This document shows, one piece after another, positions 1 to 64,000 of a stretch of 64,000 nt of DNA. The stretch spans positions 1,488,001-1,552,000 of the forward strand of contig NZ_JBAMDA010000001.1 in NCBI RefSeq assembly GCF_036964665.1, given 5' to 3'. Numbering within the stretch: position 1 is the stretch's first letter; each line of letters opens with the position of its first letter. This stretch comes from Nitrobacter sp. NHB1 (lineage in GTDB: Bacteria; Pseudomonadota; Alphaproteobacteria; Rhizobiales; Xanthobacteraceae). The notes under the pieces are model-generated. The model did not search any database and was not told the origin of the DNA. It saw only the letters and a program-made list of their open reading frames with translations. The position numbers were made by a program, and so were the translations under genes.

Positions 1-718
1 CGGTGTTGAGCGCGATCTGCCCGCTGCCGTTGACCGACGATGCCGTGGCGGGCGCGGTGTTGCCGTCCAGCGCATCGATCACGCCGGTCAGCGCGCTCAG
101 CGTCTGGTCGATGCCGATCGTGACGTTGCCGGAGGCGTCGGTGGTCGCCGCGCCGGACGCGGCGAACGTGACGGTCTTGCCGTTGACGGAAAAGCTGTCG
201 CCGGCCGCAGGGCCGGTCGGCGTCACGACCGCGCCGTCGGTCAGCGCACTGATAAGGGTGACGCCGGTTGCGGCGGCGTTGGCGGTGCCGGTCTTCAGGG
301 CGGTGCCGGGCGTCGCGGCGGCATTTGTGAACGGCGTCGTGCCTCTGAGATCGAGCGCGGTCGCGCCCGTCACGGGCAGGCTCGCCACCGACGACTTCTG
401 CGAATAGCCGACTTGTGATTGCAGAACCTGATTGGCGACCGACTTCGCGGTGTCGACCAGCTTCTGCAGCGAGGTCAGGCCGGTGTTGGCGGCCTGCAAC
501 ACCTGCACGCCGTTGCCGATGCCGTCGAGCAGATTGCTGATGTCGTTGGCGCGGTTGTCGAGCGCGGCGGCAGTGAAATAATTGGTCGGGTTGTCGAGGG
601 CCGTGTTGACCTTCTTGCCCGTGGAGAGCCGATTCTGCGTCGTCGCCAGCAGATCGGCGGTGGACTGCAACGAGAGCAGATTCTGGCGAACGGATGCCGA
701 GAGAACGATGTCGGACAT
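1..718 (-). CDS. fliC: Flagellin (3' end cut by the window edge)
   Basis: Structural subunit of the flagellar filament, exported through the flagellar type III apparatus. The frame opens with ATG at 718 and runs off the left edge, so about 239 residues of the N-terminal half are visible. The first 90 or so residues (starting MSDIVLSASVRQNLLSLQST, then a TGKKVNTALDNPTN stretch) are almost identical to the next flagellin at 1113-2672. They form the conserved D0/D1 coiled-coil region, followed by an Ala/Thr/Gly-rich variable domain. The two genes are tandem paralogues in the same direction. I infer redundant or mixed filament subunits. The C-terminal D0 helix cannot be checked here. Confidence 0.93.
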   Translation of the reverse strand, partial: MSDIVLSASVRQNLLSLQSTADLLATTQNRLSTGKKVNTALDNPTNYFTAAALDNRANDISNLLDGIGNGVQVLQAANTGLTSLQKLVDTAKSVANQVLQSQVGYSQKSSVASLPVTGATALDLRGTTPFTNAAATPGTALKTGTANAAATGVTLISALTDGAVVTPTGPAAGDSFSVNGKTVTFAASGAATTDASGNVTIGIDQTLSALTGVIDALDGNTAPATASSVNGSGQIALNT

Positions 719-1058
719 GTCTGGCCCTTCCCTGACGTAGGCGGACACCGGCTCATTACGGAGGAGCCGGTTCCTTGTCGGAAAGGTGAACGAGACGTTT
801 TAATTTATGGTTAACAGCAGATTAATGCCCCGCCATCGACGCTTCGGCACCCCGCCCTCCGTCCGTCCGTGACATCTGAAGCGCTTTCTGAATTCGAACG
901 ACAAAATGCGAGGCAGATGGTGGCTTTAGGGCGCTGTGCTCAACGCAGGATTCAAGAATCCGAACCGCCGCGTCATAAAATGTTTTTCTTGTTTTTCAAG
1001 ATGTTGTGAGCAGCCGCTGATAATCCAAACCAGAATGAGGTTACGGAATCGGCAAACG

Positions 1059-1087
1059 CAAAAACGGCGGGGTTTCCCCCGCCGTTT
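1059..1087 (-). terminator. Rho-independent terminator after the second flagellin
   Basis: Read on the minus strand, AACGGCGGGG and CCCCGCCGTT form a GC-rich stem closed by a GAAA-type loop and followed by a short T run. It lies about 25 bases past the stop codon of the 1113-2672 flagellin, the expected position for an intrinsic terminator of a strongly expressed gene. The rest of the 719-1112 spacer shows no gene. Confidence 0.8.
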
Positions 1088-1112
1088 CCGTTGTCTGATA
1101 AGTCGCTTACGA

Positions 1113-2672
1113 TTAGCGCAGCAACTGTAACACGCTCTGGTTCGACTGGTTGGCCAGCGCCAGCGCGGACACTGCAATCGACTGGCGGGTCGACAGCGCC
1201 TGGCTGTTGGCCGCTTCCTCGTTGGTGTCGGCCAGCGTCAGGTTGCTTGAGCCGGTCTGCAGCACGTTGATCAGGTTCTTGTTGAAGTCCTGACGGATCT
1301 GCACGATCGACAGGTTCGAACCGAAGGTCGAAGCCTGCGAGCGCAGCGTGCCGGACGCGTTGTTGAGCGAGTCCAGAACCTTGTTGGTCGTGGCGTTGTC
1401 GAGGAAGTCGGTGCCCGACGTCAGCGAGGACAGGCCGAGACCGGCCGGATCGAAGGTCACGCCCTGAATGGTCAGGGTGGACTTGCCGGTTTCGTTGAAC
1501 ACCAGCTTGAGCTGATCACCGTTGATCAGGTTGACGCCGTTGAAGGAAGAATCCTGCGCGGTCGTCCTGATCTGATCGATCACCGCATTGTACTGGCTGA
1601 TCAGCGTGCCACGGGTATTCTGTACGTTGGCGTCGGCAACCGGGGCGGAACCCGCACCGGCCGTGAACGGCCCCGTACCAGTGGCCGAACCGGCGAGCGC
1701 GCCGATCGTCGTCGACGCATAGTCGTTGGTCGTGGTGATCGTGAGCTTGCCGGTCGAATCGATCGATGCGCTCAGGTTGTTGTTGGTCAGCACGGTATTG
1801 AGTTGGTCGAGCGTGCTGACATTGGTGGCGACGCCGGTGGAACTGTCGTAGGTCTGGGTGCCGGCGCCGAAGGTGATGTCGAGGGCCTGACCGCCGGCGG
1901 TCGAACCGATCGTCAGTTGGAGGCCAGACAGACCGCCCGTGGTGCTTGCGTCGGTGCCGGCGGTCACCGTGGGGGTGGCGCCGAACACGCCCGTGGTGGT
2001 GCCACCGAGCGTGATGGCATCGGATGCACCCGCAGTATTCGTGCTGGTCAGCACGAGATGGCCCGAACCATCGTCCGTGGCATTCACTTTGGCAGAGGTG
2101 CCGACCTGGGTGTTGATCGCCGCTTCAAGATCGGAAAGCGAATATTTGCCGTCGCTGGCAGTGCCGCCGGTTGTCGACAAGGTCACCGACTGACTGTTGA
2201 CCGAGAAGGTGATTGCGCCGCCCGAAGCGTCGACCTGAGCGGATGACAGATCGACAGTGCTCGTGACCTTGGCGTTGGTTGCCGCGGTCGTCGTTCCGCC
2301 GAGCAGGTTCGACGCGGTCGCGCCGGTGATGGTGGCGCTGGCTTGAGACTTCGTGGAATAGCCCGACGGCGTCTGCAGCGCCTGGTTGGCGATCGACTTG
2401 GCGGTATCGACCAGCTTCTGCAGCGAGGTGATGCCGGTGTTGGCAGCCTGCAGCACCTGCACGCCGTTGCCGATCGAGTCGAGCAGGTTGTTGATGTCGC
2501 CGGCGCGGTTGTCGAGGCCCTGCGCGGTGAAGAAGTTGGTCGGATTGTCGAGCGCCGAGTTGACCTTGTTGCCGGTGGCAAGACGATTCTGCGTGGTGGA
2601 GAGCAGATCGGCGGTGGACTGGAGGGAGAGGAGGTTCTGGCGAACTGACGCCGAGAGAACGATACCGGACAT
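1113..2672 (-). CDS. fliC: Flagellin
   Basis: Filament subunit of 519 residues. The N-terminal D0/D1 region (MSGIVLSASVRQNLLSLQST, residues 1 to about 100) and the C-terminal helix (ending SNQSVLQLLR) are the conserved polymerisation segments. The central 300 residues are a low-complexity Gly/Thr/Ala-rich variable domain that would face outwards. The N-terminus uses the alphaproteobacterial NKVNSALDNPTNFF form instead of the enterobacterial LRVNSAKDD form. ATG start at 2672. A possible sigma-54 promoter lies 66 bases upstream and a strong hairpin terminator follows the stop. It is a tandem paralogue of the partial flagellin to its left. Confidence 0.96.
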   Translation of the reverse strand: MSGIVLSASVRQNLLSLQSTADLLSTTQNRLATGNKVNSALDNPTNFFTAQGLDNRAGDINNLLDSIGNGVQVLQAANTGITSLQKLVDTAKSIANQALQTPSGYSTKSQASATITGATASNLLGGTTTAATNAKVTSTVDLSSAQVDASGGAITFSVNSQSVTLSTTGGTASDGKYSLSDLEAAINTQVGTSAKVNATDDGSGHLVLTSTNTAGASDAITLGGTTTGVFGATPTVTAGTDASTTGGLSGLQLTIGSTAGGQALDITFGAGTQTYDSSTGVATNVSTLDQLNTVLTNNNLSASIDSTGKLTITTTNDYASTTIGALAGSATGTGPFTAGAGSAPVADANVQNTRGTLISQYNAVIDQIRTTAQDSSFNGVNLINGDQLKLVFNETGKSTLTIQGVTFDPAGLGLSSLTSGTDFLDNATTNKVLDSLNNASGTLRSQASTFGSNLSIVQIRQDFNKNLINVLQTGSSNLTLADTNEEAANSQALSTRQSIAVSALALANQSNQSVLQLLR

Positions 2673-2737
2673 TTGTCATACCTTTCTGGTGTGAACATTC
2701 GTGTACGTTGCGCCGATCGTTTCCATCGGACGACAAC

Positions 2738-2752
2738 GCAACCCTGGAACCA
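2738..2752 (-). promoter_or_regulatory. Candidate sigma-54 promoter of the second flagellin
   Basis: Minus-strand TGGTTCCAGGGTTGC keeps the essential GG-N10-GC spacing and the TTGC -12 element of TGGCAC-N5-TTGC, with two mismatches in the -24 element. It ends 66 bases before the flagellin start. Sigma-54 control of late flagellar genes is established in several alphaproteobacteria. The remainder of 2673-3034 shows nothing else I can name. Confidence 0.45.
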
Positions 2753-3034
2753 GGACTCTAAAAAAAACATGAACTTGCGCGGCACAGTTCGAATGAACGT
2801 CGATGCGCTTTCGGCGCTTCGCCACGGGCCGTCGGATCATTCGCCACCATGATGCCCTTGTGAACATTGCAGTTTCCTGCGGCCATCGATGGCGCCCCGC
2901 CGCCCCCGTTAATACGGCGTTAACCATGATCGGAAAGGATCGCGGCGTCGGTTGAATATGGACGTTATTCGGGCTGCTTGCGGCAACGCACATCCCGGCG
3001 TCACAGGATCCCGAAACGCCACAGGAGAGCTATC

Positions 3035-3466
3035 ATGGCGCTGAAGGTTGAGCTTCGCCCGCATGAGCGGATCATCATCGGCGCGTGCGTCATCACCAAC
3101 ACCGATCAGCGCGCCAGGCTGCTGATCGAAGGCGGCCGCACTCCGATCCTGCGCGAAAAGGATATCCTGACGCCGGAAACCGCCAATACGCCGGCCAAGC
3201 TGATCTATCTCGCCGTGCAGCTGATGTATCTCGCGCCCGAGCCGCAGATCAATCACAGCACCTATTTCAGCCTGTTGCGCGACGTCATCACGACCATGCC
3301 CGGCGCATGGCCGATCATCGAGGGCATCAACAACGACATCCTCAACGGCGACCTCTACAAGGCGCTCAAGGAGGTCAAGAAACTGATCGCCTATGAGAAG
3401 ACGCTGGCGGACATGAACGACAGCACCGCCGACCGCCCCGACGCCAGGGCGCAGCGCTCCGCCTGA
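3035..3466 (+). CDS. flbT: Flagellin post-transcriptional regulator FlbT
   Basis: FlbT is a small alphaproteobacterial protein that binds the 5' leader of flagellin mRNA and controls its stability and translation in step with flagellum assembly. The 143-residue product begins MALKVELRPHERIIIGACVI and contains the family pattern of ILREKDILTPE followed by an AKLIYLAVQLMY helix. ATG 3035 is chosen because it follows CAGGAGAGC; the open frame extends 19 codons further upstream without family similarity. It is divergent from the flagellin at 1113-2672. Its usual partner flaF is not visible in the window. Confidence 0.93.
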   Translation: MALKVELRPHERIIIGACVITNTDQRARLLIEGGRTPILREKDILTPETANTPAKLIYLAVQLMYLAPEPQINHSTYFSLLRDVITTMPGAWPIIEGINNDILNGDLYKALKEVKKLIAYEKTLADMNDSTADRPDARAQRSA

Positions 3467-3497
3467 ACTTGAGCTTGAACCTGCGCCCGAGCGCAGC

Positions 3498-5030
3498 TCA
3501 GCGTCCGGCTTCGCGAGTCTCCGATTCGTGAGATTCGGATTCGCGAGATTCGGATTCGCGCGCGCCGAATTCCAGCACCGCCGACACCAACGCTTCGATG
3601 TCGCGCATCCCGGTGCGATGGTTGACGATCGCCGCGCGGATCGCGAGCCGGCCGTCGAGCGTGGTCGTGGACGGCGCCGCTATACCCGACTCGTGCAGCG
3701 ATGCGACGATCTCGGCATTGACCCTGTCGGCATCGTCGGACCGATAGCGGAAGCACACGATGTTGAGTTGCACCGGCGCCAGCAATTCGAGCTTCGGCTC
3801 GGCGGCGATCTTCGCTTCGAGGCAGCGCGCGAGCGCGCAGGTCCGGGCGATCGTCGCGCCGAGCTTGTCGATGCCGTAGGCTTTCAACGTGAACCACGTC
3901 TTCAGCGCGCGAAATCCGCGCGACATGTCCGGCCCGTAGTCGCACGGCCACGGCGAGCCCGCCGCGAGCCCGCGCGTTTCCCGGCGCAGATACGCCGCCG
4001 GCGCCGCAAACGTCCGACGGTGCTGCTCGCCGTCGCGGACGAGGAGGAAGCCCGCGTCATAGGGCACCTGCCCCCATTTGTGGAAATCGAAAGCAATGGA
4101 GTCGGCGCTCTCGATGCCGGCGAGGCGCGGCGCGATCTCAGGCGACAGGATACCGAGCGCGCCGTACGCGCCGTCGATATGCAGCCACAGGTTCTCGTCG
4201 CGGCACAGCACATGCAACGCCGCCAGATCGTCGATCGCCCCGATGTCGACCGTCCCGGCCGATCCGATCACCAGAAACGGTTCAAGACCGGCGGTGCGAT
4301 CGGCAGCCACTTGCGCACGCAACGCATCGACATCGATGCGATGGCAGCGATCGACCGGAATCCGCCGCAGCGCGTCAGTGCCGAAGCCGGCGAGGTCCAT
4401 GGCCTGCGCGATGCAACCGTGCGTCGCCGCCGACGTATAGGCGGTGAGACCGGCGCCGCGATCCGACAGCCCCCGCTGGCGCACGGACGGGCCGAGCCGC
4501 GCCGCGCGCGCCACCAGCACCCCCATCAGGTTCGCCATCGATGTTCCCGTGACGAAGATGCCGCTCGCGGTATCGGGAAAGCCGAACATCTGCCGCACCC
4601 ACAGAACGATCTGGCGCTCGACCTCGATCGGAACGTGATCGCGGCCGCCGAGATTGGCGTTCAACCCGGCCGCCAGCATCTCGGCCAGCATCCCGACGGC
4701 GGTGCCACCCCCGTTGACCCACCCCATGAAGCCGGGATGGACGTTGCCGGCGACATACGGCGCGATGTGGTCGGCAAACTCCCGATAGATGTCGTCGAGA
4801 TCGCCGCCTGCACGCGGCAGCTCCTCGCGAAAACGCGCACGCGTCTCCGCAGGGATAGGCCTCCACACCGGGCGCTCGCGAACGCCGGCGATGTAATCGA
4901 ACATATCGTCGAGCATCCGGTGCCCCTGCTCGCGCAGTACGCCCCAGTCGTCCGGATCGAGTGTCTCGCCGACATCAGGCTGTGCACCCGGCCGTCCCGG
5001 TGGCGGCCCGTCGCGCCGTACGGCGGTCAC
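3498..5030 (-). CDS. PLP-dependent aromatic-L-amino-acid-type decarboxylase
   Basis: Group II pyridoxal-phosphate decarboxylase, 510 residues, in the family that removes the carboxyl group of aromatic amino acids, tyrosine or glutamate. Seen: the N-terminal substrate region with NVHPGFMGWVNGGGT, the cofactor-stacking His of HIDGAYGALG, and DFHKWGQ, where the Lys forms the Schiff base. GTG start at 5030. The substrate cannot be told from sequence. The last 25 residues are unusual: a run of five-residue units (ESES-R/H) encoded by 15-bp tandem repeats. It is convergent with flbT and lies downstream of flgL on the same strand, with 173 bases between, so a flagellar role is not implied. Confidence 0.88.
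   Translation of the reverse strand: MTAVRRDGPPPGRPGAQPDVGETLDPDDWGVLREQGHRMLDDMFDYIAGVRERPVWRPIPAETRARFREELPRAGGDLDDIYREFADHIAPYVAGNVHPGFMGWVNGGGTAVGMLAEMLAAGLNANLGGRDHVPIEVERQIVLWVRQMFGFPDTASGIFVTGTSMANLMGVLVARAARLGPSVRQRGLSDRGAGLTAYTSAATHGCIAQAMDLAGFGTDALRRIPVDRCHRIDVDALRAQVAADRTAGLEPFLVIGSAGTVDIGAIDDLAALHVLCRDENLWLHIDGAYGALGILSPEIAPRLAGIESADSIAFDFHKWGQVPYDAGFLLVRDGEQHRRTFAAPAAYLRRETRGLAAGSPWPCDYGPDMSRGFRALKTWFTLKAYGIDKLGATIARTCALARCLEAKIAAEPKLELLAPVQLNIVCFRYRSDDADRVNAEIVASLHESGIAAPSTTTLDGRLAIRAAIVNHRTGMRDIEALVSAVLEFGARESESRESESHESETREAGR
3516..3560. repeat. 15-bp tandem repeat in the decarboxylase 3' end
   Basis: Two identical copies of AGATTCGGATTCGCG (3531-3545 and 3546-3560) are preceded by a diverged copy (3516-3530). 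They encode Glu/Ser/Arg repeats at the C-terminus of the PLP decarboxylase. Confidence 0.9.
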
Positions 5031-5203
5031 GCCGCGCGACCCAGCTTATTGCGCGCGCGCTGCCGGAGCATATCCCCGGACGTCTCGAAGTTCATTCCCG
5101 GTCCCCGAACCCAACTTGACCTAAGCAATCCAATTCGAGGCTGCGGGGCTCGAATTTCCTGCCAGGCTGTAAATTGCCACGGTTCAGAACCTAATTCCAG
5201 TCG

Positions 5204-6976
5204 TCAGCCGATCGGCAGGAACTTCACCAGGCTGAGCTGCGAGAGCATCGAGGTCGTCTGGTAGGAGGCCTGCAGATCGGTCTGCAACGCCAGCAACTGG
5301 CTCGCGACCTGATCGGTGGAGACATTCTCGGCCTGATCGACGATGTTCTGCATCGTCGCCTGCGTCAGTGTCTGCCGCGCGGTCGCGTCCTTCATCACCG
5401 TCTGCGCGTTGGCGAGATCGGCCTGGATGTCCTGGATGCTCTGCTTGCCGGGCGTGACCGTCAGGTTCTGCGCAATGCGCGCGTTGAGCGCCGAGATCTG
5501 GTTGGCGCCGTTCGGATCGGTCGGCGACGTCGTCACCGCCGCGAGAACCGCAGCCGACTCCATCAGCGAGCGGATGGCGTCCTCGTTGGCGCGGATGCCG
5601 TATTGCACCGTTACCGACGAATCCACCCGTACGCTCGAGGTCGCGCGCGCCGATCCGGTGCCGGCATCGCCGGTGTACCACTGCACGGTGTTCGCCGCCG
5701 TGCCGTTCACAGCGCCGGTCGCGGTGGCCAGCGTCGCCGGCGGGGTGACGTCGACGCGCTGCGGCGGCGAATCGAAGAAATCATGCGTCGCCCGGATGGC
5801 GGAGGCCGCAACCAGCGAGGTCTTGGCCAGCGTTCCGATCGACTTCGTTAGCTGGGTGTTGAGATTGGCGGCGGTCGCCGCGGGCGTCGCGCCGATCGCG
5901 AAGCTGCCGGCCGGCGTCGGCACCTCGCTGGACGCTGTCAGTTGCACGGTTTCGCTGGAGCCGTCCGGAAGATTGAAGGTGAAGCTCACGGTATCGCCGG
6001 CGGCCGGGTTGGTAGCGCCGAGGTCGATCGAGGCCTGCGCCGGCGTCACCGTCACGCCCGCTACGTTTGAGCTGACGCCGGTCAGTTGCGCGCCATAAGG
6101 CGACGCGGTGGCCTCGGCGGCGGTCAGCGTCGCATTCAAATTGGTGGCGGTCGCCGCAGCGGTCGCGCCGATCTCGAACGATCCCGCGGGCGCCGGCACC
6201 GTTGTCGTCGCCGTCAGTTGAACGGTCTTGCTGGTGCCGTCGGCCTGCAGGAAGGTGAAATTGACGGTGTCGCCGTCGGCCGGATTGGTCGCGAGGTTGA
6301 CCGTCGCCGGCGTGTTGGTGACGGTCGCGCCCGTCAGCGTCGAGGTGACGTTGCCGAGCTTCAGGCCATAAACCGAAGGCGACGCATCCTCCGCAACCGA
6401 TACCGACGTCGTGGTCGGCGAGGAAATGTTGAGGCGGCCGAGTCCGCTGGCGCCGAGGTCGGCCTGGTTGCGCTCGGAGATGACCTGCTTCAACCCGGCC
6501 TGCCCGACCCCGTTGCCGTTCAGGATCAGGTCCGACGACGCCACCGGCTGCGTGTAGATCGTGCTGCCGGAAAAGATGTAGCGGTCGCCAGCCTGCGTAT
6601 TCAGAATACCGACCATCGATGAGAATTCGGATACCGCTGTCTGCTGGCCCGCGGTCTGTCCGGCGCTGCTCAGCGCCTGCGATCCGCTGTTCGCGGCGGT
6701 CTGCAACTGCGTGCCGATGTCGGACAGCGCCTGCAACGCGGTGTTGGCGACCTGGATGTTGGTGTTGATCTTCGTCATGGTGTCGGTGTACGCGGCGATG
6801 TTCGACAGTTGCGCGCGCGCGGCGATGGCAAAGCCTTCGTTGGCGCCCATGCCCGAATAGGTCGTCGACTTCTTGCCGCTGGTGAGTTGATTCTGCAAAT
6901 CGGCCATCTGCACCTTGAGACTCTGGATCGAGCTGCCGAGGATGGTATTGCCGAAGCTGATGCCGTTGATCGCCAT
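5204..6976 (-). CDS. flgL: Flagellar hook-filament junction protein FlgL
   Basis: FlgL (HAP3) joins the hook cap protein FlgK to the first flagellin ring. The 590-residue product begins MAINGISFGNTILGSSIQSL and continues with a flagellin-like N-terminal helix pair (MADLQNQLTSGKKSTTYSG). The C-terminal helix ends SMLSQLSLVKFLPIG. It is longer than the enterobacterial protein (about 317) because of a central insertion holding two copies of a roughly 70-residue domain (about residues 217-285 and 307-376), each ending in a GSF-IGA--AATA-NLN motif. ATG at 6976 lies 10 bases after the flgK stop, so flgE-flgK-flgL form an operon. Confidence 0.95.
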   Translation of the reverse strand: MAINGISFGNTILGSSIQSLKVQMADLQNQLTSGKKSTTYSGMGANEGFAIAARAQLSNIAAYTDTMTKINTNIQVANTALQALSDIGTQLQTAANSGSQALSSAGQTAGQQTAVSEFSSMVGILNTQAGDRYIFSGSTIYTQPVASSDLILNGNGVGQAGLKQVISERNQADLGASGLGRLNISSPTTTSVSVAEDASPSVYGLKLGNVTSTLTGATVTNTPATVNLATNPADGDTVNFTFLQADGTSKTVQLTATTTVPAPAGSFEIGATAAATATNLNATLTAAEATASPYGAQLTGVSSNVAGVTVTPAQASIDLGATNPAAGDTVSFTFNLPDGSSETVQLTASSEVPTPAGSFAIGATPAATAANLNTQLTKSIGTLAKTSLVAASAIRATHDFFDSPPQRVDVTPPATLATATGAVNGTAANTVQWYTGDAGTGSARATSSVRVDSSVTVQYGIRANEDAIRSLMESAAVLAAVTTSPTDPNGANQISALNARIAQNLTVTPGKQSIQDIQADLANAQTVMKDATARQTLTQATMQNIVDQAENVSTDQVASQLLALQTDLQASYQTTSMLSQLSLVKFLPIG

Positions 6977-6986
6977 ACGAACCGCC

Positions 6987-8849
6987 TTACAACTGCGCCT
7001 GCAGCAGCGTCTGCATCATGCTCTGCACCACCGACATCACATGCGCGTTTGCTGCGTAGGAATTTTGCAGCGCAATCAGATTGGTCATTTCGGTGTCGAT
7101 GTTCACGCCCGCCTTGGCGTTGAACTTCTCCTGCAACGTGTTGACGACGACGTCCTGGCCCTGCGCCACCTGCTTCGCGGTGGTCGCGGCGCTGCTCTGC
7201 ATGCTGACGAATTGCTGCAGGAACGACGGCAGCGTGCCCTTGAACGGAGCCGCCGCCGCGCCAAGCCCGGTGTTCGGCGCGTAGCTATAGGTCGCCGACG
7301 TCAACTGGTCGTAGAGGAAATCGGAGCGCGTGGTGTCGCCGGCCGGCGTCACCGGCGAGGTGCTGTAGACCGTGAGCTTGGAGGGATCGGCGAGCAGCGC
7401 GGCGTTGACCTGGATGCGGCCGGCCAGTCCCGTGATCTGCGACGCGGTACCCGTGATCGCGCCGGTATAGAGCGAGGCGCGGTCGGTGAAGAACGGCAGT
7501 TGCGGATTGCCCGAGGCCAGCGACTGCGTGGTCGTCGTGGTCGAGGCCGCGGTCACGGTCGAAGCGCCCGAACCGGTGACGCGCAACTGCGATCCGGCCG
7601 TGGAGAACGTCAGATGCGCCGACCCGCCTACTTGCGTGTTCAGTTGCGACACGATCGAGGCGAGCCCGCCCGAGAAATTGATGCCGATCACCTTGTCGTT
7701 CGGATTTGCCGCCGTGTTCGGAATCGGCAGCGCGGTCGAATCGTCCACCCGTACGACCGTGACGGTATGCGAGACGTTGCCGGAGTCGGTGTAGGTGACG
7801 TTGAACGAGTTGCCCGGCAGCACGTTCGACAGATCGGTGTCGAAGCCAGACGGCGGTCCGGCCACCGGCGTGCCGCCGGTCGTGACATCGGACAGCGCGC
7901 TGGCCAGCGTCGCCGCCATCTGGTCGACCTGGTTCTGCGCCTGCACCAGCGTCTTGTCGCGCAACTGGACGTCGGCGGCAATCTGGCCGGAGTTGATGCC
8001 TTGCGAGGCGATCATGTCGATCTTGGCGCCGTTCGGAAGCTGGCACATGATGGTGCCGACACTCGATTTGCTCGGATCGGCGCTCCACTGCGAACTCGCC
8101 GTGAGCGAGGACTGCGCGTTGAACGACAGTGTGGACGCCTGCACCCCGCCGACGAGCTGAATGCCCGACGTGGTGAACACCGACGTCTGATTGGTGCCGT
8201 CGGTGACCGCGCGGATGTCCATCAACCTTGAGAGCTGGTCGATCGCACTGTCGCGCTGATCCATCAGCGTCGCGGCGGCCGGGTCCTGGGCGCTCATGCC
8301 CTGAAGCTTCTGATTGATCTGGGCGATCTGGGCCATCGCGCCATTGGCCTGCGAGACCGACACCGAGAGATCCTGTTCGGCGTTGGAGCGCAGCGTCTGG
8401 ATGCCGCTGGTGGTGGCGTTGAGCTGTTGCGCCAGCGCCTGCGCGGCATTCAGCACCGAGGACTGCGCCGCCGTGTTGCCCGAACTTGCCGACAGCGCCT
8501 GCAATGCAGAGGTAAAATTGTTGAGCGCGTTTTCCAGCGTGCCGTCGTTGCCCGGCGTGCCATAGACATTCTGCAACTGACCAAGCACGTTGGCGATCTG
8601 GTCGGCATAGGCACCGCCGGCGTTTTCGGTCCGCAACTGCGACTGGACGTATGTATCGAGTGTGCGGTCGACGCCGATGACGCGGACGCCCGAGCCGGTG
8701 CTGCCGGTCACGATCTGGTCCTGCACCAGCGTCTGCGCGACGTAGCCCGGCGTGTTGGCGTTGGCGACATTGCCGGAGACGATCGACAGCGCGGCCTGAT
8801 TGGCGCGCAGGCCGGACATCGCGATGGAGAGGGCCGAACTCAAACTCAT
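6987..8849 (-). CDS. flgK: Flagellar hook-associated protein FlgK
   Basis: FlgK (HAP1) caps the distal end of the hook and, with FlgL, anchors the filament. The 620-residue product has the rod/hook-family N-terminus MSLSSALSIAMSGLRANQAA followed by VSGNVANANTPGYVAQ, the signature shared by axial flagellar proteins. Its C-terminal partner helix (LQNSYAANAHVMSVVQSMMQ) packs against it. The variable domain between is large. It lies between flgE (40 bases upstream) and flgL (10 bases downstream), all minus strand. Confidence 0.96.
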   Translation of the reverse strand: MSLSSALSIAMSGLRANQAALSIVSGNVANANTPGYVAQTLVQDQIVTGSTGSGVRVIGVDRTLDTYVQSQLRTENAGGAYADQIANVLGQLQNVYGTPGNDGTLENALNNFTSALQALSASSGNTAAQSSVLNAAQALAQQLNATTSGIQTLRSNAEQDLSVSVSQANGAMAQIAQINQKLQGMSAQDPAAATLMDQRDSAIDQLSRLMDIRAVTDGTNQTSVFTTSGIQLVGGVQASTLSFNAQSSLTASSQWSADPSKSSVGTIMCQLPNGAKIDMIASQGINSGQIAADVQLRDKTLVQAQNQVDQMAATLASALSDVTTGGTPVAGPPSGFDTDLSNVLPGNSFNVTYTDSGNVSHTVTVVRVDDSTALPIPNTAANPNDKVIGINFSGGLASIVSQLNTQVGGSAHLTFSTAGSQLRVTGSGASTVTAASTTTTTQSLASGNPQLPFFTDRASLYTGAITGTASQITGLAGRIQVNAALLADPSKLTVYSTSPVTPAGDTTRSDFLYDQLTSATYSYAPNTGLGAAAAPFKGTLPSFLQQFVSMQSSAATTAKQVAQGQDVVVNTLQEKFNAKAGVNIDTEMTNLIALQNSYAANAHVMSVVQSMMQTLLQAQL

Positions 8850-8889
8850 CTTTTTGCCCGCCTCAAAACCGGATCAATCCGCGGCGCGA

Positions 8890-10719
8890 CTAGCGCAGCA
8901 CGTTCAAGAGATCCTGAACCATGCTGTTCGCGGTGGTGATGACCTTGGTGTTCGCCGAGTAAGCCTGCTGCGTCACGATCAGCTTGGTGAACTCGTCGGC
9001 GATATCGGTGTTGGAGCCTTCGAGCGACGAGCCGTTGATGTGCCCTGCCGCGCCGGCGATCGCAGGTCCCGACTCGTCGGTCACCGCATAGGCACCGCCG
9101 TCGAGCGCCTTGAGGTAGTTGGTGCCGTTGAAATGCGATAGCGACACCTGCGCGAGGGAGAGGTTCTGCCCGTTCGAGAAGGTGCCGACCACGATGCCGT
9201 CATTGTTGACGGCGACCGACTGCAACTGGCCGGCGGCATAGCCGTTCTGGTTGATCGCGTTGATGGTGGCGTTGCCACCGCTGCTGGCATACTGGGTCAG
9301 ACCGCCGGTGCCGAGATTCAGCGTGAGGTTGCCGAGCGACTGGGTGCCGACGCTGACGCTGGGAATGGTGATGGACGAGCCGACCGGACTCGATAGCTGG
9401 CCGTTGGTGCCGAAGGTGAAATTGGTGCCGACGTTGATCCACGCCGGCTGCGTGCCGGTGGCGTTCGGATTGGCCTGATAGAACATGTTCCAGGTGTCGG
9501 CGTGGCCGGCGCCGAGCGAGGCGCTGTCGGTCTTGGCCCAGCGCAGTTGCAGGTTCACCGCGGTGCCGGTCGAATCGTAAACTGTCACGGCGCCGCCGCT
9601 GATCGATTCCTGCTGGAAGATGGTCTGGTCGTTGGCGATCACGACGCCGGCGCCGGGCGTGCCGCCGCCGCCGCGCGCGATGTTGGTCGTCGCACCGAAG
9701 CCCATCGAAGTCCAGCCGGCGGACGCGCTCGTCACCGAGAGGTCTTGCGCCGTGCCGGTGTGCAACGTGATCGCGCCGGTGCTCGCATCGATCGTCGGAG
9801 CCTGCCCGGTGATCGCGCCGATCTTGCCCAGCAGATCGCCGACGGTGTCGTCGATGCGCACATGGGTCGCGTCCTGCAGGCCGACGCCGGCCGCGGTGAA
9901 AGTAATTGTCTGGCTGTCAACCACGATGGTGTCGTTGACAGCGAAGCCCCCCGGAAGCGAGTCGCTCGGCGCGGTGCCGGACAGCTTTGTCGCGCTGGTG
10001 ATCGCGAGCGGCGGCGTCAGCTGGTTCATGGCCGGCGAGCCGGAGGTGCTATTGTCGGTATGGGGCGGTGCCGGCGTGCCAACCACAAGAGGATTGAAGT
10101 TCGTGGTGAAGTCCGACGGATTCAACCCGCCGGCCGCGGTGATGGTGCCGGCGGTCGCGGTCGGGCTCGACAGCGTCGTCGGCACGGCCGGAAGATTGGC
10201 GGCGTATTGCAGCGTCGTCGTGGCCTGCGCGGGGACGAAGTTGTTCTGGAACTGCAACACCTTCGGCACATTGCCGAGCGGGTTGCCGGTCTTGGGATCG
10301 ACCGCCACGCCCATCAGGTAGTAGCCGGCGCTGTTGACCAGGTTGCCGTTTGCGTCGACCTGGAAATCGCCGCGCCGCGTGTAGTAGGTCACGCCGGAAA
10401 ACTGCGGCTGGTTGTCAACCTTCCCCGTCGGCGCCTGGACGTTGAAGAAGCCGTCGCCGGTGATCGCCATGTAAGTGCCGACCGTCGAGGCCGACACCGT
10501 TCCCTGGCTGGAGATGGTTGCCGTCGCGTAGGCCGTCACGCCGCCGGCGACCTGACGATTCGGGGAGGTCGAATCGGGGATCAGATCGCTGAAGGCGGTG
10601 GTAATGCCCTTGTAGCCTGTGGTCTGGGCATTGGCGATGTTGCCGGAGATGTTTTGCAGCGCGAAGGACTGCGCCTGCAAACCGCCGACCGACGTATTCA
10701 AGGCGTCGAAAATACCCAT
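8890..10719 (-). CDS. flgE: Flagellar hook protein FlgE
   Basis: Main subunit of the hook, the flexible joint outside the outer membrane. The 609-residue product shows the axial-protein N-terminus MGIFDALNTSVGGLQAQSFA with NISGNIANAQTTGYKG, the MAITGDGFFNV motif, and the C-terminal helix with QQAYSANTKVITTANSMVQD. It is longer than the E. coli protein (about 400) because of an enlarged central D2/D3 region, as in other alphaproteobacteria. First gene of flgE-flgK-flgL. A near-consensus sigma-54 promoter lies 77 bases upstream of the ATG. Confidence 0.96.
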   Translation of the reverse strand: MGIFDALNTSVGGLQAQSFALQNISGNIANAQTTGYKGITTAFSDLIPDSTSPNRQVAGGVTAYATATISSQGTVSASTVGTYMAITGDGFFNVQAPTGKVDNQPQFSGVTYYTRRGDFQVDANGNLVNSAGYYLMGVAVDPKTGNPLGNVPKVLQFQNNFVPAQATTTLQYAANLPAVPTTLSSPTATAGTITAAGGLNPSDFTTNFNPLVVGTPAPPHTDNSTSGSPAMNQLTPPLAITSATKLSGTAPSDSLPGGFAVNDTIVVDSQTITFTAAGVGLQDATHVRIDDTVGDLLGKIGAITGQAPTIDASTGAITLHTGTAQDLSVTSASAGWTSMGFGATTNIARGGGGTPGAGVVIANDQTIFQQESISGGAVTVYDSTGTAVNLQLRWAKTDSASLGAGHADTWNMFYQANPNATGTQPAWINVGTNFTFGTNGQLSSPVGSSITIPSVSVGTQSLGNLTLNLGTGGLTQYASSGGNATINAINQNGYAAGQLQSVAVNNDGIVVGTFSNGQNLSLAQVSLSHFNGTNYLKALDGGAYAVTDESGPAIAGAAGHINGSSLEGSNTDIADEFTKLIVTQQAYSANTKVITTANSMVQDLLNVLR

Positions 10720-10795
10720 AACATCGTCTCCAACTCGATCCGGGCGGCCTGCCGGAGATCAACCAAAACCACAGCCGCGGTCGAAAAACGACATC

Positions 10796-10810
10796 GCAAG
10801 CCCCATGCCA
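10796..10810 (-). promoter_or_regulatory. Sigma-54 promoter of flgE-flgK-flgL
   Basis: Minus-strand TGGCATGGGGCTTGC matches the sigma-54 consensus TGGCAC-N5-TTGC with a single change and the exact GG-N10-GC spacing. It lies 77 bases before the flgE start codon with nothing coding between. This fits established class III control of hook genes by RpoN with an activator such as FlbD. No activator site was identified. Confidence 0.75.
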
Positions 10811-11004
10811 ACGGCAAAGGCTAGTTATTTCAGAATGTTAGGGTAAGGCTCCGGCGCGGGAGCCGGGGCATTCTTGCCTGACAGGGCAACTCTTGCCGGG
10901 GATTTCACGGCGATTTCGCGCGAAATGGTAGCCGGTTCACGGGAAGAAAGCGCGTCTGTTTCTGGAGCGTTTTTTTCACGCTTGAACGAAATATCTCGAT
11001 TATC

Positions 11005-11081
11005 CGTCATTGCCGGGCTTGACCCGGCAATCCATCATTTCCGAGAGAAGATGGATGCGCGGGTCAAGCCCGCGCATGACG
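11005..11081. repeat. Palindromic dispersed repeat
   Basis: Two adjacent hairpins. The left arm pairs TTGCCGGG with CCCGGCAA; the right arm pairs ATGCGCGGG with CCCGCGCAT. The outer edges CGTCAT and ATGACG are also complementary, so the whole 77-bp unit can fold on itself. This looks like the REP/BIME-type intergenic repeats of Bradyrhizobium relatives. It lies just past the msrB stop codon and could act as its terminator or stabilise its mRNA. Confidence 0.8.
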
Positions 11082-11119
11082 CTGGAGTTTGGATTGATTC
11101 CGTAGCATCGAAAACCGGG

Positions 11120-11635
11120 CTAAGTCGCCGACGGCGCCGCCGGATGGAAGACGAGCGCCAGCCCGTCCATGCAGTAGCGCAGGCCCGTCGGCTTCGGGCC
11201 GTCGTCGAAGACATGGCCGAGATGGCCGCCGCAGCGGCGGCAGTGGATTTCGGTGCGGGCCATGCCGAAGGTGGTGTCCCTGGTTTCGCCGACCGCGTTG
11301 TCGAGCGGCTTCCAGAAGCTCGGCCAGCCGGTGCCGCTTTCGAATTTCGTCTCGGACGAATAGAGCGGCAGGTCGCAACCGGCACAGGCGAATGTGCCCT
11401 TGCGATGCTCCTTGAGCAGCGGACTGCTGAAAGGCGGCTCGGTGCCTTCCTTACGCAGGATATTATATTGTGCGGGCGTCAACTGAGCGCGCCATTCGGC
11501 ATCGGTCTTTTCGATCTCGAACTTTGGCGCGGCCTTGGTCCCGGTCGCGCGGGCGGGCTCGCCGCGCAGCCAGCGGAATCCGAACAGGCCAGCGAGGCCG
11601 GCGGCGGATGCGAGCAGGAAACGGCGGTCGATCAT
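11120..11635 (-). CDS. msrB: TAT-exported peptide-methionine (R)-S-oxide reductase
   Basis: Reduces the R isomer of methionine sulfoxide in oxidised proteins. The 171-residue product has an N-terminal signal (MIDRRFLLASAAGLAGLFGF) with a twin-arginine-like start, then a full MsrB domain. Seen: EGTEPPFSSPL, two zinc CxxC pairs (CAGC and CRRCGGHLGHVF), the GTGWPSF motif and RYCMDGLAL with the catalytic Cys. ATG 11635 is chosen because AAGGAGA stands 6 bases upstream; the longer open frame upstream has no family similarity. The signal suggests a periplasmic repair enzyme. Confidence 0.93.
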   Translation of the reverse strand: MIDRRFLLASAAGLAGLFGFRWLRGEPARATGTKAAPKFEIEKTDAEWRAQLTPAQYNILRKEGTEPPFSSPLLKEHRKGTFACAGCDLPLYSSETKFESGTGWPSFWKPLDNAVGETRDTTFGMARTEIHCRRCGGHLGHVFDDGPKPTGLRYCMDGLALVFHPAAPSAT

Positions 11636-11759
11636 GGCGGTCTCCTTGGCAATCAAGGCGGGTTTCCAGCAAAGATACGCAGCAACCTGCCCCGAGGTTA
11701 CACCGATCTGGCGGGATTCGCTCACATTGCTGCGATATCGGCGGTTCCCGGAAGCACTT

Positions 11760-13133
11760 CTACTCCCTCTCCGCCTGACGATTGGCCTCGACGAGCCTGA
11801 CCTCGCGCGCCCGCGCCCTGATGCGCGCTTGCTCGCGATAGCGCGCCAGCATGCCGGCGGCGGCGGAGCGCGCCCGCGCGGCCATGCCGATGGCGTAGCC
11901 GGCGGCGCGCCCGGTGGTGCCGCCGGCCCATACCAGTTCGAACGGCGAAAACAGCCGCCAGCGGTCATCGCCTTCCACCATGCCGCTGACGATCAGTTGC
12001 CCCGCCATCGCCGAGGTGTTCAATCCCTGCCGGCCGAAGCCGCTCGCGACCCACAGTCCGGGCAGCAACCGGCCGATCTGAGGCATACCATGCACGGTCT
12101 GCCCGATCGCGCCGGAGAAAACCTTCGCTATCTCGACCGTGCCGAGTTGCGGGAAGATGGTGCGGATGCGCCTGCGGATCGCCCCGGCATGGCGCTCCGG
12201 CCGCGCCTCCCAGGTGGTTTCCGGACCGGCCCACATCAGCCTGTCGCCATCGACGATCCGGAAATGATCGATGCCGTCGGTGTCGATGACGGAGCCCTGA
12301 AATGTCATCGCCTCCGCGAGCCGTGCCCCCAGCGGCACAGTAACGGCGGCATGGCGCCAGACCGGCAGCAACGTATCGGACAATCGCCGCAACGCTTCGC
12401 CGAGATAGACATTGCCCGCAAGCACGACCTGGGATGCCCGCAGCCGCGCCCGCGGCGTCACGATGCGCTTTCGAATCCCGTACGGGTCGATGCTGACCAC
12501 GGGCGTCTCCTCGAAGATGCGCGCGCCGGCGTTGCGGGCAAGCTCCGCGAGGCCGTGAACGTATTTGCGCCCGTCGATCTGGAACGCTCGCGGATAATGC
12601 ACCGCGTGAAAATACCGGCCGGTGCGTAAGGTGTCGCGGACGCGATCGATCTGCCAGCCCTCCACCTCGGTCGCAAAATCCTCGCTGAGCATCTGCAAAT
12701 GGCCGATCAGCCGGTCGCCAGCATCTACATTGGAGACCTCGATTGCGCCTTCGCTCAGCGCAAGGCCGGGAATGACATTTTCGGCGGCATGGGCGCGAAC
12801 ATAGTCCGCGCCCTGCTGCGACAGCGACCAGAGTTCCCACGCGTCATCGAAACCGACCCGCGCGATCAGATCGCCAAGCGGCAGCGCGTAGCCCGGCATC
12901 ACCGTGCCGAGATGATGGCCGGATGCATTCCAGCCGACATGGCGCCCTTCGAGGACGACGACGCTCGCGCCCGTCCGCGCGGCCTCCAGCGCCACGGTGA
13001 GGCCGGCCAGGCCGGCGCCCACCACGCAGATATCGACATCGAGATCGACGGTCAGTGGCGCGCGTTGCGGCGGTGCGGCGGCGGACGCCGTGTCGCCGGA
13101 ACCAGCAGCCGCAGCCATGCTCTCCGAAGTCAT
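11760..13133 (-). CDS. FAD-dependent oxidoreductase (DadA / gamma-glutamylputrescine oxidase-like)
   Basis: Probable amine or D-amino-acid oxidase of the DAO family, 457 residues. Seen: the dinucleotide-binding motif VDICVVGAGLAGLTVALEAA with VVVLEG at about residues 33-63, the NASGHHLGTVMPGY motif typical of PuuB-like oxidases, and a C-terminal GFGRQGLNTSAMAG flavin-binding motif. Substrate unknown; putrescine-derived amines and sarcosine-like compounds are possible. Minus strand, upstream of msrB with 124 bases between, but the two have separate ribosome sites and no clear functional link. Confidence 0.8.
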   Translation of the reverse strand: MTSESMAAAAGSGDTASAAAPPQRAPLTVDLDVDICVVGAGLAGLTVALEAARTGASVVVLEGRHVGWNASGHHLGTVMPGYALPLGDLIARVGFDDAWELWSLSQQGADYVRAHAAENVIPGLALSEGAIEVSNVDAGDRLIGHLQMLSEDFATEVEGWQIDRVRDTLRTGRYFHAVHYPRAFQIDGRKYVHGLAELARNAGARIFEETPVVSIDPYGIRKRIVTPRARLRASQVVLAGNVYLGEALRRLSDTLLPVWRHAAVTVPLGARLAEAMTFQGSVIDTDGIDHFRIVDGDRLMWAGPETTWEARPERHAGAIRRRIRTIFPQLGTVEIAKVFSGAIGQTVHGMPQIGRLLPGLWVASGFGRQGLNTSAMAGQLIVSGMVEGDDRWRLFSPFELVWAGGTTGRAAGYAIGMAARARSAAAGMLARYREQARIRARAREVRLVEANRQAERE

Positions 13134-13241
13134 CGCGTTTCCCTATGGTTCTCTCCACTAGCCTTGTCACCTCGTCCCGTGCAAGGTTGTAGATTGATCC
13201 GCAGGATTGATACCTGTGCCCCCCGTTCTCTGTCCATGTAT

Positions 13242-13388
13242 AGGATGTTGAAAAGCTCTTGCCGTCATTCCGGGGCGTCGTGAAGCGACGAACCCGGAAT
13301 CCGGTATTCACAGATACTCTTCGTGTTACTGGATTCCCGACAGCCGCTGCGCGGCTTCGGGAATGACAGCAAGAGCTTTCAACGTCCT
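13242..13388. repeat. 147-bp element with long terminal inverted repeats
   Basis: The left arm (13242-13271) and right arm (13360-13388) are inverted copies of about 29 bases with three differences: AGGATGTTGAAAAGCTCTTG at the left against its complement reading AGGACGTTGAAAGCTCTTGC from the right. The interior also has paired GGAATCC/GGATTCC segments. It ends 25 bases before the sixA-like start, so it lies in that gene's leader or promoter. It resembles a MITE or large palindromic repeat. Confidence 0.75.
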
Positions 13389-13413
13389 GCTAACGCCGAA
13401 TAGAGACTGCGTC

Positions 13414-13968
13414 ATGCGCCGCCTGTTGCTGCTTCGACACGCCAAAGCTGAGAGCACCTCACCCAGCGGCCGCGATCGGGACCGCCCGCTCGCCGCGCGC
13501 GGCCGTCAGGACGCCGCCGAACTCGGCGCCTGGCTTGCCGGACAACGATCCCTGCTGCCCGATCTGGCGTTGATCTCGACCGCGGTGCGGGCGCGCGAGA
13601 CCTGGGATATCGTCCAGCAACAGATTTCAGACAAGGTGCCTCTTTCAGATGGGGCGCCTCGGGAGCTTGCCGCGCATCTGCCGGATCTTTACGGCGCCGA
13701 GCCGGTGCAGCTATTGGCGATCATTCGTTCCCTCGCAGCCGAGGATCCCGAACGTCTGATGATCGTCGGGCACAATCCCTGCCTGCACGAACTCGCGCTC
13801 GGCCTGATCGGCCGCGGCGACACAACGGGGCGGGCGACGCTGGCCCACAACCTGCCGACGTCGGGACTTGTGGTGATCGACTTTGCCGTCGAGAGCTGGG
13901 ATCGCCTTGCATTTGGGAACGGACAGCTCGCGCAGTTCGTCAGCCCAAAACTGCTGAAGGAGGCCTGA
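13414..13968 (+). CDS. SixA-type histidine phosphatase
   Basis: Histidine phosphatase superfamily member, 184 residues. Seen: the catalytic RHAKAE at residues 8-13 (phospho-accepting His), RDRDRPLAARGRQDA, STAVRARETW and the second His in IVGHNPCLHELAL. The short length and LLLRHAKAE start match SixA, which dephosphorylates the HPt domain of sensor kinases. Whether this homologue acts on phospho-His proteins or small molecules is not known. ATG 13414 is taken as the start because the preceding codons derive from the inverted-repeat element. Confidence 0.82.
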   Translation: MRRLLLLRHAKAESTSPSGRDRDRPLAARGRQDAAELGAWLAGQRSLLPDLALISTAVRARETWDIVQQQISDKVPLSDGAPRELAAHLPDLYGAEPVQLLAIIRSLAAEDPERLMIVGHNPCLHELALGLIGRGDTTGRATLAHNLPTSGLVVIDFAVESWDRLAFGNGQLAQFVSPKLLKEA

Positions 13969-14109
13969 CAGCGCGGCCGTTCGCCCGACGCCCTTCGCTT
14001 TTCATGATATACCTGCTCCGTGCACAGCACTTGCAAGCGGCCCCCGGTCAAAAAAAACCTGCAGAAGACATAATGCGGCGCGGGGGCCTGAGCATGAGGG
14101 AGGCCGCCG

Positions 14110-14535
14110 ATGTTCAAATCCATTCTCGTGCCGATCGATCTGTCCGACACCGATCTCGCCAAACCCGCGATTGCAACCGCCGTATCGTTGTCGCAAACCT
14201 CGAACGGAACCATCAGGCTGCTGAACGTGCTGCAGATGACGCCGGTGATGCTCGCGGAATACTTGCCGGCGGATTTCGGCGTGCAGCAGCGCCAGTCGTC
14301 GGAGGAAGCGCTGGCGATCGTCGCAAGCGAGGTCGGGATCGAGCCGGCGCGCATGTCCAGCGTGGTGCGGCAGGGCAGCATCTATCACGAGATTCTGGAG
14401 GAAGCGCAGGCGATCAAAGCCGATCTGATCGTGATGGCCTCGCATCGCCCGGCGATGAAGACCTACTTTCTCGGCTCCAACGCCAGTCATGTGGTGCGCT
14501 ACGCCAAGTGTTCGGTGCTGGTGGTGCGGCATTGA
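14110..14535 (+). CDS. Universal stress protein, UspA family
   Basis: Single Usp domain of 141 residues. The first strand MFKSILVPIDLSD carries the conserved Asp, and the C-terminal part has ADLIVMASHRPAMKTYFLGSNASHVVRYAKCSVLVVRH. This end corresponds to the G-2x-G-9x-G-S/T ATP-binding region but is altered (S-x7-G-S-N-A-S), so nucleotide binding is uncertain. Usp proteins are stress-induced cytoplasmic proteins of mostly undefined mechanism. AGGGAGG lies close upstream. No EcfG-type promoter was found in the 140 bases before it. Confidence 0.88.
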   Translation: MFKSILVPIDLSDTDLAKPAIATAVSLSQTSNGTIRLLNVLQMTPVMLAEYLPADFGVQQRQSSEEALAIVASEVGIEPARMSSVVRQGSIYHEILEEAQAIKADLIVMASHRPAMKTYFLGSNASHVVRYAKCSVLVVRH

Positions 14536-14556
14536 GCGCGCAGCGAAAGCGTCGAT

Positions 14557-15150
14557 CTACGGCAGCAACTCCTGCGGCAGCGCATCGAAGGTGTAGGCGC
14601 GCGGCCTGTTGCGACGCATGAAACCGCCGATCTGCCATCCGAACAGCGCCGACAGTCCGACGATGAACAGCGCGCCCGCCCACTCGCCGGTAACCAGCGC
14701 CCGCACCAGCAGAGCGGCCATCGCCACCGACAGCAACGCCAGCACGCCTGCGCCGGCAAAATAAAGCGCAGGGTTCAGGCCGGCGACGAGCGAAGCGCGC
14801 GCGCCATGCTCGGCGAGCCGCTGATGCAATTCGACAATGAAAGCGCGGTAATCCTTGTCCTGCGCGGCCATCAGCGCCAGCGTCTGCCAGGTGGTGGACA
14901 TCACGACGATGCAGCCGCCGCCGCGATGGTCGATCTCGGTGCGAAATCGCCGCGATTGCATCGACATCGGCCGGTACGACATCCGCAACCCAGCGATGTC
15001 CGCGTAACGCCATCTCCCGGATCTGCGGCCGGCCTGCCAGGATATCCCGTCATCCTCCAGCGTGAACCGATGTGCCGATCCGATCAGCGACGCCCTGTAG
15101 GCGTAGCCGGGAGCTGGCGGCGGCATCTCGGGCGGCGACACGATCGGCAT
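14557..15150 (-). CDS. Uncharacterised membrane protein
   Basis: 197 residues from ATG 15150 (a GTG three codons upstream is also possible). I do not recognise a named family. The N-terminal 125 residues are soluble and resemble a PH-like cytoplasmic region (FTLEDDGISW, RYADIAGLRMSYRP). Two hydrophobic segments follow (about residues 130-150 and 160-178), then a basic tail. It is convergent with uspA and divergent from the membrane protein at 15209, with a 58-base shared promoter region. Confidence 0.6.
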   Translation of the reverse strand: MPIVSPPEMPPPAPGYAYRASLIGSAHRFTLEDDGISWQAGRRSGRWRYADIAGLRMSYRPMSMQSRRFRTEIDHRGGGCIVVMSTTWQTLALMAAQDKDYRAFIVELHQRLAEHGARASLVAGLNPALYFAGAGVLALLSVAMAALLVRALVTGEWAGALFIVGLSALFGWQIGGFMRRNRPRAYTFDALPQELLP

Positions 15151-15208
15151 CCTTCGCACAACGGGCGTTCTCTTGCTCGCGGTGCGGGTTCTATCCTACA
15201 AATCCCTT

Positions 15209-15643
15209 ATGGCTGAAACGGCTTATTTTCCGCGCCACTTGATTCTCGGCGGCGCGATGGTGTCCGGCATATTGCTTGCGCTTGCCGTGCACATGCTGGG
15301 CGCGCAGATCGGCCTCGATCTCGGCGGCCTCTGGCATGCCGACTCCAAAGATTTCATGCCGGCGGGCGCCGCGATCGCATGGTGGCTGGTCGCAACGGCC
15401 GGCTTCTCCGGCAGCTATTTTGTCGCGACGCTGATGCACAGCGCGCCGTCCGGCCGTATTCAGCAACGGCTGCGGCAGTTCCTGATCGCCGTCGCCGTGC
15501 TGTTTCTGGCGGGTGCGGGACAGGCCGCCTCGGCGCCGAGCGCCGTGCCCACGGTCGCAGGCCTCGTGGACGGGCTCGCCGTGCTCGGCCTCGGTACGGC
15601 GATGGCTTTTTGCGGCGCGCACTTCGCGCTACACAAGACCTGA
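15209..15643 (+). CDS. Uncharacterised four-helix membrane protein
   Basis: 144 residues with four likely membrane spans (about residues 10-30, 50-72, 85-102 and 112-135) and no recognised domain. ATG 15209 is preferred over a start 12 codons upstream because the upstream codons would overlap the divergent promoter. No function is proposed. It is followed by 443 bases without a gene before the flippase-domain protein. Confidence 0.55.
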   Translation: MAETAYFPRHLILGGAMVSGILLALAVHMLGAQIGLDLGGLWHADSKDFMPAGAAIAWWLVATAGFSGSYFVATLMHSAPSGRIQQRLRQFLIAVAVLFLAGAGQAASAPSAVPTVAGLVDGLAVLGLGTAMAFCGAHFALHKT

Positions 15644-16086
15644 CGAGTCACGACTCCCGTCGTGCCCGGCCCTCGTGGCGCCGAGGCGCAGCCGAGAGAT
15701 CGCCGGCGACGCCTTCACGAATTGTTTCCCGGCGTAATAAGCTAATGTCATGTAACTGATACATAAACAGGTCGTCCTGGCTTTGACCTGCCCCGGCAAA
15801 GAGCCTCAAATCGACCATGGAATACGGGATATTTTATGCCTATATGCACCCCGACGATCGTCGCGCGGAATCAACGCCGCGGCGGGTGCATTTCTTCATG
15901 ATTCTGATGGTTTTTCGATCGGTGGAGGCGCAGATCGCGTTCCAAGCATAATGCCGCCCTTGTCCGAAACCTGGCCTACGCGCCGTTTTGTCCTTTGGAT
16001 TTTTCGCGTATGAGAGACAGAACAGCCGCTTGCCATCCCTCTCCCCAACCGGCTCGAAACGTGTCGTGACCCTTTCGGGAGGACGA
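15644..16086. other. Gene-free spacer
   Basis: No convincing reading frame, RNA gene or long hairpin was seen. The first part is GC-rich, the part around 15730-15780 is AT-richer and could hold the promoter of the downstream gene, and GGGAGGACGA just before 16087 is the ribosome binding site of the next gene. Confidence 0.6.
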
Positions 16087-17187
16087 ATGCATCGGCTGCT
16101 GACCGCGCTCCGGCGCGGCTTCAAGGAACGGATCGGCTGGAAACGGCTGGGCGTTGTTGCGAGCTTCGTCATTATCGCTTTCGCGATCACGACTCTCATC
16201 CACACCCTCAAAGGCGTCGATACCGGCGTCATCCTGATCGCGTTGACCGAGAAGTCGCCGCACCAGATCGCCCTGGCCGCGCTTTGCGTGGTCGGCGCGT
16301 TCTGCACCCTGACCTTCTACGACTTCTTCGCGGTGCGGACGATCGGCAAGGATCACATCCCCTATCGCGTCGCCGCGCTGGCCGCCTTCACGAGCTACAC
16401 CATCGGCCACAACGTCGGCGCCACCGTCTTCACCGGCGGCGCGATCCGTTTCCGTATCTATTCGGACCATGGACTCAACGCGATCGACGTCGCCAAGGTC
16501 TGCTTCATCTCCGGGCTGACGTTCTGGCTCGGCAACCTGTTCGTGCTCGGCCTCGGCATGGCCTGGCACCCGTGGGCCGCGAGCGCGATGGACCTGCTGC
16601 CGCCGTCCATCAATCGCCTGATCGCGTTTGGCTGCCTCGCGGGCATCGCGATCTATCTCGCCTGGATCATGACCGGCCGCAACCGTCGCGAACTCGGGCA
16701 GAACGGCTGGAAGGTCGTGATGCCGTCGGCGCCGCTGACCTTCGTGCAGATCCTGATCGGCGTCGTCGATCTGGGCTTCTGCGCTTCGGCGATATACCTG
16801 CTGATGCCCACGACGCCGGCGATCGACTTCGTCTCGGTGTCGGTGGTCTTTATTCTGGCCACCCTGCTCGGCTTTGCCAGCCATGCGCCGGGGAGCCTTG
16901 GCGTGTTCGACGCGGCGATGCTGGTGGCCTTGCCGCAGTTCGGCAAGGAGGAGTTGCTGGCGACGCTTTTGGTGTACCGCGTACTCTATTTCGTGATTCC
17001 CTTCGCCGTCGCCATCACCATCATGGGCACACGCGAACTCTGGCTCAACGTGGTGCGGCCCTGGCAGCACCGCCGTCTGACCAACGGCAACGACAGCAAT
17101 CACGATAGCAACAACGATAGCGACAGTGCTCCAGAGACGATCCCGCCACCACCGCGCGCGGTCAAGACGCGGGTCTCGCAAAACTGA
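16087..17187 (+). CDS. Lysylphosphatidylglycerol synthase-type (MprF-like) transmembrane domain protein
   Basis: 366 residues, about eight membrane spans, matching the UPF0104/LPG_synthase_TM family: the flippase-like domain of MprF without its aminoacyl-transferase domain. Family patterns seen are TSYTIGHNVGATVFTGGAIR, YSDHGLNAIDVAKV and GFASHAPGSLGVFDAA. Such stand-alone domains probably move or shield lipids; the substrate is unknown. ATG 16087 follows GGGAGGACGA at good spacing; 33 upstream in-frame codons are not family-like. The C-terminus ends in a hydrophilic Asn/Asp/Ser-rich tail. Confidence 0.83.
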   Translation: MHRLLTALRRGFKERIGWKRLGVVASFVIIAFAITTLIHTLKGVDTGVILIALTEKSPHQIALAALCVVGAFCTLTFYDFFAVRTIGKDHIPYRVAALAAFTSYTIGHNVGATVFTGGAIRFRIYSDHGLNAIDVAKVCFISGLTFWLGNLFVLGLGMAWHPWAASAMDLLPPSINRLIAFGCLAGIAIYLAWIMTGRNRRELGQNGWKVVMPSAPLTFVQILIGVVDLGFCASAIYLLMPTTPAIDFVSVSVVFILATLLGFASHAPGSLGVFDAAMLVALPQFGKEELLATLLVYRVLYFVIPFAVAITIMGTRELWLNVVRPWQHRRLTNGNDSNHDSNNDSDSAPETIPPPPRAVKTRVSQN

Positions 17188-17326
17188 GCCGGCCGGTGCG
17201 CGATCCGACCGCCGCGACGCAGCTTCACCGTCCATGATCGATTATCTTTCGCTCACATTCCCTTCATCTCGGGTCGGTCCGGCAAACCCTCTTATTTCCG
17301 CCAAAACTATCGCGTCAAAACCCTTC

Positions 17327-19387
17327 ATGGCCCGCGCTCACGCCTCCTCCCTCGTCCGGATTGTCCTGATATTGCTCAGCGTGCTCGCCGCGCAGCGAGC
17401 CGCCGCGCAGCCCGCTTCCGGTGTCCCCGCCGCCCCGTTAGGCCCGGCCCCAACGATCCAGGATCAAGCCGCCAGCGGAATGGAGATTTCGTGGGAGGTC
17501 CGCAACCGTTTCCGGCTGTTCCGCGAGGAGCGCGACTTCCAGATCCACGTCGCCACCGAGCGCAACCAGAGCATTCTCGCCGCCGAGCAGACGCTGGAAC
17601 TGCAAAGCGACGGCCGCGGCTGGGCCCGCAATGCCGTGAACCGTCTCTGTATCGACCTCGGCGGCCACGTCAGCGAGCCCTGCACCCGCGACAACGTCAA
17701 GGAAAGCTACCTGACGCCGACGGAGCATCCGGTCACCGTGCGCCTGACCGGCGCGATCCCGGTCGGCGCCATCTGCGCCTGGTCGTTCGACGACGGCGAC
17801 GGCCCGCGCACCACGGCGCAGGACTGCGCCGAGCCGATCGACTTCCGCGCCCGCTACGGCCGCGCCACCGTCGCCACCGTCGATGTGTCGAGCGGGGCCG
17901 GCGCGCCGCAGCGCCTCGTCACCCAGATCAAGGTGCGCGACATCCTCATCGCCGGCCTGGGCGACTCCATCGCCTCGGGCGAAGGCAACCCGGATCGCGC
18001 CATCGCGCTGTCGGACGAAGGCTTCTGCTTCCGCTCCTATCTCGGCGGCCCGGCGAGCGAATATTACCGGCCGAGCCGCGCCGGCTACAAGGGCGGCCGC
18101 GCCTGCGGCACCTCCGGCTCGCTCCAGACCTGGCAGCGCTACGGCGCGCTGTGGCTGAACGCAGCCTGCCATCGCTCGCTCTACAGCTACCAGACCCGCA
18201 CCGCGCTTGCGCTCGCGGTGCGCTATCCGCACATCGCCGTGACCTACCTGCCGCTCGCCTGCACCGGCGCGACCATTCCCGACGGGATGCTGGGTTCGCA
18301 GCGCGCGCGCGAATGCCTGACCGCGAAGTCCTCGGCCAAGTGTCAGGGCACTGTCAACGGCCAGATCGCCGAACTGCGCGAGGCGCTCTCGACTGCGAAG
18401 CGCCGCCAGCCGGACCGCAAGCTCGATCTCGTGCTGCTGACCGTCGGCGCCAACGACATCGATTTCTCCGGCCTCGTGTCCGACGTCATCGTCGACGCGC
18501 CGCTCGAGCGGGCGCTGTTCAAGCGCGGCGGCCTGATCGAATCGGTCGAGGATTCCCGGTCGAGTCTCGTGCGCGACCTGCCGCAAGCCTTCGGCAAGCT
18601 CCGCGCCGCATTGAAGCCGCTGGTGGGCAACGACCTGTCGCGCGTGGTGTTCGTCTCCTACGCCAACCCGGCGTTGGCCAACGGCGGCACGCCCTGCGCC
18701 GGCGGCAAGGCCGGTTTCGACGTGCATCCGTCGTTCAATGCCGACCCCAAGCGGCTCGCCGAGGTCACGAGTTACGTCCAGAACGAATTCCTGCCGCGGC
18801 TGAAGGCCATCGCGCTCTGTCAATCCGGCGTGATCTGCCGCGATCCCGGCAGCGACCGCATGACCTTCGTCGAGGCGCATCAGGCCGCGTTCGCCGATCA
18901 CGGGTTTTGCGCGCGCTCCGGCAGCGATCCCGAATTCGATCGTGCCTGTTTCTCGGCCAAAGGCGACAGCTTCGTCAGCGACATCGTGGCGGCGCCGCAG
19001 CAGCCTCTGACTTGCGGCCGTCCGGCGAGCGACTTCCGCGCCTATCTGCCGCGCGCACGCTGGATCCGCGACGCCGACGACAGCTACTTCACGGCGATGA
19101 CCTATCCGCAGGCGCTGCCGTCCTCGATGCAACCGTCCGACATCCACGATGCGACATGGGGCCTACTCTCGGCGGTGTACGGCGGCGCGATCCACCCGAC
19201 CGCCGAGGGCCATGCCGCGATGGCGGACGCCGCGCTGCCCGCGGTCGAAGCCGAATTGCATCTCAACGGCGCCGATGGCAGCGACGTGACGGGCGAGCCG
19301 CTGCCGCCGCTTACGCTGCCCGCGCCTGCCGCCGCGCCCGCGCCTCTGATGCCGCCTGCGGCGATCCCGTCCGCGCCGCAGCGGTAG
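17327..19387 (+). CDS. Secreted SGNH/GDSL hydrolase with N-terminal extension
   Basis: 686 residues with a signal peptide (MARAHASSLVRIVLILLSVL, likely cleaved after an AAA-Q site). About 185 residues of beta-rich extension precede the SGNH fold. Block I is GDSIASGEG (Ser near residue 213), block III is GANDID (near 375) and block V is HPTAEGH (His near 623). The GDS-ASGEG form is more like the secreted lipase/esterase group with cysteine pairs than like acyl-CoA thioesterases; several Cys residues suggest disulfides. The C-terminus is Pro/Ala-rich. Substrate unknown: an extracellular ester (lipid or polysaccharide acetyl) is plausible. An alternative start at 17234 would give no signal peptide at the N-terminus. 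Confidence 0.8.
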   Translation: MARAHASSLVRIVLILLSVLAAQRAAAQPASGVPAAPLGPAPTIQDQAASGMEISWEVRNRFRLFREERDFQIHVATERNQSILAAEQTLELQSDGRGWARNAVNRLCIDLGGHVSEPCTRDNVKESYLTPTEHPVTVRLTGAIPVGAICAWSFDDGDGPRTTAQDCAEPIDFRARYGRATVATVDVSSGAGAPQRLVTQIKVRDILIAGLGDSIASGEGNPDRAIALSDEGFCFRSYLGGPASEYYRPSRAGYKGGRACGTSGSLQTWQRYGALWLNAACHRSLYSYQTRTALALAVRYPHIAVTYLPLACTGATIPDGMLGSQRARECLTAKSSAKCQGTVNGQIAELREALSTAKRRQPDRKLDLVLLTVGANDIDFSGLVSDVIVDAPLERALFKRGGLIESVEDSRSSLVRDLPQAFGKLRAALKPLVGNDLSRVVFVSYANPALANGGTPCAGGKAGFDVHPSFNADPKRLAEVTSYVQNEFLPRLKAIALCQSGVICRDPGSDRMTFVEAHQAAFADHGFCARSGSDPEFDRACFSAKGDSFVSDIVAAPQQPLTCGRPASDFRAYLPRARWIRDADDSYFTAMTYPQALPSSMQPSDIHDATWGLLSAVYGGAIHPTAEGHAAMADAALPAVEAELHLNGADGSDVTGEPLPPLTLPAPAAAPAPLMPPAAIPSAPQR

Positions 19388-19456
19388 GGAAAGCGCGGGA
19401 TCGCCCGCCGCAGACCGTCAAAAGCACATCGTTCGGTTCGACCGCTTGTCTGGGCT

Positions 19457-20617
19457 GTGAGTTACGGCCGTGAACCATCGACTGCCCTGCCCGAATTTCC
19501 TAATCTGGCGGCAATGGACCTTTTCGCGGCGGCAGGCATCGAAGTGGGGGACGGCGATCGCGGGGGACGAGCCGGCCGCGCCGCTGTGCCGCGCACGCTC
19601 CGGGTGCCGTTACTGAACTACAAGGTCGTTGCTGACGCGCTCAAAACCCACACATTCGATTTCACGCCCCAACAAGTTGCTGCCGCCAAAAGCTACGCGA
19701 AAAATGCGCAAGCGAAAAAGTTTGCCAAGGAAAAAGAGACCTCGGTTCGCCCGCTGTTCTTCGACAAGGTCCTTGGCGAAATTCTCGGCTATCGAAAGTT
19801 TGAATCGGAGGGCGGCTATTCGCTGGCGTTCGAGCATCCGATTCGCCGGGGCGCGGTCGATGTCGCGCTCGGCAAGTTTGGTGTCGAAGGCCGTAACGAT
19901 GAAATCGTCGCGCCGTTCGAACTCAAGGGGCCGGGCACCACTGATCTTGACGCCATCATGCCCGGCCGGGGCCGCAGCCCGGTGCAGCAGGCGTGGGACT
20001 ACGCGATCGACGCGCCCGGCTCGAAGTGGGTACTGGTATCGAACTGCGTCGAAATCAGGTTGTATGGCTTCGGCAAAGGCCGCGATGCTTTCGAACAGTT
20101 TTTTTTGGACAAGCTCGACGACGAGAAGGAGCTTGAACGCCTGTTTCTGCTGCTGTCGGCCGACCGGCTGCTCGGCGGCGCGACCGAAGCGCTGCTGCGC
20201 GCAACCGAAAGCGCCTACAAGGACATCACCGGAAAGCTCTACACGAGCTACAAGGAACTGCGCGACCGGCTGATATCCTTTCTCACGGATGCGGCCGACG
20301 GACCGAAGCATCCGATGCTGACGGCGATCGAACTGGCGCAGACGATTCTCGACCGCATCCTGTTCATCGCCTTCGCGCAGCGCACCGACTTGTTGCCAGA
20401 TCGCCTGCTCGACGGCGCGGCCAAGGAAATCAGCCGCTACGTCCCGAAGCCATTGTGGCACAATTTCCAGGGCCTGTTCCGGGCCGTCGATGAAGGCAGC
20501 GGTCCGCTGAACATCTGGGGTTACAACGGCGGACTGTTCGCGCCCAATCCCGCCGCCGACGCGCTGGTGATCCCCGATCCGCTGGCGACCGACCTCGCCA
20601 CGTTAGGGAACCTCTGA
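19457..20617 (+). pseudogene. Truncated type IIG-like restriction-modification enzyme, N-terminal part
   Basis: Only the N-terminal third of an Eco57I-type restriction-methylase is present. Seen: a PD-(D/E)xK-like nuclease core (GAVDVALG followed by FELKG) and the linker pattern LLLSADRLLGGATEALL with ITGKLYTSYKELRDRL. The methyltransferase motifs (NPPY) are absent. The last four codons (GNL and the stop) belong to the IS5-family element. If the element is removed at its TTAG duplication, the frame still stops six codons later (TGA 21756-21758), so the gene had already lost its 3' two thirds. GTG 19457 or ATG 19514 could be the original start. Probably non-functional for restriction. Confidence 0.8.
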
Positions 20618-21737
20618 GCAACGTCACTTTTTCTGAAGTAGTCGCAACAGGTTTGCGTTGGCGGTGAAGGGTCCTTTGTTTACACCTGCCGCGGGCGGCA
20701 TTCGCCCGGCGACTTTGTCAAGCGGACGCAAGTGTCCTGCGGGCAAGGAATAGGTTTGTGAGCGCGAGCAACGCGAAGACCTGTGCGCCGTTTTTGGCGA
20801 TGCCGCGATAGCGAACCTTGCGATAGCCGAACTGGTATTTCATCACCCGGAACACGTGCTCGACCTTGGCGCGGATTTTTCCGAAGCGGCGATTGCGCCG
20901 GCGTTGCGATATCGACAGCGGGCGTCCGGGCTTCGCTTTCGCCTTCACGGCCCACAGAACACCCGCTGCTTCCGCCTGTCGTTGTTTGCGGTCGTTGGCA
21001 TATCCCTTGTCGCCATACACCGCACGATCATCCTCGCGGATCAGATTGTCCATGACCTTGGCGTCATGCACACTGCCTGTGGTCACGCCCGCGGTGTGCA
21101 CGAGCCCGCTTGTCGCATCGACACCGATGTGGGCCTTCATGCCAAAGGACCACTGGTTGCCCTTCTTCGATGAGCGCATCTCGGGGTCGCGCTTCTGTGC
21201 CTTGTTCTTCGTCGATGGCGATGCCGCGATCAGCGTCGCGTCGATGATGGTGCCGCCACGCAGCAGAGCACCGCGAATCTCCAGAAACTCTGCAATCGCG
21301 ACGAATATCGCCTTCGTCAACTCGTGACGCTCCAGCAGATGCCGGAAGTTCAAGATGGTCGTCTCATCGGGGATGGTGTCGCGTCCGAGCTCCAGACCCG
21401 CGAACGTGCGCATCGAGCAAATGTCGTAAAGCACTTCTTCCGCGCCGGGATCAGAGAGGTTGTACCACTGCTGCAAGCAATAAATCCGTAGCATCACCGC
21501 CAATGGAAATGGTCGCCGACCGCCACTCGGACCCGCCTTGGGATAATGCGGCTCGATCAAAGCTTCGAGCGCGACCCAAGGCACCACGCCTGCCATCTCA
21601 GCCAAAAACACATCTCGCTTCGTGCGCTTCTTCTTGGCCGCATAATCGAGCGACGCGAAACTCAGCTGGCCCATCCGAGCGCCTCCCCGAATCAATGATC
21701 GAAGAGTGCCATAGTCGCCAAGTTGTGCAGAGCTTCC
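20607..21737. mobile_element. Complete IS5-family insertion sequence, 1131 bp
   Basis: Terminal inverted repeats GGAACCTCTGAGCAAC (left) and, read inwards from the right, GGAAGCTCTGCACAAC match at 13 of 16 positions. Both ends are flanked by TTAG (20603-20606 and 21738-21741), the 4-bp target duplication expected for IS5 (YTAR preference). A single transposase gene fills the element. Intact ends and a full-length transposase suggest a recent insertion that may still be mobile. Confidence 0.93.
20718..21674 (-). CDS. IS5-family transposase
   Basis: 318-residue DDE transposase. The N-terminal IS5 domain starts MGQLSFASLDYAAKKKRTKR and has PLAVMLRIYCLQQWYNLSDP. The catalytic core shows GGTIIDATLIAA (first Asp), VYGDKGYAND (second Asp) and KVEHVFRVMK with a following YRKVRYRG (Glu plus the Y-R-K/E signature). 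ATG 21674 gives the usual N-terminus; a start seven codons upstream is less family-like. It reads opposite to the gene it interrupts. Confidence 0.95.
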   Translation of the reverse strand: MGQLSFASLDYAAKKKRTKRDVFLAEMAGVVPWVALEALIEPHYPKAGPSGGRRPFPLAVMLRIYCLQQWYNLSDPGAEEVLYDICSMRTFAGLELGRDTIPDETTILNFRHLLERHELTKAIFVAIAEFLEIRGALLRGGTIIDATLIAASPSTKNKAQKRDPEMRSSKKGNQWSFGMKAHIGVDATSGLVHTAGVTTGSVHDAKVMDNLIREDDRAVYGDKGYANDRKQRQAEAAGVLWAVKAKAKPGRPLSISQRRRNRRFGKIRAKVEHVFRVMKYQFGYRKVRYRGIAKNGAQVFALLALTNLFLARRTLASA

Positions 21738-21746
21738 TTAGGATCG

Positions 21747-22994
21747 TCAATCCCGTGACAGCACCAGCCGATCGCGGCGGCGCGCTCTCACGCCTTTTGC
21801 TTCCAGACCGGCGACGATGGCGCTGCCGTGCGCCGTGTCCTGCGCCTCGATCACCAGTTCGACTTCGGTCATATTGGCGGACAGCGCGCTGAACAGACGC
21901 TGATGCTGCACCTCGACGATATTGCCGCGAAGCTCGGCGATGATGCAGGCGAGTTCAGCGAGCGCGCCCGGTTTATCGGAGATCTCCACCACAAGATCGA
22001 TCAGCCGGCCGTCGCGCACCAGCCCCCGCATCAGCACGTTGGCGAGCGTGCGCGTGTCGATGTTGCCGCCGGACACGATCAAGCCGACCTTGCGGCCGAC
22101 AAACCGGCCCGGATCGCTCATCAGCGCCGCGAGCGCCGCCGCGCCCGCGCCTTCCGTCACGGTCTTCTCGATCTCCAGCATCTGGATGACGGCCTTCTCG
22201 ATCAGACGCTCCGCCACCGTCATCACCTCGATGCCGTACTCGCGCAGGATCGCCAGCGGCAGCGAACCGACGTCGCGCACCGCAATTCCTTCGGCAATGG
22301 TCGCGCCGCCGACCGAGATCGGACGCCCGGCGAGATGCTGCGCCACAGCGGCGTAGGACTCCACCTCGACGCCGATCACCTCGACCGCCGACGCGTGGTT
22401 CGCCGCCGCGATCGCGCATCCCGCGACCAGCCCCCCGCCACCGACTGGCGTGAGGATGCAGTCGAGCGTCGGCTGATCTTCCAGCATCTCAAGCGCCACC
22501 GTGCCCTGCCCGGCGATAACGGCCGGATCGTTGTAGGGGTGGACAAAGACAAGATTTTCGTCCGCGGCCAGTTGCCGGGCGAAGGCGGCGGATTCCGCCA
22601 GAATCTCGCCCTCAAGCCGTACCCGCGCCCCGAGCTGCCTGGTTCGCGACACCTTCACGAAGGGCGTTGATTTCGGCATCACGATCGTGGCGGCGATCCC
22701 GAGGTTATGGGCGTGATAGGCGACGCCCTGAGCGTGGTTGCCGGCGGACATGGCGATGACGCCGCGCCGCGCCTCCTCAGGTGACAGCGTGAGCAGCTTG
22801 TTGGCGGCGCCGCGCTCCTTGAAAGAGGCGACGAACTGCTGATTTTCCAGCTTGAGCCAGACCTCGGCGCCGGTGATATCGGACAGCGTGCGCGAATGAA
22901 CCAGGGGCGTGCGGATCACCCGGCCGGCGAGTCGGGCCGCGGCTGCCCGCAGGTCCGCCGCTCCGACAGATTTGCCGTGCTCTGCATCGCTCAT
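21747..22994 (-). CDS. ilvA: Threonine dehydratase (threonine ammonia-lyase) with ACT domain
   Basis: PLP enzyme converting L-threonine to 2-oxobutanoate and ammonia, the entry to isoleucine synthesis. The 415 residues hold a fold-type II catalytic domain with NQQFVASFKERGA (Lys of the Schiff base near residue 59), AGNHAQGVAYHA, and the phosphate-binding loop TPVGGGGLVAG. A C-terminal single ACT-like domain (VVEISDKPGALAELACIIAE) may sense amino acids. The single ACT domain is the shorter TdcB/IlvA1 layout rather than the E. coli IlvA two-domain type. Its stop lies 10 bases beyond the IS right end; the coding sequence is intact. Confidence 0.92.
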   Translation of the reverse strand: MSDAEHGKSVGAADLRAAAARLAGRVIRTPLVHSRTLSDITGAEVWLKLENQQFVASFKERGAANKLLTLSPEEARRGVIAMSAGNHAQGVAYHAHNLGIAATIVMPKSTPFVKVSRTRQLGARVRLEGEILAESAAFARQLAADENLVFVHPYNDPAVIAGQGTVALEMLEDQPTLDCILTPVGGGGLVAGCAIAAANHASAVEVIGVEVESYAAVAQHLAGRPISVGGATIAEGIAVRDVGSLPLAILREYGIEVMTVAERLIEKAVIQMLEIEKTVTEGAGAAALAALMSDPGRFVGRKVGLIVSGGNIDTRTLANVLMRGLVRDGRLIDLVVEISDKPGALAELACIIAELRGNIVEVQHQRLFSALSANMTEVELVIEAQDTAHGSAIVAGLEAKGVRARRRDRLVLSRD

Positions 22995-23329
22995 CCTAGT
23001 GGTTCTCCGTGAATGGTCCGAGTGGGAGTTATTGCACCCGCCGCGAGAAATACGAAACAGGTTCCGGCAGCGCTCTCATTTTCCGACGCGAGGCGGTCGA
23101 TGAGGGGAAAATGGCACGCTGGGCCGGGTAGAGATAGCGGACGGTATCGTCCGCCGGCCGCAACCCTGATTTCCCGCAAAAGGCATACCGGCGCGTTAAT
23201 GTTTGCCATCCGCTGCCGGCAACTGCCAGCGTCGGAAAAGCCATCACGCCACACGGGCCGGCCGGCGCGGCGCGTGACAGGCGGCGTCCGTCTCGTCCAT
23301 GATTTGCGCGCTGAATGCAAGGAGTCGTC
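22995..23329. other. Gene-free spacer upstream of ilvA
   Basis: Divergent promoter region for ilvA and the small membrane protein at 23330. No conserved reading frame, hairpin or known operator was recognised; no leader peptide with isoleucine or threonine runs was seen. Confidence 0.5.
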
Positions 23330-23617
23330 ATGTCCCCCATTGATCCTTTGACCGCTGCGGGTGTCGTACTGGCCACCGCGGCGACCGATGCCGTCTATGT
23401 GATGTTCACCTCGGCCGTGGTGGCGCGACGGCGCGTGCCGGCGGCGACCTGGAGCAGCGTCTGGTACCTGCTCTCGTCCTTCGCGGTCATCAGCTATACC
23501 GAGAACTGGGTCTATGTGGTCTTCGCCGCGATCGGCTCCTGGCTCGGCGCGTTCGCGACCATCACCTTCCTGCATCGCCCGCCCGGCGGACCGCCGGTCG
23601 GCGCGTCAGCGGAGTAG
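23330..23617 (+). CDS. Small uncharacterised membrane protein
   Basis: 95 residues with two or three hydrophobic segments (about 7-27, 43-60 and 60-80) and a Pro/Gly-rich C-terminal tail. ATG 23330 follows AAGGAG with good spacing. The VYVMFTSAVVARRRVPAATW segment followed by an aromatic membrane span is characteristic, but I cannot name the family. It is convergent with dnaE2; the two stop codons are 47 bases apart. Confidence 0.65.
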   Translation: MSPIDPLTAAGVVLATAATDAVYVMFTSAVVARRRVPAATWSSVWYLLSSFAVISYTENWVYVVFAAIGSWLGAFATITFLHRPPGGPPVGASAE

Positions 23618-23663
23618 TGATGACGGTTATACCATCGTCTTTGCGAGCGAGCCCAACTTCCCC

Positions 23664-26600
23664 TCAATGAAAATCCCGCGAGCGCGGCAGGATGCGTACA
23701 TCGCGCGGATGGCGGATTCGTTGCGCCGGATTGTCGGGATGATCACGGCGGTCGTCGTTGAGCGGTTCGGCCGGTGCGGCCGGCGGCGGGTGCCTGGACA
23801 CGAGCGCGTCGTTCGCAAGACCCATCAGCTCAGTGGAGCGATCGGTCAGCTTGCTTGCGACAAGATGCACGACCTGCTCCGGGCTGCTCTGGATAGTGCC
23901 CTCCACCTCGATCAGCCGCGCCCCCATCACCTCCTTGCGGTAGCGCGCCATGATCTTCGGCCACACCACGATATTGGCGATGCCAGTCTCGTCCTCCAGC
24001 GTCATGAACACGACACCCTTGGCGCTGCCCGGCCGCTGCCGCACCAGCACCACACCCGCGCATTTGACACTGCGTTTGTCGTTGGCATGGCAAACCTCGG
24101 CGCAACTCACCACGCGCTCGCGGGTGAGCATCGCGCGCAGGAATTCCATCGGATGGCCTTTCAGCGACAACCGCACGGTCTGGTAATCCGCGACCACCTG
24201 CTCCGGCAGCGGCATCACGGGCAGCGGCGCGGCATGTTCGTCCGGCAGCTCGCGCGCGATGGCGCTTTCAAACAATGGCAGCGGCACGTCGTCCGGCAGG
24301 CGGCGCACCGCCCACAGCGCCGCGCGGCGGTCGAGCCCGAGCGAGCGGAAGGCATCGGCATCGGCCAGCAGGATCAACGCGCGCTTCGGCAGTTTGGTGT
24401 CGCGGGCCAAATCCTCGATGGAGGTGAAGCGCCGCCGCCGTCGCGCGGCGACGATGCGATCACCCCAGTCGTCGGGTGTCTCGACGCGAGCACTGCCTGC
24501 TCTCTCCCCCCTTGTGGGGGAGAGGTGGAGAGGGGGGTATCTCAAGCACTGGACTTGTAGCTCACCCCCCTCCCTAACCCTCCCCCACAAGGGGGGAGGG
24601 AATAATGCGGCGCCCATTGCCAATACCGAATCAGGAAGATCGTTGTGATTGGCTCCCTCCTCTCGCCGCTTTGCTTGATCCTGTTTCAGCTTCGCTTCAT
24701 CCTTATCGGTCCACTTGAAGCCGTCGATCTGGCGAAAGCCGAGTCGCACCGCGTGATGCCTGCCTGCACGCTCTTCCAGAGTGTTCTGCGAATAGCTGAA
24801 CGATACGTCGATGGGCCGCACCTCGACGTCGTTCTTGCGGGCATCGCCGACGATCTGCGCCGGCGCGTAAAAACCCATCGGCTGCGAATTCAACAACCCG
24901 CAGCAGAACGCGTCGGGGTGAAAACGCTTCAGCCAGGACGAGACATAGACGAGTTGCGCAAAGCTCGCCGCGTGACTTTCTGGGAAACCGTAGGAGCCGA
25001 AGCCCTTGATCTGCTCGAAGCAGTTTTTCGCGAACACCGGATCGTAACCTCGGACGATCATGCTGTTGACCATCTTCTCCTGAAAGGTGCCAATGGTTCC
25101 TACGTTGCGGAATGTCGCCATGGCGCGGCGCAGGCCGTTGGCCTCTTGGGAGGTGAATTTCGCGGCTTCGATGGCGATGCGCATCGCCTGCTCCTGAAAC
25201 AGCGGCACGCCGAGCGTCTTGTGCAGCACGTTGCGCAGTTCATTCCTGTCGCCGCCCTTCGGATAGGGATAGTCGATATCCTCCGGCTTCATGGCTCGCC
25301 GTTTCAGATAGGGATGCACCATGTCGCCCTGGATCGGCCCGGGGCGGACGATGGCAACCTCGATCACGAGATCATAGAACGTGCGCGGCTTCAGCCGCGG
25401 CAGCATGTTCATCTGCGCCCGGCTCTCGACCTGAAACACGCCAAGGGACTCGCCCTTGCACAGCATGTCGTAGACTTCCCGCTGCTCGCGCGGAATCGTC
25501 GCCAACTCCCATCGCTTGCCCTTGTGCCCGGCGATGAGGTCAAAGCACTTGCGGATGCAGGTCAGCATCCCCAGCGCCAGCACATCGACCTTCATCATCC
25601 GCATGGCGTCGACATCGTCCTTGTCCCACTCGATGAAGGTGCGGTCGTCCATCGCGGCATTGCCGATCGGCACATAGGTGTCGAGCCGGTCCTGCGTCAG
25701 CACATAGCCGCCGACATGCTGCGACAGGTGGCGCGGAAATCCGATCAGCTCGGTGGCGAGTGCGACGGCGCGGCGCACCATGGGGGTTTGCGGATCGAAC
25801 CCCGCCTGCCTGATCTGCATGTCGCTGACACCATCGCCCCAGCTTCCCCACACCGTATCGGCAAGCGCCGCAGTGACATCCTCGGTCAAGCCCAGCGCCT
25901 TGCCGACATCGCGAATGGCGCTGCGCGGACGGTAATGGATGACGGTGGCGATGATCGCGGCGCGGTGGCGGCCGTAGCGGCGGTAGACATACTGCATCAC
26001 CTCCTCGCGACGCGAATGCTCGAAATCGACGTCGATATCCGGCGGCTCCAGCCGCTCCTTGGAGATGAAGCGCTCGAACAGCAGATCGGTCTCGGCCGGA
26101 TTGACCGCGGTGATGCCGAGCACATAGCACACGGCCGAATTCGCCGCCGAACCGCGCCCCTGGCACAGGATGTTCTGCTCGCGCGCCCATTGCACGATGT
26201 CGTGCACGGTGAGGAAGTAATGTGCGTAGTTGAGCTGCCGGATCAACCGCAATTCCTTGTGCAGGACCTTCCGGGTCTTGGGCGGGATGCGCACCGGAAA
26301 ATATTTGTGAGCGCCCGCCCATGTCAGATCCTCGAGATGACGCTGCGCCGTTTTGCCCGGCGGCACCGGTTCGTCGGGATACTGATATTTGAGCTGATCG
26401 AGCGTGAATGCGATGCGCGACGCGAACGTCATCGTTTCGGCGACCGCTTCGGGAATATCGCGAAACAGCCGCGCCATCTCATGCGCCGGCTTCAGATGCC
26501 GCTCGGCATTGGCTTCCAGCTTCCTGCCGATGGTATGGACAGTTGCCTTTTCGCGGATGCAGGTCAGCACATCCTGCAACGGGCGGCGTGCGGGGTGATG

Positions 26601-27194
26601 ATAAAGCACCTCGTTGGTCGCGAGCAGCGGCACGCTGGCGGCGGCCGCGATGCGATCAAGCCGTGCAAGACGGCGCCGGTCGTCGCCGCGATAGAGCAGG
26701 CTTGCCGCGAGCCAGACGCCATCCGCGTGGCTCTGCCGCAGCTGGTCCAGCACCATCAGTGCGGTCGTCGCCTCAAAGCGATGCGGCAAGGTCAGCACGA
26801 GAAGCTGTCCTTCCGAAAACTCCCGCAGGTCATCCAGCCCCAGATGACATCCGCCCTTCTCCGCCGCCCGCTTGCCGCGCGTCAGCAATCGGCACAGTCG
26901 GCCATAGGCAGCACGATCGCGAGGGTAGACGAGGATATCCGGCGTTCCATCGATGAAACCGAGCCGCGAGCCGATCAGCAGCCGCGGCTTGGAGCGAAGT
27001 TCGGGATTTCCCAGCTCTGCATAAGCACGCACCACGCCGGCAAGCGTATTGCGGTCGGCAATGCCGATGATGGGCAGCCGCAGTTCGCTCGCCTGCTGGA
27101 CATACTCCTGCGGATGCGACCCGCCATGCAGAAACGAGAAATTGGTGGCGATGCCGATTTCTGCATAGGATGGAATGTCGCGCGGATACTTCAT
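23664..27194 (-). CDS. dnaE2: Error-prone DNA polymerase DnaE2 (ImuC)
   Basis: Translesion C-family polymerase of the SOS mutasome, acting with ImuA and ImuB at blocked forks. 1176 residues: N-terminal PHP domain (YAEIGIATNFSFLHGGSHP), palm with the catalytic PPDIDVDFEH Asp residues, fingers, and a C-terminal OB-fold region (EDETGIANIVVWPKIM). ATG 27194 overlaps the imuB stop by four bases (ATGA), indicating translational coupling. Unusual: residues about 865-899 are encoded by an in-frame palindromic repeat (24500-24602) inserted between the GFRQIDGF and DRIVAARRRR conserved segments. The frame stays open across it. Confidence 0.94.
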   Translation of the reverse strand: MKYPRDIPSYAEIGIATNFSFLHGGSHPQEYVQQASELRLPIIGIADRNTLAGVVRAYAELGNPELRSKPRLLIGSRLGFIDGTPDILVYPRDRAAYGRLCRLLTRGKRAAEKGGCHLGLDDLREFSEGQLLVLTLPHRFEATTALMVLDQLRQSHADGVWLAASLLYRGDDRRRLARLDRIAAAASVPLLATNEVLYHHPARRPLQDVLTCIREKATVHTIGRKLEANAERHLKPAHEMARLFRDIPEAVAETMTFASRIAFTLDQLKYQYPDEPVPPGKTAQRHLEDLTWAGAHKYFPVRIPPKTRKVLHKELRLIRQLNYAHYFLTVHDIVQWAREQNILCQGRGSAANSAVCYVLGITAVNPAETDLLFERFISKERLEPPDIDVDFEHSRREEVMQYVYRRYGRHRAAIIATVIHYRPRSAIRDVGKALGLTEDVTAALADTVWGSWGDGVSDMQIRQAGFDPQTPMVRRAVALATELIGFPRHLSQHVGGYVLTQDRLDTYVPIGNAAMDDRTFIEWDKDDVDAMRMMKVDVLALGMLTCIRKCFDLIAGHKGKRWELATIPREQREVYDMLCKGESLGVFQVESRAQMNMLPRLKPRTFYDLVIEVAIVRPGPIQGDMVHPYLKRRAMKPEDIDYPYPKGGDRNELRNVLHKTLGVPLFQEQAMRIAIEAAKFTSQEANGLRRAMATFRNVGTIGTFQEKMVNSMIVRGYDPVFAKNCFEQIKGFGSYGFPESHAASFAQLVYVSSWLKRFHPDAFCCGLLNSQPMGFYAPAQIVGDARKNDVEVRPIDVSFSYSQNTLEERAGRHHAVRLGFRQIDGFKWTDKDEAKLKQDQAKRREEGANHNDLPDSVLAMGAALFPPPLWGRVREGGELQVQCLRYPPLHLSPTRGERAGSARVETPDDWGDRIVAARRRRRFTSIEDLARDTKLPKRALILLADADAFRSLGLDRRAALWAVRRLPDDVPLPLFESAIARELPDEHAAPLPVMPLPEQVVADYQTVRLSLKGHPMEFLRAMLTRERVVSCAEVCHANDKRSVKCAGVVLVRQRPGSAKGVVFMTLEDETGIANIVVWPKIMARYRKEVMGARLIEVEGTIQSSPEQVVHLVASKLTDRSTELMGLANDALVSRHPPPAAPAEPLNDDRRDHPDNPAQRIRHPRDVRILPRSRDFH
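24500..24602. repeat. Palindromic repeat inserted in-frame within dnaE2
   Basis: Two arms, 24500-24540 and 24561-24601, are inverted copies containing CCCCCCTTGTGGGGGAG and an adjacent GAGGGGGGT block, separated by about 20 bases. Composition (C and G runs) is unlike the surrounding coding sequence. The unit keeps the dnaE2 frame open and encodes a PPPLWGRVREGG...LSPTRGE peptide. This resembles genome-wide palindromic repeats that also occur between genes. Confidence 0.85.
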
Positions 27195-28795
27195 GCGAAC
27201 AGCCCGTGCACGAACCATCTTGGCGGCACGGCGCCGCCGCCCTCACCGGCCACTTCGCCATAAAGACCGTCGCGATAGAGCCAGAACCGCAATCCGGTTT
27301 CGTCCTCGACGCGAAAGTAATCCCGCGTCGGCCTCGCCTCCTGCGTCCGCCACCACTCCATCGCGATGCGTTCGGGGCCTTCGGCACGAACCACCGTATG
27401 GGTTGCGCGTCGCCAGATGAAATGACGCGGCGGCTTGTCGGGCACCTCCGCCATCGTCACCTCGATCGGCTCCGGCCGTGCGAACATGCGCAACGGCCGC
27501 AGCGGCGGCTCGCTCTCGATATGTGCAGGCCATTCGGCAAGCATTGCCGCCGCAAGATTCTGCTGCGCGGGCAATGAGAGCGCCGCACGTTCCGGGATAT
27601 GCGAGTCCTGCGGCAGGTGCACGACGACGCGATGGCTGCCGATACGCGCGGCAATACGGTCGATCAGCGCCGCTACCTCGTCGTTGTCCCGGACATGCGC
27701 ATCGAGGTCGCGCTGTTCCTGCACCACGGGCTCGGTGCGCACGGCGGACAGGCGAACCAGATCGAAGCCGAAGCCGGGATCGAGCGGATCGGCCAGCGCG
27801 TCGAGCCGCTCGCGGAACAGGCGGTCGACGATCTCGCCGCGCGTGACCGGACGGCCTGTTTCCACCGCGATGACGCGCACCGCGCCGTCGGTACGGAAAA
27901 AACTCGCTTCCAGCCGCCGCGCGCCCTTGCCCTGTTTTTCCATTGCGACAATGAGCGTGCGCGCAAGGCTCGCCAGTGTCATCGCGATCGTGCCGTCGGT
28001 CGCGATCGGCTCGGCAAACCGCTTCTCGACGATATAATCCGGCAGCGGTTTGCGTGGGTTAATCGGCGCATCGCTTTGCCCCAACGCCTGCTCCAGAAGC
28101 GCGGTAAAAGCTGCGCCGAAACGCGCCGCGATCTCGTGGCGGCCGCGCGCGGCAACATCGCCGATGGTTTTCAGCCCGGCGCGGCGCAGCCCGCGCGTGA
28201 TCGCGTCATCCGTGCCGAGCGTGAACACCGGCAGCGGCGCGACGGCCTCCAGCTCCTCGCCGGGAGGGACAATCCGGCCATGGGCATGGCGCGTCAGCGC
28301 CCGCGCGCAGGCCGGCGTGCCGGCAATGGCCGCGCTGACAACAAAGCCCTGCCGCGTCAGCGCGCCGCACAGCGCGTTCATCAGCGCGGCCTCGCCGCCG
28401 AACAGATGTGCGCAGCCGGTGATATCCAAGAGCAGACCGTATGGCGGATCGAGCGCCACCAGCGGCGTGAAGCGGTCGCACCAGTCGGCGATGCCGTTTA
28501 GGATTTTGGCGTCGGCGGCATCATTGGCATCGAACACGGCGATGCCGGGACAGATCGCGCGGGCATTGGCCAGCGGCAAGCCGACCGCGAGATTGAGGCG
28601 CGCGGCCGCGTCATCCAGCGCGGCGATGACCAGCGCGTTGTTTTGCTTGGCGACGACGATGCAGGGTCGGTCGCTATCCGGTCCGCCGCAGCGGAACGAC
28701 TTGCGCCGGATGCGGTCGGTCGGCAGGCGCGGCAGCCACAGGCTGAGGATGCGTCTTCGGGCTATGGCACGAGACGTCACGGAAGCGGCACTCAT
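27191..28795 (-). CDS. imuB: Mutasome protein ImuB (inactive Y-family polymerase homologue)
   Basis: Adaptor that links the beta clamp to ImuA and DnaE2 during SOS mutagenesis. 534 residues. The N-terminal Y-family-like domain starts after RRRILSLWLPRLPTDR, with DITGCAHLFGGEAAL and a helix-hairpin-helix-type GLKTIGDVAARGRHEIAARF. The acidic residues of active Y-family enzymes are not conserved, as is known for ImuB. The start is uncertain: ATG 28795 overlaps the imuA 3' end by 122 bases, but no in-frame ATG nearer to the conserved region exists. The stop overlaps the dnaE2 start. Confidence 0.88.
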   Translation of the reverse strand: MSAASVTSRAIARRRILSLWLPRLPTDRIRRKSFRCGGPDSDRPCIVVAKQNNALVIAALDDAAARLNLAVGLPLANARAICPGIAVFDANDAADAKILNGIADWCDRFTPLVALDPPYGLLLDITGCAHLFGGEAALMNALCGALTRQGFVVSAAIAGTPACARALTRHAHGRIVPPGEELEAVAPLPVFTLGTDDAITRGLRRAGLKTIGDVAARGRHEIAARFGAAFTALLEQALGQSDAPINPRKPLPDYIVEKRFAEPIATDGTIAMTLASLARTLIVAMEKQGKGARRLEASFFRTDGAVRVIAVETGRPVTRGEIVDRLFRERLDALADPLDPGFGFDLVRLSAVRTEPVVQEQRDLDAHVRDNDEVAALIDRIAARIGSHRVVVHLPQDSHIPERAALSLPAQQNLAAAMLAEWPAHIESEPPLRPLRMFARPEPIEVTMAEVPDKPPRHFIWRRATHTVVRAEGPERIAMEWWRTQEARPTRDYFRVEDETGLRFWLYRDGLYGEVAGEGGGAVPPRWFVHGLFA

Positions 28796-29510
28796 CACAC
28801 ATCCATTCCATGATCCACTGGCCGGTCTGGCCATGACGATTACGGACAAGCCGTGTTTCGAGCACGGGTGCGCCCCATGCCTGCCACGCCGCACCCGGCG
28901 GCGAGCGCGCCGGGCGCACGATCCACCGTGTCTCCGCCGTAGAAGGCAGCGGCGGCGCCGCCACCCGCAGCAGCAACCCGGTGACGCCGGAGCCACGCGC
29001 CGCCAGCGTCAGCCTGCGGCTGGCGACGAGATCGAACAGACGCGTCTCGCCCCAGATCTCCATGACCACGGCGCCGAGCGCATCGCAGGCCAGCGCATCG
29101 GCCGCTGTCCGCAACGCGCTTTCCACGTCGGGCGTATGCACCATCACCAGCCGGCGCGGGTCGAGACCGAGTTCGTGCCATCCGTGCATCGACAGCGCAC
29201 CGGATTCGCGCGCGGCAAAATCCTGCCGTACCCAGAGCATCGGCCGATCCTTGCCGACACGCTGCGCGAGACCTGCGATGAATCCGGTTGCCGCCGCGCT
29301 GTGCCGTCCTTCCGCGAACACCTCATGCACGGCGCCGCGCGCAAGCCCGCCCTGCAGCACGGTATCCGCCTCATCATGACCGAGCGCCGCCCGGCCCGGC
29401 GAGCCACTGTTGCGACCGGCTTCGATCCGCGCGATGCAGTCGCGAAGGCGCGCAAGCGTGCTTGCTGCGCATGATCCGCCAAAGTGTGAGCGGTTTGGCG
29501 AAAAGATCAT
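28674..29510 (-). CDS. imuA: Mutasome protein ImuA
   Basis: SOS-induced partner of ImuB and DnaE2, distantly related to RecA/SulA. About 278 residues. Family features seen: LARGAVHEVFAEGRHSAAATGF, GKDRPMLWVRQDFAARESGALSMHG (Walker-B-like region) and LGAVVMEIWGETRLFDLVASRRL. The start is ambiguous: ATG at 29510 and 29516 both lie in a stretch that looks like a dispersed-repeat fragment (29500-29575), so the conserved protein may begin near the LARLRDCIARIE helix, perhaps from a non-ATG codon. First gene of the imuA-imuB-dnaE2 operon, with a LexA box about 125 bases upstream. Confidence 0.86.
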   Translation of the reverse strand: MIFSPNRSHFGGSCAASTLARLRDCIARIEAGRNSGSPGRAALGHDEADTVLQGGLARGAVHEVFAEGRHSAAATGFIAGLAQRVGKDRPMLWVRQDFAARESGALSMHGWHELGLDPRRLVMVHTPDVESALRTAADALACDALGAVVMEIWGETRLFDLVASRRLTLAARGSGVTGLLLRVAAPPLPSTAETRWIVRPARSPPGAAWQAWGAPVLETRLVRNRHGQTGQWIMEWMCDECRFRDVSCHSPKTHPQPVAAAPADRPHPAQVVPLRRTG

Positions 29511-29633
29511 GAGCATTCTCAATATTTTAGAGCCACGCAAAGCCGGAATCCGCTTTTGCCGATCGCGCTCTAGCCAGGCGCCGCTCCTTCGTTAGATTTG
29601 CCGTCGCGAAGAGAACCCGTAGTCGACTTATTT

Positions 29634-29648
29634 GTTCATGTTATGTTC
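29634..29648 (-). promoter_or_regulatory. LexA (SOS) operator of imuA-imuB-dnaE2
   Basis: GTTCATGTTATGTTC is an exact match to the alphaproteobacterial LexA box GTTC-N7-GTTC. The second GTTC also pairs with GAAC ten bases on (GTTCTATATAGAAC, 29645-29658). It is the only such box noted near the operon and lies about 125 bases upstream of the imuA start, which implies a leader of some length. The rest of 29517-29854 holds no recognised gene. Confidence 0.88.
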
Positions 29649-29854
29649 TATATAGAACCAAAAGGCCGCAACGAGTCAACCGGCTTTTCGCGCGTGATTT
29701 TCGTTCACGAATCTGCTCACGAATCCAATGATATCGACGGAACGCTCGTCGGAGATTTCACCCGCAAAACCACACAAGGCGGCGTGGATGACCACATAAG
29801 CAGATCGACCACCACCGGCGGCAACGGCCACCGATGATGGCCTTCCCAAAAGAT

Positions 29855-30358
29855 TCAAGCCGCCAATGCCTCGGAGTTGACACCGGCCTCCGCGAGCGCC
29901 GTCAAATCCTTGTCGGTCTTGCGCTCCTGCTGAAGCGTTTCATCGATAAGCCTGACGGCATCCTTCATGCCGAGCCTGGCCGCCCACGCCTTCATGGTTC
30001 CGTAGCGCGCTATTTCGTAGTGTTCCACCGCTTGCGCCGCCGCGAGAAGGCCCGCGTCCAGCGCCTCAGTGCCCTTGTATTCGTCCATGACCTCCTTGCC
30101 TTCGTCCAGGATGCCGAGGATGGCATCGCAGGTCTTGCCCTTGGCCGGTTTGTCGATCAGGTCGAAAACCTGTTCCAGGCGCTCGATCTGACCTTCGGTC
30201 TCGTCATGGTGTTTTTCGAAGGCCGCCCGCAATTTAGCGGACGTTGCCGCCTTCGCCATCCTGGGCAGAGCCTTGAGGATCTGCTTTTCGGCGAAGTACA
30301 TGTCCTTGAGCTGATCAAGGAACAGGTCGTGGAGATCCTTCTCTTTCGCAGCGCTCAT
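29855..30358 (-). CDS. Ferritin-like DUF892 stress protein (YciF/YciE-like)
   Basis: 167-residue four-helix ferritin-like protein of the DUF892 family. Seen: LHDLFLDQLKDMYFAEKQIL, a FEKHHDETEGQIERL helix with candidate metal ligands, and AVEHYEIARYGTMKAWAA with the third/fourth helix Glu-His pair. These proteins are induced by general stress in many bacteria; their exact chemistry is unknown. ATG 30358 follows GTGAGG. The frame continues upstream into M20 antisense sequence without similarity. An exact EcfG-type promoter lies 35 bases upstream. Confidence 0.92.
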   Translation of the reverse strand: MSAAKEKDLHDLFLDQLKDMYFAEKQILKALPRMAKAATSAKLRAAFEKHHDETEGQIERLEQVFDLIDKPAKGKTCDAILGILDEGKEVMDEYKGTEALDAGLLAAAQAVEHYEIARYGTMKAWAARLGMKDAVRLIDETLQQERKTDKDLTALAEAGVNSEALAA

Positions 30359-30392
30359 TGTAGCCTCACGTGGTTGGAGGAAACCGCTTCCT

Positions 30393-30417
30393 AACGCGAC
30401 GTGAGGAGCTATGTTCC
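30393..30417 (-). promoter_or_regulatory. EcfG-type general stress promoter of the DUF892 gene
   Basis: On the minus strand GGAAC (30417-30413), 16 bases, then CGTT (30396-30393): an exact match to the alphaproteobacterial EcfG/SigT consensus GGAAC-N16/17-CGTT. The CGTT ends 34 bases before the ATG, normal for a promoter. DUF892 genes are frequent members of that regulon. Confidence 0.85.
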
Positions 30418-30440
30418 TGGCGCTGCAACAGCGTGACCGC

Positions 30441-31613
30441 TCAGGCAGCCAGCGTGGTCTCGACCAGCCTGATCCAGTACGAGGTGCCGTAGACGATGGC
30501 GTCGTCGTTGAAGTTGTAGGCGGGATGATGCAGGCCGGCGCTGTCGCCGTTGCCGACGAAGATGAAGGCGCCCGGCCGGGCTTCCAGCATGTAGGCAAAA
30601 TCCTCCGCGCCCATCATCGGCGGCGTGTCCTGCACATTGTCGTCGCCGGCGATCTCCTTCGCGATCCTGATCGCGGTTTCGGTCTGCGCGGCGTGATTGA
30701 GCGTGACCGGATAGCCGCGCCTGAACTTGACATCGATCCTGGTTCCGGTGGTCTGCGCCACGCCGGCGGCGACCTCGCGAATCCGCTTCTCCACCAGGTC
30801 GCGCACGTCGACCTTCAGGGTGCGGACGGTGCCGCGCAGTTCGACGGTCTGCGGAATGACGTTGCGGGTGTTGCCGGCGTGGAACACGCACACCGAGATC
30901 ACGGCGGATTCCAGCGGATCGACATTGCGCGACACGATCGATTGCAGGGCAACGACAAGCTGCGCGCCGGCCAGCACCGGATCGATGCACAGATGCGGCC
31001 GCGCGGCGTGGCCGCCGTGGCCCTCGATCCTGAAATCGACGGCGTCGGTCGCCGCCATGATCGGACCCGGCCGGATGGCGAAGGAGCCGAGCGGGATGCC
31101 GGGGACGTTATGCATACCGTAGACCTGCTCGATCCCGAAACGGTCCATCAAACCGTCCTTGATCATCGCCGCAGCACCGGCGCCGCCCTCCTCCGCCGGC
31201 TGGAAGATCACGACCGCCTCCCCAGTGAAATTCCGCGTCTCCGCGAGATAGCGCGCGGCGCCGAGCAGCATCGCGGTGTGGCCGTCATGGCCGCAGGCGT
31301 GCATCTTGCCGGGCGTCTTTGAGGCATAAGACAGGTTGGTTGCCTCTTGAATCGGCAGCGCATCCATATCGGCGCGCAGGCCGATCACCTTGACCTCGCC
31401 GTCGCCGGCCGGCTTCCTGCCCTTGATGACGCCGACGACGCCGGTCCTGCCGAGCCCGATCGCGACCTCGTCACAGCCGAACTGCCGCAGACGGTCCGCC
31501 ACGAACGCCGCGGTGCGATGCACGTCGTACAGCAACTCCGGATGCTGGTGGATATCCCGGCGCCAGCCAGCGATATCGGATTGCAGATCGGCAACGCGGT
31601 TGACGATGGGCAT
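30441..31613 (-). CDS. M20 family amidohydrolase (hippurate hydrolase-like)
   Basis: Di-zinc amidohydrolase of 390 residues that cleaves N-acyl amino acids or similar amides. Metal-binding motifs seen: MHACGHDGHTAML (Cys/His), FQPAEEGGAGA (catalytic Glu pair) and PPMMGAEDFAYML. The Cys of HACGHDGH marks the HipO/AmaA/IAA-amino-acid hydrolase subgroup. Hippurate, N-acetyl-amino acids or indoleacetyl-amino acids are possible substrates; context does not decide. ATG at 31613. Same strand as the DUF892 gene, which has its own EcfG promoter between them. Confidence 0.9.
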   Translation of the reverse strand: MPIVNRVADLQSDIAGWRRDIHQHPELLYDVHRTAAFVADRLRQFGCDEVAIGLGRTGVVGVIKGRKPAGDGEVKVIGLRADMDALPIQEATNLSYASKTPGKMHACGHDGHTAMLLGAARYLAETRNFTGEAVVIFQPAEEGGAGAAAMIKDGLMDRFGIEQVYGMHNVPGIPLGSFAIRPGPIMAATDAVDFRIEGHGGHAARPHLCIDPVLAGAQLVVALQSIVSRNVDPLESAVISVCVFHAGNTRNVIPQTVELRGTVRTLKVDVRDLVEKRIREVAAGVAQTTGTRIDVKFRRGYPVTLNHAAQTETAIRIAKEIAGDDNVQDTPPMMGAEDFAYMLEARPGAFIFVGNGDSAGLHHPAYNFNDDAIVYGTSYWIRLVETTLAA

Positions 31614-31850
31614 GGCGGGGTTCCGGGTTGGCCGAGACTGAAGTTCTCTCTAACGAACTTCGGAATCGAAACACTACCATGACGCGATAAGCGACCCAAT
31701 ATGCTGATTTTGCTGGATATCGACCCGGAACCGGGCAGCCGGGCATGACGACGCCATGGCGGTCGCGGACCGCCCTCAAAGCGCGCGGGAATAAATCCGC
31801 ACAGTCCCCGATCAGGTCTGCGTGCCCAATGACGGGCCTGGAGACCTCCG

Positions 31851-32792
31851 ATGAGCCACGACCACAATCACGATGGCGACGGCGTCAGCCGGCGCAAGGT
31901 GCTGGAATGCATGACCTGGGCAGGCACGGGCGTGCTCTGGACCATTGCCGGCGGCGTGCCGCGATCCCTCGGCCTCGTCGGATCGGCACGGGCGGCGGAA
32001 GCGTCCGCCCTCACCTTCCTGCAGATCAGCGACAGCCATATCGGCTTCGACAAGGCCGCCAACCCTCACGCGCTCGCCACGCTTGAGGAGGCGATCGGCA
32101 AGATTAAGACGCTGCCGGTGAAGCCTTCCTTCATGATCCATACCGGCGATATCTCACATTTGTCGAAAGCCTCCGAATTCGACGACGCGGAGCGCATCAT
32201 CTCGCAATCGCGGCTCGACGTGCACTACGTTCCGGGCGAGCACGACTTCATCGACGAGGAAGTCAAGCTGTACCGCGAACGCTACGGCCGCGGCACCAAG
32301 GGCGCGGGCTGGTATTCCTTCGACGCCAACGGCGTGCACTTCATCGGCCTCGTCAATGTCGTCGACCTCAAGGCCGGAGGTCTCGGCAATCTCGGCGCCG
32401 AGCAACTGGCGTGGCTCGCCGACGATCTGAAAGGTCGCTCCAACTCCCAGCCGATCGTGGTGTTCGCGCATATTCCGTTATGGAGCGTATATCCGCCCTG
32501 GGGCTGGGGCACCGAGGATGGCGCGCGGGCGCTTGACCTGCTCAAGGGTTTCGGCTCGGTGACCGTGCTCAACGGCCACATCCACCAGGTGATGCAGAAG
32601 GTCGAAGGCAACGTCACCTTCCATACCGCGCGCTCGACCGCCTTCCCGCAGCCCGCGCCGGACACCGCGCCCTCACCCGGGCCGATGAAGGTCGCCGACG
32701 ACAAGCTGCGCAGTCTGCTCGGCACCGCCAGCATCATCTTCAAACCCGGCGAACAACGTCTCGCGATCATCGATACGCCGCTGCAAGGCTAA
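31851..32792 (+). CDS. TAT-exported metallophosphoesterase
   Basis: 313-residue calcineurin-like phosphoesterase with a twin-arginine signal (GVSRRKVLECMTWAGTGVLW, AXA cleavage near residue 50). Metal motifs: ISDSHIG, HTGDISH, PGEHDF (usually GNHD/E), FAHIPLW and NGHIHQ. The periplasmic location and folding before export suggest cofactor or metal loading in the cytoplasm. First gene of a unit with the cupredoxin (12 bases downstream), an ECF sigma factor and an anti-sigma factor. Its substrate is unknown. Confidence 0.87.
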   Translation: MSHDHNHDGDGVSRRKVLECMTWAGTGVLWTIAGGVPRSLGLVGSARAAEASALTFLQISDSHIGFDKAANPHALATLEEAIGKIKTLPVKPSFMIHTGDISHLSKASEFDDAERIISQSRLDVHYVPGEHDFIDEEVKLYRERYGRGTKGAGWYSFDANGVHFIGLVNVVDLKAGGLGNLGAEQLAWLADDLKGRSNSQPIVVFAHIPLWSVYPPWGWGTEDGARALDLLKGFGSVTVLNGHIHQVMQKVEGNVTFHTARSTAFPQPAPDTAPSPGPMKVADDKLRSLLGTASIIFKPGEQRLAIIDTPLQG

Positions 32793-32804
32793 GGACGGTG
32801 AGTC

Positions 32805-33134
32805 ATGATGTTTCTGAACTTGCGCACCAGCGCATTCCGGCTTGCCGTGGCCGCCGTGATGGCGTCACAAATAACCGCTGCCCATTGCGAGGAGGTGTCG
32901 GTGACCATCGACAATTTCACCTTCGAGCCGGCGCAACTGACGGTGAAGGTCGGCACCACCGTGACGTGGACCAACCGCGACGACATTCCGCATACGGTCG
33001 TTTCGGCAGGTCAATTCCGCTCCAAGGCGCTGGATACCGACGACAAATACTCGTTCACCTTCACCGGCGCCGGCAACTACACATATTTTTGCTCGCTGCA
33101 TCCGCACATGGTGGGAACGATCAAGGTTGAGTAA
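32805..33134 (+). CDS. Periplasmic cupredoxin (amicyanin/plastocyanin-like)
   Basis: 109 residues: signal peptide (about 1-28, cleaved near AAHC-EE) and a single blue-copper domain. Copper ligands seen are His of DDIPHTVVS and the C-terminal Cys-x2-His cluster FCSLHPHMVG (Cys, His and Met). Such proteins carry electrons or copper in the periplasm. It follows the metallophosphoesterase by 12 bases, suggesting co-translation. The TTG/ATG of the sigma gene lies just downstream. No redox partner is evident nearby. Confidence 0.9.
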   Translation: MMFLNLRTSAFRLAVAAVMASQITAAHCEEVSVTIDNFTFEPAQLTVKVGTTVTWTNRDDIPHTVVSAGQFRSKALDTDDKYSFTFTGAGNYTYFCSLHPHMVGTIKVE

Positions 33135-33210
33135 CGGCCAAAAGCAAGGCATCACCTTGGGGTTCGGGCGGCGTCACGCGGCCCGAGCCCACCCGGCTGC
33201 GAACACCGCA

Positions 33211-33777
33211 ATGCTGTTTGGTTCATCAAGAGACGATCAGGCCAAAGCGCAGCGCTTTCGCGAGGCCGCGCTGCCCTACCTCGACGACGTCTACACCGTC
33301 GCGCGCTATCTCCTGCGCGACCCCGCCGACGCCGATGATGCCGTGCAGGAGTGCTATCTGCGCGCGCTGAATCATTTCGACAGTTACCGCGGACCGGCGA
33401 TGAAGCCCTGGCTGCTCGCGATCCTGCGCAATGTCTGCCATGCCGAATTCGCCCGCCGCGCCCGATCGAGCACAACGGCCATCGACGACCTGCCCGAAAG
33501 CGCCGAAGCCGCAGCCGCGCCGCTGTGGCAGGAGACCCAGGACACACCGGAAACGCAGGTGTTGCAAAAACGCGATGCGAATTCGATCCGGCGGATGATC
33601 GCGGCACTTGAGGAGCCCTTCAGAGAGACCTTCGTGCTGCGCGAAATCCAGAACCTGTCCTATCGCGAGATCGCCGAGACCGTCGGCGCGCCGGTCGGCA
33701 CCGTCATGTCTCGCCTTGCGCGGGCCCGCGCCATGCTGCGGTCGGCATGGCTCGCGGAACAGGAGCAACCCAAATGA
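33211..33777 (+). CDS. ECF-family RNA polymerase sigma factor
   Basis: 188 residues with sigma region 2 (YLDDVYTVARYLLRDPADAD, then DAVQECYLRAL) and region 4 (ALEEPFRETFVLREIQNLSY, then REIAETVGAPVGTVMSRLARAR). ATG 33211 is chosen; a TTG at 33127 overlapping the cupredoxin stop would add 28 residues without similarity. The stop overlaps the anti-sigma start by four bases (ATGA). It likely directs transcription of its own unit; the target promoter is not identified. Confidence 0.92.
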   Translation: MLFGSSRDDQAKAQRFREAALPYLDDVYTVARYLLRDPADADDAVQECYLRALNHFDSYRGPAMKPWLLAILRNVCHAEFARRARSSTTAIDDLPESAEAAAAPLWQETQDTPETQVLQKRDANSIRRMIAALEEPFRETFVLREIQNLSYREIAETVGAPVGTVMSRLARARAMLRSAWLAEQEQPK

Positions 33778-34535
33778 CCTGCGACGAAGCGGACATCCTT
33801 CTGCACGCGCTGATCGACGGCGAACTCGATGCCGGTCACGCGCGCGAGGTGGAAAACCACGTCGCAGCCTGCAAGCGCTGTACGGCGGACCTCAAAGCTT
33901 ATCGCGAGATGAAGGCGGCGGTGACGACGGCGGACGTTCGCTTTACCGCGCCGTCACACCTGCGCCAGCGCATCGAGGCGGCAATACCACGCTCGCGCGG
34001 CACCAGCCGCCGCTCGCTGCTCGCGGGCTTCGCCATGGGCTCGGTGGTCTCTGCGATAGCTGCGACGGGCCTCGTGGCCATCGTGTTGCGCGACGATGAC
34101 GAGCGGCGCATCGCTTCGGAAGTTGTGTCGGCGCATCTCCGATCGCTGCAGGCGGGGCATCTGACCGACGTACTCTCGACCGACCAGCACACGGTCAAAC
34201 CGTGGTTCAACGGGCGGCTCGACGTATCGCCGCCGGTGATCGACCTGACGGCGCTGGGCTTCACGCTGATCGGCGGCCGGCTCGATTACATCGATGGGCG
34301 GGCCATCGGCGCGGTCGTCTACAAGCGGCGCGCGCACGTCATCAATCTCTTCGTCGCACAAACGCCGAACGCCACGCATAGCGCCGCCCGCACCGAGGAT
34401 ATACAGGGCTTCAACATCCGCCGCTGGCGCGACCACGGTCTGAGCCTCTGGGCGGTGAGCGATCTCAATGCCGACGAACTTGCCGAATTCAGCGAAAAAT
34501 TCGAGAAGGCTATGCAGGCGAACGGGAACGGTTAA
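33774..34535 (+). CDS. Membrane anti-sigma factor with zinc-finger (ZAS) N-terminus
   Basis: 253 residues. The N-terminus has the anti-sigma pattern LHALIDGELDAGHAREVENH followed by the H-x3-C-x2-C zinc motif HVAACKRC. A membrane span lies at about 79-104 and a periplasmic domain of about 145 residues follows. It should hold the upstream sigma factor inactive until an envelope signal arrives. Translationally coupled to the sigma gene by an ATGA overlap. The signal sensed is unknown, but the cupredoxin and phosphoesterase suggest metal or redox stress at the envelope. Confidence 0.88.
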   Translation: MTCDEADILLHALIDGELDAGHAREVENHVAACKRCTADLKAYREMKAAVTTADVRFTAPSHLRQRIEAAIPRSRGTSRRSLLAGFAMGSVVSAIAATGLVAIVLRDDDERRIASEVVSAHLRSLQAGHLTDVLSTDQHTVKPWFNGRLDVSPPVIDLTALGFTLIGGRLDYIDGRAIGAVVYKRRAHVINLFVAQTPNATHSAARTEDIQGFNIRRWRDHGLSLWAVSDLNADELAEFSEKFEKAMQANGNG

Positions 34536-34537
34536 AG

Positions 34538-34583
34538 CATAATCCCGAAAAGTGGAAACCGGTTTTCGGATAAGATGCTAGAG
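34538..34583. repeat. Dispersed palindromic repeat after the anti-sigma gene
   Basis: A short hairpin-forming unit (AGCATAATCCCGAAAAGTGG, then an ACCGGTTTTCGG segment and GATGCT) of the type that recurs in Bradyrhizobium-related genomes. It lies between the convergent anti-sigma and hpnO genes. Confidence 0.65.
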
Positions 34584-34617
34584 TCTGATTCAACGAAGCT
34601 GGATCAGACTCTAAAGA

Positions 34618-36009
34618 TCAGGCCGACTTGCGGACGGCGTTGTCCATCAGTGTCTTGCCGAGCGACCAGATCGCGCCGGGAACCTGATGGCTTGCGGCGA
34701 TGACGCTGTCGAACGAGGTCTCGATCCACTTGCAGTCTTCGTCATTGATGATGAGCGGCGGCAGCAGCTTGATGGTGTGACTGCCGTGACCGGAGACCTG
34801 GGTGAGGATCTTGTGATCCTTGAACAGCGGCACGGTGATGAGCTGGCAGAACAGGCCCTTGTTGGCAGCCTCCAGCAGATTCCACGACGCCCTCAGACGC
34901 AGCGATTTCGGCGGCCCGAACTCGATGCCGATCATCAACCCCTTGCCGCGCACCTCCTTCAGAAGTTCGTAGCCCGGCACCATGCGGGTCAGCGCCAGCC
35001 GCAACTCGGCGCCGCGCCTGGCCGCGTTCTCGATCAGTTTCTCGGCCTTCATCACTTCAAGGGTCGCGATGCCGGCCGCCATCGCGAGATCGTTTTTGGC
35101 GAAGGTCGAGCCGTGCACCACGGCGCGATCCATGCGGTTGAATATCTTGTCGAAGATAGACTTGCGGGTCAGCACCGCGCCGATCGGCACATGGCCGCCG
35201 GACAGGGCCTTGGCCAGCAGCACCATGTCGGGTTCGACGTTCCAGTGCTCGACGGCGAGAAAACGTCCGGTACGGCCGATGCCGGTCTGAACTTCATCCG
35301 CCACGAACAGCGTGCCGTATTTCCGGCACAGCGCGGCCGCTCCCGGCAGGAATTCATCGCTCGGCAGGTTGACGCCCTTGCCCTGGATCGGCTCGACGAT
35401 GAAGGCTGCGACCTGCCGCGACGATAGCGCCTGCTCCAGCGCCGCGAGGTCGTTGAAGGGAACGACGGTACAGTCCGGCAGCAGGGGATCGAAGCCGCCG
35501 CGGAAATTCTTGTCGTCGGTCAGGGACAGCGCGCCGTAGGTCAGCCCGTGATAGGCGTGACCGCAGTAAACAATGCCGGTTCGTCCCGTGGCGACGCGTG
35601 CGAACTTGATCGCGGCCTCGACGCTTTCCGCGCCGGAATTCGCAAAAAAAACCTTATCGAGGTAGGGAACATGAGCGAGCAGCCGCTCGGCCAGAACGCC
35701 GGCCAGGGTCGAGACATCCATCTGCACGAGATTGGGCAGGTCACTGTCGAGGACGCTTTTCAGGGCATCCCGCAGCACGGGATGATTCCGGCCAATCGCA
35801 AAAACGCCAAATCCGCTGAGTAGATCGAGGTAACGGGCGCCCTCGCGATCGACCAGATATTGACCGTGACCGCTCTGGAAACCGACGTCGTAGCCGATGG
35901 TCTTCAGAACCCTGACAAGCTGTTCATTGAGGTGGCGGACATGCATGGCACTACGCTGCGCCTGCCGTTCCACAAACACCTCGGAAACGTCTAGATTTGG
36001 ATATAGCAT
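34618..36009 (-). CDS. hpnO: Hopanoid-side-chain aminotransferase HpnO
   Basis: Class III PLP aminotransferase, 463 residues, assigned to conversion of bacteriohopane ribosyl/aldehyde intermediates to aminobacteriohopanetriol. Seen: FANSGAESVEAAIKFARVAT, the cofactor Asp in FVADEVQTGIGRTG, and the Schiff-base Lys of LLAKALSGGHVPIG. The first 40 residues (HVRHLNEQLVRVLKTIGYDV) and the C-terminal region match the HpnO subfamily rather than ornithine or GABA aminotransferases. Its place beside hpnN and the hpn operon supports this. ATG 36009; M22 is an alternative start. Confidence 0.87.
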   Translation of the reverse strand: MLYPNLDVSEVFVERQAQRSAMHVRHLNEQLVRVLKTIGYDVGFQSGHGQYLVDREGARYLDLLSGFGVFAIGRNHPVLRDALKSVLDSDLPNLVQMDVSTLAGVLAERLLAHVPYLDKVFFANSGAESVEAAIKFARVATGRTGIVYCGHAYHGLTYGALSLTDDKNFRGGFDPLLPDCTVVPFNDLAALEQALSSRQVAAFIVEPIQGKGVNLPSDEFLPGAAALCRKYGTLFVADEVQTGIGRTGRFLAVEHWNVEPDMVLLAKALSGGHVPIGAVLTRKSIFDKIFNRMDRAVVHGSTFAKNDLAMAAGIATLEVMKAEKLIENAARRGAELRLALTRMVPGYELLKEVRGKGLMIGIEFGPPKSLRLRASWNLLEAANKGLFCQLITVPLFKDHKILTQVSGHGSHTIKLLPPLIINDEDCKWIETSFDSVIAASHQVPGAIWSLGKTLMDNAVRKSA

Positions 36010-36142
36010 CCGCTACATAGTTCGGTTGATGGCCGGTTCGTCAACTGAAAAGCATGACTACGGCAAATTGACTTCGGTGGCGATTCCCAGCCCTTCACTT
36101 AAGCACAGGTTTGAAAATATGTTGCAGCGCCCACGACATACC

Positions 36143-36820
36143 ATGCGCAGACTAAATTATTGCAGAATTCTTGCGACGACCTCCCTTGTTGCAGCGGCTC
36201 TGGTGACGGCCGGTTTCGAGCCGGCCGGTGCGGGTGATCCGACCGGCGACTGGCGCGTGGCCGACGGCGTCGCCAACATCCGGGTCGCCGAATGCAACGG
36301 CGCGATGTGGGGCGTCATTGCCTGGGAGAAAATTGCCGGCGGCGTCGACCGGAACAATCCCGATGCCTCGCAAAGGACCAGACCGACGCTGGGTATGCCG
36401 GTTCTCCTCGACATGAAGATGAATGCCGAGAAGGAGGATTGGGAAGGCCACGTCTATAACGCCAAGAACGGCAAGACTTACGAGTCCTCGATCAAGCTGG
36501 AATCGCCCGATAAGCTTGAGATCCAGGGCTGCGTACTCGGCTTCCTCTGCGGCGGCGAGACCTGGACCCGTGTCGCCGGCCCGATTCCAAGCAGCCCATC
36601 CAACGACCTCGCCGGTGGCTCCGCCAACAGTCCAGCCCATAGTCCTGCCCATAGCGCCGCCAAAGGCGCGCCGAAAGCGGGCATGGCTAGGACCAAGACC
36701 TCGCACAAGACCACCGGTCAGAGAACAGCTACCGCCGCCGCCCCCCCGGCTGATCCCGTTGGCGATATCTGCCTACTTCCCGACATCGCGGGGGCGGCCC
36801 ATGAGGGCGGGCTGAAATAG
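36143..36820 (+). CDS. Secreted DUF2147 protein
   Basis: 225 residues with a signal peptide (LATTSLVAAALVTAGFEPAG) and one DUF2147 domain: GDWRVADGVANIRVAECNGA, W-x4-DP-like segments, and a C-terminal CVLGFLCGGETWTRV. The last 70 residues are Ala/Pro/Ser/Thr-rich and disordered. Function unknown; the domain occurs in periplasmic proteins. The start at 36143 puts the signal at the N-terminus; ATG 36119 would add eight residues. Its 3' end overlaps the convergent hpnN 3' end by 48 bases. Confidence 0.78.
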   Translation: MRRLNYCRILATTSLVAAALVTAGFEPAGAGDPTGDWRVADGVANIRVAECNGAMWGVIAWEKIAGGVDRNNPDASQRTRPTLGMPVLLDMKMNAEKEDWEGHVYNAKNGKTYESSIKLESPDKLEIQGCVLGFLCGGETWTRVAGPIPSSPSNDLAGGSANSPAHSPAHSAAKGAPKAGMARTKTSHKTTGQRTATAAAPPADPVGDICLLPDIAGAAHEGGLK

Positions 36821-39388
36821 CAGCACCGCAGCAAGGGTGGTGACGAGCGACAGCGCCAGCAACTTGCCCATGCTCGCCGTGCCCGGATGGCTCGACAGCC
36901 ACAGGCTGCCGAACGCGGTCGCGGTGGTCAGCGCGCTGAAGAAGATCGCCCGCGTCAGGCTCGATTGCAGCAGATTCGTTCTGCCGGATCGCCACGCCGT
37001 GACATAATAAATCTTGAACGCCACGCCGACGCCGAGCAGCAACGGCAGCGCGACGATGTTGGCGAAGTTGAGCGGAAGTCCGATCACCACACAAATTTCC
37101 AGCGTCACAGCCCCGGCGACCAGCAGCGGCACCAGCGTCAGCAGCACGTCGGTTACCCGCCGCAGCGCCAGCCATAGCAGGATGGCGATCGAGATCAGGG
37201 CCCACAGACCCGCCTCGATAAAGGCCCTCACGATGGTGTCGCCGGATTTGAGAATCGATACCGGCCCGCCGATCGCGTTGGGCTCGGCGGCAAGCACGGC
37301 GCCGGCAAACTTTCGCAGCGTCTCATTGTGATCCGGATCGCCGCGCGGCAACGCTTCGACGCGCGTGACGCCGTCGCTCTTCCAGAGCTTCACGAAATCC
37401 GGCGGCAGGGATTTCAGGCTGACAGGTTCGGCCTTTAATAAATTGCGAAGCTGCTCGAACATGATCTTGAGCGGTTCGACGAACACGGCCTGAGCTTTCT
37501 CGCGCCTAGCCTGGTTCGAATCGGCCAACCGGGCAAGATCGTCGGCCAGCCGCTTTGCGGCCGCAGCGCCCGGCCCCTGATTGTCGGCGGCGGCCTTCCG
37601 CAGACTGGCGGCGGCCTCCTTCAGCGCACCGACATTCTCCTCGTCGGACGGTAGCGGATCGATCGAATCCGGATTGAGCGCAGGGCCGAGAACCTTGGCA
37701 CCCTGCGCGATCAGCTTGAGCTTCTCCGGCTGGTCGGCGGGGACAAAGCTGTCGAGCGACCTGGTGCTTGCAACTTCAGGCACCTTGGCGAGCCGGGCCT
37801 CGACCCGCTTCGCGTCCTGCTCGGACTTGACCATCACATTGATGGCGTTCGCGCCGGTCTCCGGATCTTTCCGCAAATCCAGATACGTCGCGATCGATTC
37901 GACTTTCGTGCTCCTCAGATGGATCGGATTGAAATCGAATCGCAGGAAGTAGAGCGCGGGCGATCCGAGAATCACGACCGCAAGCGTGCTGACCACGATC
38001 GCCACGCGATGCTTTTCGAGAAAATGGTCGAGCGGCGCCAGAAACGCGTAGCCGACCGGTTCTTCCTCACCGGGCGGGTTCAGAAGACGCAGCAACGCCG
38101 GAAGAACGGTGATGCTGGCAAGAAAGGCAATCAGCATACCGGCGCCGGCGATCTTTCCGAGTTCCGAAACACCCTTGTAATCCGTCGGCAGGAACGACAG
38201 GAAGCCCGCCGAAGTCGCCATCGCCGCCAGCGACAGCGGGACCGCCGAACGCTTCGCCGCTATAAGAAGAGCCGCTTCCAGATCGTTGGTCTTGAAGCGT
38301 TCGGAGCGATAGCGAACGCTGTACTGAATGCCGAAGTCGACGCCCAGTCCGACAAACAAGACGGCGAACGCAATCGACAGCAGATTGAACGATGTCACCA
38401 TCACGAGGCCAAGCGCCGTCGTGATCGCGAGCCCGACGAACAGCGTTGCGAACACCGCGAAGATGATTTTAGGCGAGCGCAGGGCCAGCCAGAGAATTAC
38501 CAGCACGACCAGCACTGTGCCGATGCCGTTGGCGACGGCGCCCTCCTGCACCGTGGCGAACTCTTCATTGGCGATTGGAACCGGCCCGGTCAGCCGGACG
38601 CGCGCGTCGAACTTGCCGGCAAGATCCAGATCGATGGCGGCTTGCCGGATCGCATCGGTGGCATCCTTGCCGGGCTCGAGTGCGTTGAAATCGAGGTACG
38701 GCTTGACCTGGATCAGCGAGCGGCGGTCGGAAGCGGTCAGCGGCTTGTCGCTTGCGAGCTGACGCCAGGAAAAGGTGCCGCTCCCCCTGGTCAGGACGTC
38801 CTCGAGGCTTTGGGCGATCAGCGAGAACGGCCGCGCCGTGCTGTCCAGCGAGAACTGCCCCCGCTTCAAGCCCGCCAGCGCCGTTTCGAGCGCACCGGTC
38901 AGCCCGCGCAAACTCGGGTCGCCGGCCATGATCTCAACCAGCGGCGCGGCCTCTCCGAATTGACCGGTGACCTGCTTGACCTCGGCGGTCGGCAGGAAAA
39001 GCAGGCCATTGCGCTCAAAAAACGGCCCGCCGCCGAGTAGCTGAACAGCTTCGAAATGGTCGTGGTCGCTGGCGAGCTTCGCTGCCAGCATGGCGCCTGC
39101 GGTGCTGGCAAACTCCGGCGTCGGGGCCTCCACGACCGCAAGGATCAGCCTTTCCTGGTCGAACGCCTTCTCGAAAGCAATGTCGCGCTGCCGCCAATCC
39201 AGATCGGGCGATATCAACTTATTGATATCAGTGTTGATTTGGAAGTTTCTCGCCGTATAAAAGACCGCCCCGGACGCCAGCACAATCGCAACCAACGCAG
39301 TAACCAAAGCAAATCGTGTGCAAATCTTAACGATTGAAACAACAATACCTGTCAGCACATTCTTTCTTTCTGCTACCGCAATACGCAA
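36773..39388 (-). CDS. hpnN: Hopanoid RND transporter HpnN
   Basis: RND-superfamily exporter that moves hopanoids from the inner to the outer membrane, as shown for HpnN of Rhodopseudomonas palustris and Burkholderia. 871 residues: an N-terminal span, a periplasmic loop with QINTDINKLISPDLDWRQRD, five spans with the LSIAFAVLFVGLGVDFGIQY motif, a second periplasmic loop, and a second five-span block (NIVALPLLLGVGVAFKIYYV). The frame opens with TTG 39388; a GTG at 39358 after a purine-rich stretch may be the true start. It is divergent from ispH-hpnH across a 544-base control region. Confidence 0.93.
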   Translation of the reverse strand: MRIAVAERKNVLTGIVVSIVKICTRFALVTALVAIVLASGAVFYTARNFQINTDINKLISPDLDWRQRDIAFEKAFDQERLILAVVEAPTPEFASTAGAMLAAKLASDHDHFEAVQLLGGGPFFERNGLLFLPTAEVKQVTGQFGEAAPLVEIMAGDPSLRGLTGALETALAGLKRGQFSLDSTARPFSLIAQSLEDVLTRGSGTFSWRQLASDKPLTASDRRSLIQVKPYLDFNALEPGKDATDAIRQAAIDLDLAGKFDARVRLTGPVPIANEEFATVQEGAVANGIGTVLVVLVILWLALRSPKIIFAVFATLFVGLAITTALGLVMVTSFNLLSIAFAVLFVGLGVDFGIQYSVRYRSERFKTNDLEAALLIAAKRSAVPLSLAAMATSAGFLSFLPTDYKGVSELGKIAGAGMLIAFLASITVLPALLRLLNPPGEEEPVGYAFLAPLDHFLEKHRVAIVVSTLAVVILGSPALYFLRFDFNPIHLRSTKVESIATYLDLRKDPETGANAINVMVKSEQDAKRVEARLAKVPEVASTRSLDSFVPADQPEKLKLIAQGAKVLGPALNPDSIDPLPSDEENVGALKEAAASLRKAAADNQGPGAAAAKRLADDLARLADSNQARREKAQAVFVEPLKIMFEQLRNLLKAEPVSLKSLPPDFVKLWKSDGVTRVEALPRGDPDHNETLRKFAGAVLAAEPNAIGGPVSILKSGDTIVRAFIEAGLWALISIAILLWLALRRVTDVLLTLVPLLVAGAVTLEICVVIGLPLNFANIVALPLLLGVGVAFKIYYVTAWRSGRTNLLQSSLTRAIFFSALTTATAFGSLWLSSHPGTASMGKLLALSLVTTLAAVLLFQPALMGRPRDVGK

Positions 39389-39683
39389 AAGGCGTGGAAT
39401 CCCGGTCCGGTTCTTCTGTCTGATCTAGTTGAGTGAATTTGACATTCGATACCCACTTTACGGCAAATCTGGCAAGCGAATGTCAGATTCAAAACTCCAC
39501 ATAAACCCTAATAGTTGCTTGGGGTTTTTTATCCCGTTGTCTTCAGGGCGCGACAAAGTGGCATAAAACGCGTCGTTGTCTTGATTCGGGGTGATTGCCG
39601 GACGATTTGAACCGACTTGATATAGATAGCTTTGCGGATGACAAAGTGACGAACAGGTGAGGCCATCTGCTTCGGCCGATTCC

Positions 39684-39715
39684 GTATCATGATACCAGTC
39701 ACTGTATCTTGATAC
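39684..39715. promoter_or_regulatory. Tandem palindromic operator between hpnN and ispH
   Basis: GTATCATGATAC (39684-39695, perfect 12-bp palindrome) and GTATCTTGATAC (39704-39715) are spaced exactly 20 bases centre to centre, two helical turns apart. This geometry fits two dimers binding cooperatively on one DNA face. It lies 218 bases before the ispH start and about 300 before hpnN. The binding protein is unknown. The rest of 39389-39932 shows no gene I accept. Confidence 0.6.
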
Positions 39716-39932
39716 CATCGAATGTCCTTCGTTCATCAATCGTAGCGGCCGAAAGGTCTGCGGCATTGGGACATTTTGTTCTGACGCAGAGGGCCGTGTA
39801 TGTCATAGCGTTGAAATCCCGGGATCGCGACCCATAGATTAAGCGTCTGTGACTTTTCCTGAAGACACGTGTGATTTTAAGAAGAAACGTTCCGACCTGT
39901 ATGGAGTTAAAGTATAATGCGTAAGGTGCAAA

Positions 39933-40877
39933 TTGACTGACGCTCGCCCGATCGAAGTTCTCCTGGCGCAGCCGCGCGGATTTTGCGCGGGCGTCGTCCG
40001 CGCGATCGAGACCGTCGAGCGCGCGCTGGAGAAGTACGGCCCCCCGGTGTACGTCCGCCACGAGATCGTTCACAACAAGTACGTCGTCGAAAGCCTGAAG
40101 AACAAGGGCGCGATCTTCGTCGAGAATCTGTCCGAGGTTCCGACAAAAGCCGTCACCGTGTTCAGCGCCCATGGCGTTGCGCGGAGCGTGGAAGAAGAGG
40201 CTGCCGCACGCGGCTTGCCCGTGCTCAACGCCACCTGCCCGCTGGTGACAAAGGTTCACAATCAGGGCAAACGCTACATGTCCAAGGGACGGGCCCTGGT
40301 CCTGATCGGCCACGCCGGCCATCCCGAGGTTGAAGGAACCATGGGACAGGTTCCGGGTCCCGTTCTGCTGGTCCAGGACGTCGACGACGTCGCGGCCCTG
40401 ACGCTGCACGCCGACACCCCGGTCGCCTATATCACTCAGACGACACTCAGCGTCGACGACACCAAGGACATCATTCTCGCGCTCCAGCAGCGTTTCACCG
40501 ATATCCAGGGCCCTGATACACGGGATATCTGCTATGCAACACAAAACCGGCAATCTGCGGTAAGAGATCTCAGCAAGCTGGTGGATGTCATTCTCGTAGT
40601 CGGAGCAACCAACAGTTCAAACTCGAACCGACTGCGCGAAATCGGCACCGAAGTCGGCGTTGCAAGTTATCTCATCGCGGATGGGAGTGAACTCAACGCG
40701 GAGTGGCTGAAAGATGCGAAAACCGTGGGCATCACGGCCGGCGCATCGGCGCCGGAGGTGCTTGTCGACGATGTCATCGAGGCCCTGAGGCGCATCGGTC
40801 CGGTTGCTGTCTCGGTGCTGCCGGGACGGGAAGAAAACATCGAATTCCGCCTTCCGTCTGAACTGACCACAGCCTGA
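39933..40877 (+). CDS. ispH: 4-hydroxy-3-methylbut-2-enyl diphosphate reductase
   Basis: Last enzyme of the MEP pathway, making IPP and DMAPP with an iron-sulfur cluster. 314 residues. The three cluster Cys are seen in QPRGFCAGV (Cys18), [11 protein letters not shown] and [10 protein letters not shown]; His residues of VRHEIVHN and [11 protein letters not shown] also match. TTG start at 39933 with AAGGTG six bases upstream. It precedes hpnH by 47 bases, so precursor supply and hopanoid side-chain addition are likely cotranscribed. Second ispH copies are common in this family of bacteria, so this may be hopanoid-dedicated. Confidence 0.95.
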
Positions 40878-40924
40878 CCCCCTTTCGATTTCCACGGCTG
40901 GTAACACCAGAGAGAAGACTTGCA

Positions 40925-42094
40925 ATGGCAATACCGTTTTTTAAAGAACTGAAGATCGGCGGATATCTGATCAAGCAGAAGATGCTGGGCCGCAAGCGCT
41001 ATCCGCTTGTGCTGATGCTCGAGCCGCTGTTTCGCTGCAATCTCGCCTGCGCCGGGTGCGGCAAGATCGACTATCCCGATGCGATCCTCAACCGTCGCAT
41101 GACTGCTCAGGAATGCTGGGACGCGGCCGAGGAGTGCGGCGCGCCGATGGTTGCCATTCCCGGCGGCGAGCCGCTGATCCACAAGGAGATCGGCGAGATC
41201 GTGCGTGGCCTCGTCGCGCGCAAGAAGTTCGTCTCGCTCTGCACCAACGCGATGCTTTTGGAAAAGAAGCTCGATCTGTTCGAGCCCTCCCCGTACCTGT
41301 TCTTTTCGGTCCATCTCGATGGCCTGAAGGAGCACCACGACGAGTCCGTATGCCAGGATGGCGTGTTCGACCGCGCCGTCTCCGCGATCAAGGCGGCGAA
41401 GGCGCGCGGCTTCACCGTCAACGTCAACGCCACGATCTTCGACAACTATCCGGCCGAGGAAATCGCAAAGTTCCTCGACTTCACGACCGAGCTTGGTGTC
41501 GGTGTCTCGATGTCGCCTGGCTACGCCTATGAGCGCGCTCCCGATCAGGAGCACTTCCTGAACCGAACCAAGACCAAGAAGCTGTTCCGCGACGTCTTCG
41601 CGCTCGGCAAGGGCAAGAAGTGGAACTTCATGCACTCCGGCCTGTTTCTCGATTTCCTGGCCGGCAATCAGGAGTATCATTGCACGCCGTGGGGAATGCC
41701 GGCGCGCAACATCTTCGGCTGGCAGAAACCCTGCTACCTGCTCGGCGAGGGCTACACCAAGACCTTCAAGGAATTGATGGAAACCACCGACTGGGACAGC
41801 TACGGCACCGGCAAGTACGAAAAGTGCGCCAACTGCATGGCGCATTGCGGTTACGAACCGACCGCCGCCACTGCGGCTCTGAACAATCCGCTCAAGACGA
41901 TGTGGGTGGCGCTGCGCGGCGTCCGCACCACCGGTCCGATGGCGCCCGAGATCGACCTCACCAAGCAACGCCCGGCGCAGTACATTTTCGCCCAGCAGGT
42001 TGAGAAAACGCTGACGGAGATCCGCAAGGACGAGGCCGCGGCCGCCGCCGCCAAACAAGCGGCAAAAGAGCAAAAGGCTTCCACCGCAGCCTGA
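40925..42094 (+). CDS. hpnH: Adenosyl-hopane synthase HpnH (radical SAM)
   Basis: Joins the 5'-deoxyadenosyl group of SAM to diploptene, giving adenosyl hopane, the first step of C35 hopanoid synthesis. 389 residues. The radical-SAM cluster motif is CNLACAGC (Cys38, 42, 45) after RYPLVLMLEPLFR. GGEPL follows, and a C-terminal Cys group KCANCMAHCGYEPTA is the SPASM-like/DUF3463 part. An Ala/Lys-rich tail ends the protein. It pairs functionally with hpnG, whose 3' end faces it. A 10-bp stem (42122-42154) follows the stop. Confidence 0.96.
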   Translation: MAIPFFKELKIGGYLIKQKMLGRKRYPLVLMLEPLFRCNLACAGCGKIDYPDAILNRRMTAQECWDAAEECGAPMVAIPGGEPLIHKEIGEIVRGLVARKKFVSLCTNAMLLEKKLDLFEPSPYLFFSVHLDGLKEHHDESVCQDGVFDRAVSAIKAAKARGFTVNVNATIFDNYPAEEIAKFLDFTTELGVGVSMSPGYAYERAPDQEHFLNRTKTKKLFRDVFALGKGKKWNFMHSGLFLDFLAGNQEYHCTPWGMPARNIFGWQKPCYLLGEGYTKTFKELMETTDWDSYGTGKYEKCANCMAHCGYEPTAATAALNNPLKTMWVALRGVRTTGPMAPEIDLTKQRPAQYIFAQQVEKTLTEIRKDEAAAAAAKQAAKEQKASTAA

Positions 42095-42121
42095 GCACGA
42101 TCGCTTGCACGTCTAAACGAC

Positions 42122-42154
42122 ATCGGCGCCGAAGATCATCTCTCCGGCGCCGAT
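42122..42154 (+). terminator. Hairpin after hpnH
   Basis: ATCGGCGCCG (42122-42131) and CGGCGCCGAT (42145-42154) form a perfect 10-bp stem with a 13-base loop, 28 bases beyond the hpnH stop. Only a weak T-rich tract follows, so termination may be partial. Confidence 0.55.
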
Positions 42155-42226
42155 ACTGCTTTCCGAATCTAGCTAGAGCCTTTGTCGCTTACGATGGAAT
42201 CAGAAGCGAGGCTCTATAATTTTGAT

Positions 42227-42290
42227 TTGACGCGTTTCTCACGCGAACCGGTGCCCATCCTCGGGTCAAGCCCGTGGACATGCTTCGCTC
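42227..42290 (+). repeat. Dispersed repeat family D, copy 1
   Basis: This 64-base segment is the inverted counterpart of 62417-62482: both share TTGACGCGTTT, CACGCGAACCGGT, CATCCTCGGGTCAAGCCC and GACATGCTTCGCTC with few changes. Its CGGG-TCAAG-CCCG core is hairpin-forming. It lies between the convergent hpnH and hpnG. Confidence 0.85.
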
Positions 42291-42365
42291 TAAAATGCGA
42301 GGTGCGGGATCGGCGCGACGGCGTTCGGAGCATTTCAGGTTTTGACAGAAACGCATTCATTCAAG

Positions 42366-42468
42366 CGTCATTGCGCGCGGAGCGAAGCAATCCAGTTCTT
42401 TCTTCGAGACTTTCTGGATTGCTTCGGCGCGAGGCGCCTCGCAATGACGGCAATCTGATTCCGTTTAA
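42366..42468 (+). repeat. Dispersed repeat family E, copy 1
   Basis: Inverted arms CGTCATTGCG...GAAGCAATCCAG (42366-42395) and CTGGATTGCTTC...CGCAATGACG (42414-42450), with a CAATCTGATTCCGT edge. The same unit occurs at 49741-49872 in the opposite orientation. It lies between the convergent hpnH and hpnG stop codons and may insulate them. Confidence 0.88.
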
Positions 42469-42480
42469 GTATCAATGGCT

Positions 42481-43251
42481 CTAGATATCCGCCGCGATCA
42501 GGCTCTCGCCGCCCAGCAAACTCTCGCTGCCCAGCAAACTCTCGCCGCCCAGCAGAAAGCCTCGGCAGCCGCGCAAGGAGCGAAGCGCCCGATTGAAATC
42601 GATTCCGGTGGACACCAGCGCGCGCAGGGTCAGCGGATTTCGCGCAAGGCCGCCGAGCACCTTCTTCAGGTCGATGTTGCCGTTCGGCTTGATGGCGCTG
42701 CGGGCAATCGCCGGCAGCGCTCGCGTCGCGGGATCGCTGATCACGCGCAAGGCGGCGAAAGGAAGACTCGCTTTCGTGGCATAGGCGGCCGCGATGTGGC
42801 TTTCCATATCGACGGCAGAGGCGCCGGTCACGGCATGGAGTACCGCCTTGCCGGCCTGCCCCACCACGACCTGCTCGACACCGGCAAGCCCGGCGCGGAC
42901 CACCTTCCGATCGCCGAGGCCGGTGCCGTCGATCAGTTCCTCGCTGAGCGCGAGGCCTGCCTGCCATCGCGACTCGCCGTCCACGACTTCCGTGGCGACC
43001 ACGACGTCTCCTGACCTCAGGGATGGATCGAGCCCGCCGGCGACCCCGAAGCTGATCACGCCCCGTACCGTGAACGGGTCGAAGCCCGCCAGAAGCGTGC
43101 GCAATTGCCGGGGACTGCTGCTGCTGCAAATGACGGTCATGCCAGGACCCGCGGCGATGCGGGCTTCCTGAACCAGACCGGTCACAATCAATACCGGCCG
43201 CGGGTCAAAGGAATCACCCACGGACACGTCAACCGCCGCGCCCAAATTCAC
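42481..43251 (-). CDS. hpnG: Adenosylhopane nucleosidase/phosphorylase HpnG
   Basis: Purine-nucleoside-phosphorylase-like enzyme that removes adenine from adenosylhopane to give ribosylhopane. 256 residues: PVLIVTGLVQEARIA, GVISFGVAGGLDPSLRSGDV and the SAVDMESHIAAAYA active-site Glu region. GTG start at 43251 overlaps the shc stop by four bases (GTGA). The last 20 residues consist of three copies of a six-residue GESLLG-type unit from an 18-bp tandem repeat, an unusual addition. Last gene of the hpnC-D-E-shc-hpnG operon. Confidence 0.92.
   Translation of the reverse strand: MNLGAAVDVSVGDSFDPRPVLIVTGLVQEARIAAGPGMTVICSSSSPRQLRTLLAGFDPFTVRGVISFGVAGGLDPSLRSGDVVVATEVVDGESRWQAGLALSEELIDGTGLGDRKVVRAGLAGVEQVVVGQAGKAVLHAVTGASAVDMESHIAAAYATKASLPFAALRVISDPATRALPAIARSAIKPNGNIDLKKVLGGLARNPLTLRALVSTGIDFNRALRSLRGCRGFLLGGESLLGSESLLGGESLIAADI
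42503..42556. repeat. 18-bp tandem repeat at the hpnG 3' end
   Basis: Three copies of CTCTCGCYGCCCAGCAAA (42503, 42521, 42539) with one or two changes each encode repeated Glu-Ser-Leu-Leu-Gly units in HpnG. The copies are nearly identical in DNA, so they can expand or contract. Confidence 0.92.
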
Positions 43252-45212
43252 ATCCCGACCCCTACCACCATGCTGTTGGTGCTTCTCAAATTCCGGTACC
43301 GCGCCAGTGCCCAGAGCGGGAAGAATCTAGAGTAGCCATGATATCGCAGGTAAAACACCCGTGGAAACCCTGTGGCGGTGTAGCGTTGCTCGTCCCACAG
43401 CCCTTTTTTGGTCTGTGTGTCTATTAGGTACTTCATCCCCCGGGCCACCGCCGGATTTTCGACCTCGCCCGCGGCCATCAAGCCAAGCAAGGCCCAGGCC
43501 GTTTGCGAGGCCGTGGTCGGCGCCCCCTCGAACCCCTTGTAGTCGAGCCGGTAGCTGACGGCATCCTCGCCCCAGCCGCCATCGGCGTTCTGGATCGACA
43601 CCAGCCAGTCCACCGCCTTGCGCATCGCCGGATCCTGGTGATCGACCCCGGCGGCGTTGAGCGCACAAAGCACCGACCAGGTGCCGTAGACGTAGTTGAG
43701 GCCCCAGCGGCCGTACCACGACCCCTCCTTGAGCTGGGTCCGGCGCAGATAGTCGACCCCGGCCGCCATGGATGGGCTGCTGCGAACGGTTTCGCCAAGC
43801 TGCGCCAGCATCGAGACGCATCGCGCCGTGACATCCTCGGTCGGAGGATCGAGCAGCGCCGCGTGGTCGGAGAATGGGATGTTGTTGAGATAGTATTCAA
43901 GATTGTCGGCATCGAACGCCGCAAAGCCGCCGTCCCGGCTCTGCATGCCCTCGATCCACTCGCGGCCGCGCGCGATCGCCTCGTTGAATTTCTCGCTGCG
44001 ATCGTTGCGGCGCGCCCGGTCCATCGCCATGACCACGACAGCGGTATCATCGAGATCGGGATAGTGGGCGTTGACGTACTGGAACGCCCAGCCGCCGGGC
44101 CGCACGTCCGGACGTTTCACGGCCCAGTCGCCCTTGAGGACGAGTTCCTGCTTCGGGAGCAGCCAGTCGAGGCCCTTCTCCGCGCCGCTCAGCGCCTCGG
44201 GTCCGCCGGCTTCGAGCAGCGCGTGACAGGTCAGCGCGGTATCCCAGATCGGCGACACGCAGGGCTGGCAGTAGGCCTCATCCTCGCCGATCACCAGAAG
44301 ATTGTCGATTCCGCGCCGCGCCACCGCGCGCGGCGGGTGCTCCGGCGGAAACCCCAGCGCGTCATACATCATCACCGTATTGACCATCGGCGGAAAGATC
44401 GCGCCGAGACCGTCCTCGCCGTTGAGGCGCTCCTCGACGAACGCGATCGCCTTTTTTATCGCGCGTGCCCGCAACCGTTTGGGAAACAGCGGCTCGATGG
44501 TCCGCAATATCCTGTCGAGGCCGTTGAACAGCGCAAACCAGGCCGGGCTTTGATGCGGAGCCCTCGTCGGTGTGCCGACCGTGGCCGGATCCTGAAGAAA
44601 CAGTTCGCGAATGCCGATGCCGCGCGGATTGCGCGCGCGCGGCTTCAGCGCCGCCAGCACCATCAGCGGCACCATGGTGGTGCGCGCCCAGTAAGAAATC
44701 TTGTTGATATGGAACGGCGACCACATCGGCAGCAGCATGATCTCGATCGGCAGCACGGGGGCGCTGCGCCAAGTCAGCACTTCAAAGAGCGAGAGCAGGA
44801 AGCGCGTGAAGACGTTGACGTTGGCCGCACCGCCGCGGGAGAGGATGGCCTCGCGCGCGCGCACCATATGCGGCGCGTCGATGGAATCGCCGATCATCTT
44901 CAGCGCGAAATAGGCTTTCACGCTGGCGCTCATGTCGAACGGACCGTCATGCACCAGCGGCCAGCCGCCATGTGCGCCCTGGATGCGGCGGAGGTAGACC
45001 GCGATCTTGGCTTCCAGCGCCGCATCGACCGGCTCGCCGAGATAGTGCCGCAACAGGACGTATTCGGACGGGATGGTCGCGTCGGCCTCCAGCTCGAACA
45101 CGAAATGACCGTCCGGCTGCTTGATGTCCAGAAGCCCGCGCGTCGCGGCGCCGATGCTGCCCCCGAGAGCGGTATCGTCGATCGGCGCGGCTGTGGCGTT
45201 CACGGAGCTCAT
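43248..45212 (-). CDS. shc: Squalene-hopene cyclase
   Basis: Cyclises squalene to hopene/hopanol in one step at the membrane surface (also called HpnF). 654 residues. The catalytic DXDD motif is DLDDTAVV. QW repeats seen include QSRDGGFAAFDAD, QNADGGWGED, KEGSWYGRWG and QPDGHFVFELEAD, which stabilise the two alpha/alpha barrels. The PMWSPFHINKISYWARTTMV segment matches bacterial Shc. ATG 45212 is 8 bases after the hpnE stop. The stop overlaps the hpnG start. Confidence 0.97.
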   Translation of the reverse strand: MSSVNATAAPIDDTALGGSIGAATRGLLDIKQPDGHFVFELEADATIPSEYVLLRHYLGEPVDAALEAKIAVYLRRIQGAHGGWPLVHDGPFDMSASVKAYFALKMIGDSIDAPHMVRAREAILSRGGAANVNVFTRFLLSLFEVLTWRSAPVLPIEIMLLPMWSPFHINKISYWARTTMVPLMVLAALKPRARNPRGIGIRELFLQDPATVGTPTRAPHQSPAWFALFNGLDRILRTIEPLFPKRLRARAIKKAIAFVEERLNGEDGLGAIFPPMVNTVMMYDALGFPPEHPPRAVARRGIDNLLVIGEDEAYCQPCVSPIWDTALTCHALLEAGGPEALSGAEKGLDWLLPKQELVLKGDWAVKRPDVRPGGWAFQYVNAHYPDLDDTAVVVMAMDRARRNDRSEKFNEAIARGREWIEGMQSRDGGFAAFDADNLEYYLNNIPFSDHAALLDPPTEDVTARCVSMLAQLGETVRSSPSMAAGVDYLRRTQLKEGSWYGRWGLNYVYGTWSVLCALNAAGVDHQDPAMRKAVDWLVSIQNADGGWGEDAVSYRLDYKGFEGAPTTASQTAWALLGLMAAGEVENPAVARGMKYLIDTQTKKGLWDEQRYTATGFPRVFYLRYHGYSRFFPLWALARYRNLRSTNSMVVGVGM

Positions 45213-45220
45213 GGCGGCGG

Positions 45221-46477
45221 CTATATCGGATTCAGGGTTTTCAGAACGTGATCGGCAGCCCGGTTTCCGGAGCGGACCGACCCCTCGATGGTTGCCGGCA
45301 ACCCCGTATCAGTCCAGTCGCCGGCGAGAAACAGGTTTTTCCACTCCGTCAGCGCACCCGGACGCAGGGCGTTCTGCTCGGGCGAGGCCTCGAATGTGGC
45401 GCGGCGCTCGCGCACGATCTGCCAGGCCGGCATCTCGGCCTCGATGCCTGCGACCGCGCAGATGTCTTTCCAGATCGCCCGCGCCAATTCCTCGCGCGGG
45501 ATGTCCACCAGTCGGTCGCCGCCGCTGATGGTGATGGAGAAACGGTCCGGAAACGCGAACAGCCATTCGATCAGGCCGTTCACGACCCCCATCATCGGCG
45601 GCTGATGTGGCGGGGGAACGAAGCGGAAGTGCGCGTTGACGATGGCGCGGAATTTCGTCGGCACGGTCAGGCCGGGCAGCAGCGCGGCCGCGGGCCGCGG
45701 CGGCACCGCCATCACGACGGCATCGTCCGGGCCGAGCGCGATGGTCTGATCGCCGAGCGCGAGCGCCGTGACCCTGCCATTCGCCATGGTGAGCTGCCGC
45801 ACTTCGTGGCCGACATCGACGCTGCCGCCCCTGGCGCGAATGTAGTCGATCGCCGGCTCGATCAGCACCGGGCTCAGCCCGTCGCGCGCGATCAGCGGGC
45901 GGCACGCCTGACCGCCCGCCAGCAGCGTTTCGCGAATGATCGCGCCGGCAAGACCGGCCGATCCGTCGGGCGGCTCGATGTTGAGCGCTGCGAGCAGGAG
46001 CGGCAGCACCAGCCGCTTGTAAAGCACGCCCTCGCACTTGATAGCGTCGCCAACCCGTGTGCGGGTCTTGGCCCAGGCCAGCGGCGCGAGCGCGAAATAA
46101 TCGGCAGGCGAAGTGTCGGGCACCCGGCGGTTGCGGTCGAACACCCAGAACGGAACGCGCCCGTCGTTGATCTGCAGCTTCCAGCGTTTATTGACGGCAA
46201 GATCGATAAACTGGAATTCGGCCTTTGGCGGCCCCTGCAAACCGGCCTCGGTGCCGATCCTGCGCGCATAGGCCAGCAGGCTATGGTTGCCGGACAGCAC
46301 CAGATGGTTGCCGTTATCGATCGTCAGATTGGTCGCGCCGTCGAAATAGGAGCGGCAACGCCCGCCGACCTGTTGCGCCGCCTCGTGCACGCGAACCAGA
46401 TAACCGGCGTCGGCCAGACGCACGCCCGCGGAAAGACCGGAAATGCCGGCGCCGACGATATGAACGGTTGTTTGCAT
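45221..46477 (-). CDS. hpnE: Hydroxysqualene dehydroxylase / squalene-associated FAD desaturase HpnE
   Basis: FAD-dependent amine-oxidase-family enzyme that reduces hydroxysqualene to squalene in the HpnC-HpnD-HpnE route. 418 residues. N-terminal dinucleotide fold TVHIVGAGISGLSAGVRLAD with VHEAAQQVGGRCRSY, and a C-terminal LFLAGDWTDTGLPATIEGSV flavin motif. ATG 46477 overlaps the hpnD stop by one base. Position between hpnD and shc matches the conserved gene order. Confidence 0.94.
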   Translation of the reverse strand: MQTTVHIVGAGISGLSAGVRLADAGYLVRVHEAAQQVGGRCRSYFDGATNLTIDNGNHLVLSGNHSLLAYARRIGTEAGLQGPPKAEFQFIDLAVNKRWKLQINDGRVPFWVFDRNRRVPDTSPADYFALAPLAWAKTRTRVGDAIKCEGVLYKRLVLPLLLAALNIEPPDGSAGLAGAIIRETLLAGGQACRPLIARDGLSPVLIEPAIDYIRARGGSVDVGHEVRQLTMANGRVTALALGDQTIALGPDDAVVMAVPPRPAAALLPGLTVPTKFRAIVNAHFRFVPPPHQPPMMGVVNGLIEWLFAFPDRFSITISGGDRLVDIPREELARAIWKDICAVAGIEAEMPAWQIVRERRATFEASPEQNALRPGALTEWKNLFLAGDWTDTGLPATIEGSVRSGNRAADHVLKTLNPI

Positions 46478-47313
46478 CAGATCAACGCGTACCGGAGGAC
46501 GATGGCAATCTTCGCCGCCTGGCTGAGGTGAACGGGCGAGCGCGGCAGATGAAAACCGCGATGCTCCAGCATATCCAGAATGGCGTGATAATATCTCGAC
46601 ATGATGCGGGGTGCGCGCACGGCACGGCGCGGGTTGCGATTCATGATCTCGTCCGATTCGACGAAATGCGCCCGCGCCCGCTCCACCAGCGGCGCACAGA
46701 CCTGCGGCAGCGCCGGGTTCGAAATCACGGCGGCCGGATCGGCACTGCTGATGCCGGCGCGGAGCAGGCCCTCGCGCGGCAGATACAGCCGTCCGAGCGC
46801 CGCATCCTCATCGAGATCGCGCAGGATATTGGTCAACTGCAGCGCTCGACCGAGATGATGCGCGAGCAGGATGCCATCCTGCTCGGGCAATCCGAACACC
46901 CGGACCGACAGCCGTCCGACGGCGCTGGCGACGCGATCGCAATACAGATCGAGCGTGGCATCGTCAGGCGCGCGGATATCCGCCAGCACGTCCATTTCCA
47001 TGCCGTCGATAATGGCAAGAAAATCCTCGCGGCGCAGACCAAAGGCGCTCACGGAGGCGTCGTAATCGCGCAACCGCTCCGGCGCGTGCCCCTGATAGAG
47101 CGCGTCAATGTCGTCACGCCATTGCTGGAGCGCGGCCCGCCGTTCCGGCCGCGGACTATCGGAATCGGCAATGTCGTCGACATAGCGGCAAAACGTGTAG
47201 ATCTGGAACATCGCCTCGCGCTGCGCGCGCGGCAGGATGCGCATCGCCGCGTAGAACGAGCTGCTGGACGCGGTCGCTCCGGAACTCGCGTCGGCTGTCG
47301 TCTCGATCGTCAT
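46477..47313 (-). CDS. hpnD: Presqualene diphosphate synthase HpnD
   Basis: Condenses two farnesyl diphosphate molecules to presqualene diphosphate. 278 residues of the trans-isoprenyl (squalene/phytoene synthase) fold. The first Asp-rich motif is YVDDIADSD; the second is LTNILRDLDEDAALGRLYLP. ATG 47313 overlaps the hpnC stop by four bases (ATGA), which fixes the start against a longer open frame. It acts with HpnC and HpnE to make squalene. Confidence 0.95.
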   Translation of the reverse strand: MTIETTADASSGATASSSSFYAAMRILPRAQREAMFQIYTFCRYVDDIADSDSPRPERRAALQQWRDDIDALYQGHAPERLRDYDASVSAFGLRREDFLAIIDGMEMDVLADIRAPDDATLDLYCDRVASAVGRLSVRVFGLPEQDGILLAHHLGRALQLTNILRDLDEDAALGRLYLPREGLLRAGISSADPAAVISNPALPQVCAPLVERARAHFVESDEIMNRNPRRAVRAPRIMSRYYHAILDMLEHRGFHLPRSPVHLSQAAKIAIVLRYALI

Positions 47314-48188
47314 GCGCCGGCCGCCGGGTTCGACACCGGCCGCCGCCGCACCGAGCGGCGAAGCATTTCCGCAGTGATACCGCCGACGCTGTAGCCGAGC
47401 AGTTGCACCGGCTTGAGGTGAACCGTCTCGCTCAGGGGATCGCGCACCTTCAGCAGCGCGACGATCCTGTCGGCGAACATCCGGATCACGGCGACTTCGA
47501 GCCCGAGCCGGATGTCCCTGATCTGTGCCGCGAGCGGTCGTCCCTCGTTGAGCAACGCTTCGGTTCGCCCGGCAAGGGCGTGCAGGCATTGCAGAAGCGC
47601 AGGCGTTGCCCTATCGCCGCCGAGCATCTCGACCGAGGCACCGGATGCGGCCAGCGCGTCGCGCGGCAGATAAACGCGGTTGAGGTTGCTGTAGTCCTTG
47701 GCGCAATCCTGAAGATGATTGTTGATCTGCAGGCCGGCGCAAAGCGCGTCGGATGCGGCCCAGGTCGACGTGCTCTCGCCATGCACGTCGAGCATGAAAC
47801 GTCCGACCGGCATCGCCGAATAACGGCAATAGTCGATCACGTCGTCCCAGGTCTCGTAGCGCAGCTTGGTGACGTCCATCCGGAACGCCTTCAGCACGTC
47901 GATGGCGTGGCGCGGCGGCATCGACCGTTGCGCCAGCGCATTTCGGAGGTTGACCGCTTCCGGCTGACTATTCCCCTGCCCCAGGAGTTCATCCTCGAAC
48001 AGATCGAGCCAGGCGAGCTTGTCCTTTTCGCCGAGTTCGGCGTGATCGGCGATGTCGTCCGCGGTCCGAACGAAATTGTAGAACGCGAGAATCAACGCGC
48101 GGTGACGCGGATGAATGATCCACGACGCGACCGGAAAATTCTCGTCGCGGTGGGTCTTTCCGGATCGCAGTTGGGTCGCGGTAGGCAT
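47310..48188 (-). CDS. hpnC: Hydroxysqualene synthase HpnC
   Basis: Converts presqualene diphosphate to hydroxysqualene. 292 residues, squalene/phytoene-synthase fold. First Asp motif VRTADDIADHAE; second motif QINNHLQDCAKDYSNLNRVY, where the usual DxxxD is spaced as in HpnC proteins. ATG 48188 starts the minus-strand operon hpnC-hpnD-hpnE-shc-hpnG. No promoter was recognised with certainty in the 203 bases before it. Confidence 0.95.
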   Translation of the reverse strand: MPTATQLRSGKTHRDENFPVASWIIHPRHRALILAFYNFVRTADDIADHAELGEKDKLAWLDLFEDELLGQGNSQPEAVNLRNALAQRSMPPRHAIDVLKAFRMDVTKLRYETWDDVIDYCRYSAMPVGRFMLDVHGESTSTWAASDALCAGLQINNHLQDCAKDYSNLNRVYLPRDALAASGASVEMLGGDRATPALLQCLHALAGRTEALLNEGRPLAAQIRDIRLGLEVAVIRMFADRIVALLKVRDPLSETVHLKPVQLLGYSVGGITAEMLRRSVRRRPVSNPAAGA

Positions 48189-48391
48189 CAGGACAGGCTA
48201 TGTTGCTCTGGATTGCAAATTGGGTCCCGCCAGTTCCGAAATACCGGCAGGCAGGATCGCACGCGCACCCCATATAGGGGAAACCGCAAGCTAAACCAAT
48301 GCTATCTTTCGCCTTTTAGCCGTGCCGATCTGCCGCGGCGACGAAACCGGCGGGCAATCGGACAACTGGATTTGTTTGTTTCCGGAGCGCT

Positions 48392-48637
48392 TTATTGGCC
48401 GTGGCTCAGCAGGACCTGGTGGCACGCCTTCGTCAGTTTCGGACGGTGCTGCTGCAGACACGCCAGGATGGTGAAATCGCCCTGATCGATCACCTTGCGG
48501 CAGAAACGGCTGACGTCCCGTGCGCAGGCGCGCTGTTCCGCGTCAGTCCCGCCGTGCGATTGGCCCTGGGCCTGCGCCGTCATTGTGGTCAAACCAAATG
48601 TCAAAAGCAGAGCGAACGATAGAAAAATTTTAGACAT
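48392..48637 (-). CDS. Small secreted cysteine-rich-repeat protein
   Basis: 81 residues: signal peptide (MSKIFLSFALLLTFGLTTMT, cleaved near AQAQG) and one short domain with four Cys (CARDVSRFC, then ILACLQQH and KACHQ), like the cysteine-rich-repeat family of small proteobacterial periplasmic proteins. Function unknown. The start at 48637 is supported by the signal peptide. A perfect GTATCGATAC palindrome occurs about 100 bases upstream (48738-48747). Confidence 0.72.
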   Translation of the reverse strand: MSKIFLSFALLLTFGLTTMTAQAQGQSHGGTDAEQRACARDVSRFCRKVIDQGDFTILACLQQHRPKLTKACHQVLLSHGQ

Positions 48638-49224
48638 AGTATTCCTTATAATTGCACGGCAGAGAGTTCGAACCCGCACAAGCCCGGGCATATGACTGGT
48701 CTTTCAAAACGGTCGGGAGCGATGATCTCGCGAGACCGTATCGATACCCATACCGGAAGAGATCGCAAGAGCGGACAGACCACACGCGGCCGCTCCATCT
48801 GCTGCGGTACACACCGGTCGCGAATCGACGTGGCCTTTCCTACGAGCATATCCGCGGATGCCAAAAGCACCGTGAAATGCGGCTAAATTTGCGACGGCGG
48901 ACACGTCATCGCAGCTTGTTTCCACAGATTTTCAATCACTAATATCTAACGTACTGAAATATATCGACTAAAGTACAAGCGAGCGGTGCGGATATTTGCC
49001 GGGCAAATCCGCCGTGGCGTCTATCCTGTCAAGTGCGCGTCAGTCCGGTTTTGTGACAATCCATATCGGTTCATATCGGCCGCGCCCGGCCACTTCGATG
49101 CAGATACCCGAGAGGACATCGATTATACTATCGGGATTGAACCTCGCGCGCCGCGACAACAACTAAGAACTTGATGCAGCGCGCGAGTCATTACCTAAGC
49201 ATCATTTTTAATGGAAAATCGGAT
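48638..49224. other. Gene-poor spacer
   Basis: No convincing gene. Several short frames here have no family-like content. Noted: GTATCGATAC (48738-48747), an imperfect hairpin GCGGATATTTGCC/GGGCAAATCCGC (48988-49012) and a direct repeat of CATATCGG (about 49069-49088). The part from 48920 to 48980 is AT-rich compared with the window. Confidence 0.5.
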
Positions 49225-49725
49225 ATGAAACTGTTTGCCTCCGGGCTGGTTCGGAAGTCGACGATTGCAGCCAGCCTTGTCGCGTGCCTTGCATTATCCA
49301 TATCCGCAAGCTTCGCCCAGTCTCCTCCGTTTGCGGGCTTTGCGGGAAACTGGTCGGGCAAAGGCACGGTCTCGCTGTCCGATGGATCGACAGAGAATAT
49401 TCGTTGCAGGGCATCCTACCACGTGGATCGCACGGGCAGAGCCTTGAAACAGAACCTGCGTTGCGCCAGCGACAGCTACAAGTTCGATCTCTCCAGCGAC
49501 GTGGTCAGCGACGGCACCGAAATTACCGGGAACTGGAGCGAATCTACCCGCAATCTCTTCGGTTCCGTGCGCGGCCGCGCCGGCGGCGGCGAGATCGACG
49601 TGTTCGTGGATGCTGCGGGCTTTGCCGCCAACCTGACGCTGCGCGTCCATGGCAACAGGCAATCGGTCTGGATCACCTCGAAAGGCCAAATCAGGAACGT
49701 TTCCATCACCATGGTGCGTAGCTAG
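49225..49725 (+). CDS. Secreted protein of unknown function
   Basis: 166 residues with a signal peptide (SGLVRKSTIAASLVACLALS, cleaved near SFAQS). The mature part is predicted beta-rich: FAGFAGNWSGKGTVSLSDGS, an IRCRASYHVD strand, a Cys in LKQNLRCASDSYKFDLSSDV, then GNWSESTRNLFGSVRGRAG. The GNW-G-G pattern recalls small lipocalin-like proteins but I cannot assign a family. ATG 49225 is preferred over 49171 because it places the signal at the N-terminus. Confidence 0.65.
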   Translation: MKLFASGLVRKSTIAASLVACLALSISASFAQSPPFAGFAGNWSGKGTVSLSDGSTENIRCRASYHVDRTGRALKQNLRCASDSYKFDLSSDVVSDGTEITGNWSESTRNLFGSVRGRAGGGEIDVFVDAAGFAANLTLRVHGNRQSVWITSKGQIRNVSITMVRS

Positions 49726-49740
49726 CTGTGGGCTTTTTAG

Positions 49741-49872
49741 ACGGAATCAGGTTGCCGTCATTGCGAGGAGCGAAGCGACGAAGCAATCCAGAAAGCCCGA
49801 AAGAACTGGATTGCTTCGTAGAACCTGTCATCGGCCGGCGCTTTGCGCCGACCCGTTGGTTCGCAATGACGT
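49741..49872 (-). repeat. Dispersed repeat family E, copy 2
   Basis: Second copy, opposite in orientation to 42366-42468: ACGGAATCAGGTTGCCGTCATTGC edge spans 49741-49764, with inner arms ending AAGCAATCCAG and CTGGATTGCTTCG (49806-49818) and closing CGCAATGACG (49862-49871). An additional GGCGC...GCGCC hairpin is nested in the right half. It lies past the secreted-protein stop. Confidence 0.88.
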
Positions 49873-49976
49873 ATAACTCGCTTTGAATCATCGTGCCGGC
49901 TTCGTGCGTTTACGTCCTGACAAGGTCAACCGGATTATCCGCCCCGGTGCCGCGGCATCCACCGCGGGCGCAATCC

Positions 49977-52343
49977 CTATTTCAGCGCCTTCGTCTGGCC
50001 GCCGCGGCGCAACCGCTCCGCAAAGGTAATCAGCCACATCGCCGTCGGGCGCAGGATCAGGAAATCCGCGGCCAGGGCGGCGATCATGGCAAAGGCGCTG
50101 AGCCAGCCGAACAGGCGCAGCGACGGCAGATCCGAGAACACCGTCACCACCAGGCCGCACGCCAGCACCACGGTGGTCAGGATCAGCGCCGGCCCCATCA
50201 GCACGGTCGCGCGCTCGACCGCCTCGGCTGCGCTGACGCCCGGCTTGCTCTCGGACCGCAGGCGATTGAGGAAGTGGATGGTCGCACTGAGCCCGAGGCC
50301 GAACGAGACCGTGAGCGCGACCACGCTCGCGAACTGCAGCCCCTCCCCGAGCGCCCACAATACCGTGCCGGACAGCACGACAGGGAAAATCCCGGGCAGG
50401 ATGCAGGCAAACATCACAACGACCGAGCGGAATGCCAGCCCCATGAACACCGCGACCAGCGCAAACTCGATCGTGAGACCGTGGTTGAGCTTCTCGATCA
50501 TGCTGGCGCTGTTGCGCGCGGCGATGGCCGACAGGCCGGTGACGGCGATTTCATAACCGGGGTGAGCGTGCCGGACCGCGTCCATGGCGTGGTCGAGTTT
50601 CTCCACTATCGGCAGAATCTGACTCGAGTCGCGATCGGGCACGCGGCCCGACACCACGACCGCCGTCTGGTCCTTCGAAATAAAGCGGCGCACCAGATGC
50701 TCGGGGAGGACGCTGACATATTCCTTGAGCGTCGCAACGTCGTTGCTGCCGGCCTTTTCGGCGAGCCACCGCCGCAGTGTTTCGAGCGACCAGACGTTGC
50801 CGACGCCGGCCTGCTCCTCGACCAGCTTGTGGACCTCGGCGATGGTGGCAAGCGTCTGCGGCGAATACAGCGTCTCACCCTTGGGGAATTCGATCAGGAC
50901 ATCGATCGGGTTGGCGCCGGTGAGTTTTGCATCGAGACGGCTGCTGGCCGCCACCGCCTGCTGCTTGTCCGGCACCTGATCCGCGAGCCGGTAACGCGGC
51001 TCGAGGTTAGCGTAGACCACCGCCAGGCCGCCAACCACCACCAGGGCAAGCAGGCTGAAGAAGCCGGGATGCCCCACCATCCGCACCGCGATCCAGGCGC
51101 AGAAGCGGCGCAGCACCTGCACGCCCCAATCCGACGTTTTGAATTTCTCCGCGAAACGCTGTTCGTTGCGCACCAGCAGAACCCCGAACACCGGCACCAG
51201 CAACAGCACCGCGAGCAGCGCGATGACGGTCGCCAGCAGGCCCGCCTCGCCAAAGCTGCGGATCAGGTCTGAATTCGAGAACTGCAGCGCGATGAACGAG
51301 ATTCCCGCGGTCGCATGGGTCAGCACGCAGGCTGGGCCGACCACCAGAACGGCATTGCGGAACGCGGAATACTTGTCCTCGCCCGCGATCAGGCGGTCGC
51401 GCGCCGCGAACGTCAACTGCATCGAATCGGAGAAACTGATGACCATGATGAGCGGCGTCATCACGTTGAGGAACATGTTGAGGCTGAAACCGGCCCAGCC
51501 CAGCACGCCCAACGCCAGCAGGATCGCAAGCAACGGCGGGAACGCCGCGGCAACCATGAAGGAGACCTTGCGGAAAAACACGATCGCGATCAGACAGCCG
51601 GCCAGAATGCCGGCGACGTTGTAGATGATGCCGTCGCGCTCCACCGCGTTGCGAATTTCAAGCTGCATCACCGGCACACCGGAAAGCTCTTTGGTGAGGC
51701 CGGTGGAGGCGAGATCGTCGTTCATAACCTTGCGGATCTGCCCGACGGTGGTGCTCAACCCGCTGCTTTCGACGATCGACGGCTGCAGCGACAGCACGAC
51801 CAGCGCCAGCGTGCCGTCGTCGGACAGCAGCTTGCCGCGAATGATCTCGTTGGATTTCACGGTCTCGATGAATTTGTCGTAGTCGGCGCCTTTCGGCAGT
51901 TCGGACGGAAACAGCGCCGCCGGCAGCTTGCCGGGTTCGGGCGCCTGACGCGCCGAGAACAACGAGATCAGGCCGCGCACGCCATCGACCAGTTGCAGGT
52001 CGGTGACCATATCCCGCAGCTTTTCAAGATTGTCGCGTTCGAGCAGCGTCTTGCCCTCAATCACGACCAGCACGTCGAACTCGCTCGACGGGAAGCGCTT
52101 GGTCACTTCCTCGTACTGATGATACTCCTTGGTGTCGGAGCGGAACAACTGGCTGAGCGAATCGTCGATCTTGATGCGGTGGATTCCGAACACCGCACCG
52201 ATGACCAAGGCGAGCAGAATGATGCAGGACAGGATCGGCGCACGCACCGCAATCAGACCGATCCGCTCAAGTCCGAAGGCGATGCTGAGCGACCGGCCGA
52301 TCGGGGCGCCCTGGTCGGCAGCATCGCGGTTTCGCTCAAGCAT
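49977..52343 (-). CDS. RND (MMPL-type) exporter next to hpnP
   Basis: 788-residue RND-superfamily permease with the usual duplicated layout: one span plus periplasmic loop (RIKIDDSLSQLFRSDTKEYH), five spans (NVMTPLIMVISFSDSMQLTF), a second loop and five spans (SVVALTVSFGLGLSATIHFL). It shares layout with HpnN but is a separate branch. It follows hpnP on the same strand with 236 bases between. I infer export of a hopanoid or other lipid, perhaps the 2-methylated product; no substrate evidence exists in the sequence. Confidence 0.85.
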   Translation of the reverse strand: MLERNRDAADQGAPIGRSLSIAFGLERIGLIAVRAPILSCIILLALVIGAVFGIHRIKIDDSLSQLFRSDTKEYHQYEEVTKRFPSSEFDVLVVIEGKTLLERDNLEKLRDMVTDLQLVDGVRGLISLFSARQAPEPGKLPAALFPSELPKGADYDKFIETVKSNEIIRGKLLSDDGTLALVVLSLQPSIVESSGLSTTVGQIRKVMNDDLASTGLTKELSGVPVMQLEIRNAVERDGIIYNVAGILAGCLIAIVFFRKVSFMVAAAFPPLLAILLALGVLGWAGFSLNMFLNVMTPLIMVISFSDSMQLTFAARDRLIAGEDKYSAFRNAVLVVGPACVLTHATAGISFIALQFSNSDLIRSFGEAGLLATVIALLAVLLLVPVFGVLLVRNEQRFAEKFKTSDWGVQVLRRFCAWIAVRMVGHPGFFSLLALVVVGGLAVVYANLEPRYRLADQVPDKQQAVAASSRLDAKLTGANPIDVLIEFPKGETLYSPQTLATIAEVHKLVEEQAGVGNVWSLETLRRWLAEKAGSNDVATLKEYVSVLPEHLVRRFISKDQTAVVVSGRVPDRDSSQILPIVEKLDHAMDAVRHAHPGYEIAVTGLSAIAARNSASMIEKLNHGLTIEFALVAVFMGLAFRSVVVMFACILPGIFPVVLSGTVLWALGEGLQFASVVALTVSFGLGLSATIHFLNRLRSESKPGVSAAEAVERATVLMGPALILTTVVLACGLVVTVFSDLPSLRLFGWLSAFAMIAALAADFLILRPTAMWLITFAERLRRGGQTKALK

Positions 52344-52579
52344 GCGCTGTCCCTGTCGTGAACACCATCGTCTAGCAAATTTCCTGGAGGCCCTGGAGCG
52401 AACCCGAAAGCCGGCGGGCCGCTCGCTTTAGCTATCGACAGCACGCATAAATTTTCGGCGCAAGGTGTAGCGGTTTCCCGGATAGACTACAAGCAAGGGC
52501 GACCACGATCCGCGCCGCTCAAGCCGAAGCGGTTCGACCGGCGGCCGCTCCTGCCCGTCCCGGTATCCGCGGCCATCGC

Positions 52580-54163
52580 CTATTCGGCGGGAACGGAGGC
52601 TTCTCGCAACTTCAGCGAATAATAGGAGGCGTTGGTTTTGCCGCGTGAGGCCGAACGCGCGAACAAAATAAGGTGATGGGCAACCAGGATCGAGCCGATA
52701 AGATACTCGATCTCGCCGCGCGCCAGCCGGCGCAGCGCGAATTTCCAGAATACACGCTTGTAGTCGCCGCGCACGCCGACCTTCCAGAAGATGTTGCGCA
52801 GCATGGTCAGGCCGAGCTTGATATTCCGCCACGACGCCTGCTGGCGTGTCCGCGGCTGAATCCGCTTCGGATAAGTTTCGCGGATCTGGTACTCGTAGCG
52901 CTCCAGAAGTTTCTCGGGCACGTATGCGCGGCCCATGCATTCGCGCCAGGTCTCCACGACATGGTCGTAGGGCAGCCGAAAGTCGACGTTGGAATCGCGG
53001 CCATCGTCCTCGATCAGCCGATTCTCCAGCTTCAGACGATCCCAAAGCGGCGTCTTAGGCAGCGCCTGCAGGAGATTGATGGTCAGAAGCGGTATCTGCG
53101 ATCGGTCGATGAAGTCGAGCAGATGCTGTCCGGTCTCAAGCTTGTCGGTATCGAGCCCGAGGATGATTCCGGACACCACCTCCATGCCATAATCGTTCAG
53201 AGTCTGGATCGCTTCCATGATGGGGACCATCATGTTGTGATCCTTCTTCATCGCGTGCAGCGCTTCAGGATCGGGCGTCTCAATGCCGCAGAAGATCGTC
53301 GCGAAGAACGCCTCGCGCATTTGCGACAGGATCTCCGGGCGCTTGGCGATATTCAGCGTCGCTTCGCAGGAGAACCGCAGCACGAAACCGGTCTTCTTCT
53401 GCCATTCGATCAGGTGCGGCAAAAGGTCCAGCGCGGCCTTGCGGTTGCCGATGAAATTGTCGTCGACGAAATAGACCGAGCCGGTAATCCCGCATTCCAG
53501 CAGCTTGTCGAGTTCGCGCGTGATCTGCTCAGGCGTCTTCAGACGCGGGTTGCGCCCATAGAGGCCGGGAATGTCGCAGAACTCGCACTGATACGGGCAG
53601 CCGCTGGAATACTGGATGCTGCCCAGGAAGTAATGCTTGATGTCGGCCAGTTCATAAGCCGGAATCGGGAATCTGGTCATGTCCAGCCGATCGGCGGTTT
53701 TGAGGACAACCTGACCATCGGGCCGCGACGGATCACGCGCCAGGCGTCCGATCAGGTCGTCCGTGGCATCACCGAGTTCGCCGACGTGAAGGTAGTCGAA
53801 CGACGGATAATAGTCGGGGCAGGCGCTGACCGACGGACCGCCGAGCGCGACCGACAGATCGAAGGCGTGGGCGCGGCGGCAGATATCGTTCATCTGCTGG
53901 CGCTGGATGTGCATGCCGCTGACGAGCACGGCCTCGGCCCACTCGAAATCCTCGTCCGTGGCGAAGCGAATGTTCTCGTCGATGAAACGGACTTTCCACT
54001 CGGCGGGCAGATAGGCGGCGATCAGCAGAAGTCCCTGCGGCGGCATGAAAGCCTGTACGCCAGCGGTCAGGGGATAGGCGTGCTCAAACGTGCCGAACGA
54101 CGACGTGTAGCGGGGAAAGACGCAAAGAATGCGCCGAATGCCGTATTGACCCACACGCCTCAA
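52580..54163 (-). CDS. hpnP: Hopanoid C-2 methylase HpnP (B12-binding radical SAM)
   Basis: Adds a methyl group at C-2 of hopanoids, giving 2-methylhopanoids. N-terminal cobalamin-binding-like domain (residues 1-150, with FPRYTSSFGTFEHAYPL, MPPQGLLLIAAYLP and FIDENIR), radical-SAM motif SSGCPYQCEFCDIPGLYGRN, then the C-terminal DUF4070 region. TTG 54163 is proposed because GGGGAGG stands five bases before it and gives 527 residues, close to known HpnP; a GTG at 54196 opens the frame further. The upstream region holds a one-mismatch EcfG box. Downstream lies an RND exporter. Confidence 0.92.
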   Translation of the reverse strand: MRRVGQYGIRRILCVFPRYTSSFGTFEHAYPLTAGVQAFMPPQGLLLIAAYLPAEWKVRFIDENIRFATDEDFEWAEAVLVSGMHIQRQQMNDICRRAHAFDLSVALGGPSVSACPDYYPSFDYLHVGELGDATDDLIGRLARDPSRPDGQVVLKTADRLDMTRFPIPAYELADIKHYFLGSIQYSSGCPYQCEFCDIPGLYGRNPRLKTPEQITRELDKLLECGITGSVYFVDDNFIGNRKAALDLLPHLIEWQKKTGFVLRFSCEATLNIAKRPEILSQMREAFFATIFCGIETPDPEALHAMKKDHNMMVPIMEAIQTLNDYGMEVVSGIILGLDTDKLETGQHLLDFIDRSQIPLLTINLLQALPKTPLWDRLKLENRLIEDDGRDSNVDFRLPYDHVVETWRECMGRAYVPEKLLERYEYQIRETYPKRIQPRTRQQASWRNIKLGLTMLRNIFWKVGVRGDYKRVFWKFALRRLARGEIEYLIGSILVAHHLILFARSASRGKTNASYYSLKLREASVPAE

Positions 54164-54209
54164 TCGCACCTCCCCGCTGTGCAGATATACACCCACCCCA
54201 AACCCTTAA

Positions 54210-54234
54210 AACCCCTGGCGCTCGCAATCGTTCC
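54210..54234 (-). promoter_or_regulatory. Candidate EcfG promoter of hpnP
   Basis: Minus strand: GGAAC (54234-54230), 16 bases, then GGTT (54213-54210). This matches GGAAC-N16/17-CGTT with one change in the -10 element. It ends 46 bases before the proposed TTG start. EcfG control of hpnP is established in Rhodopseudomonas palustris, which supports the call. Confidence 0.6.
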
Positions 54235-54369
54235 GGATCACGCGAACCAAAAGCACGGCCGAAAACCTGAGCGACGATTTCTTCAACAATGTGGCGGAGC
54301 CGCAAAGACATCGGCGCGGAAACGCGCTTGCGTTGTTGCCCTGACATGACGGCCGTAGAAGTGGGGCAT

Positions 54370-55719
54370 TTACGTGCGAACGATCGGCTCGACACCCGCC
54401 GCGAGTTCGAAAATCCGGCGATCCGACCCGCCGGCCGCGGCCAGCATCAAGCCCACCGGCGCCTCGCCCTCGCGGTGACAGGGCAGCGAGATCGCGCAGC
54501 CGTCGAGGATGTTGATCAGCGCACAGTTGCGCAGCGACAGCATGTTGGCTTTCGTGTAGGCGGCATCGCCGGCGAGGTCGGCGATTACCGGCGGCGTGAT
54601 CGCCACCGTCGGTGCTATCAACGCATCGTACGGCGCGACGCGGCGCTCGAAGCCTGTGATGATCGCGCGGCGGATGGCGAGCAGATCGACATAGTCGGCG
54701 GCGCTGAGGCTTTCGCCGCGACGAATGCGGCTGATGACGCGGGGATCGTAGAGCTCCGCCTTTTTCGCGATCAGCGCGCGGTGCCAGGCCCAGCTTTCCG
54801 CCGCCGAGAATCCGCCGCCGACATTTAGCGCTGCGACCTCGGCGAATTCGGGAACGGCGATGCGTTCGATCACGGCGCCGGCGTCGGCCAGTCGGTCCAG
54901 CGCGTGCTCGAAGGCCCGCGCAACCGCGCTGCTCAGGTCGTCCAGCATCACCGTGGTCGGCATCGCGAACCGCAGCCCCTTGATCGGGCGCGGCGCGACC
55001 GGCGCAATCGGCTCGTCCGCCAGCACCGCGTCCATCACGGCGCAGCAGCCGACCGAGCGGGCAATCGGCCCGTAGCTGTCCAGCGTGACCGATAGCGGCA
55101 CGCCGCCGTCGAGCGGAATGCGGCGGGCGGTCGGCTTGTAGCCGACGATACCGCAATAGGCCGCCGGAATCCGGCAGGAGCCGCCGGTATCGGTGCCGAG
55201 CGCGCCATGCGCCATGCCGTCGGTGATCGACACCGCCGCGCCCGACGACGATCCGCCCGGCACATGGCCGACGTCGCGCTGCCAGCGATTTTTCGGCGTG
55301 CCGTAGTGCGGATTGATGCCAAGTCCCGAATAGGCGAATTCAGTCATGTTGGTGCGCCCGATCACCACGAACCCGGCGCGGCGCAGGCGCGCCACGACCG
55401 GGGCGTCGTTCGCTGCCGGCGGCGCATCATCGAGCGCGCGCGAACCGGCCCGCGATACCTGTCCCTTGATGTCGAACAGGTCCTTGATCGAGACCGGAAT
55501 GCCGGCGAAGGGCGACGGCGCGGCATTGACCTTGCGCAGTCCGTCCATGGCCTCGGCGGCGGCGACGGCGCCGTCCGCATCGACCTGGATGAACACTCGC
55601 GCGCCCTCGCCAGCTTTATCGGCGATTTTGGCAAGGCAGTCGTCGACGAGCTTGCGCGCCGTGGTGCGCCCCGCCTCGAGATCGGCGGCGAGCGTGGCCA
55701 GGGTCGGGTGATCGGACAT
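54370..55719 (-). CDS. Amidase signature family enzyme
   Basis: 449-residue amidase with the Ser-cisSer-Lys triad: Lys in GIPVSIKDLFDIKG, Ser in VPGGSSSGAAVSI and the nucleophile in LGTDTGGSCRIPA. Amides, carbamates or glutamyl-tRNA-like substrates are possible; GatA proper is longer and usually next to gatC/gatB, absent here. ATG 55719 is preferred; the open frame extends 39 codons upstream without similarity. It lies 31 bases after ppc on the same strand, so the two may share an mRNA. Confidence 0.85.
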   Translation of the reverse strand: MSDHPTLATLAADLEAGRTTARKLVDDCLAKIADKAGEGARVFIQVDADGAVAAAEAMDGLRKVNAAPSPFAGIPVSIKDLFDIKGQVSRAGSRALDDAPPAANDAPVVARLRRAGFVVIGRTNMTEFAYSGLGINPHYGTPKNRWQRDVGHVPGGSSSGAAVSITDGMAHGALGTDTGGSCRIPAAYCGIVGYKPTARRIPLDGGVPLSVTLDSYGPIARSVGCCAVMDAVLADEPIAPVAPRPIKGLRFAMPTTVMLDDLSSAVARAFEHALDRLADAGAVIERIAVPEFAEVAALNVGGGFSAAESWAWHRALIAKKAELYDPRVISRIRRGESLSAADYVDLLAIRRAIITGFERRVAPYDALIAPTVAITPPVIADLAGDAAYTKANMLSLRNCALINILDGCAISLPCHREGEAPVGLMLAAAGGSDRRIFELAAGVEPIVRT

Positions 55720-55750
55720 GGCAGAACTCGCAAACGAAATCGATCGTACG

Positions 55751-58540
55751 TTAGCCGCTGTTGCGCAGGCCCGCGGAAATTCCGTTGATGGTAAGCTGGA
55801 TGCCGCGCAGCACCTGCTGGTCGCCACCCTGCGCACGATGGTCCTTCAATAATTCGACCTGCACGTGATTGAGCGGATCGAGATAGGGGAAGCGGTTACG
55901 GATCGAACGTTCAAGCAGCGGATTGCCGGCGAGCAGTCGCTCCTGCCCCATGATGGCGAGCAGCATGTCAATGGTGAGGTGCCACTCGCGGCGGATGCGC
56001 CCGAAGATGGTCTCGCGAAGCGTCACGTCGGGCACCAGATCGGCATAGCGCGACGCGATCGCGATCGAGCTTTTCGCAAGCACCATATCCATGTTGGAGA
56101 GCAGCATGCGGAAAAACGGCCACTCGCCGTACAGTTCCTGCAGGAACGCCATGCCCTTGTCGGGATGATCCGCTATCCAGGATTCCACCGCGCTGCCGAA
56201 CCCGTACCAGCCCGGCAGCATCACGCGGCATTGCGCCCAACTGAACACCCACGGGATCGCCCGGAGGTCCTCGATCCGGTGCGTCTTCTTGCGCGATGCC
56301 GGCCGGCTGCCGATGTTCAACGTCGAGATCTCGTTGATGACGGTGGAGGCCCAGAAATAGTCCTCGAAGCCCGGCGTCTCGTAGACGAGGTTGCGGTAGG
56401 CCGCGAAAGCGCGTGACGACAGCGACTCCATGGCATCGAGATATTCGAGGCTCGGTGCGCTCTGCCGCGGCTGCAACAGGCTCGCTTCCAGCGTCGCGGC
56501 GGCAAGGATTTCTAGATTGTTGCGGCCGACCTCGGCGTTGGAGTATTTGCTGGAGATGATTTCGCCCTGTTCGGTGATCCTGATCTGGCCGTTCACGGCG
56601 CCGCCGGGTTGCGCGAGGATGGCGTCGTAGCTCGGGCCGCCGCCGCGTCCGACCGATCCGCCGCGACCATGAAACAGGCGCAGCCGCACATGGTGGCGCT
56701 CGAACACCTCGACGAGCCCGATCTCGGCCTTGTAAAGTTCCCATCCGGACGTGACGAAGCCCCCGTCCTTGTTGCTGTCGGAATAGCCGAGCATCACCTC
56801 CTGCAGACCGCCGCGACTGTCCACCAGCGCCCGGTATTCCGGAAGCGACAGCAGCCGGTCCATGATGCCGGCGCAGGCCTGCAAGTCCTCGATGGTCTCG
56901 AACAAAGGCACGATGTTGATGGCGCTGTGCCCTTTGGGGTCGACGAGGTCGGCTTCCTTCAGCAGCAATGCGACCTCGAGCAGGTCGGAAACCCCCTCGC
57001 TCATCGAGATGATGCATTGAGGGATCGAGCCGGGGCCGAGCATGTCGTGCGCTTCCCCCGCGGCATGGAACACAGCGAGTTCGCCCAGCGTCTCGTCGCT
57101 GTAGGTGATGAACGGCGACGTCAGCGGCCGCGCGCTGCGCAGTTCTCGCAGCAGCACGACGATTCGCGCTTCCTCGTCCAGGGCCAGATAGGACGTGCCC
57201 GGCGCGGCGGCATCGAGCAGTTCGGCGATGGTGCGCTCGTGAACGGCGGAATTCTGCCGCAAGTCGAGACAGGCGAGATGGAAACCGAAACAGTCGACAG
57301 CGCGGCGCAGATGGCGCAGCCGTCCGCGCGCGATCACCTCCGAGTTATTCTGGATCAGCGAGCGGTGGAGAACATCGAGATCGGCGCTGAATTCGGCGAC
57401 GCTCGCATAGGGCGGGGCCTTGCCGTATGGCGGGCGCAGCGTGTCCGCCTTCAGCTTCAGCGCCGTGGCTGAAAGACGCGCGTAAATGCCGGACACCGCG
57501 AGGCGGTAGGGCTCGCCACGGCGATGCGGCGAGGTGTCGGCCGATCGTTCGGCCAGCCCGCGCAGTTCCGGCGAGACGTCCGTGAGGTCGGCGGCCAGCG
57601 ACAGCTCGCGGCCGAGTTCGTGCAGCTCATCGAGATAATAGCGCAATACCCGCGAGGCCTGCATCTTCAGGGTGCCGCGCATGACGTCCGCCGTCACGAA
57701 CGGATTGCCGTCGCGGTCGCCGCCGATCCAGCTTCCGATCCGCAGGAACGACGCCATCTCGTTCGAGACGCCGCCGTCGGAGGCATCCTGCAAGCGGTCT
57801 TCCAGTACGCAGTGCAGCCGCGGCACCTCGCGCAGAAAGGTATAGTCGTAGAACGACAGCCCGTTGGCGACCTCGTCGAGCACCGTGAGCTTGGTCCGTC
57901 GCAACAGGTTGGTCTGCCACAGCGTCAGCACCGCAGCCCGCAACTGTTCCTCGCTGACCTCGTATTCGTCAGGAGTGAGTTGCATCCGCTCGCGCCGTTC
58001 GAGCAGGGCAGCGACCTGCATTTCGCGGTCGATGGTGCTCTTGCGGCGGACCTCGGTCGGGTGGGCGGTCAGCACCGGGCTGACCAGCGCACTGTCGAAG
58101 AAGGCCCGCAATTCGGCGCCGCTGAACCCTGCCTCACGTGCGCAGGCGAGCGTGTGCGCCAGCCGGCCTTCGTGCCGTGTCCCGCCCTCGAGGCTCTGGC
58201 TGCGCATCTGGCGAATGTTGTTCTGATCCTCGGCGATATTGGCGAGATGTGAGAAATAGCTGAAGGCGCGGACGACAAGCACGGTCTCGTGCGTCGACAT
58301 GCCGTCGAGGATGGCTTCCAGTTCACGCCGCGCCGGTTTGTCCTCGTCGCGGTGAAAGCGGATCGAGGTCTGCCGGATGCGTTCGACCAGATCGAACACG
58401 GCGGCCCCTTCCTGATCGCGCACGGTATCGCCAAGAATGCGCCCGAGCAGCCGGATATCGTCGCGCAGCCGCTCATCGAGCGCAGCGGCGTCAGACTCCG
58501 GCTGACCCGCACGGGGTAACGGCATCATCTGACGAGACAT
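55751..58540 (-). CDS. ppc: Phosphoenolpyruvate carboxylase
   Basis: Anaplerotic enzyme that makes oxaloacetate from PEP and bicarbonate. 929 residues, full length for bacterial PEPC. Catalytic motifs seen: [13 protein letters not shown] (essential His), [36 protein letters not shown] (mobile loop) and the C-terminal [15 protein letters not shown], ending in a conserved NSG. ATG at 58540. Followed on the same strand by the amidase. Confidence 0.96.
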
Positions 58541-58802
58541 CGCGCTGCTCCTGAAAGTCCGGCCCTATCAGTCGCAATTTTCCTGCTGCGACGCAAGAAA
58601 CCGCGGCCAATGATGCACAAAAGATGAGCGGCCGCCCCCGGACATGACCGGCTCGCCACTCGCGCGGCGGCTCACCGGACAGGTCGGACGACGCCGCCGG
58701 ATGGCTTTTCACATAAATGGATGCATCGCCCCAGCCGGCAGTGGCACTGCACCGGCAGAGCGGCTATCTTGCAGTCATTTCAGGTCAGAGGAACGACCCT
58801 GC

Positions 58803-59012
58803 ATGTCTGGCACCCTCAGGATTCGCGTCGATCCGGACAAATGCCAAGGTCACGCGCAATGCAAGTCGCTGGCGCCCGAACTGTTCGAACTCGACGAACT
58901 GGGCAACGCCCACGAAATCGGCGACGGCACCGTCCCGGCTGGGCTTGAAGACAAGGCGCGGCTCGCACAAGCCAATTGCCCGGAAATCGCGATCCCGATC
59001 AACGAAGAATAA
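58803..59012 (+). CDS. P450-associated small ferredoxin
   Basis: 69-residue ferredoxin with the Cys pattern CQGHAQC (with His in place of one Cys) and a distal NCP, giving three Cys and a His: the single-cluster [3Fe-4S] or atypical [4Fe-4S] type that partners bacterial P450s. Residues IRVDPDKC start the fold. ATG 58803 is used. It precedes the P450 by 73 bases; it would pass electrons from a reductase to the heme. No reductase gene is next to it. Confidence 0.92.
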   Translation: MSGTLRIRVDPDKCQGHAQCKSLAPELFELDELGNAHEIGDGTVPAGLEDKARLAQANCPEIAIPINEE

Positions 59013-59085
59013 ATCAGATCGTTTTATTATTTTGCGCGCGCCGCCCTGGCTTGATCGAGCGGCGGCGGTCCTCCGGAGGAGTTCG

Positions 59086-60282
59086 ATGTCCAGCCCCGCC
59101 CCCGTCACCGACTGGGTTCACGATTTTGACCATACCGACCCGACCTGGACGGAAAATCCATATCCGATCTGGGACGAACTGCGCGTAAAATGTCCCGTCG
59201 CTCACACCAACCGCTTTCTCGGTCTCTACCTGCCGACCACCTATGAGGCCGTGAAGGAAATTTGCTCCGACACCGAACATTTTTCGTCGCGTCGAGTGAT
59301 CGTGCGTAACGTCCGTCTGGAGCCGCCGCCGCCCGCGCCACCCGCCTCATCGGACCCGCCCGAGCACAAGCACGCCAAGCAGATCCTGCTGCCGCCATTT
59401 ATGCCCGACGCGGTGAAGAAGCTGGAGCCGCACTTGCGCGCACTCTGCAACGAGCTGATCGACGGCTTCATCAACGAGAAGGGTTGCGATGCCGCGGCGC
59501 GCTACACGAAATATATTCCGACCCGGGCTGTTACCAACATGCTCGGTGTTCCGGAAAAGGACGGCGATCTCTTCATCAAGTGGATTCATGAACTGCTGGA
59601 GGGCGGCCTTCATGATGACGCGAGGGTGATGCAGGCCATCCGCGAAATGGTCGCCTATTTCACAGACCAGATCGAAGCGCGAAAGAAGCATCCGACCGAC
59701 GACCTAATCGCAACATTGATAAATGCGAGGGGCGAGGACGGACAACCGCTGACGGACGCGCATGTGCAGGGGACCCTGCGATTGCTGCTGATCGCCGGCA
59801 TCGACACCACATGGAGCGCGATCGGATCTTCGCTGTGGCACCTCGCGAAGACGCCGGCGGACCGCGCGCGTCTCGTCGCGGAGCCGCAACTTCTTCCGAC
59901 GGCGATCGAGGAATTTCTGCGTGCCTTTTCACCGGCCACATCGGGGCGCGAGGTCATGAAGGAAACCACCGTGAGCGGCTGCCCGATGAAGCCCGGCAAC
60001 ATGGTGCTGCTGTCCTTTCCGGCCGCCAATCGCGACCCGGCGGTCTTCCCTGACGCCGACAAGGTCATCATCGACCGCAAGGAAAACCGCCACGTTGCTT
60101 TCGGCGTCGGCATTCACCGCTGCGTCGGCGTCCACCTCGCACGCATGGAGATACTGGTTGCGATCGAGGAATGGCTGAAGCGCATTCCGGATTTCCGGCT
60201 CGACCCATCGAGCGAGATAAGATGGTCCGGGGGCAACGTACGTGGCCCGCGCCAGCTTCCGCTGCTGCTTGGCAAGGGTTGA
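59086..60282 (+). CDS. Cytochrome P450
   Basis: 398-residue soluble bacterial class I P450 (monooxygenase). I-helix LLIAGIDTTWSAIG, ExxR in IEEFLRAFS, heme-binding FGVGIHRCVGVHLAR with the proximal Cys near residue 346. CCGGAGGAG stands before ATG 59086. The I-helix has GIDTT, with the acid-alcohol pair Asp-Thr typical of oxygen activation. Substrate unknown; the TetR regulator downstream and adjacent ferredoxin suggest a catabolic or xenobiotic role. Overlaps nothing; the hydrolase-OsmC gene follows by 55 bases. Confidence 0.94.
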   Translation: MSSPAPVTDWVHDFDHTDPTWTENPYPIWDELRVKCPVAHTNRFLGLYLPTTYEAVKEICSDTEHFSSRRVIVRNVRLEPPPPAPPASSDPPEHKHAKQILLPPFMPDAVKKLEPHLRALCNELIDGFINEKGCDAAARYTKYIPTRAVTNMLGVPEKDGDLFIKWIHELLEGGLHDDARVMQAIREMVAYFTDQIEARKKHPTDDLIATLINARGEDGQPLTDAHVQGTLRLLLIAGIDTTWSAIGSSLWHLAKTPADRARLVAEPQLLPTAIEEFLRAFSPATSGREVMKETTVSGCPMKPGNMVLLSFPAANRDPAVFPDADKVIIDRKENRHVAFGVGIHRCVGVHLARMEILVAIEEWLKRIPDFRLDPSSEIRWSGGNVRGPRQLPLLLGKG

Positions 60283-60337
60283 GCCCGCTGGTCACGGATA
60301 TCGTGCGCCGCGCCCGCATGAGCCAGGGAGGCCTGCC

Positions 60338-61558
60338 GTGCCGAACGAGCGTTTCCAGTTTTCCGGGTCGGACGGTTCTGCGCTTGCAGCGACGCTGGAT
60401 CTTCCCGACAGCGAACCGGTGGCCTACGCGCTGTTCGCGCACTGCTTCACCTGCGGCAAGGACGTGCTTGCGGCAAGACGCATCGCCGCGGGACTGACGG
60501 CGCGGGGAATAGCGGTTCTGCGATTCGACTTCACTGGTCTTGGTGCAAGCGAAGGTGAATTCGCCAACAGCACGTTTTCCTCCAATATCGCGGATCTCGT
60601 TCTGGCGACGAATCATCTGCGCCAAACCCGCAAAGCGCCGGCGCTTCTGATCGGCCACAGCCTCGGTGGCGCGGCCATTCTCGCAGCCGCGGCACAAATT
60701 CCCGAGGCGAAAGCGGTGGCGACGATCGCAGCGCCGTCCGATCCGGCGCATGTCACGCACCTGTTCGCCGATCGCATCGCGGATATCCGCGCGCAGGGCA
60801 CGGTCGAGGTCTCCCTCGCCGGCCGCCCGTTCCATATCAAGCAGGAATTTCTCGACGATATCGCCGAGCACAACCTGCTGGGACAGGTCGCGGAGCTGCG
60901 GAAGGCGCTGCTGATCCTGCATTCGCCGACCGACGACACCGTGGGGATCGACAACGCCACCCGCATATTCGTTGCTGCAAAACATCCGAAAAGCTTCATA
61001 TCGCTCGCGGGAGCCGATCATCTGTTGAGCGAGAGGCGCGACACCGATTACGTCGCCGATGTGATCGCCTCTTGGGCGCAACGCTACCTCGAACCGGCGC
61101 CGACCGGCCCCACGGAAGACCAAAGCTCGCGCAGCGTTGTCGTTCGGGAAACCCGCCGCAGCAAATTCCAGCAGAGCGTGACCGTCGGCCCGCACCGGTT
61201 GACCGCCGACGAACCAACTTCCGCCGGCGGCCACGATACCGGACCAGGACCTTATGATTTCCTGCTTGCAGCGCTCGGCGCCTGCACCTCCATGACCATG
61301 CGAATGTATGCCGAGCGGAAGGCGCTGCCGCTCGATCGCGTAACCGTGACGCTGCGGCACAGCAAGGTTCATGCCGAGGACTGCGCCGAATGCGAAACCA
61401 AAACCGGTATGCTCGATCGAATCGAACGCGAGATCGCGATGGAAGGGACGCTCGATCCGGAACAGCGCCGGAAACTTATGGAGATCGCCGATAAGTGCCC
61501 GGTTCACCGGACGCTGACGTCGGAGATTCGCATCGTGACACGCGCTATGAACCGCTGA
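60338..61558 (+). CDS. Alpha/beta hydrolase fused to an OsmC-like domain
   Basis: 406-residue two-domain protein. Residues about 1-255 are an alpha/beta hydrolase: the oxyanion-side HCFTCGKD, nucleophile LIGHSLGGAA (Ser), Asp of LHSPTDDTVG and His of AGADHLLS. From about 270 an OsmC domain follows: GPGPYDFLLAALGACTSMTM with its Cys, and DKCPVHRTL with the second Cys, the peroxidase pair. GTG 60338 follows AGGGAGG. Such fusions occur in several proteobacteria; substrates are unknown. It may be cotranscribed with the P450. Confidence 0.88.
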   Translation: MPNERFQFSGSDGSALAATLDLPDSEPVAYALFAHCFTCGKDVLAARRIAAGLTARGIAVLRFDFTGLGASEGEFANSTFSSNIADLVLATNHLRQTRKAPALLIGHSLGGAAILAAAAQIPEAKAVATIAAPSDPAHVTHLFADRIADIRAQGTVEVSLAGRPFHIKQEFLDDIAEHNLLGQVAELRKALLILHSPTDDTVGIDNATRIFVAAKHPKSFISLAGADHLLSERRDTDYVADVIASWAQRYLEPAPTGPTEDQSSRSVVVRETRRSKFQQSVTVGPHRLTADEPTSAGGHDTGPGPYDFLLAALGACTSMTMRMYAERKALPLDRVTVTLRHSKVHAEDCAECETKTGMLDRIEREIAMEGTLDPEQRRKLMEIADKCPVHRTLTSEIRIVTRAMNR

Positions 61559-61621
61559 CCAGCACGATAGCGCCGTGACACCAGCGACCGACGCTCAAAT
61601 TCGGGACCGCAAGACAGACCG

Positions 61622-61655
61622 GATATTCGCCGGATTGAATATCGCAAGGCGATAT
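61622..61655. promoter_or_regulatory. Nested inverted repeats upstream of the TetR gene
   Basis: GATATTC (61622-61628) pairs with GAATATC (61637-61643), and ATATCGC (61639-61645) pairs with GCGATAT (61649-61655). A separate AAAACGTTTT palindrome lies at 61728-61737, beside a TATAGT hexamer. Overlapping dyads before a TetR gene are typical of an autoregulatory operator. Confidence 0.55.
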
Positions 61656-61782
61656 CGTCGGTTTTCGTCGCTTCCTGTTACGAAACGGCGCAGTTATCCC
61701 ACATCGGTTGTTTGCGGCTGTACAGCAAAAACGTTTTACCTATAGTGATACCGCCGGGAATGGGAAGTGAGCAGCGGGCGGA

Positions 61783-62409
61783 ATGAATAGCAGAGCGAAA
61801 GCTGCGGTCAGAAAACGGCCGGGGCGAATCCAAAGACGTAAGAATTTACTCGACGCCGTCCATGCGGTGATATCGGAAAGCGGAATCGATGGCGCCAGTA
61901 TGCGTCAGATCGCCGATCGCGCAAACGTCAGCACCGGCACCATCAACTATCACTTCGGCAACAAGCACAAACTCCTCATGGCCGCGTTGCAGGCGTCTTG
62001 TCTGCCCCCGCAGGAATGCGACAGTTCCGCGGATTCACCGCTGGTCCAGCTCAGGGTGCTCGCCTTCAGCCATATCTTTCGATCGTCGACCGACCGCTTC
62101 TGGCACTTCTGGGTCAATTACACGGCAGCCAGCACACGCAACTCGGAGATGCGCAAGCATCAGAACCGGCGATTCGAAAGGCAGCAGGCCGCGTGGACCA
62201 GGCTGATAGAGGACGCGATCGATGCCGGAGAGCTTCAGTCATGTCTGGACGCCGAGGTGGTTTCCGAGCAGTTGCTGATCTTCATTCACGGTCTGGCGAT
62301 GCGCCATATCTTGCAGCCGGGTGCCCAAAATCGTCTGCATTGCGAAAAACTGCTGGAGAGATATTTCGAGACGCTGGAGCGCCCGCGACAAAGCAGAGCC
62401 GGATTATAG
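61783..62409 (+). CDS. TetR-family transcriptional regulator (BetI-like)
   Basis: 208 residues. N-terminal helix-turn-helix at about 20-66: LLDAVHAVISESGIDGASMR, QIADRANVSTGTINYHFGNK. The C-terminal ligand domain (FRSSTDRFWHFWVNYTAAST) resembles the BetI/TetR_C_6 group. It follows the P450 and hydrolase genes on the same strand after 224 bases that hold inverted repeats, so it may repress itself and that cluster. The ligand is unknown. The first 17 residues are very basic. Confidence 0.88.
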   Translation: MNSRAKAAVRKRPGRIQRRKNLLDAVHAVISESGIDGASMRQIADRANVSTGTINYHFGNKHKLLMAALQASCLPPQECDSSADSPLVQLRVLAFSHIFRSSTDRFWHFWVNYTAASTRNSEMRKHQNRRFERQQAAWTRLIEDAIDAGELQSCLDAEVVSEQLLIFIHGLAMRHILQPGAQNRLHCEKLLERYFETLERPRQSRAGL

Positions 62410-62416
62410 CGTTTTC

Positions 62417-62482
62417 GAGCGAAGCATGTCCTCGGGCTTGACCCGAGGATGGATACCGGTTCGCGTGAAGCAAACGCGTCAA
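62417..62482 (-). repeat. Dispersed repeat family D, copy 2
   Basis: Inverted copy of 42227-42290, beginning GAGCGAAGCATGTCC and ending CAAACGCGTCAA, with a near-perfect CTCGGGCTTGACCCGAG hairpin at its centre. It starts 7 bases after the TetR stop and may act as terminator. Confidence 0.85.
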
Positions 62483-62629
62483 AACAAAAAGCTGGACGTG
62501 TGATGTCAGACGCTGAAATGCCGAGCTATTGCAATCTCGCGATCATGCCGCGCGGAGCCAGCGAACTACCCGCCCCCTCGCCGGATGAGCCAAAGGTGGC
62601 CTCCCGCGCGGCTGTCGTCATCTGAAGCA

Positions 62630-62914
62630 TTACTGGATCAGGACAATCACGTCGCCGGTTGGAACCGGATCGTGTGGCTTCAGGCTGCTGAACTTTCCAT
62701 CCTTCCAGTTTGCAAGACTGACAACCGAGCCGGTTTGAGCTTCCGTTTCCATTGGCTCGGTCGTTTCCAAAACCTTCAGGCCACTCTCATCGAGAAAGAA
62801 GGTATGGTCGCCAAACAACTCAATCAATTGGCCGACCGCCGGATGATCCTCGGGAAGAACCTGTGCATCCATCTGGTTCAGCGTCTGCTTCAACTGCGTT
62901 GCATTTAGTTTCAT
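62630..62914 (-). CDS. Small uncharacterised protein
   Basis: 94 residues, acidic, no signal peptide or membrane span. Begins MKLNATQLKQTLNQMDAQVL and contains a beta-rich half with FFLDESGLKVLETTEPMETE and DPVPTGDVIVLIQ. Not recognised. GGGAG lies upstream of ATG 62914. It is followed in the same direction from the next small gene at 62989-63342 by 74 bases, so the two could be one transcript; both contain a DESGLx(V/L)L-type stretch. Confidence 0.6.
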   Translation of the reverse strand: MKLNATQLKQTLNQMDAQVLPEDHPAVGQLIELFGDHTFFLDESGLKVLETTEPMETEAQTGSVVSLANWKDGKFSSLKPHDPVPTGDVIVLIQ

Positions 62915-62988
62915 GACTACTCCCACGCGGGTTCGAACTGAAAGCTTGTTCCTCGCTGGGATCACGATTCATGAACGATGAACCGTGA

Positions 62989-63342
62989 TCAGGCGGCTTT
63001 CTTCGTGAATATGGTCAGGAGGCCACTCTCATCGAAATTAATGGCGACAACTTGCGCGGAGACGCGTCCCTTCGCCTTGAGCGCAGCGACAACTTCGGGC
63101 GCTGTGGCGATCGAATCTCGGAGCGATTGCAGGTCCTCCTGCTTTGTGTTCGCCAGAAATGCATCGACCTTTGAGCGCTCGTCAGGTTGCAGTTCTTCAA
63201 TGTCAACGACTTGAATATTGCGTATCGTGATGTCTTGCTGCGTTTGGTTCTTGGGATTTGACGTTCCAGGAGAGCCTTGCGCTATGATGGGCGCTCCCAT
63301 GATTAGCGATGCAACGACAATCGGCAATGCCAAGGTGCGCAT
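62989..63342 (-). CDS. Small secreted protein of unknown function
   Basis: 117 residues with a signal peptide (MRTLALPIVVASLIMGAPII, cleaved near AQGS). The mature part is charged and contains QTQQDITIRNIQVVDIEELQ and a C-terminal VVAINFDESGLLTIFTKK. Family unknown. GGAGGAGG precedes ATG 63342, a strong ribosome site that decides the start against an upstream in-frame ATG 11 codons earlier. Confidence 0.65.
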   Translation of the reverse strand: MRTLALPIVVASLIMGAPIIAQGSPGTSNPKNQTQQDITIRNIQVVDIEELQPDERSKVDAFLANTKQEDLQSLRDSIATAPEVVAALKAKGRVSAQVVAINFDESGLLTIFTKKAA

Positions 63343-63546
63343 GATCCCTCCTCCTGTCTGTTCTATCCGTTCCACTCAGACTCGAAGCGGAATTTATAAA
63401 CGGAAGATGGTGCACGGCCGTTATTTATGTGGTCATTCAATGGGGTTGTCGTGTTGATAGTATGCTCCCGGTCACCTCACCGCGAGCATTCCCCGGGGGG
63501 GCCTTCGACGGCAATTCCATCATTGCCGATCTCAACGAGCGCGGCA

Positions 63547-64000
63547 CTAGTGCGCAGGCGAAGCCGAATCCTGCGGGGACGTTAGCGCCTCAACGCGAAG
63601 CGGCCCGCGCAAACCGATCGCGGCACCGGCGACGATTCCGGTGATGGCGACGAACGACGCCAGCGCCAGCGTCGAAAGACCGGTCAGGCCCTGTCCAACC
63701 GAACATCCATAGGCCATCGCCCCGCCGGAGCCCATGAACGCCGCGCCAGTGACCGAACGCAGCATGTGACGCGGCGAATGGTAGGCCTCGAGATGGAAAC
63801 GGCGCGTCACCAGCGCGGTGACGAGGCTTCCGAGCACGACTCCCGGCACCAGCGCGACACCGAAATTCATCGTCAGGCCGGTCGACAGCATCGCGTATTG
63901 CACGGTATCGGCGACGGGTGCGACGAACGTGATCGATGTGACCGGCACCGGATTGAAATCGTCGGCGCCGAGATAGCCGGTCGCATACCATCCGGCGGCA
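63547..64000 (-). CDS. YeeE/YedE-family sulfur transporter (5' end outside the window)
   Basis: C-terminal 150 residues of a multi-span membrane protein of the YeeE/YedE (sulphur transport) family, which includes the thiosulfate importer TsuA. The frame continues through the right edge (GWYATGYLGADDFNPVPVTS), so the GTG at 63946 is not the start. Seen: the family GGAMAYGCSVGQGLTG motif with the conserved Cys, and three spans. The C-terminus is a short polar tail. Confidence 0.88.
   Translation of the reverse strand, partial: AAGWYATGYLGADDFNPVPVTSITFVAPVADTVQYAMLSTGLTMNFGVALVPGVVLGSLVTALVTRRFHLEAYHSPRHMLRSVTGAAFMGSGGAMAYGCSVGQGLTGLSTLALASFVAITGIVAGAAIGLRGPLRVEALTSPQDSASPAH

Follow-up and report, generated by a model that had tools for sequence, protein, structure and literature searches.

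A probable CenR-type box and a separate operator-like element in the putative shared control region of hpnN and ispH-hpnH

The intergenic stretch between hpnN, which runs leftwards, and ispH-hpnH, which runs rightwards, is best read as a shared control region of these hopanoid genes. Hopanoids are bacterial sterol-like lipids. The explanation that accounts best for the observations, and which we hold with about even confidence, is that this region combines a CenR-type box (block A) with a separate operator-like site (element B). Positions, conservation, the motif match and the spacings, whether near-constant or variable, were read directly from the window, i.e., the whole 64,000-nucleotide stretch of DNA that was analysed, and from related loci. 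The features are as follows.

36773..39358, minus strand: hpnN, hopanoid transporter (NF052374, 1316.8 bits, cut-off 1100)
39619..39624, minus strand: putative hpnN -10, TATATC, by consensus reading only
39641..39646, minus strand: putative hpnN -35, CTTTGT, weak in the window genome (-3.6 bits)
39643..39662: block A, AAAGTGACGAACAGGTGAGG, a CenR-type motif with TGA-N8-TGA at 39647-39660
39683..39696, plus strand: element B, site 1 (palindrome 39684-39695), conserved as TAyyATrnTACC
39704..39715, plus strand: site 2, a second palindrome, intact in the window genome only
39774..39810, plus strand: conserved stretch 5' of ispH, from a by-eye alignment with TTTTTTGACACAAAG-type sequence of Bradyrhizobium
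39933..40877, plus strand: ispH, hopanoid-linked copy, with a TTG start at 39933 (NF002188, 502.9 bits, cut-off 420)
40925..42094, plus strand: hpnH (TIGR03470, 567.7 bits, cut-off 225)

The proteins encoded by hpnN, ispH, and hpnH each score above their NCBIfam cut-offs, and the region between them is intergenic, which bears out the placement of the palindromes in a divergent hpnN / ispH-hpnH control region by an earlier note on this DNA. The GTG start of hpnN at 39358 is our choice within an open frame that extends from 39388, and the TTG start of ispH is kept in all nine genomes of the window genus that have the locus (minus-strand loci were turned before alignment). The conserved stretch at 39774..39810 is a possible ispH promoter region.

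Block A is strongly conserved in the family as AAAGTGACGAACnnGTGAGG. Within it, TGACGAACAGGTGAG fits the pattern TGA-N8-TGA and scores 12.1 bits with a CenR matrix of 31 published sites, ranking eighth among about 128,000 window positions. In PMC9275681, TGA-N8-TGA is the envelope-stress motif of CenR, from the CenKR two-component system of Rhodobacter sphaeroides; for R. palustris and further alphaproteobacteria, the authors also report it 5' of conserved targets, tolQ is a conserved CenR target, and 28 of the 31 published sites point with transcription. Block A shares this motif with the R. sphaeroides sites and adjoins the putative hpnN -35, but differs from them in that its better match is on the strand that faces away from hpnN, with 12.1 bits on the plus strand (ispH direction) versus 9.5 on the minus strand (hpnN direction). 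A CenR-type response regulator of the OmpR family probably binds at block A, a motif that the earlier note leaves unmentioned.

TGACGN5GTGA has two matches in the window where 0.60 are expected, a count reached by 11 of 100 shuffles, and a relaxed block A with up to two mismatches is found 19 times in the genome versus 13 for the reversed control, which is no great excess. No TGA-N8-TGA lies within 350 bp 5' of tolQ, and the best matrix matches there are more than 1 kb off. The genome holds 13 OmpR-type DNA-binding domains; no CenR model is listed among the NCBIfam matches of six of these 13 regulators, and L258 is our guess at the CenR-like one.

Spacing was assessed in 49 loci (effective number 33), of which 30 came from a pattern containing element B and 19 had B picked by eye on TACC, so that TACC is at 100% by construction. 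Outside this set are L009 and L195, four loci that are the same as others (L041, L046, L067, and L091), and four that are near-identical to L057 (L050, L052, L053, and L054). Block A sits directly 5' of the -35 of the putative hpnN promoter, and this -35 has a mean score over the loci of 1.09 versus -0.71 when shuffled. The distance from block A to the putative hpnN -10 is 26 nt in every one of the 37 Bradyrhizobium loci that gave a match and 23-26 nt in seven loci of the window genus. Overall it is 23-26 nt in 44 of the 49 loci, the -10 being without a match in five. From block A to the end of element B, the distance is 47-67 nt and thus varies over 20 nt. With a near-constant distance on one side and a variable one on the other, we read block A as part of the hpnN promoter and element B as independent of it.

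In the mechanism that we propose, a CenR-type OmpR-family regulator at block A would act on hpnN from just 5' of the -35. Element B (site 1) would be a separate conserved operator-like site between the two promoters, read by a DNA-binding protein that is probably a dimer with the half-site TACC/GGTA, and in the window genome this presumed operator takes the form of a perfect palindrome with a second copy (site 2) 20 bp further. Binding, the identities of the proteins, and the sign of regulation are what we infer from these sequences.

At the hpnN-ispH locus, element B lies within one mismatch of GTATCATRATACC in seven of the nine genus genomes, the exceptions being G001 (AATACCACAATACC) and G004, and site 1 in these genomes reads TATCATAATACC or a near form. 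The matches to GTATCATRATACC in the genus amount to 18 rows, nine of them at the locus, versus four for the reversed-pattern control; among the rows elsewhere, flanks are shared only by L023 and L032, which are one site read on both strands, and L029. The earlier note had made its case depend in part on conservation in related hpnN-ispH spacers. Site 1 is conserved there, and the proposed element therefore survives, whereas site 2, and with it the pair, is not conserved.

Over the 49 loci, element B reads C..TA-YY-AT-A-A-TACC-K-N-AAA. Its core, TA-yy-AT-rr-TA, is self-complementary and the CC on the ispH side has no mirror; TA-N6-TA is symmetric but the CC/GG arm is not, as G stands opposite the invariant CC in only 6% of loci at -13 and 33% at -12. 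Perfect 5-bp arms are found in six of the 49 loci, including L217 from the genus Bradyrhizobium, whose 14-mer is identical to that of window site 1. Perfect palindromes thus recur as the extreme case of an otherwise less symmetric element, and the symmetric form that the earlier note described is not the conserved one. Just 3' of B, [CT]CGGTAACC is seen in L041, L042, L043, L063, L064, and L091, where GGTAACC follows TACC by 7-8 nt; this GGTAACC contains the GGTA half-site too and may represent an additional one.

GGTATN4ATACC is not in excess in the genome, with 23 sites at up to one mismatch versus 32 for the reversed control. A single-target regulator would not need a regulon. Of the operator for a hopanoid regulator suggested in the earlier note, what stands is that site 1 marks a conserved element, while no regulon is visible in the genome and no regulator was found.

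In the main alternative, element B would be the -10 of a promoter for ispH-hpnH whose activator might sit at block A, with the palindrome a by-product of a TATAAT-like core, which is possible although we consider it rather unlikely. Consistent with this, the core reads [TC]ATAAT over the 49 loci, with A at 97% and T at 100% at the key places and A enriched 6-8 nt 3' of this T, and the better CenR matrix score of block A is the one in the ispH direction. The search for a -35 hexamer 16-18 nt from B gave four, none, one, and one of the 49 loci above 4 bits in four registers, the best of which is slightly above the shuffles (mean -0.14 versus -0.87). No conserved -35 column is seen 5' of B, whereas the hpnN -35, taken as a control, stands clear of its shuffles, and the consensus promoter scan returned no promoter at B. 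The flanking TA and ACC are also more constrained than a -10 requires, and the spacing from A to B varies over 20 nt. L042, L043, L064, and window site 2 have lost the key A and the TATAAT-like hexamer together with the central AT, and yet their outer arms still match, which an operator fits better than a -10. The operator proposed here also explains the symmetric cases of B and its free spacing.

Another possibility is that block A alone matters and that element B and the palindromes are incidental spacer sequence, which is unlikely given how often the two occur together. We collected 83 ispH upstream regions: nine from the genus, 23 further loci, 40 stretches from a family search (73 of 149 genomes matched; G056, G065, and G143 were left out), and 11 of 80 named loci (L064-L071, L077, L081, and L091). 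Block A, at up to five mismatches, is present in 28 of the 83. In the 55 nt following block A in these 28 loci, chosen by A alone, TA..AT..TACC is found in 16 and TA-N6-TACC in 21, whereas mononucleotide shuffles give 0.03 and 0.43. Seven of the 28 lack TA-N6-TACC, namely the near-identical L050, L052, L053, L054, and L057 with AAGATATTACC, L048 with AAGATAGTACC, and L195, where the match to block A seems spurious. Loss or degeneration of B in some loci with A (L009, L013, L048, and L050-L057) and a second palindrome unique to the window genome would be expected if B were incidental.

Of 195 genomes from the genus Bradyrhizobium, which belongs to the same family as the window genome, 32 have the A+B composite, each in a single copy, and none has a match to the reversed-pattern control, counts that are inflated by kinship among the genomes. 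Two of the 32 matches were without the locus and were left out of later analysis, and the strict pattern is absent from the other 163 genomes. This genus, to which G140 belongs, was taken as Bradyrhizobium because its locus L210 has the same sequence as L067, a locus of B. macuxiense. In six loci, hpnN lies beside ispH without block A (L044, L045, L047, L055, L056, and L059), and none of these has a close B. We also considered A and B as a feature of hpnN independent of ispH; in all 20 genomes without A before ispH, the hpnN upstream region has neither A (best 5-7 mismatches of 16) nor B. In some genera (L051, L058, L060, and L061), the sequence 5' of ispH is coding, presumably dxs, and ispH therefore does not directly adjoin hpnN.

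The two palindromes themselves, GTATCATGATAC at 39684-39695 (site 1) and GTATCTTGATAC at 39704-39715 (site 2), lie between hpnN and ispH-hpnH as reported earlier and also form a 14-bp direct repeat, GTATCwTGATACCA. Their centers are indeed 20 bp apart, although, with 10.5 bp to the turn, this corresponds to about 1.9 turns and not to exactly two. GTATCNNGATAC at up to one mismatch has two matches in the 64-kb window versus 0.53 expected, and since 10 of 100 shuffles reach two, this count alone is not striking. Exact GTATCNNGATAC occurs at four places in the genome (3,794,501 bases), two being sites 1 and 2 and the other two (G000:C1:1564596 and 1614227) lying inside open frames. The genome search for the pair, which the earlier note had proposed, returned a single occurrence in 3.79 Mb, at the hpnN-ispH locus; by our estimate, if four sites were placed at random, two of them would lie within 50 bp with a chance of about 2 in 10,000.

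That one dimeric regulator uses these palindromes as a phased pair of operators, as first suggested, is improbable. The pair is the sole one in the genome, and in G004 (locus L009) a TACC is followed 20 bp on by another TACC, within TACTTGGATACC, which makes up a degenerate site 2. Site 2 is intact, however, in only one of the nine genus genomes, that of the window, and when the 45 nt that follow B were scanned in the 49 loci, only the window had a second-site candidate. The paired layout is thus lineage-specific, and paired, phased binding is without support beyond the window genome and the degenerate site 2 of a single relative. On inspection by eye, we dropped the idea that site 2 arose by a 20-bp tandem duplication, because L009 has a partial site 2 without the extra stretch, and the extra stretch of the window lies after site 2. 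TCACTGTATCTTGAT at 39699-39713 overlaps site 2 and, at 12.5 bits with the CenR matrix, ranks sixth in the window; a further CenR site is not claimed here, as no counterpart of it is listed in relatives.

Several other features were observed around the locus. A terminator-like stem followed by a T run is located at 39505-39536, between hpnN and the control region (one found, 0.4 expected), and none was seen in the alignment of the other eight genus genomes. An RNA element at 39200-40000 was rejected, the only Rfam hit scoring 17.5 bits, far under the cut-off of 57. A gene for an ECF-type sigma factor, with a zf-HC2 anti-sigma gene after it, lies at 33127-34535, about 3-6 kb from hpnN, and another MMPL-family transporter gene is found close to the hopanoid genes at 49977-52343. 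The genome has another ispH at G000:C1:2851395-2852330, which shares 53% identity with the hopanoid-linked copy, and eight of the nine genus genomes have both copies.

Little is known about the control of hopanoid genes, and the one case that we met is that of EcfG and hpnP, which is similar in that a hopanoid gene is controlled in a related bacterium. The EcfG promoter, GGAAC-N16-18-CGTT, is not present at the hpnN-ispH control region, and its only match in the window (30393-30417) is at chance level. Palindromic operators of the TetR type and the phlO type have half-sites TATCAT/GATA or GATAC/GTATC. These half-sites resemble those of element B, but they are spaced differently, B is asymmetric, and no gene for a regulator of either type was linked to the hpnN-ispH locus. 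Among the papers listed in searches of open-licence PubMed Central, none on element B or on CenR with hopanoids was found, the sole one containing both words, "cenr" and hopanoid, being on the Chlorochromatium consortium. The word hopanoid has no occurrence in PMC9275681, the main text of PMC4842269 does not mention hopanoids, and a word search of PMC10746171 gave no match.

Element B offers a precise bait with which the second regulator could be sought. If true, a conserved CenR-type box at the gene for the hopanoid transporter would tie the pathway of a sterol-like lipid to an envelope-stress system. Taken one step further, and as a tentative proposal that we think rather unlikely, Bradyrhizobium and the window genus may link both the transport of hopanoids and the synthesis of their side chains to envelope stress by means of a CenR box at hpnN, together with a new single-target regulator that would read element B and whose operator would be doubled in the window genome.
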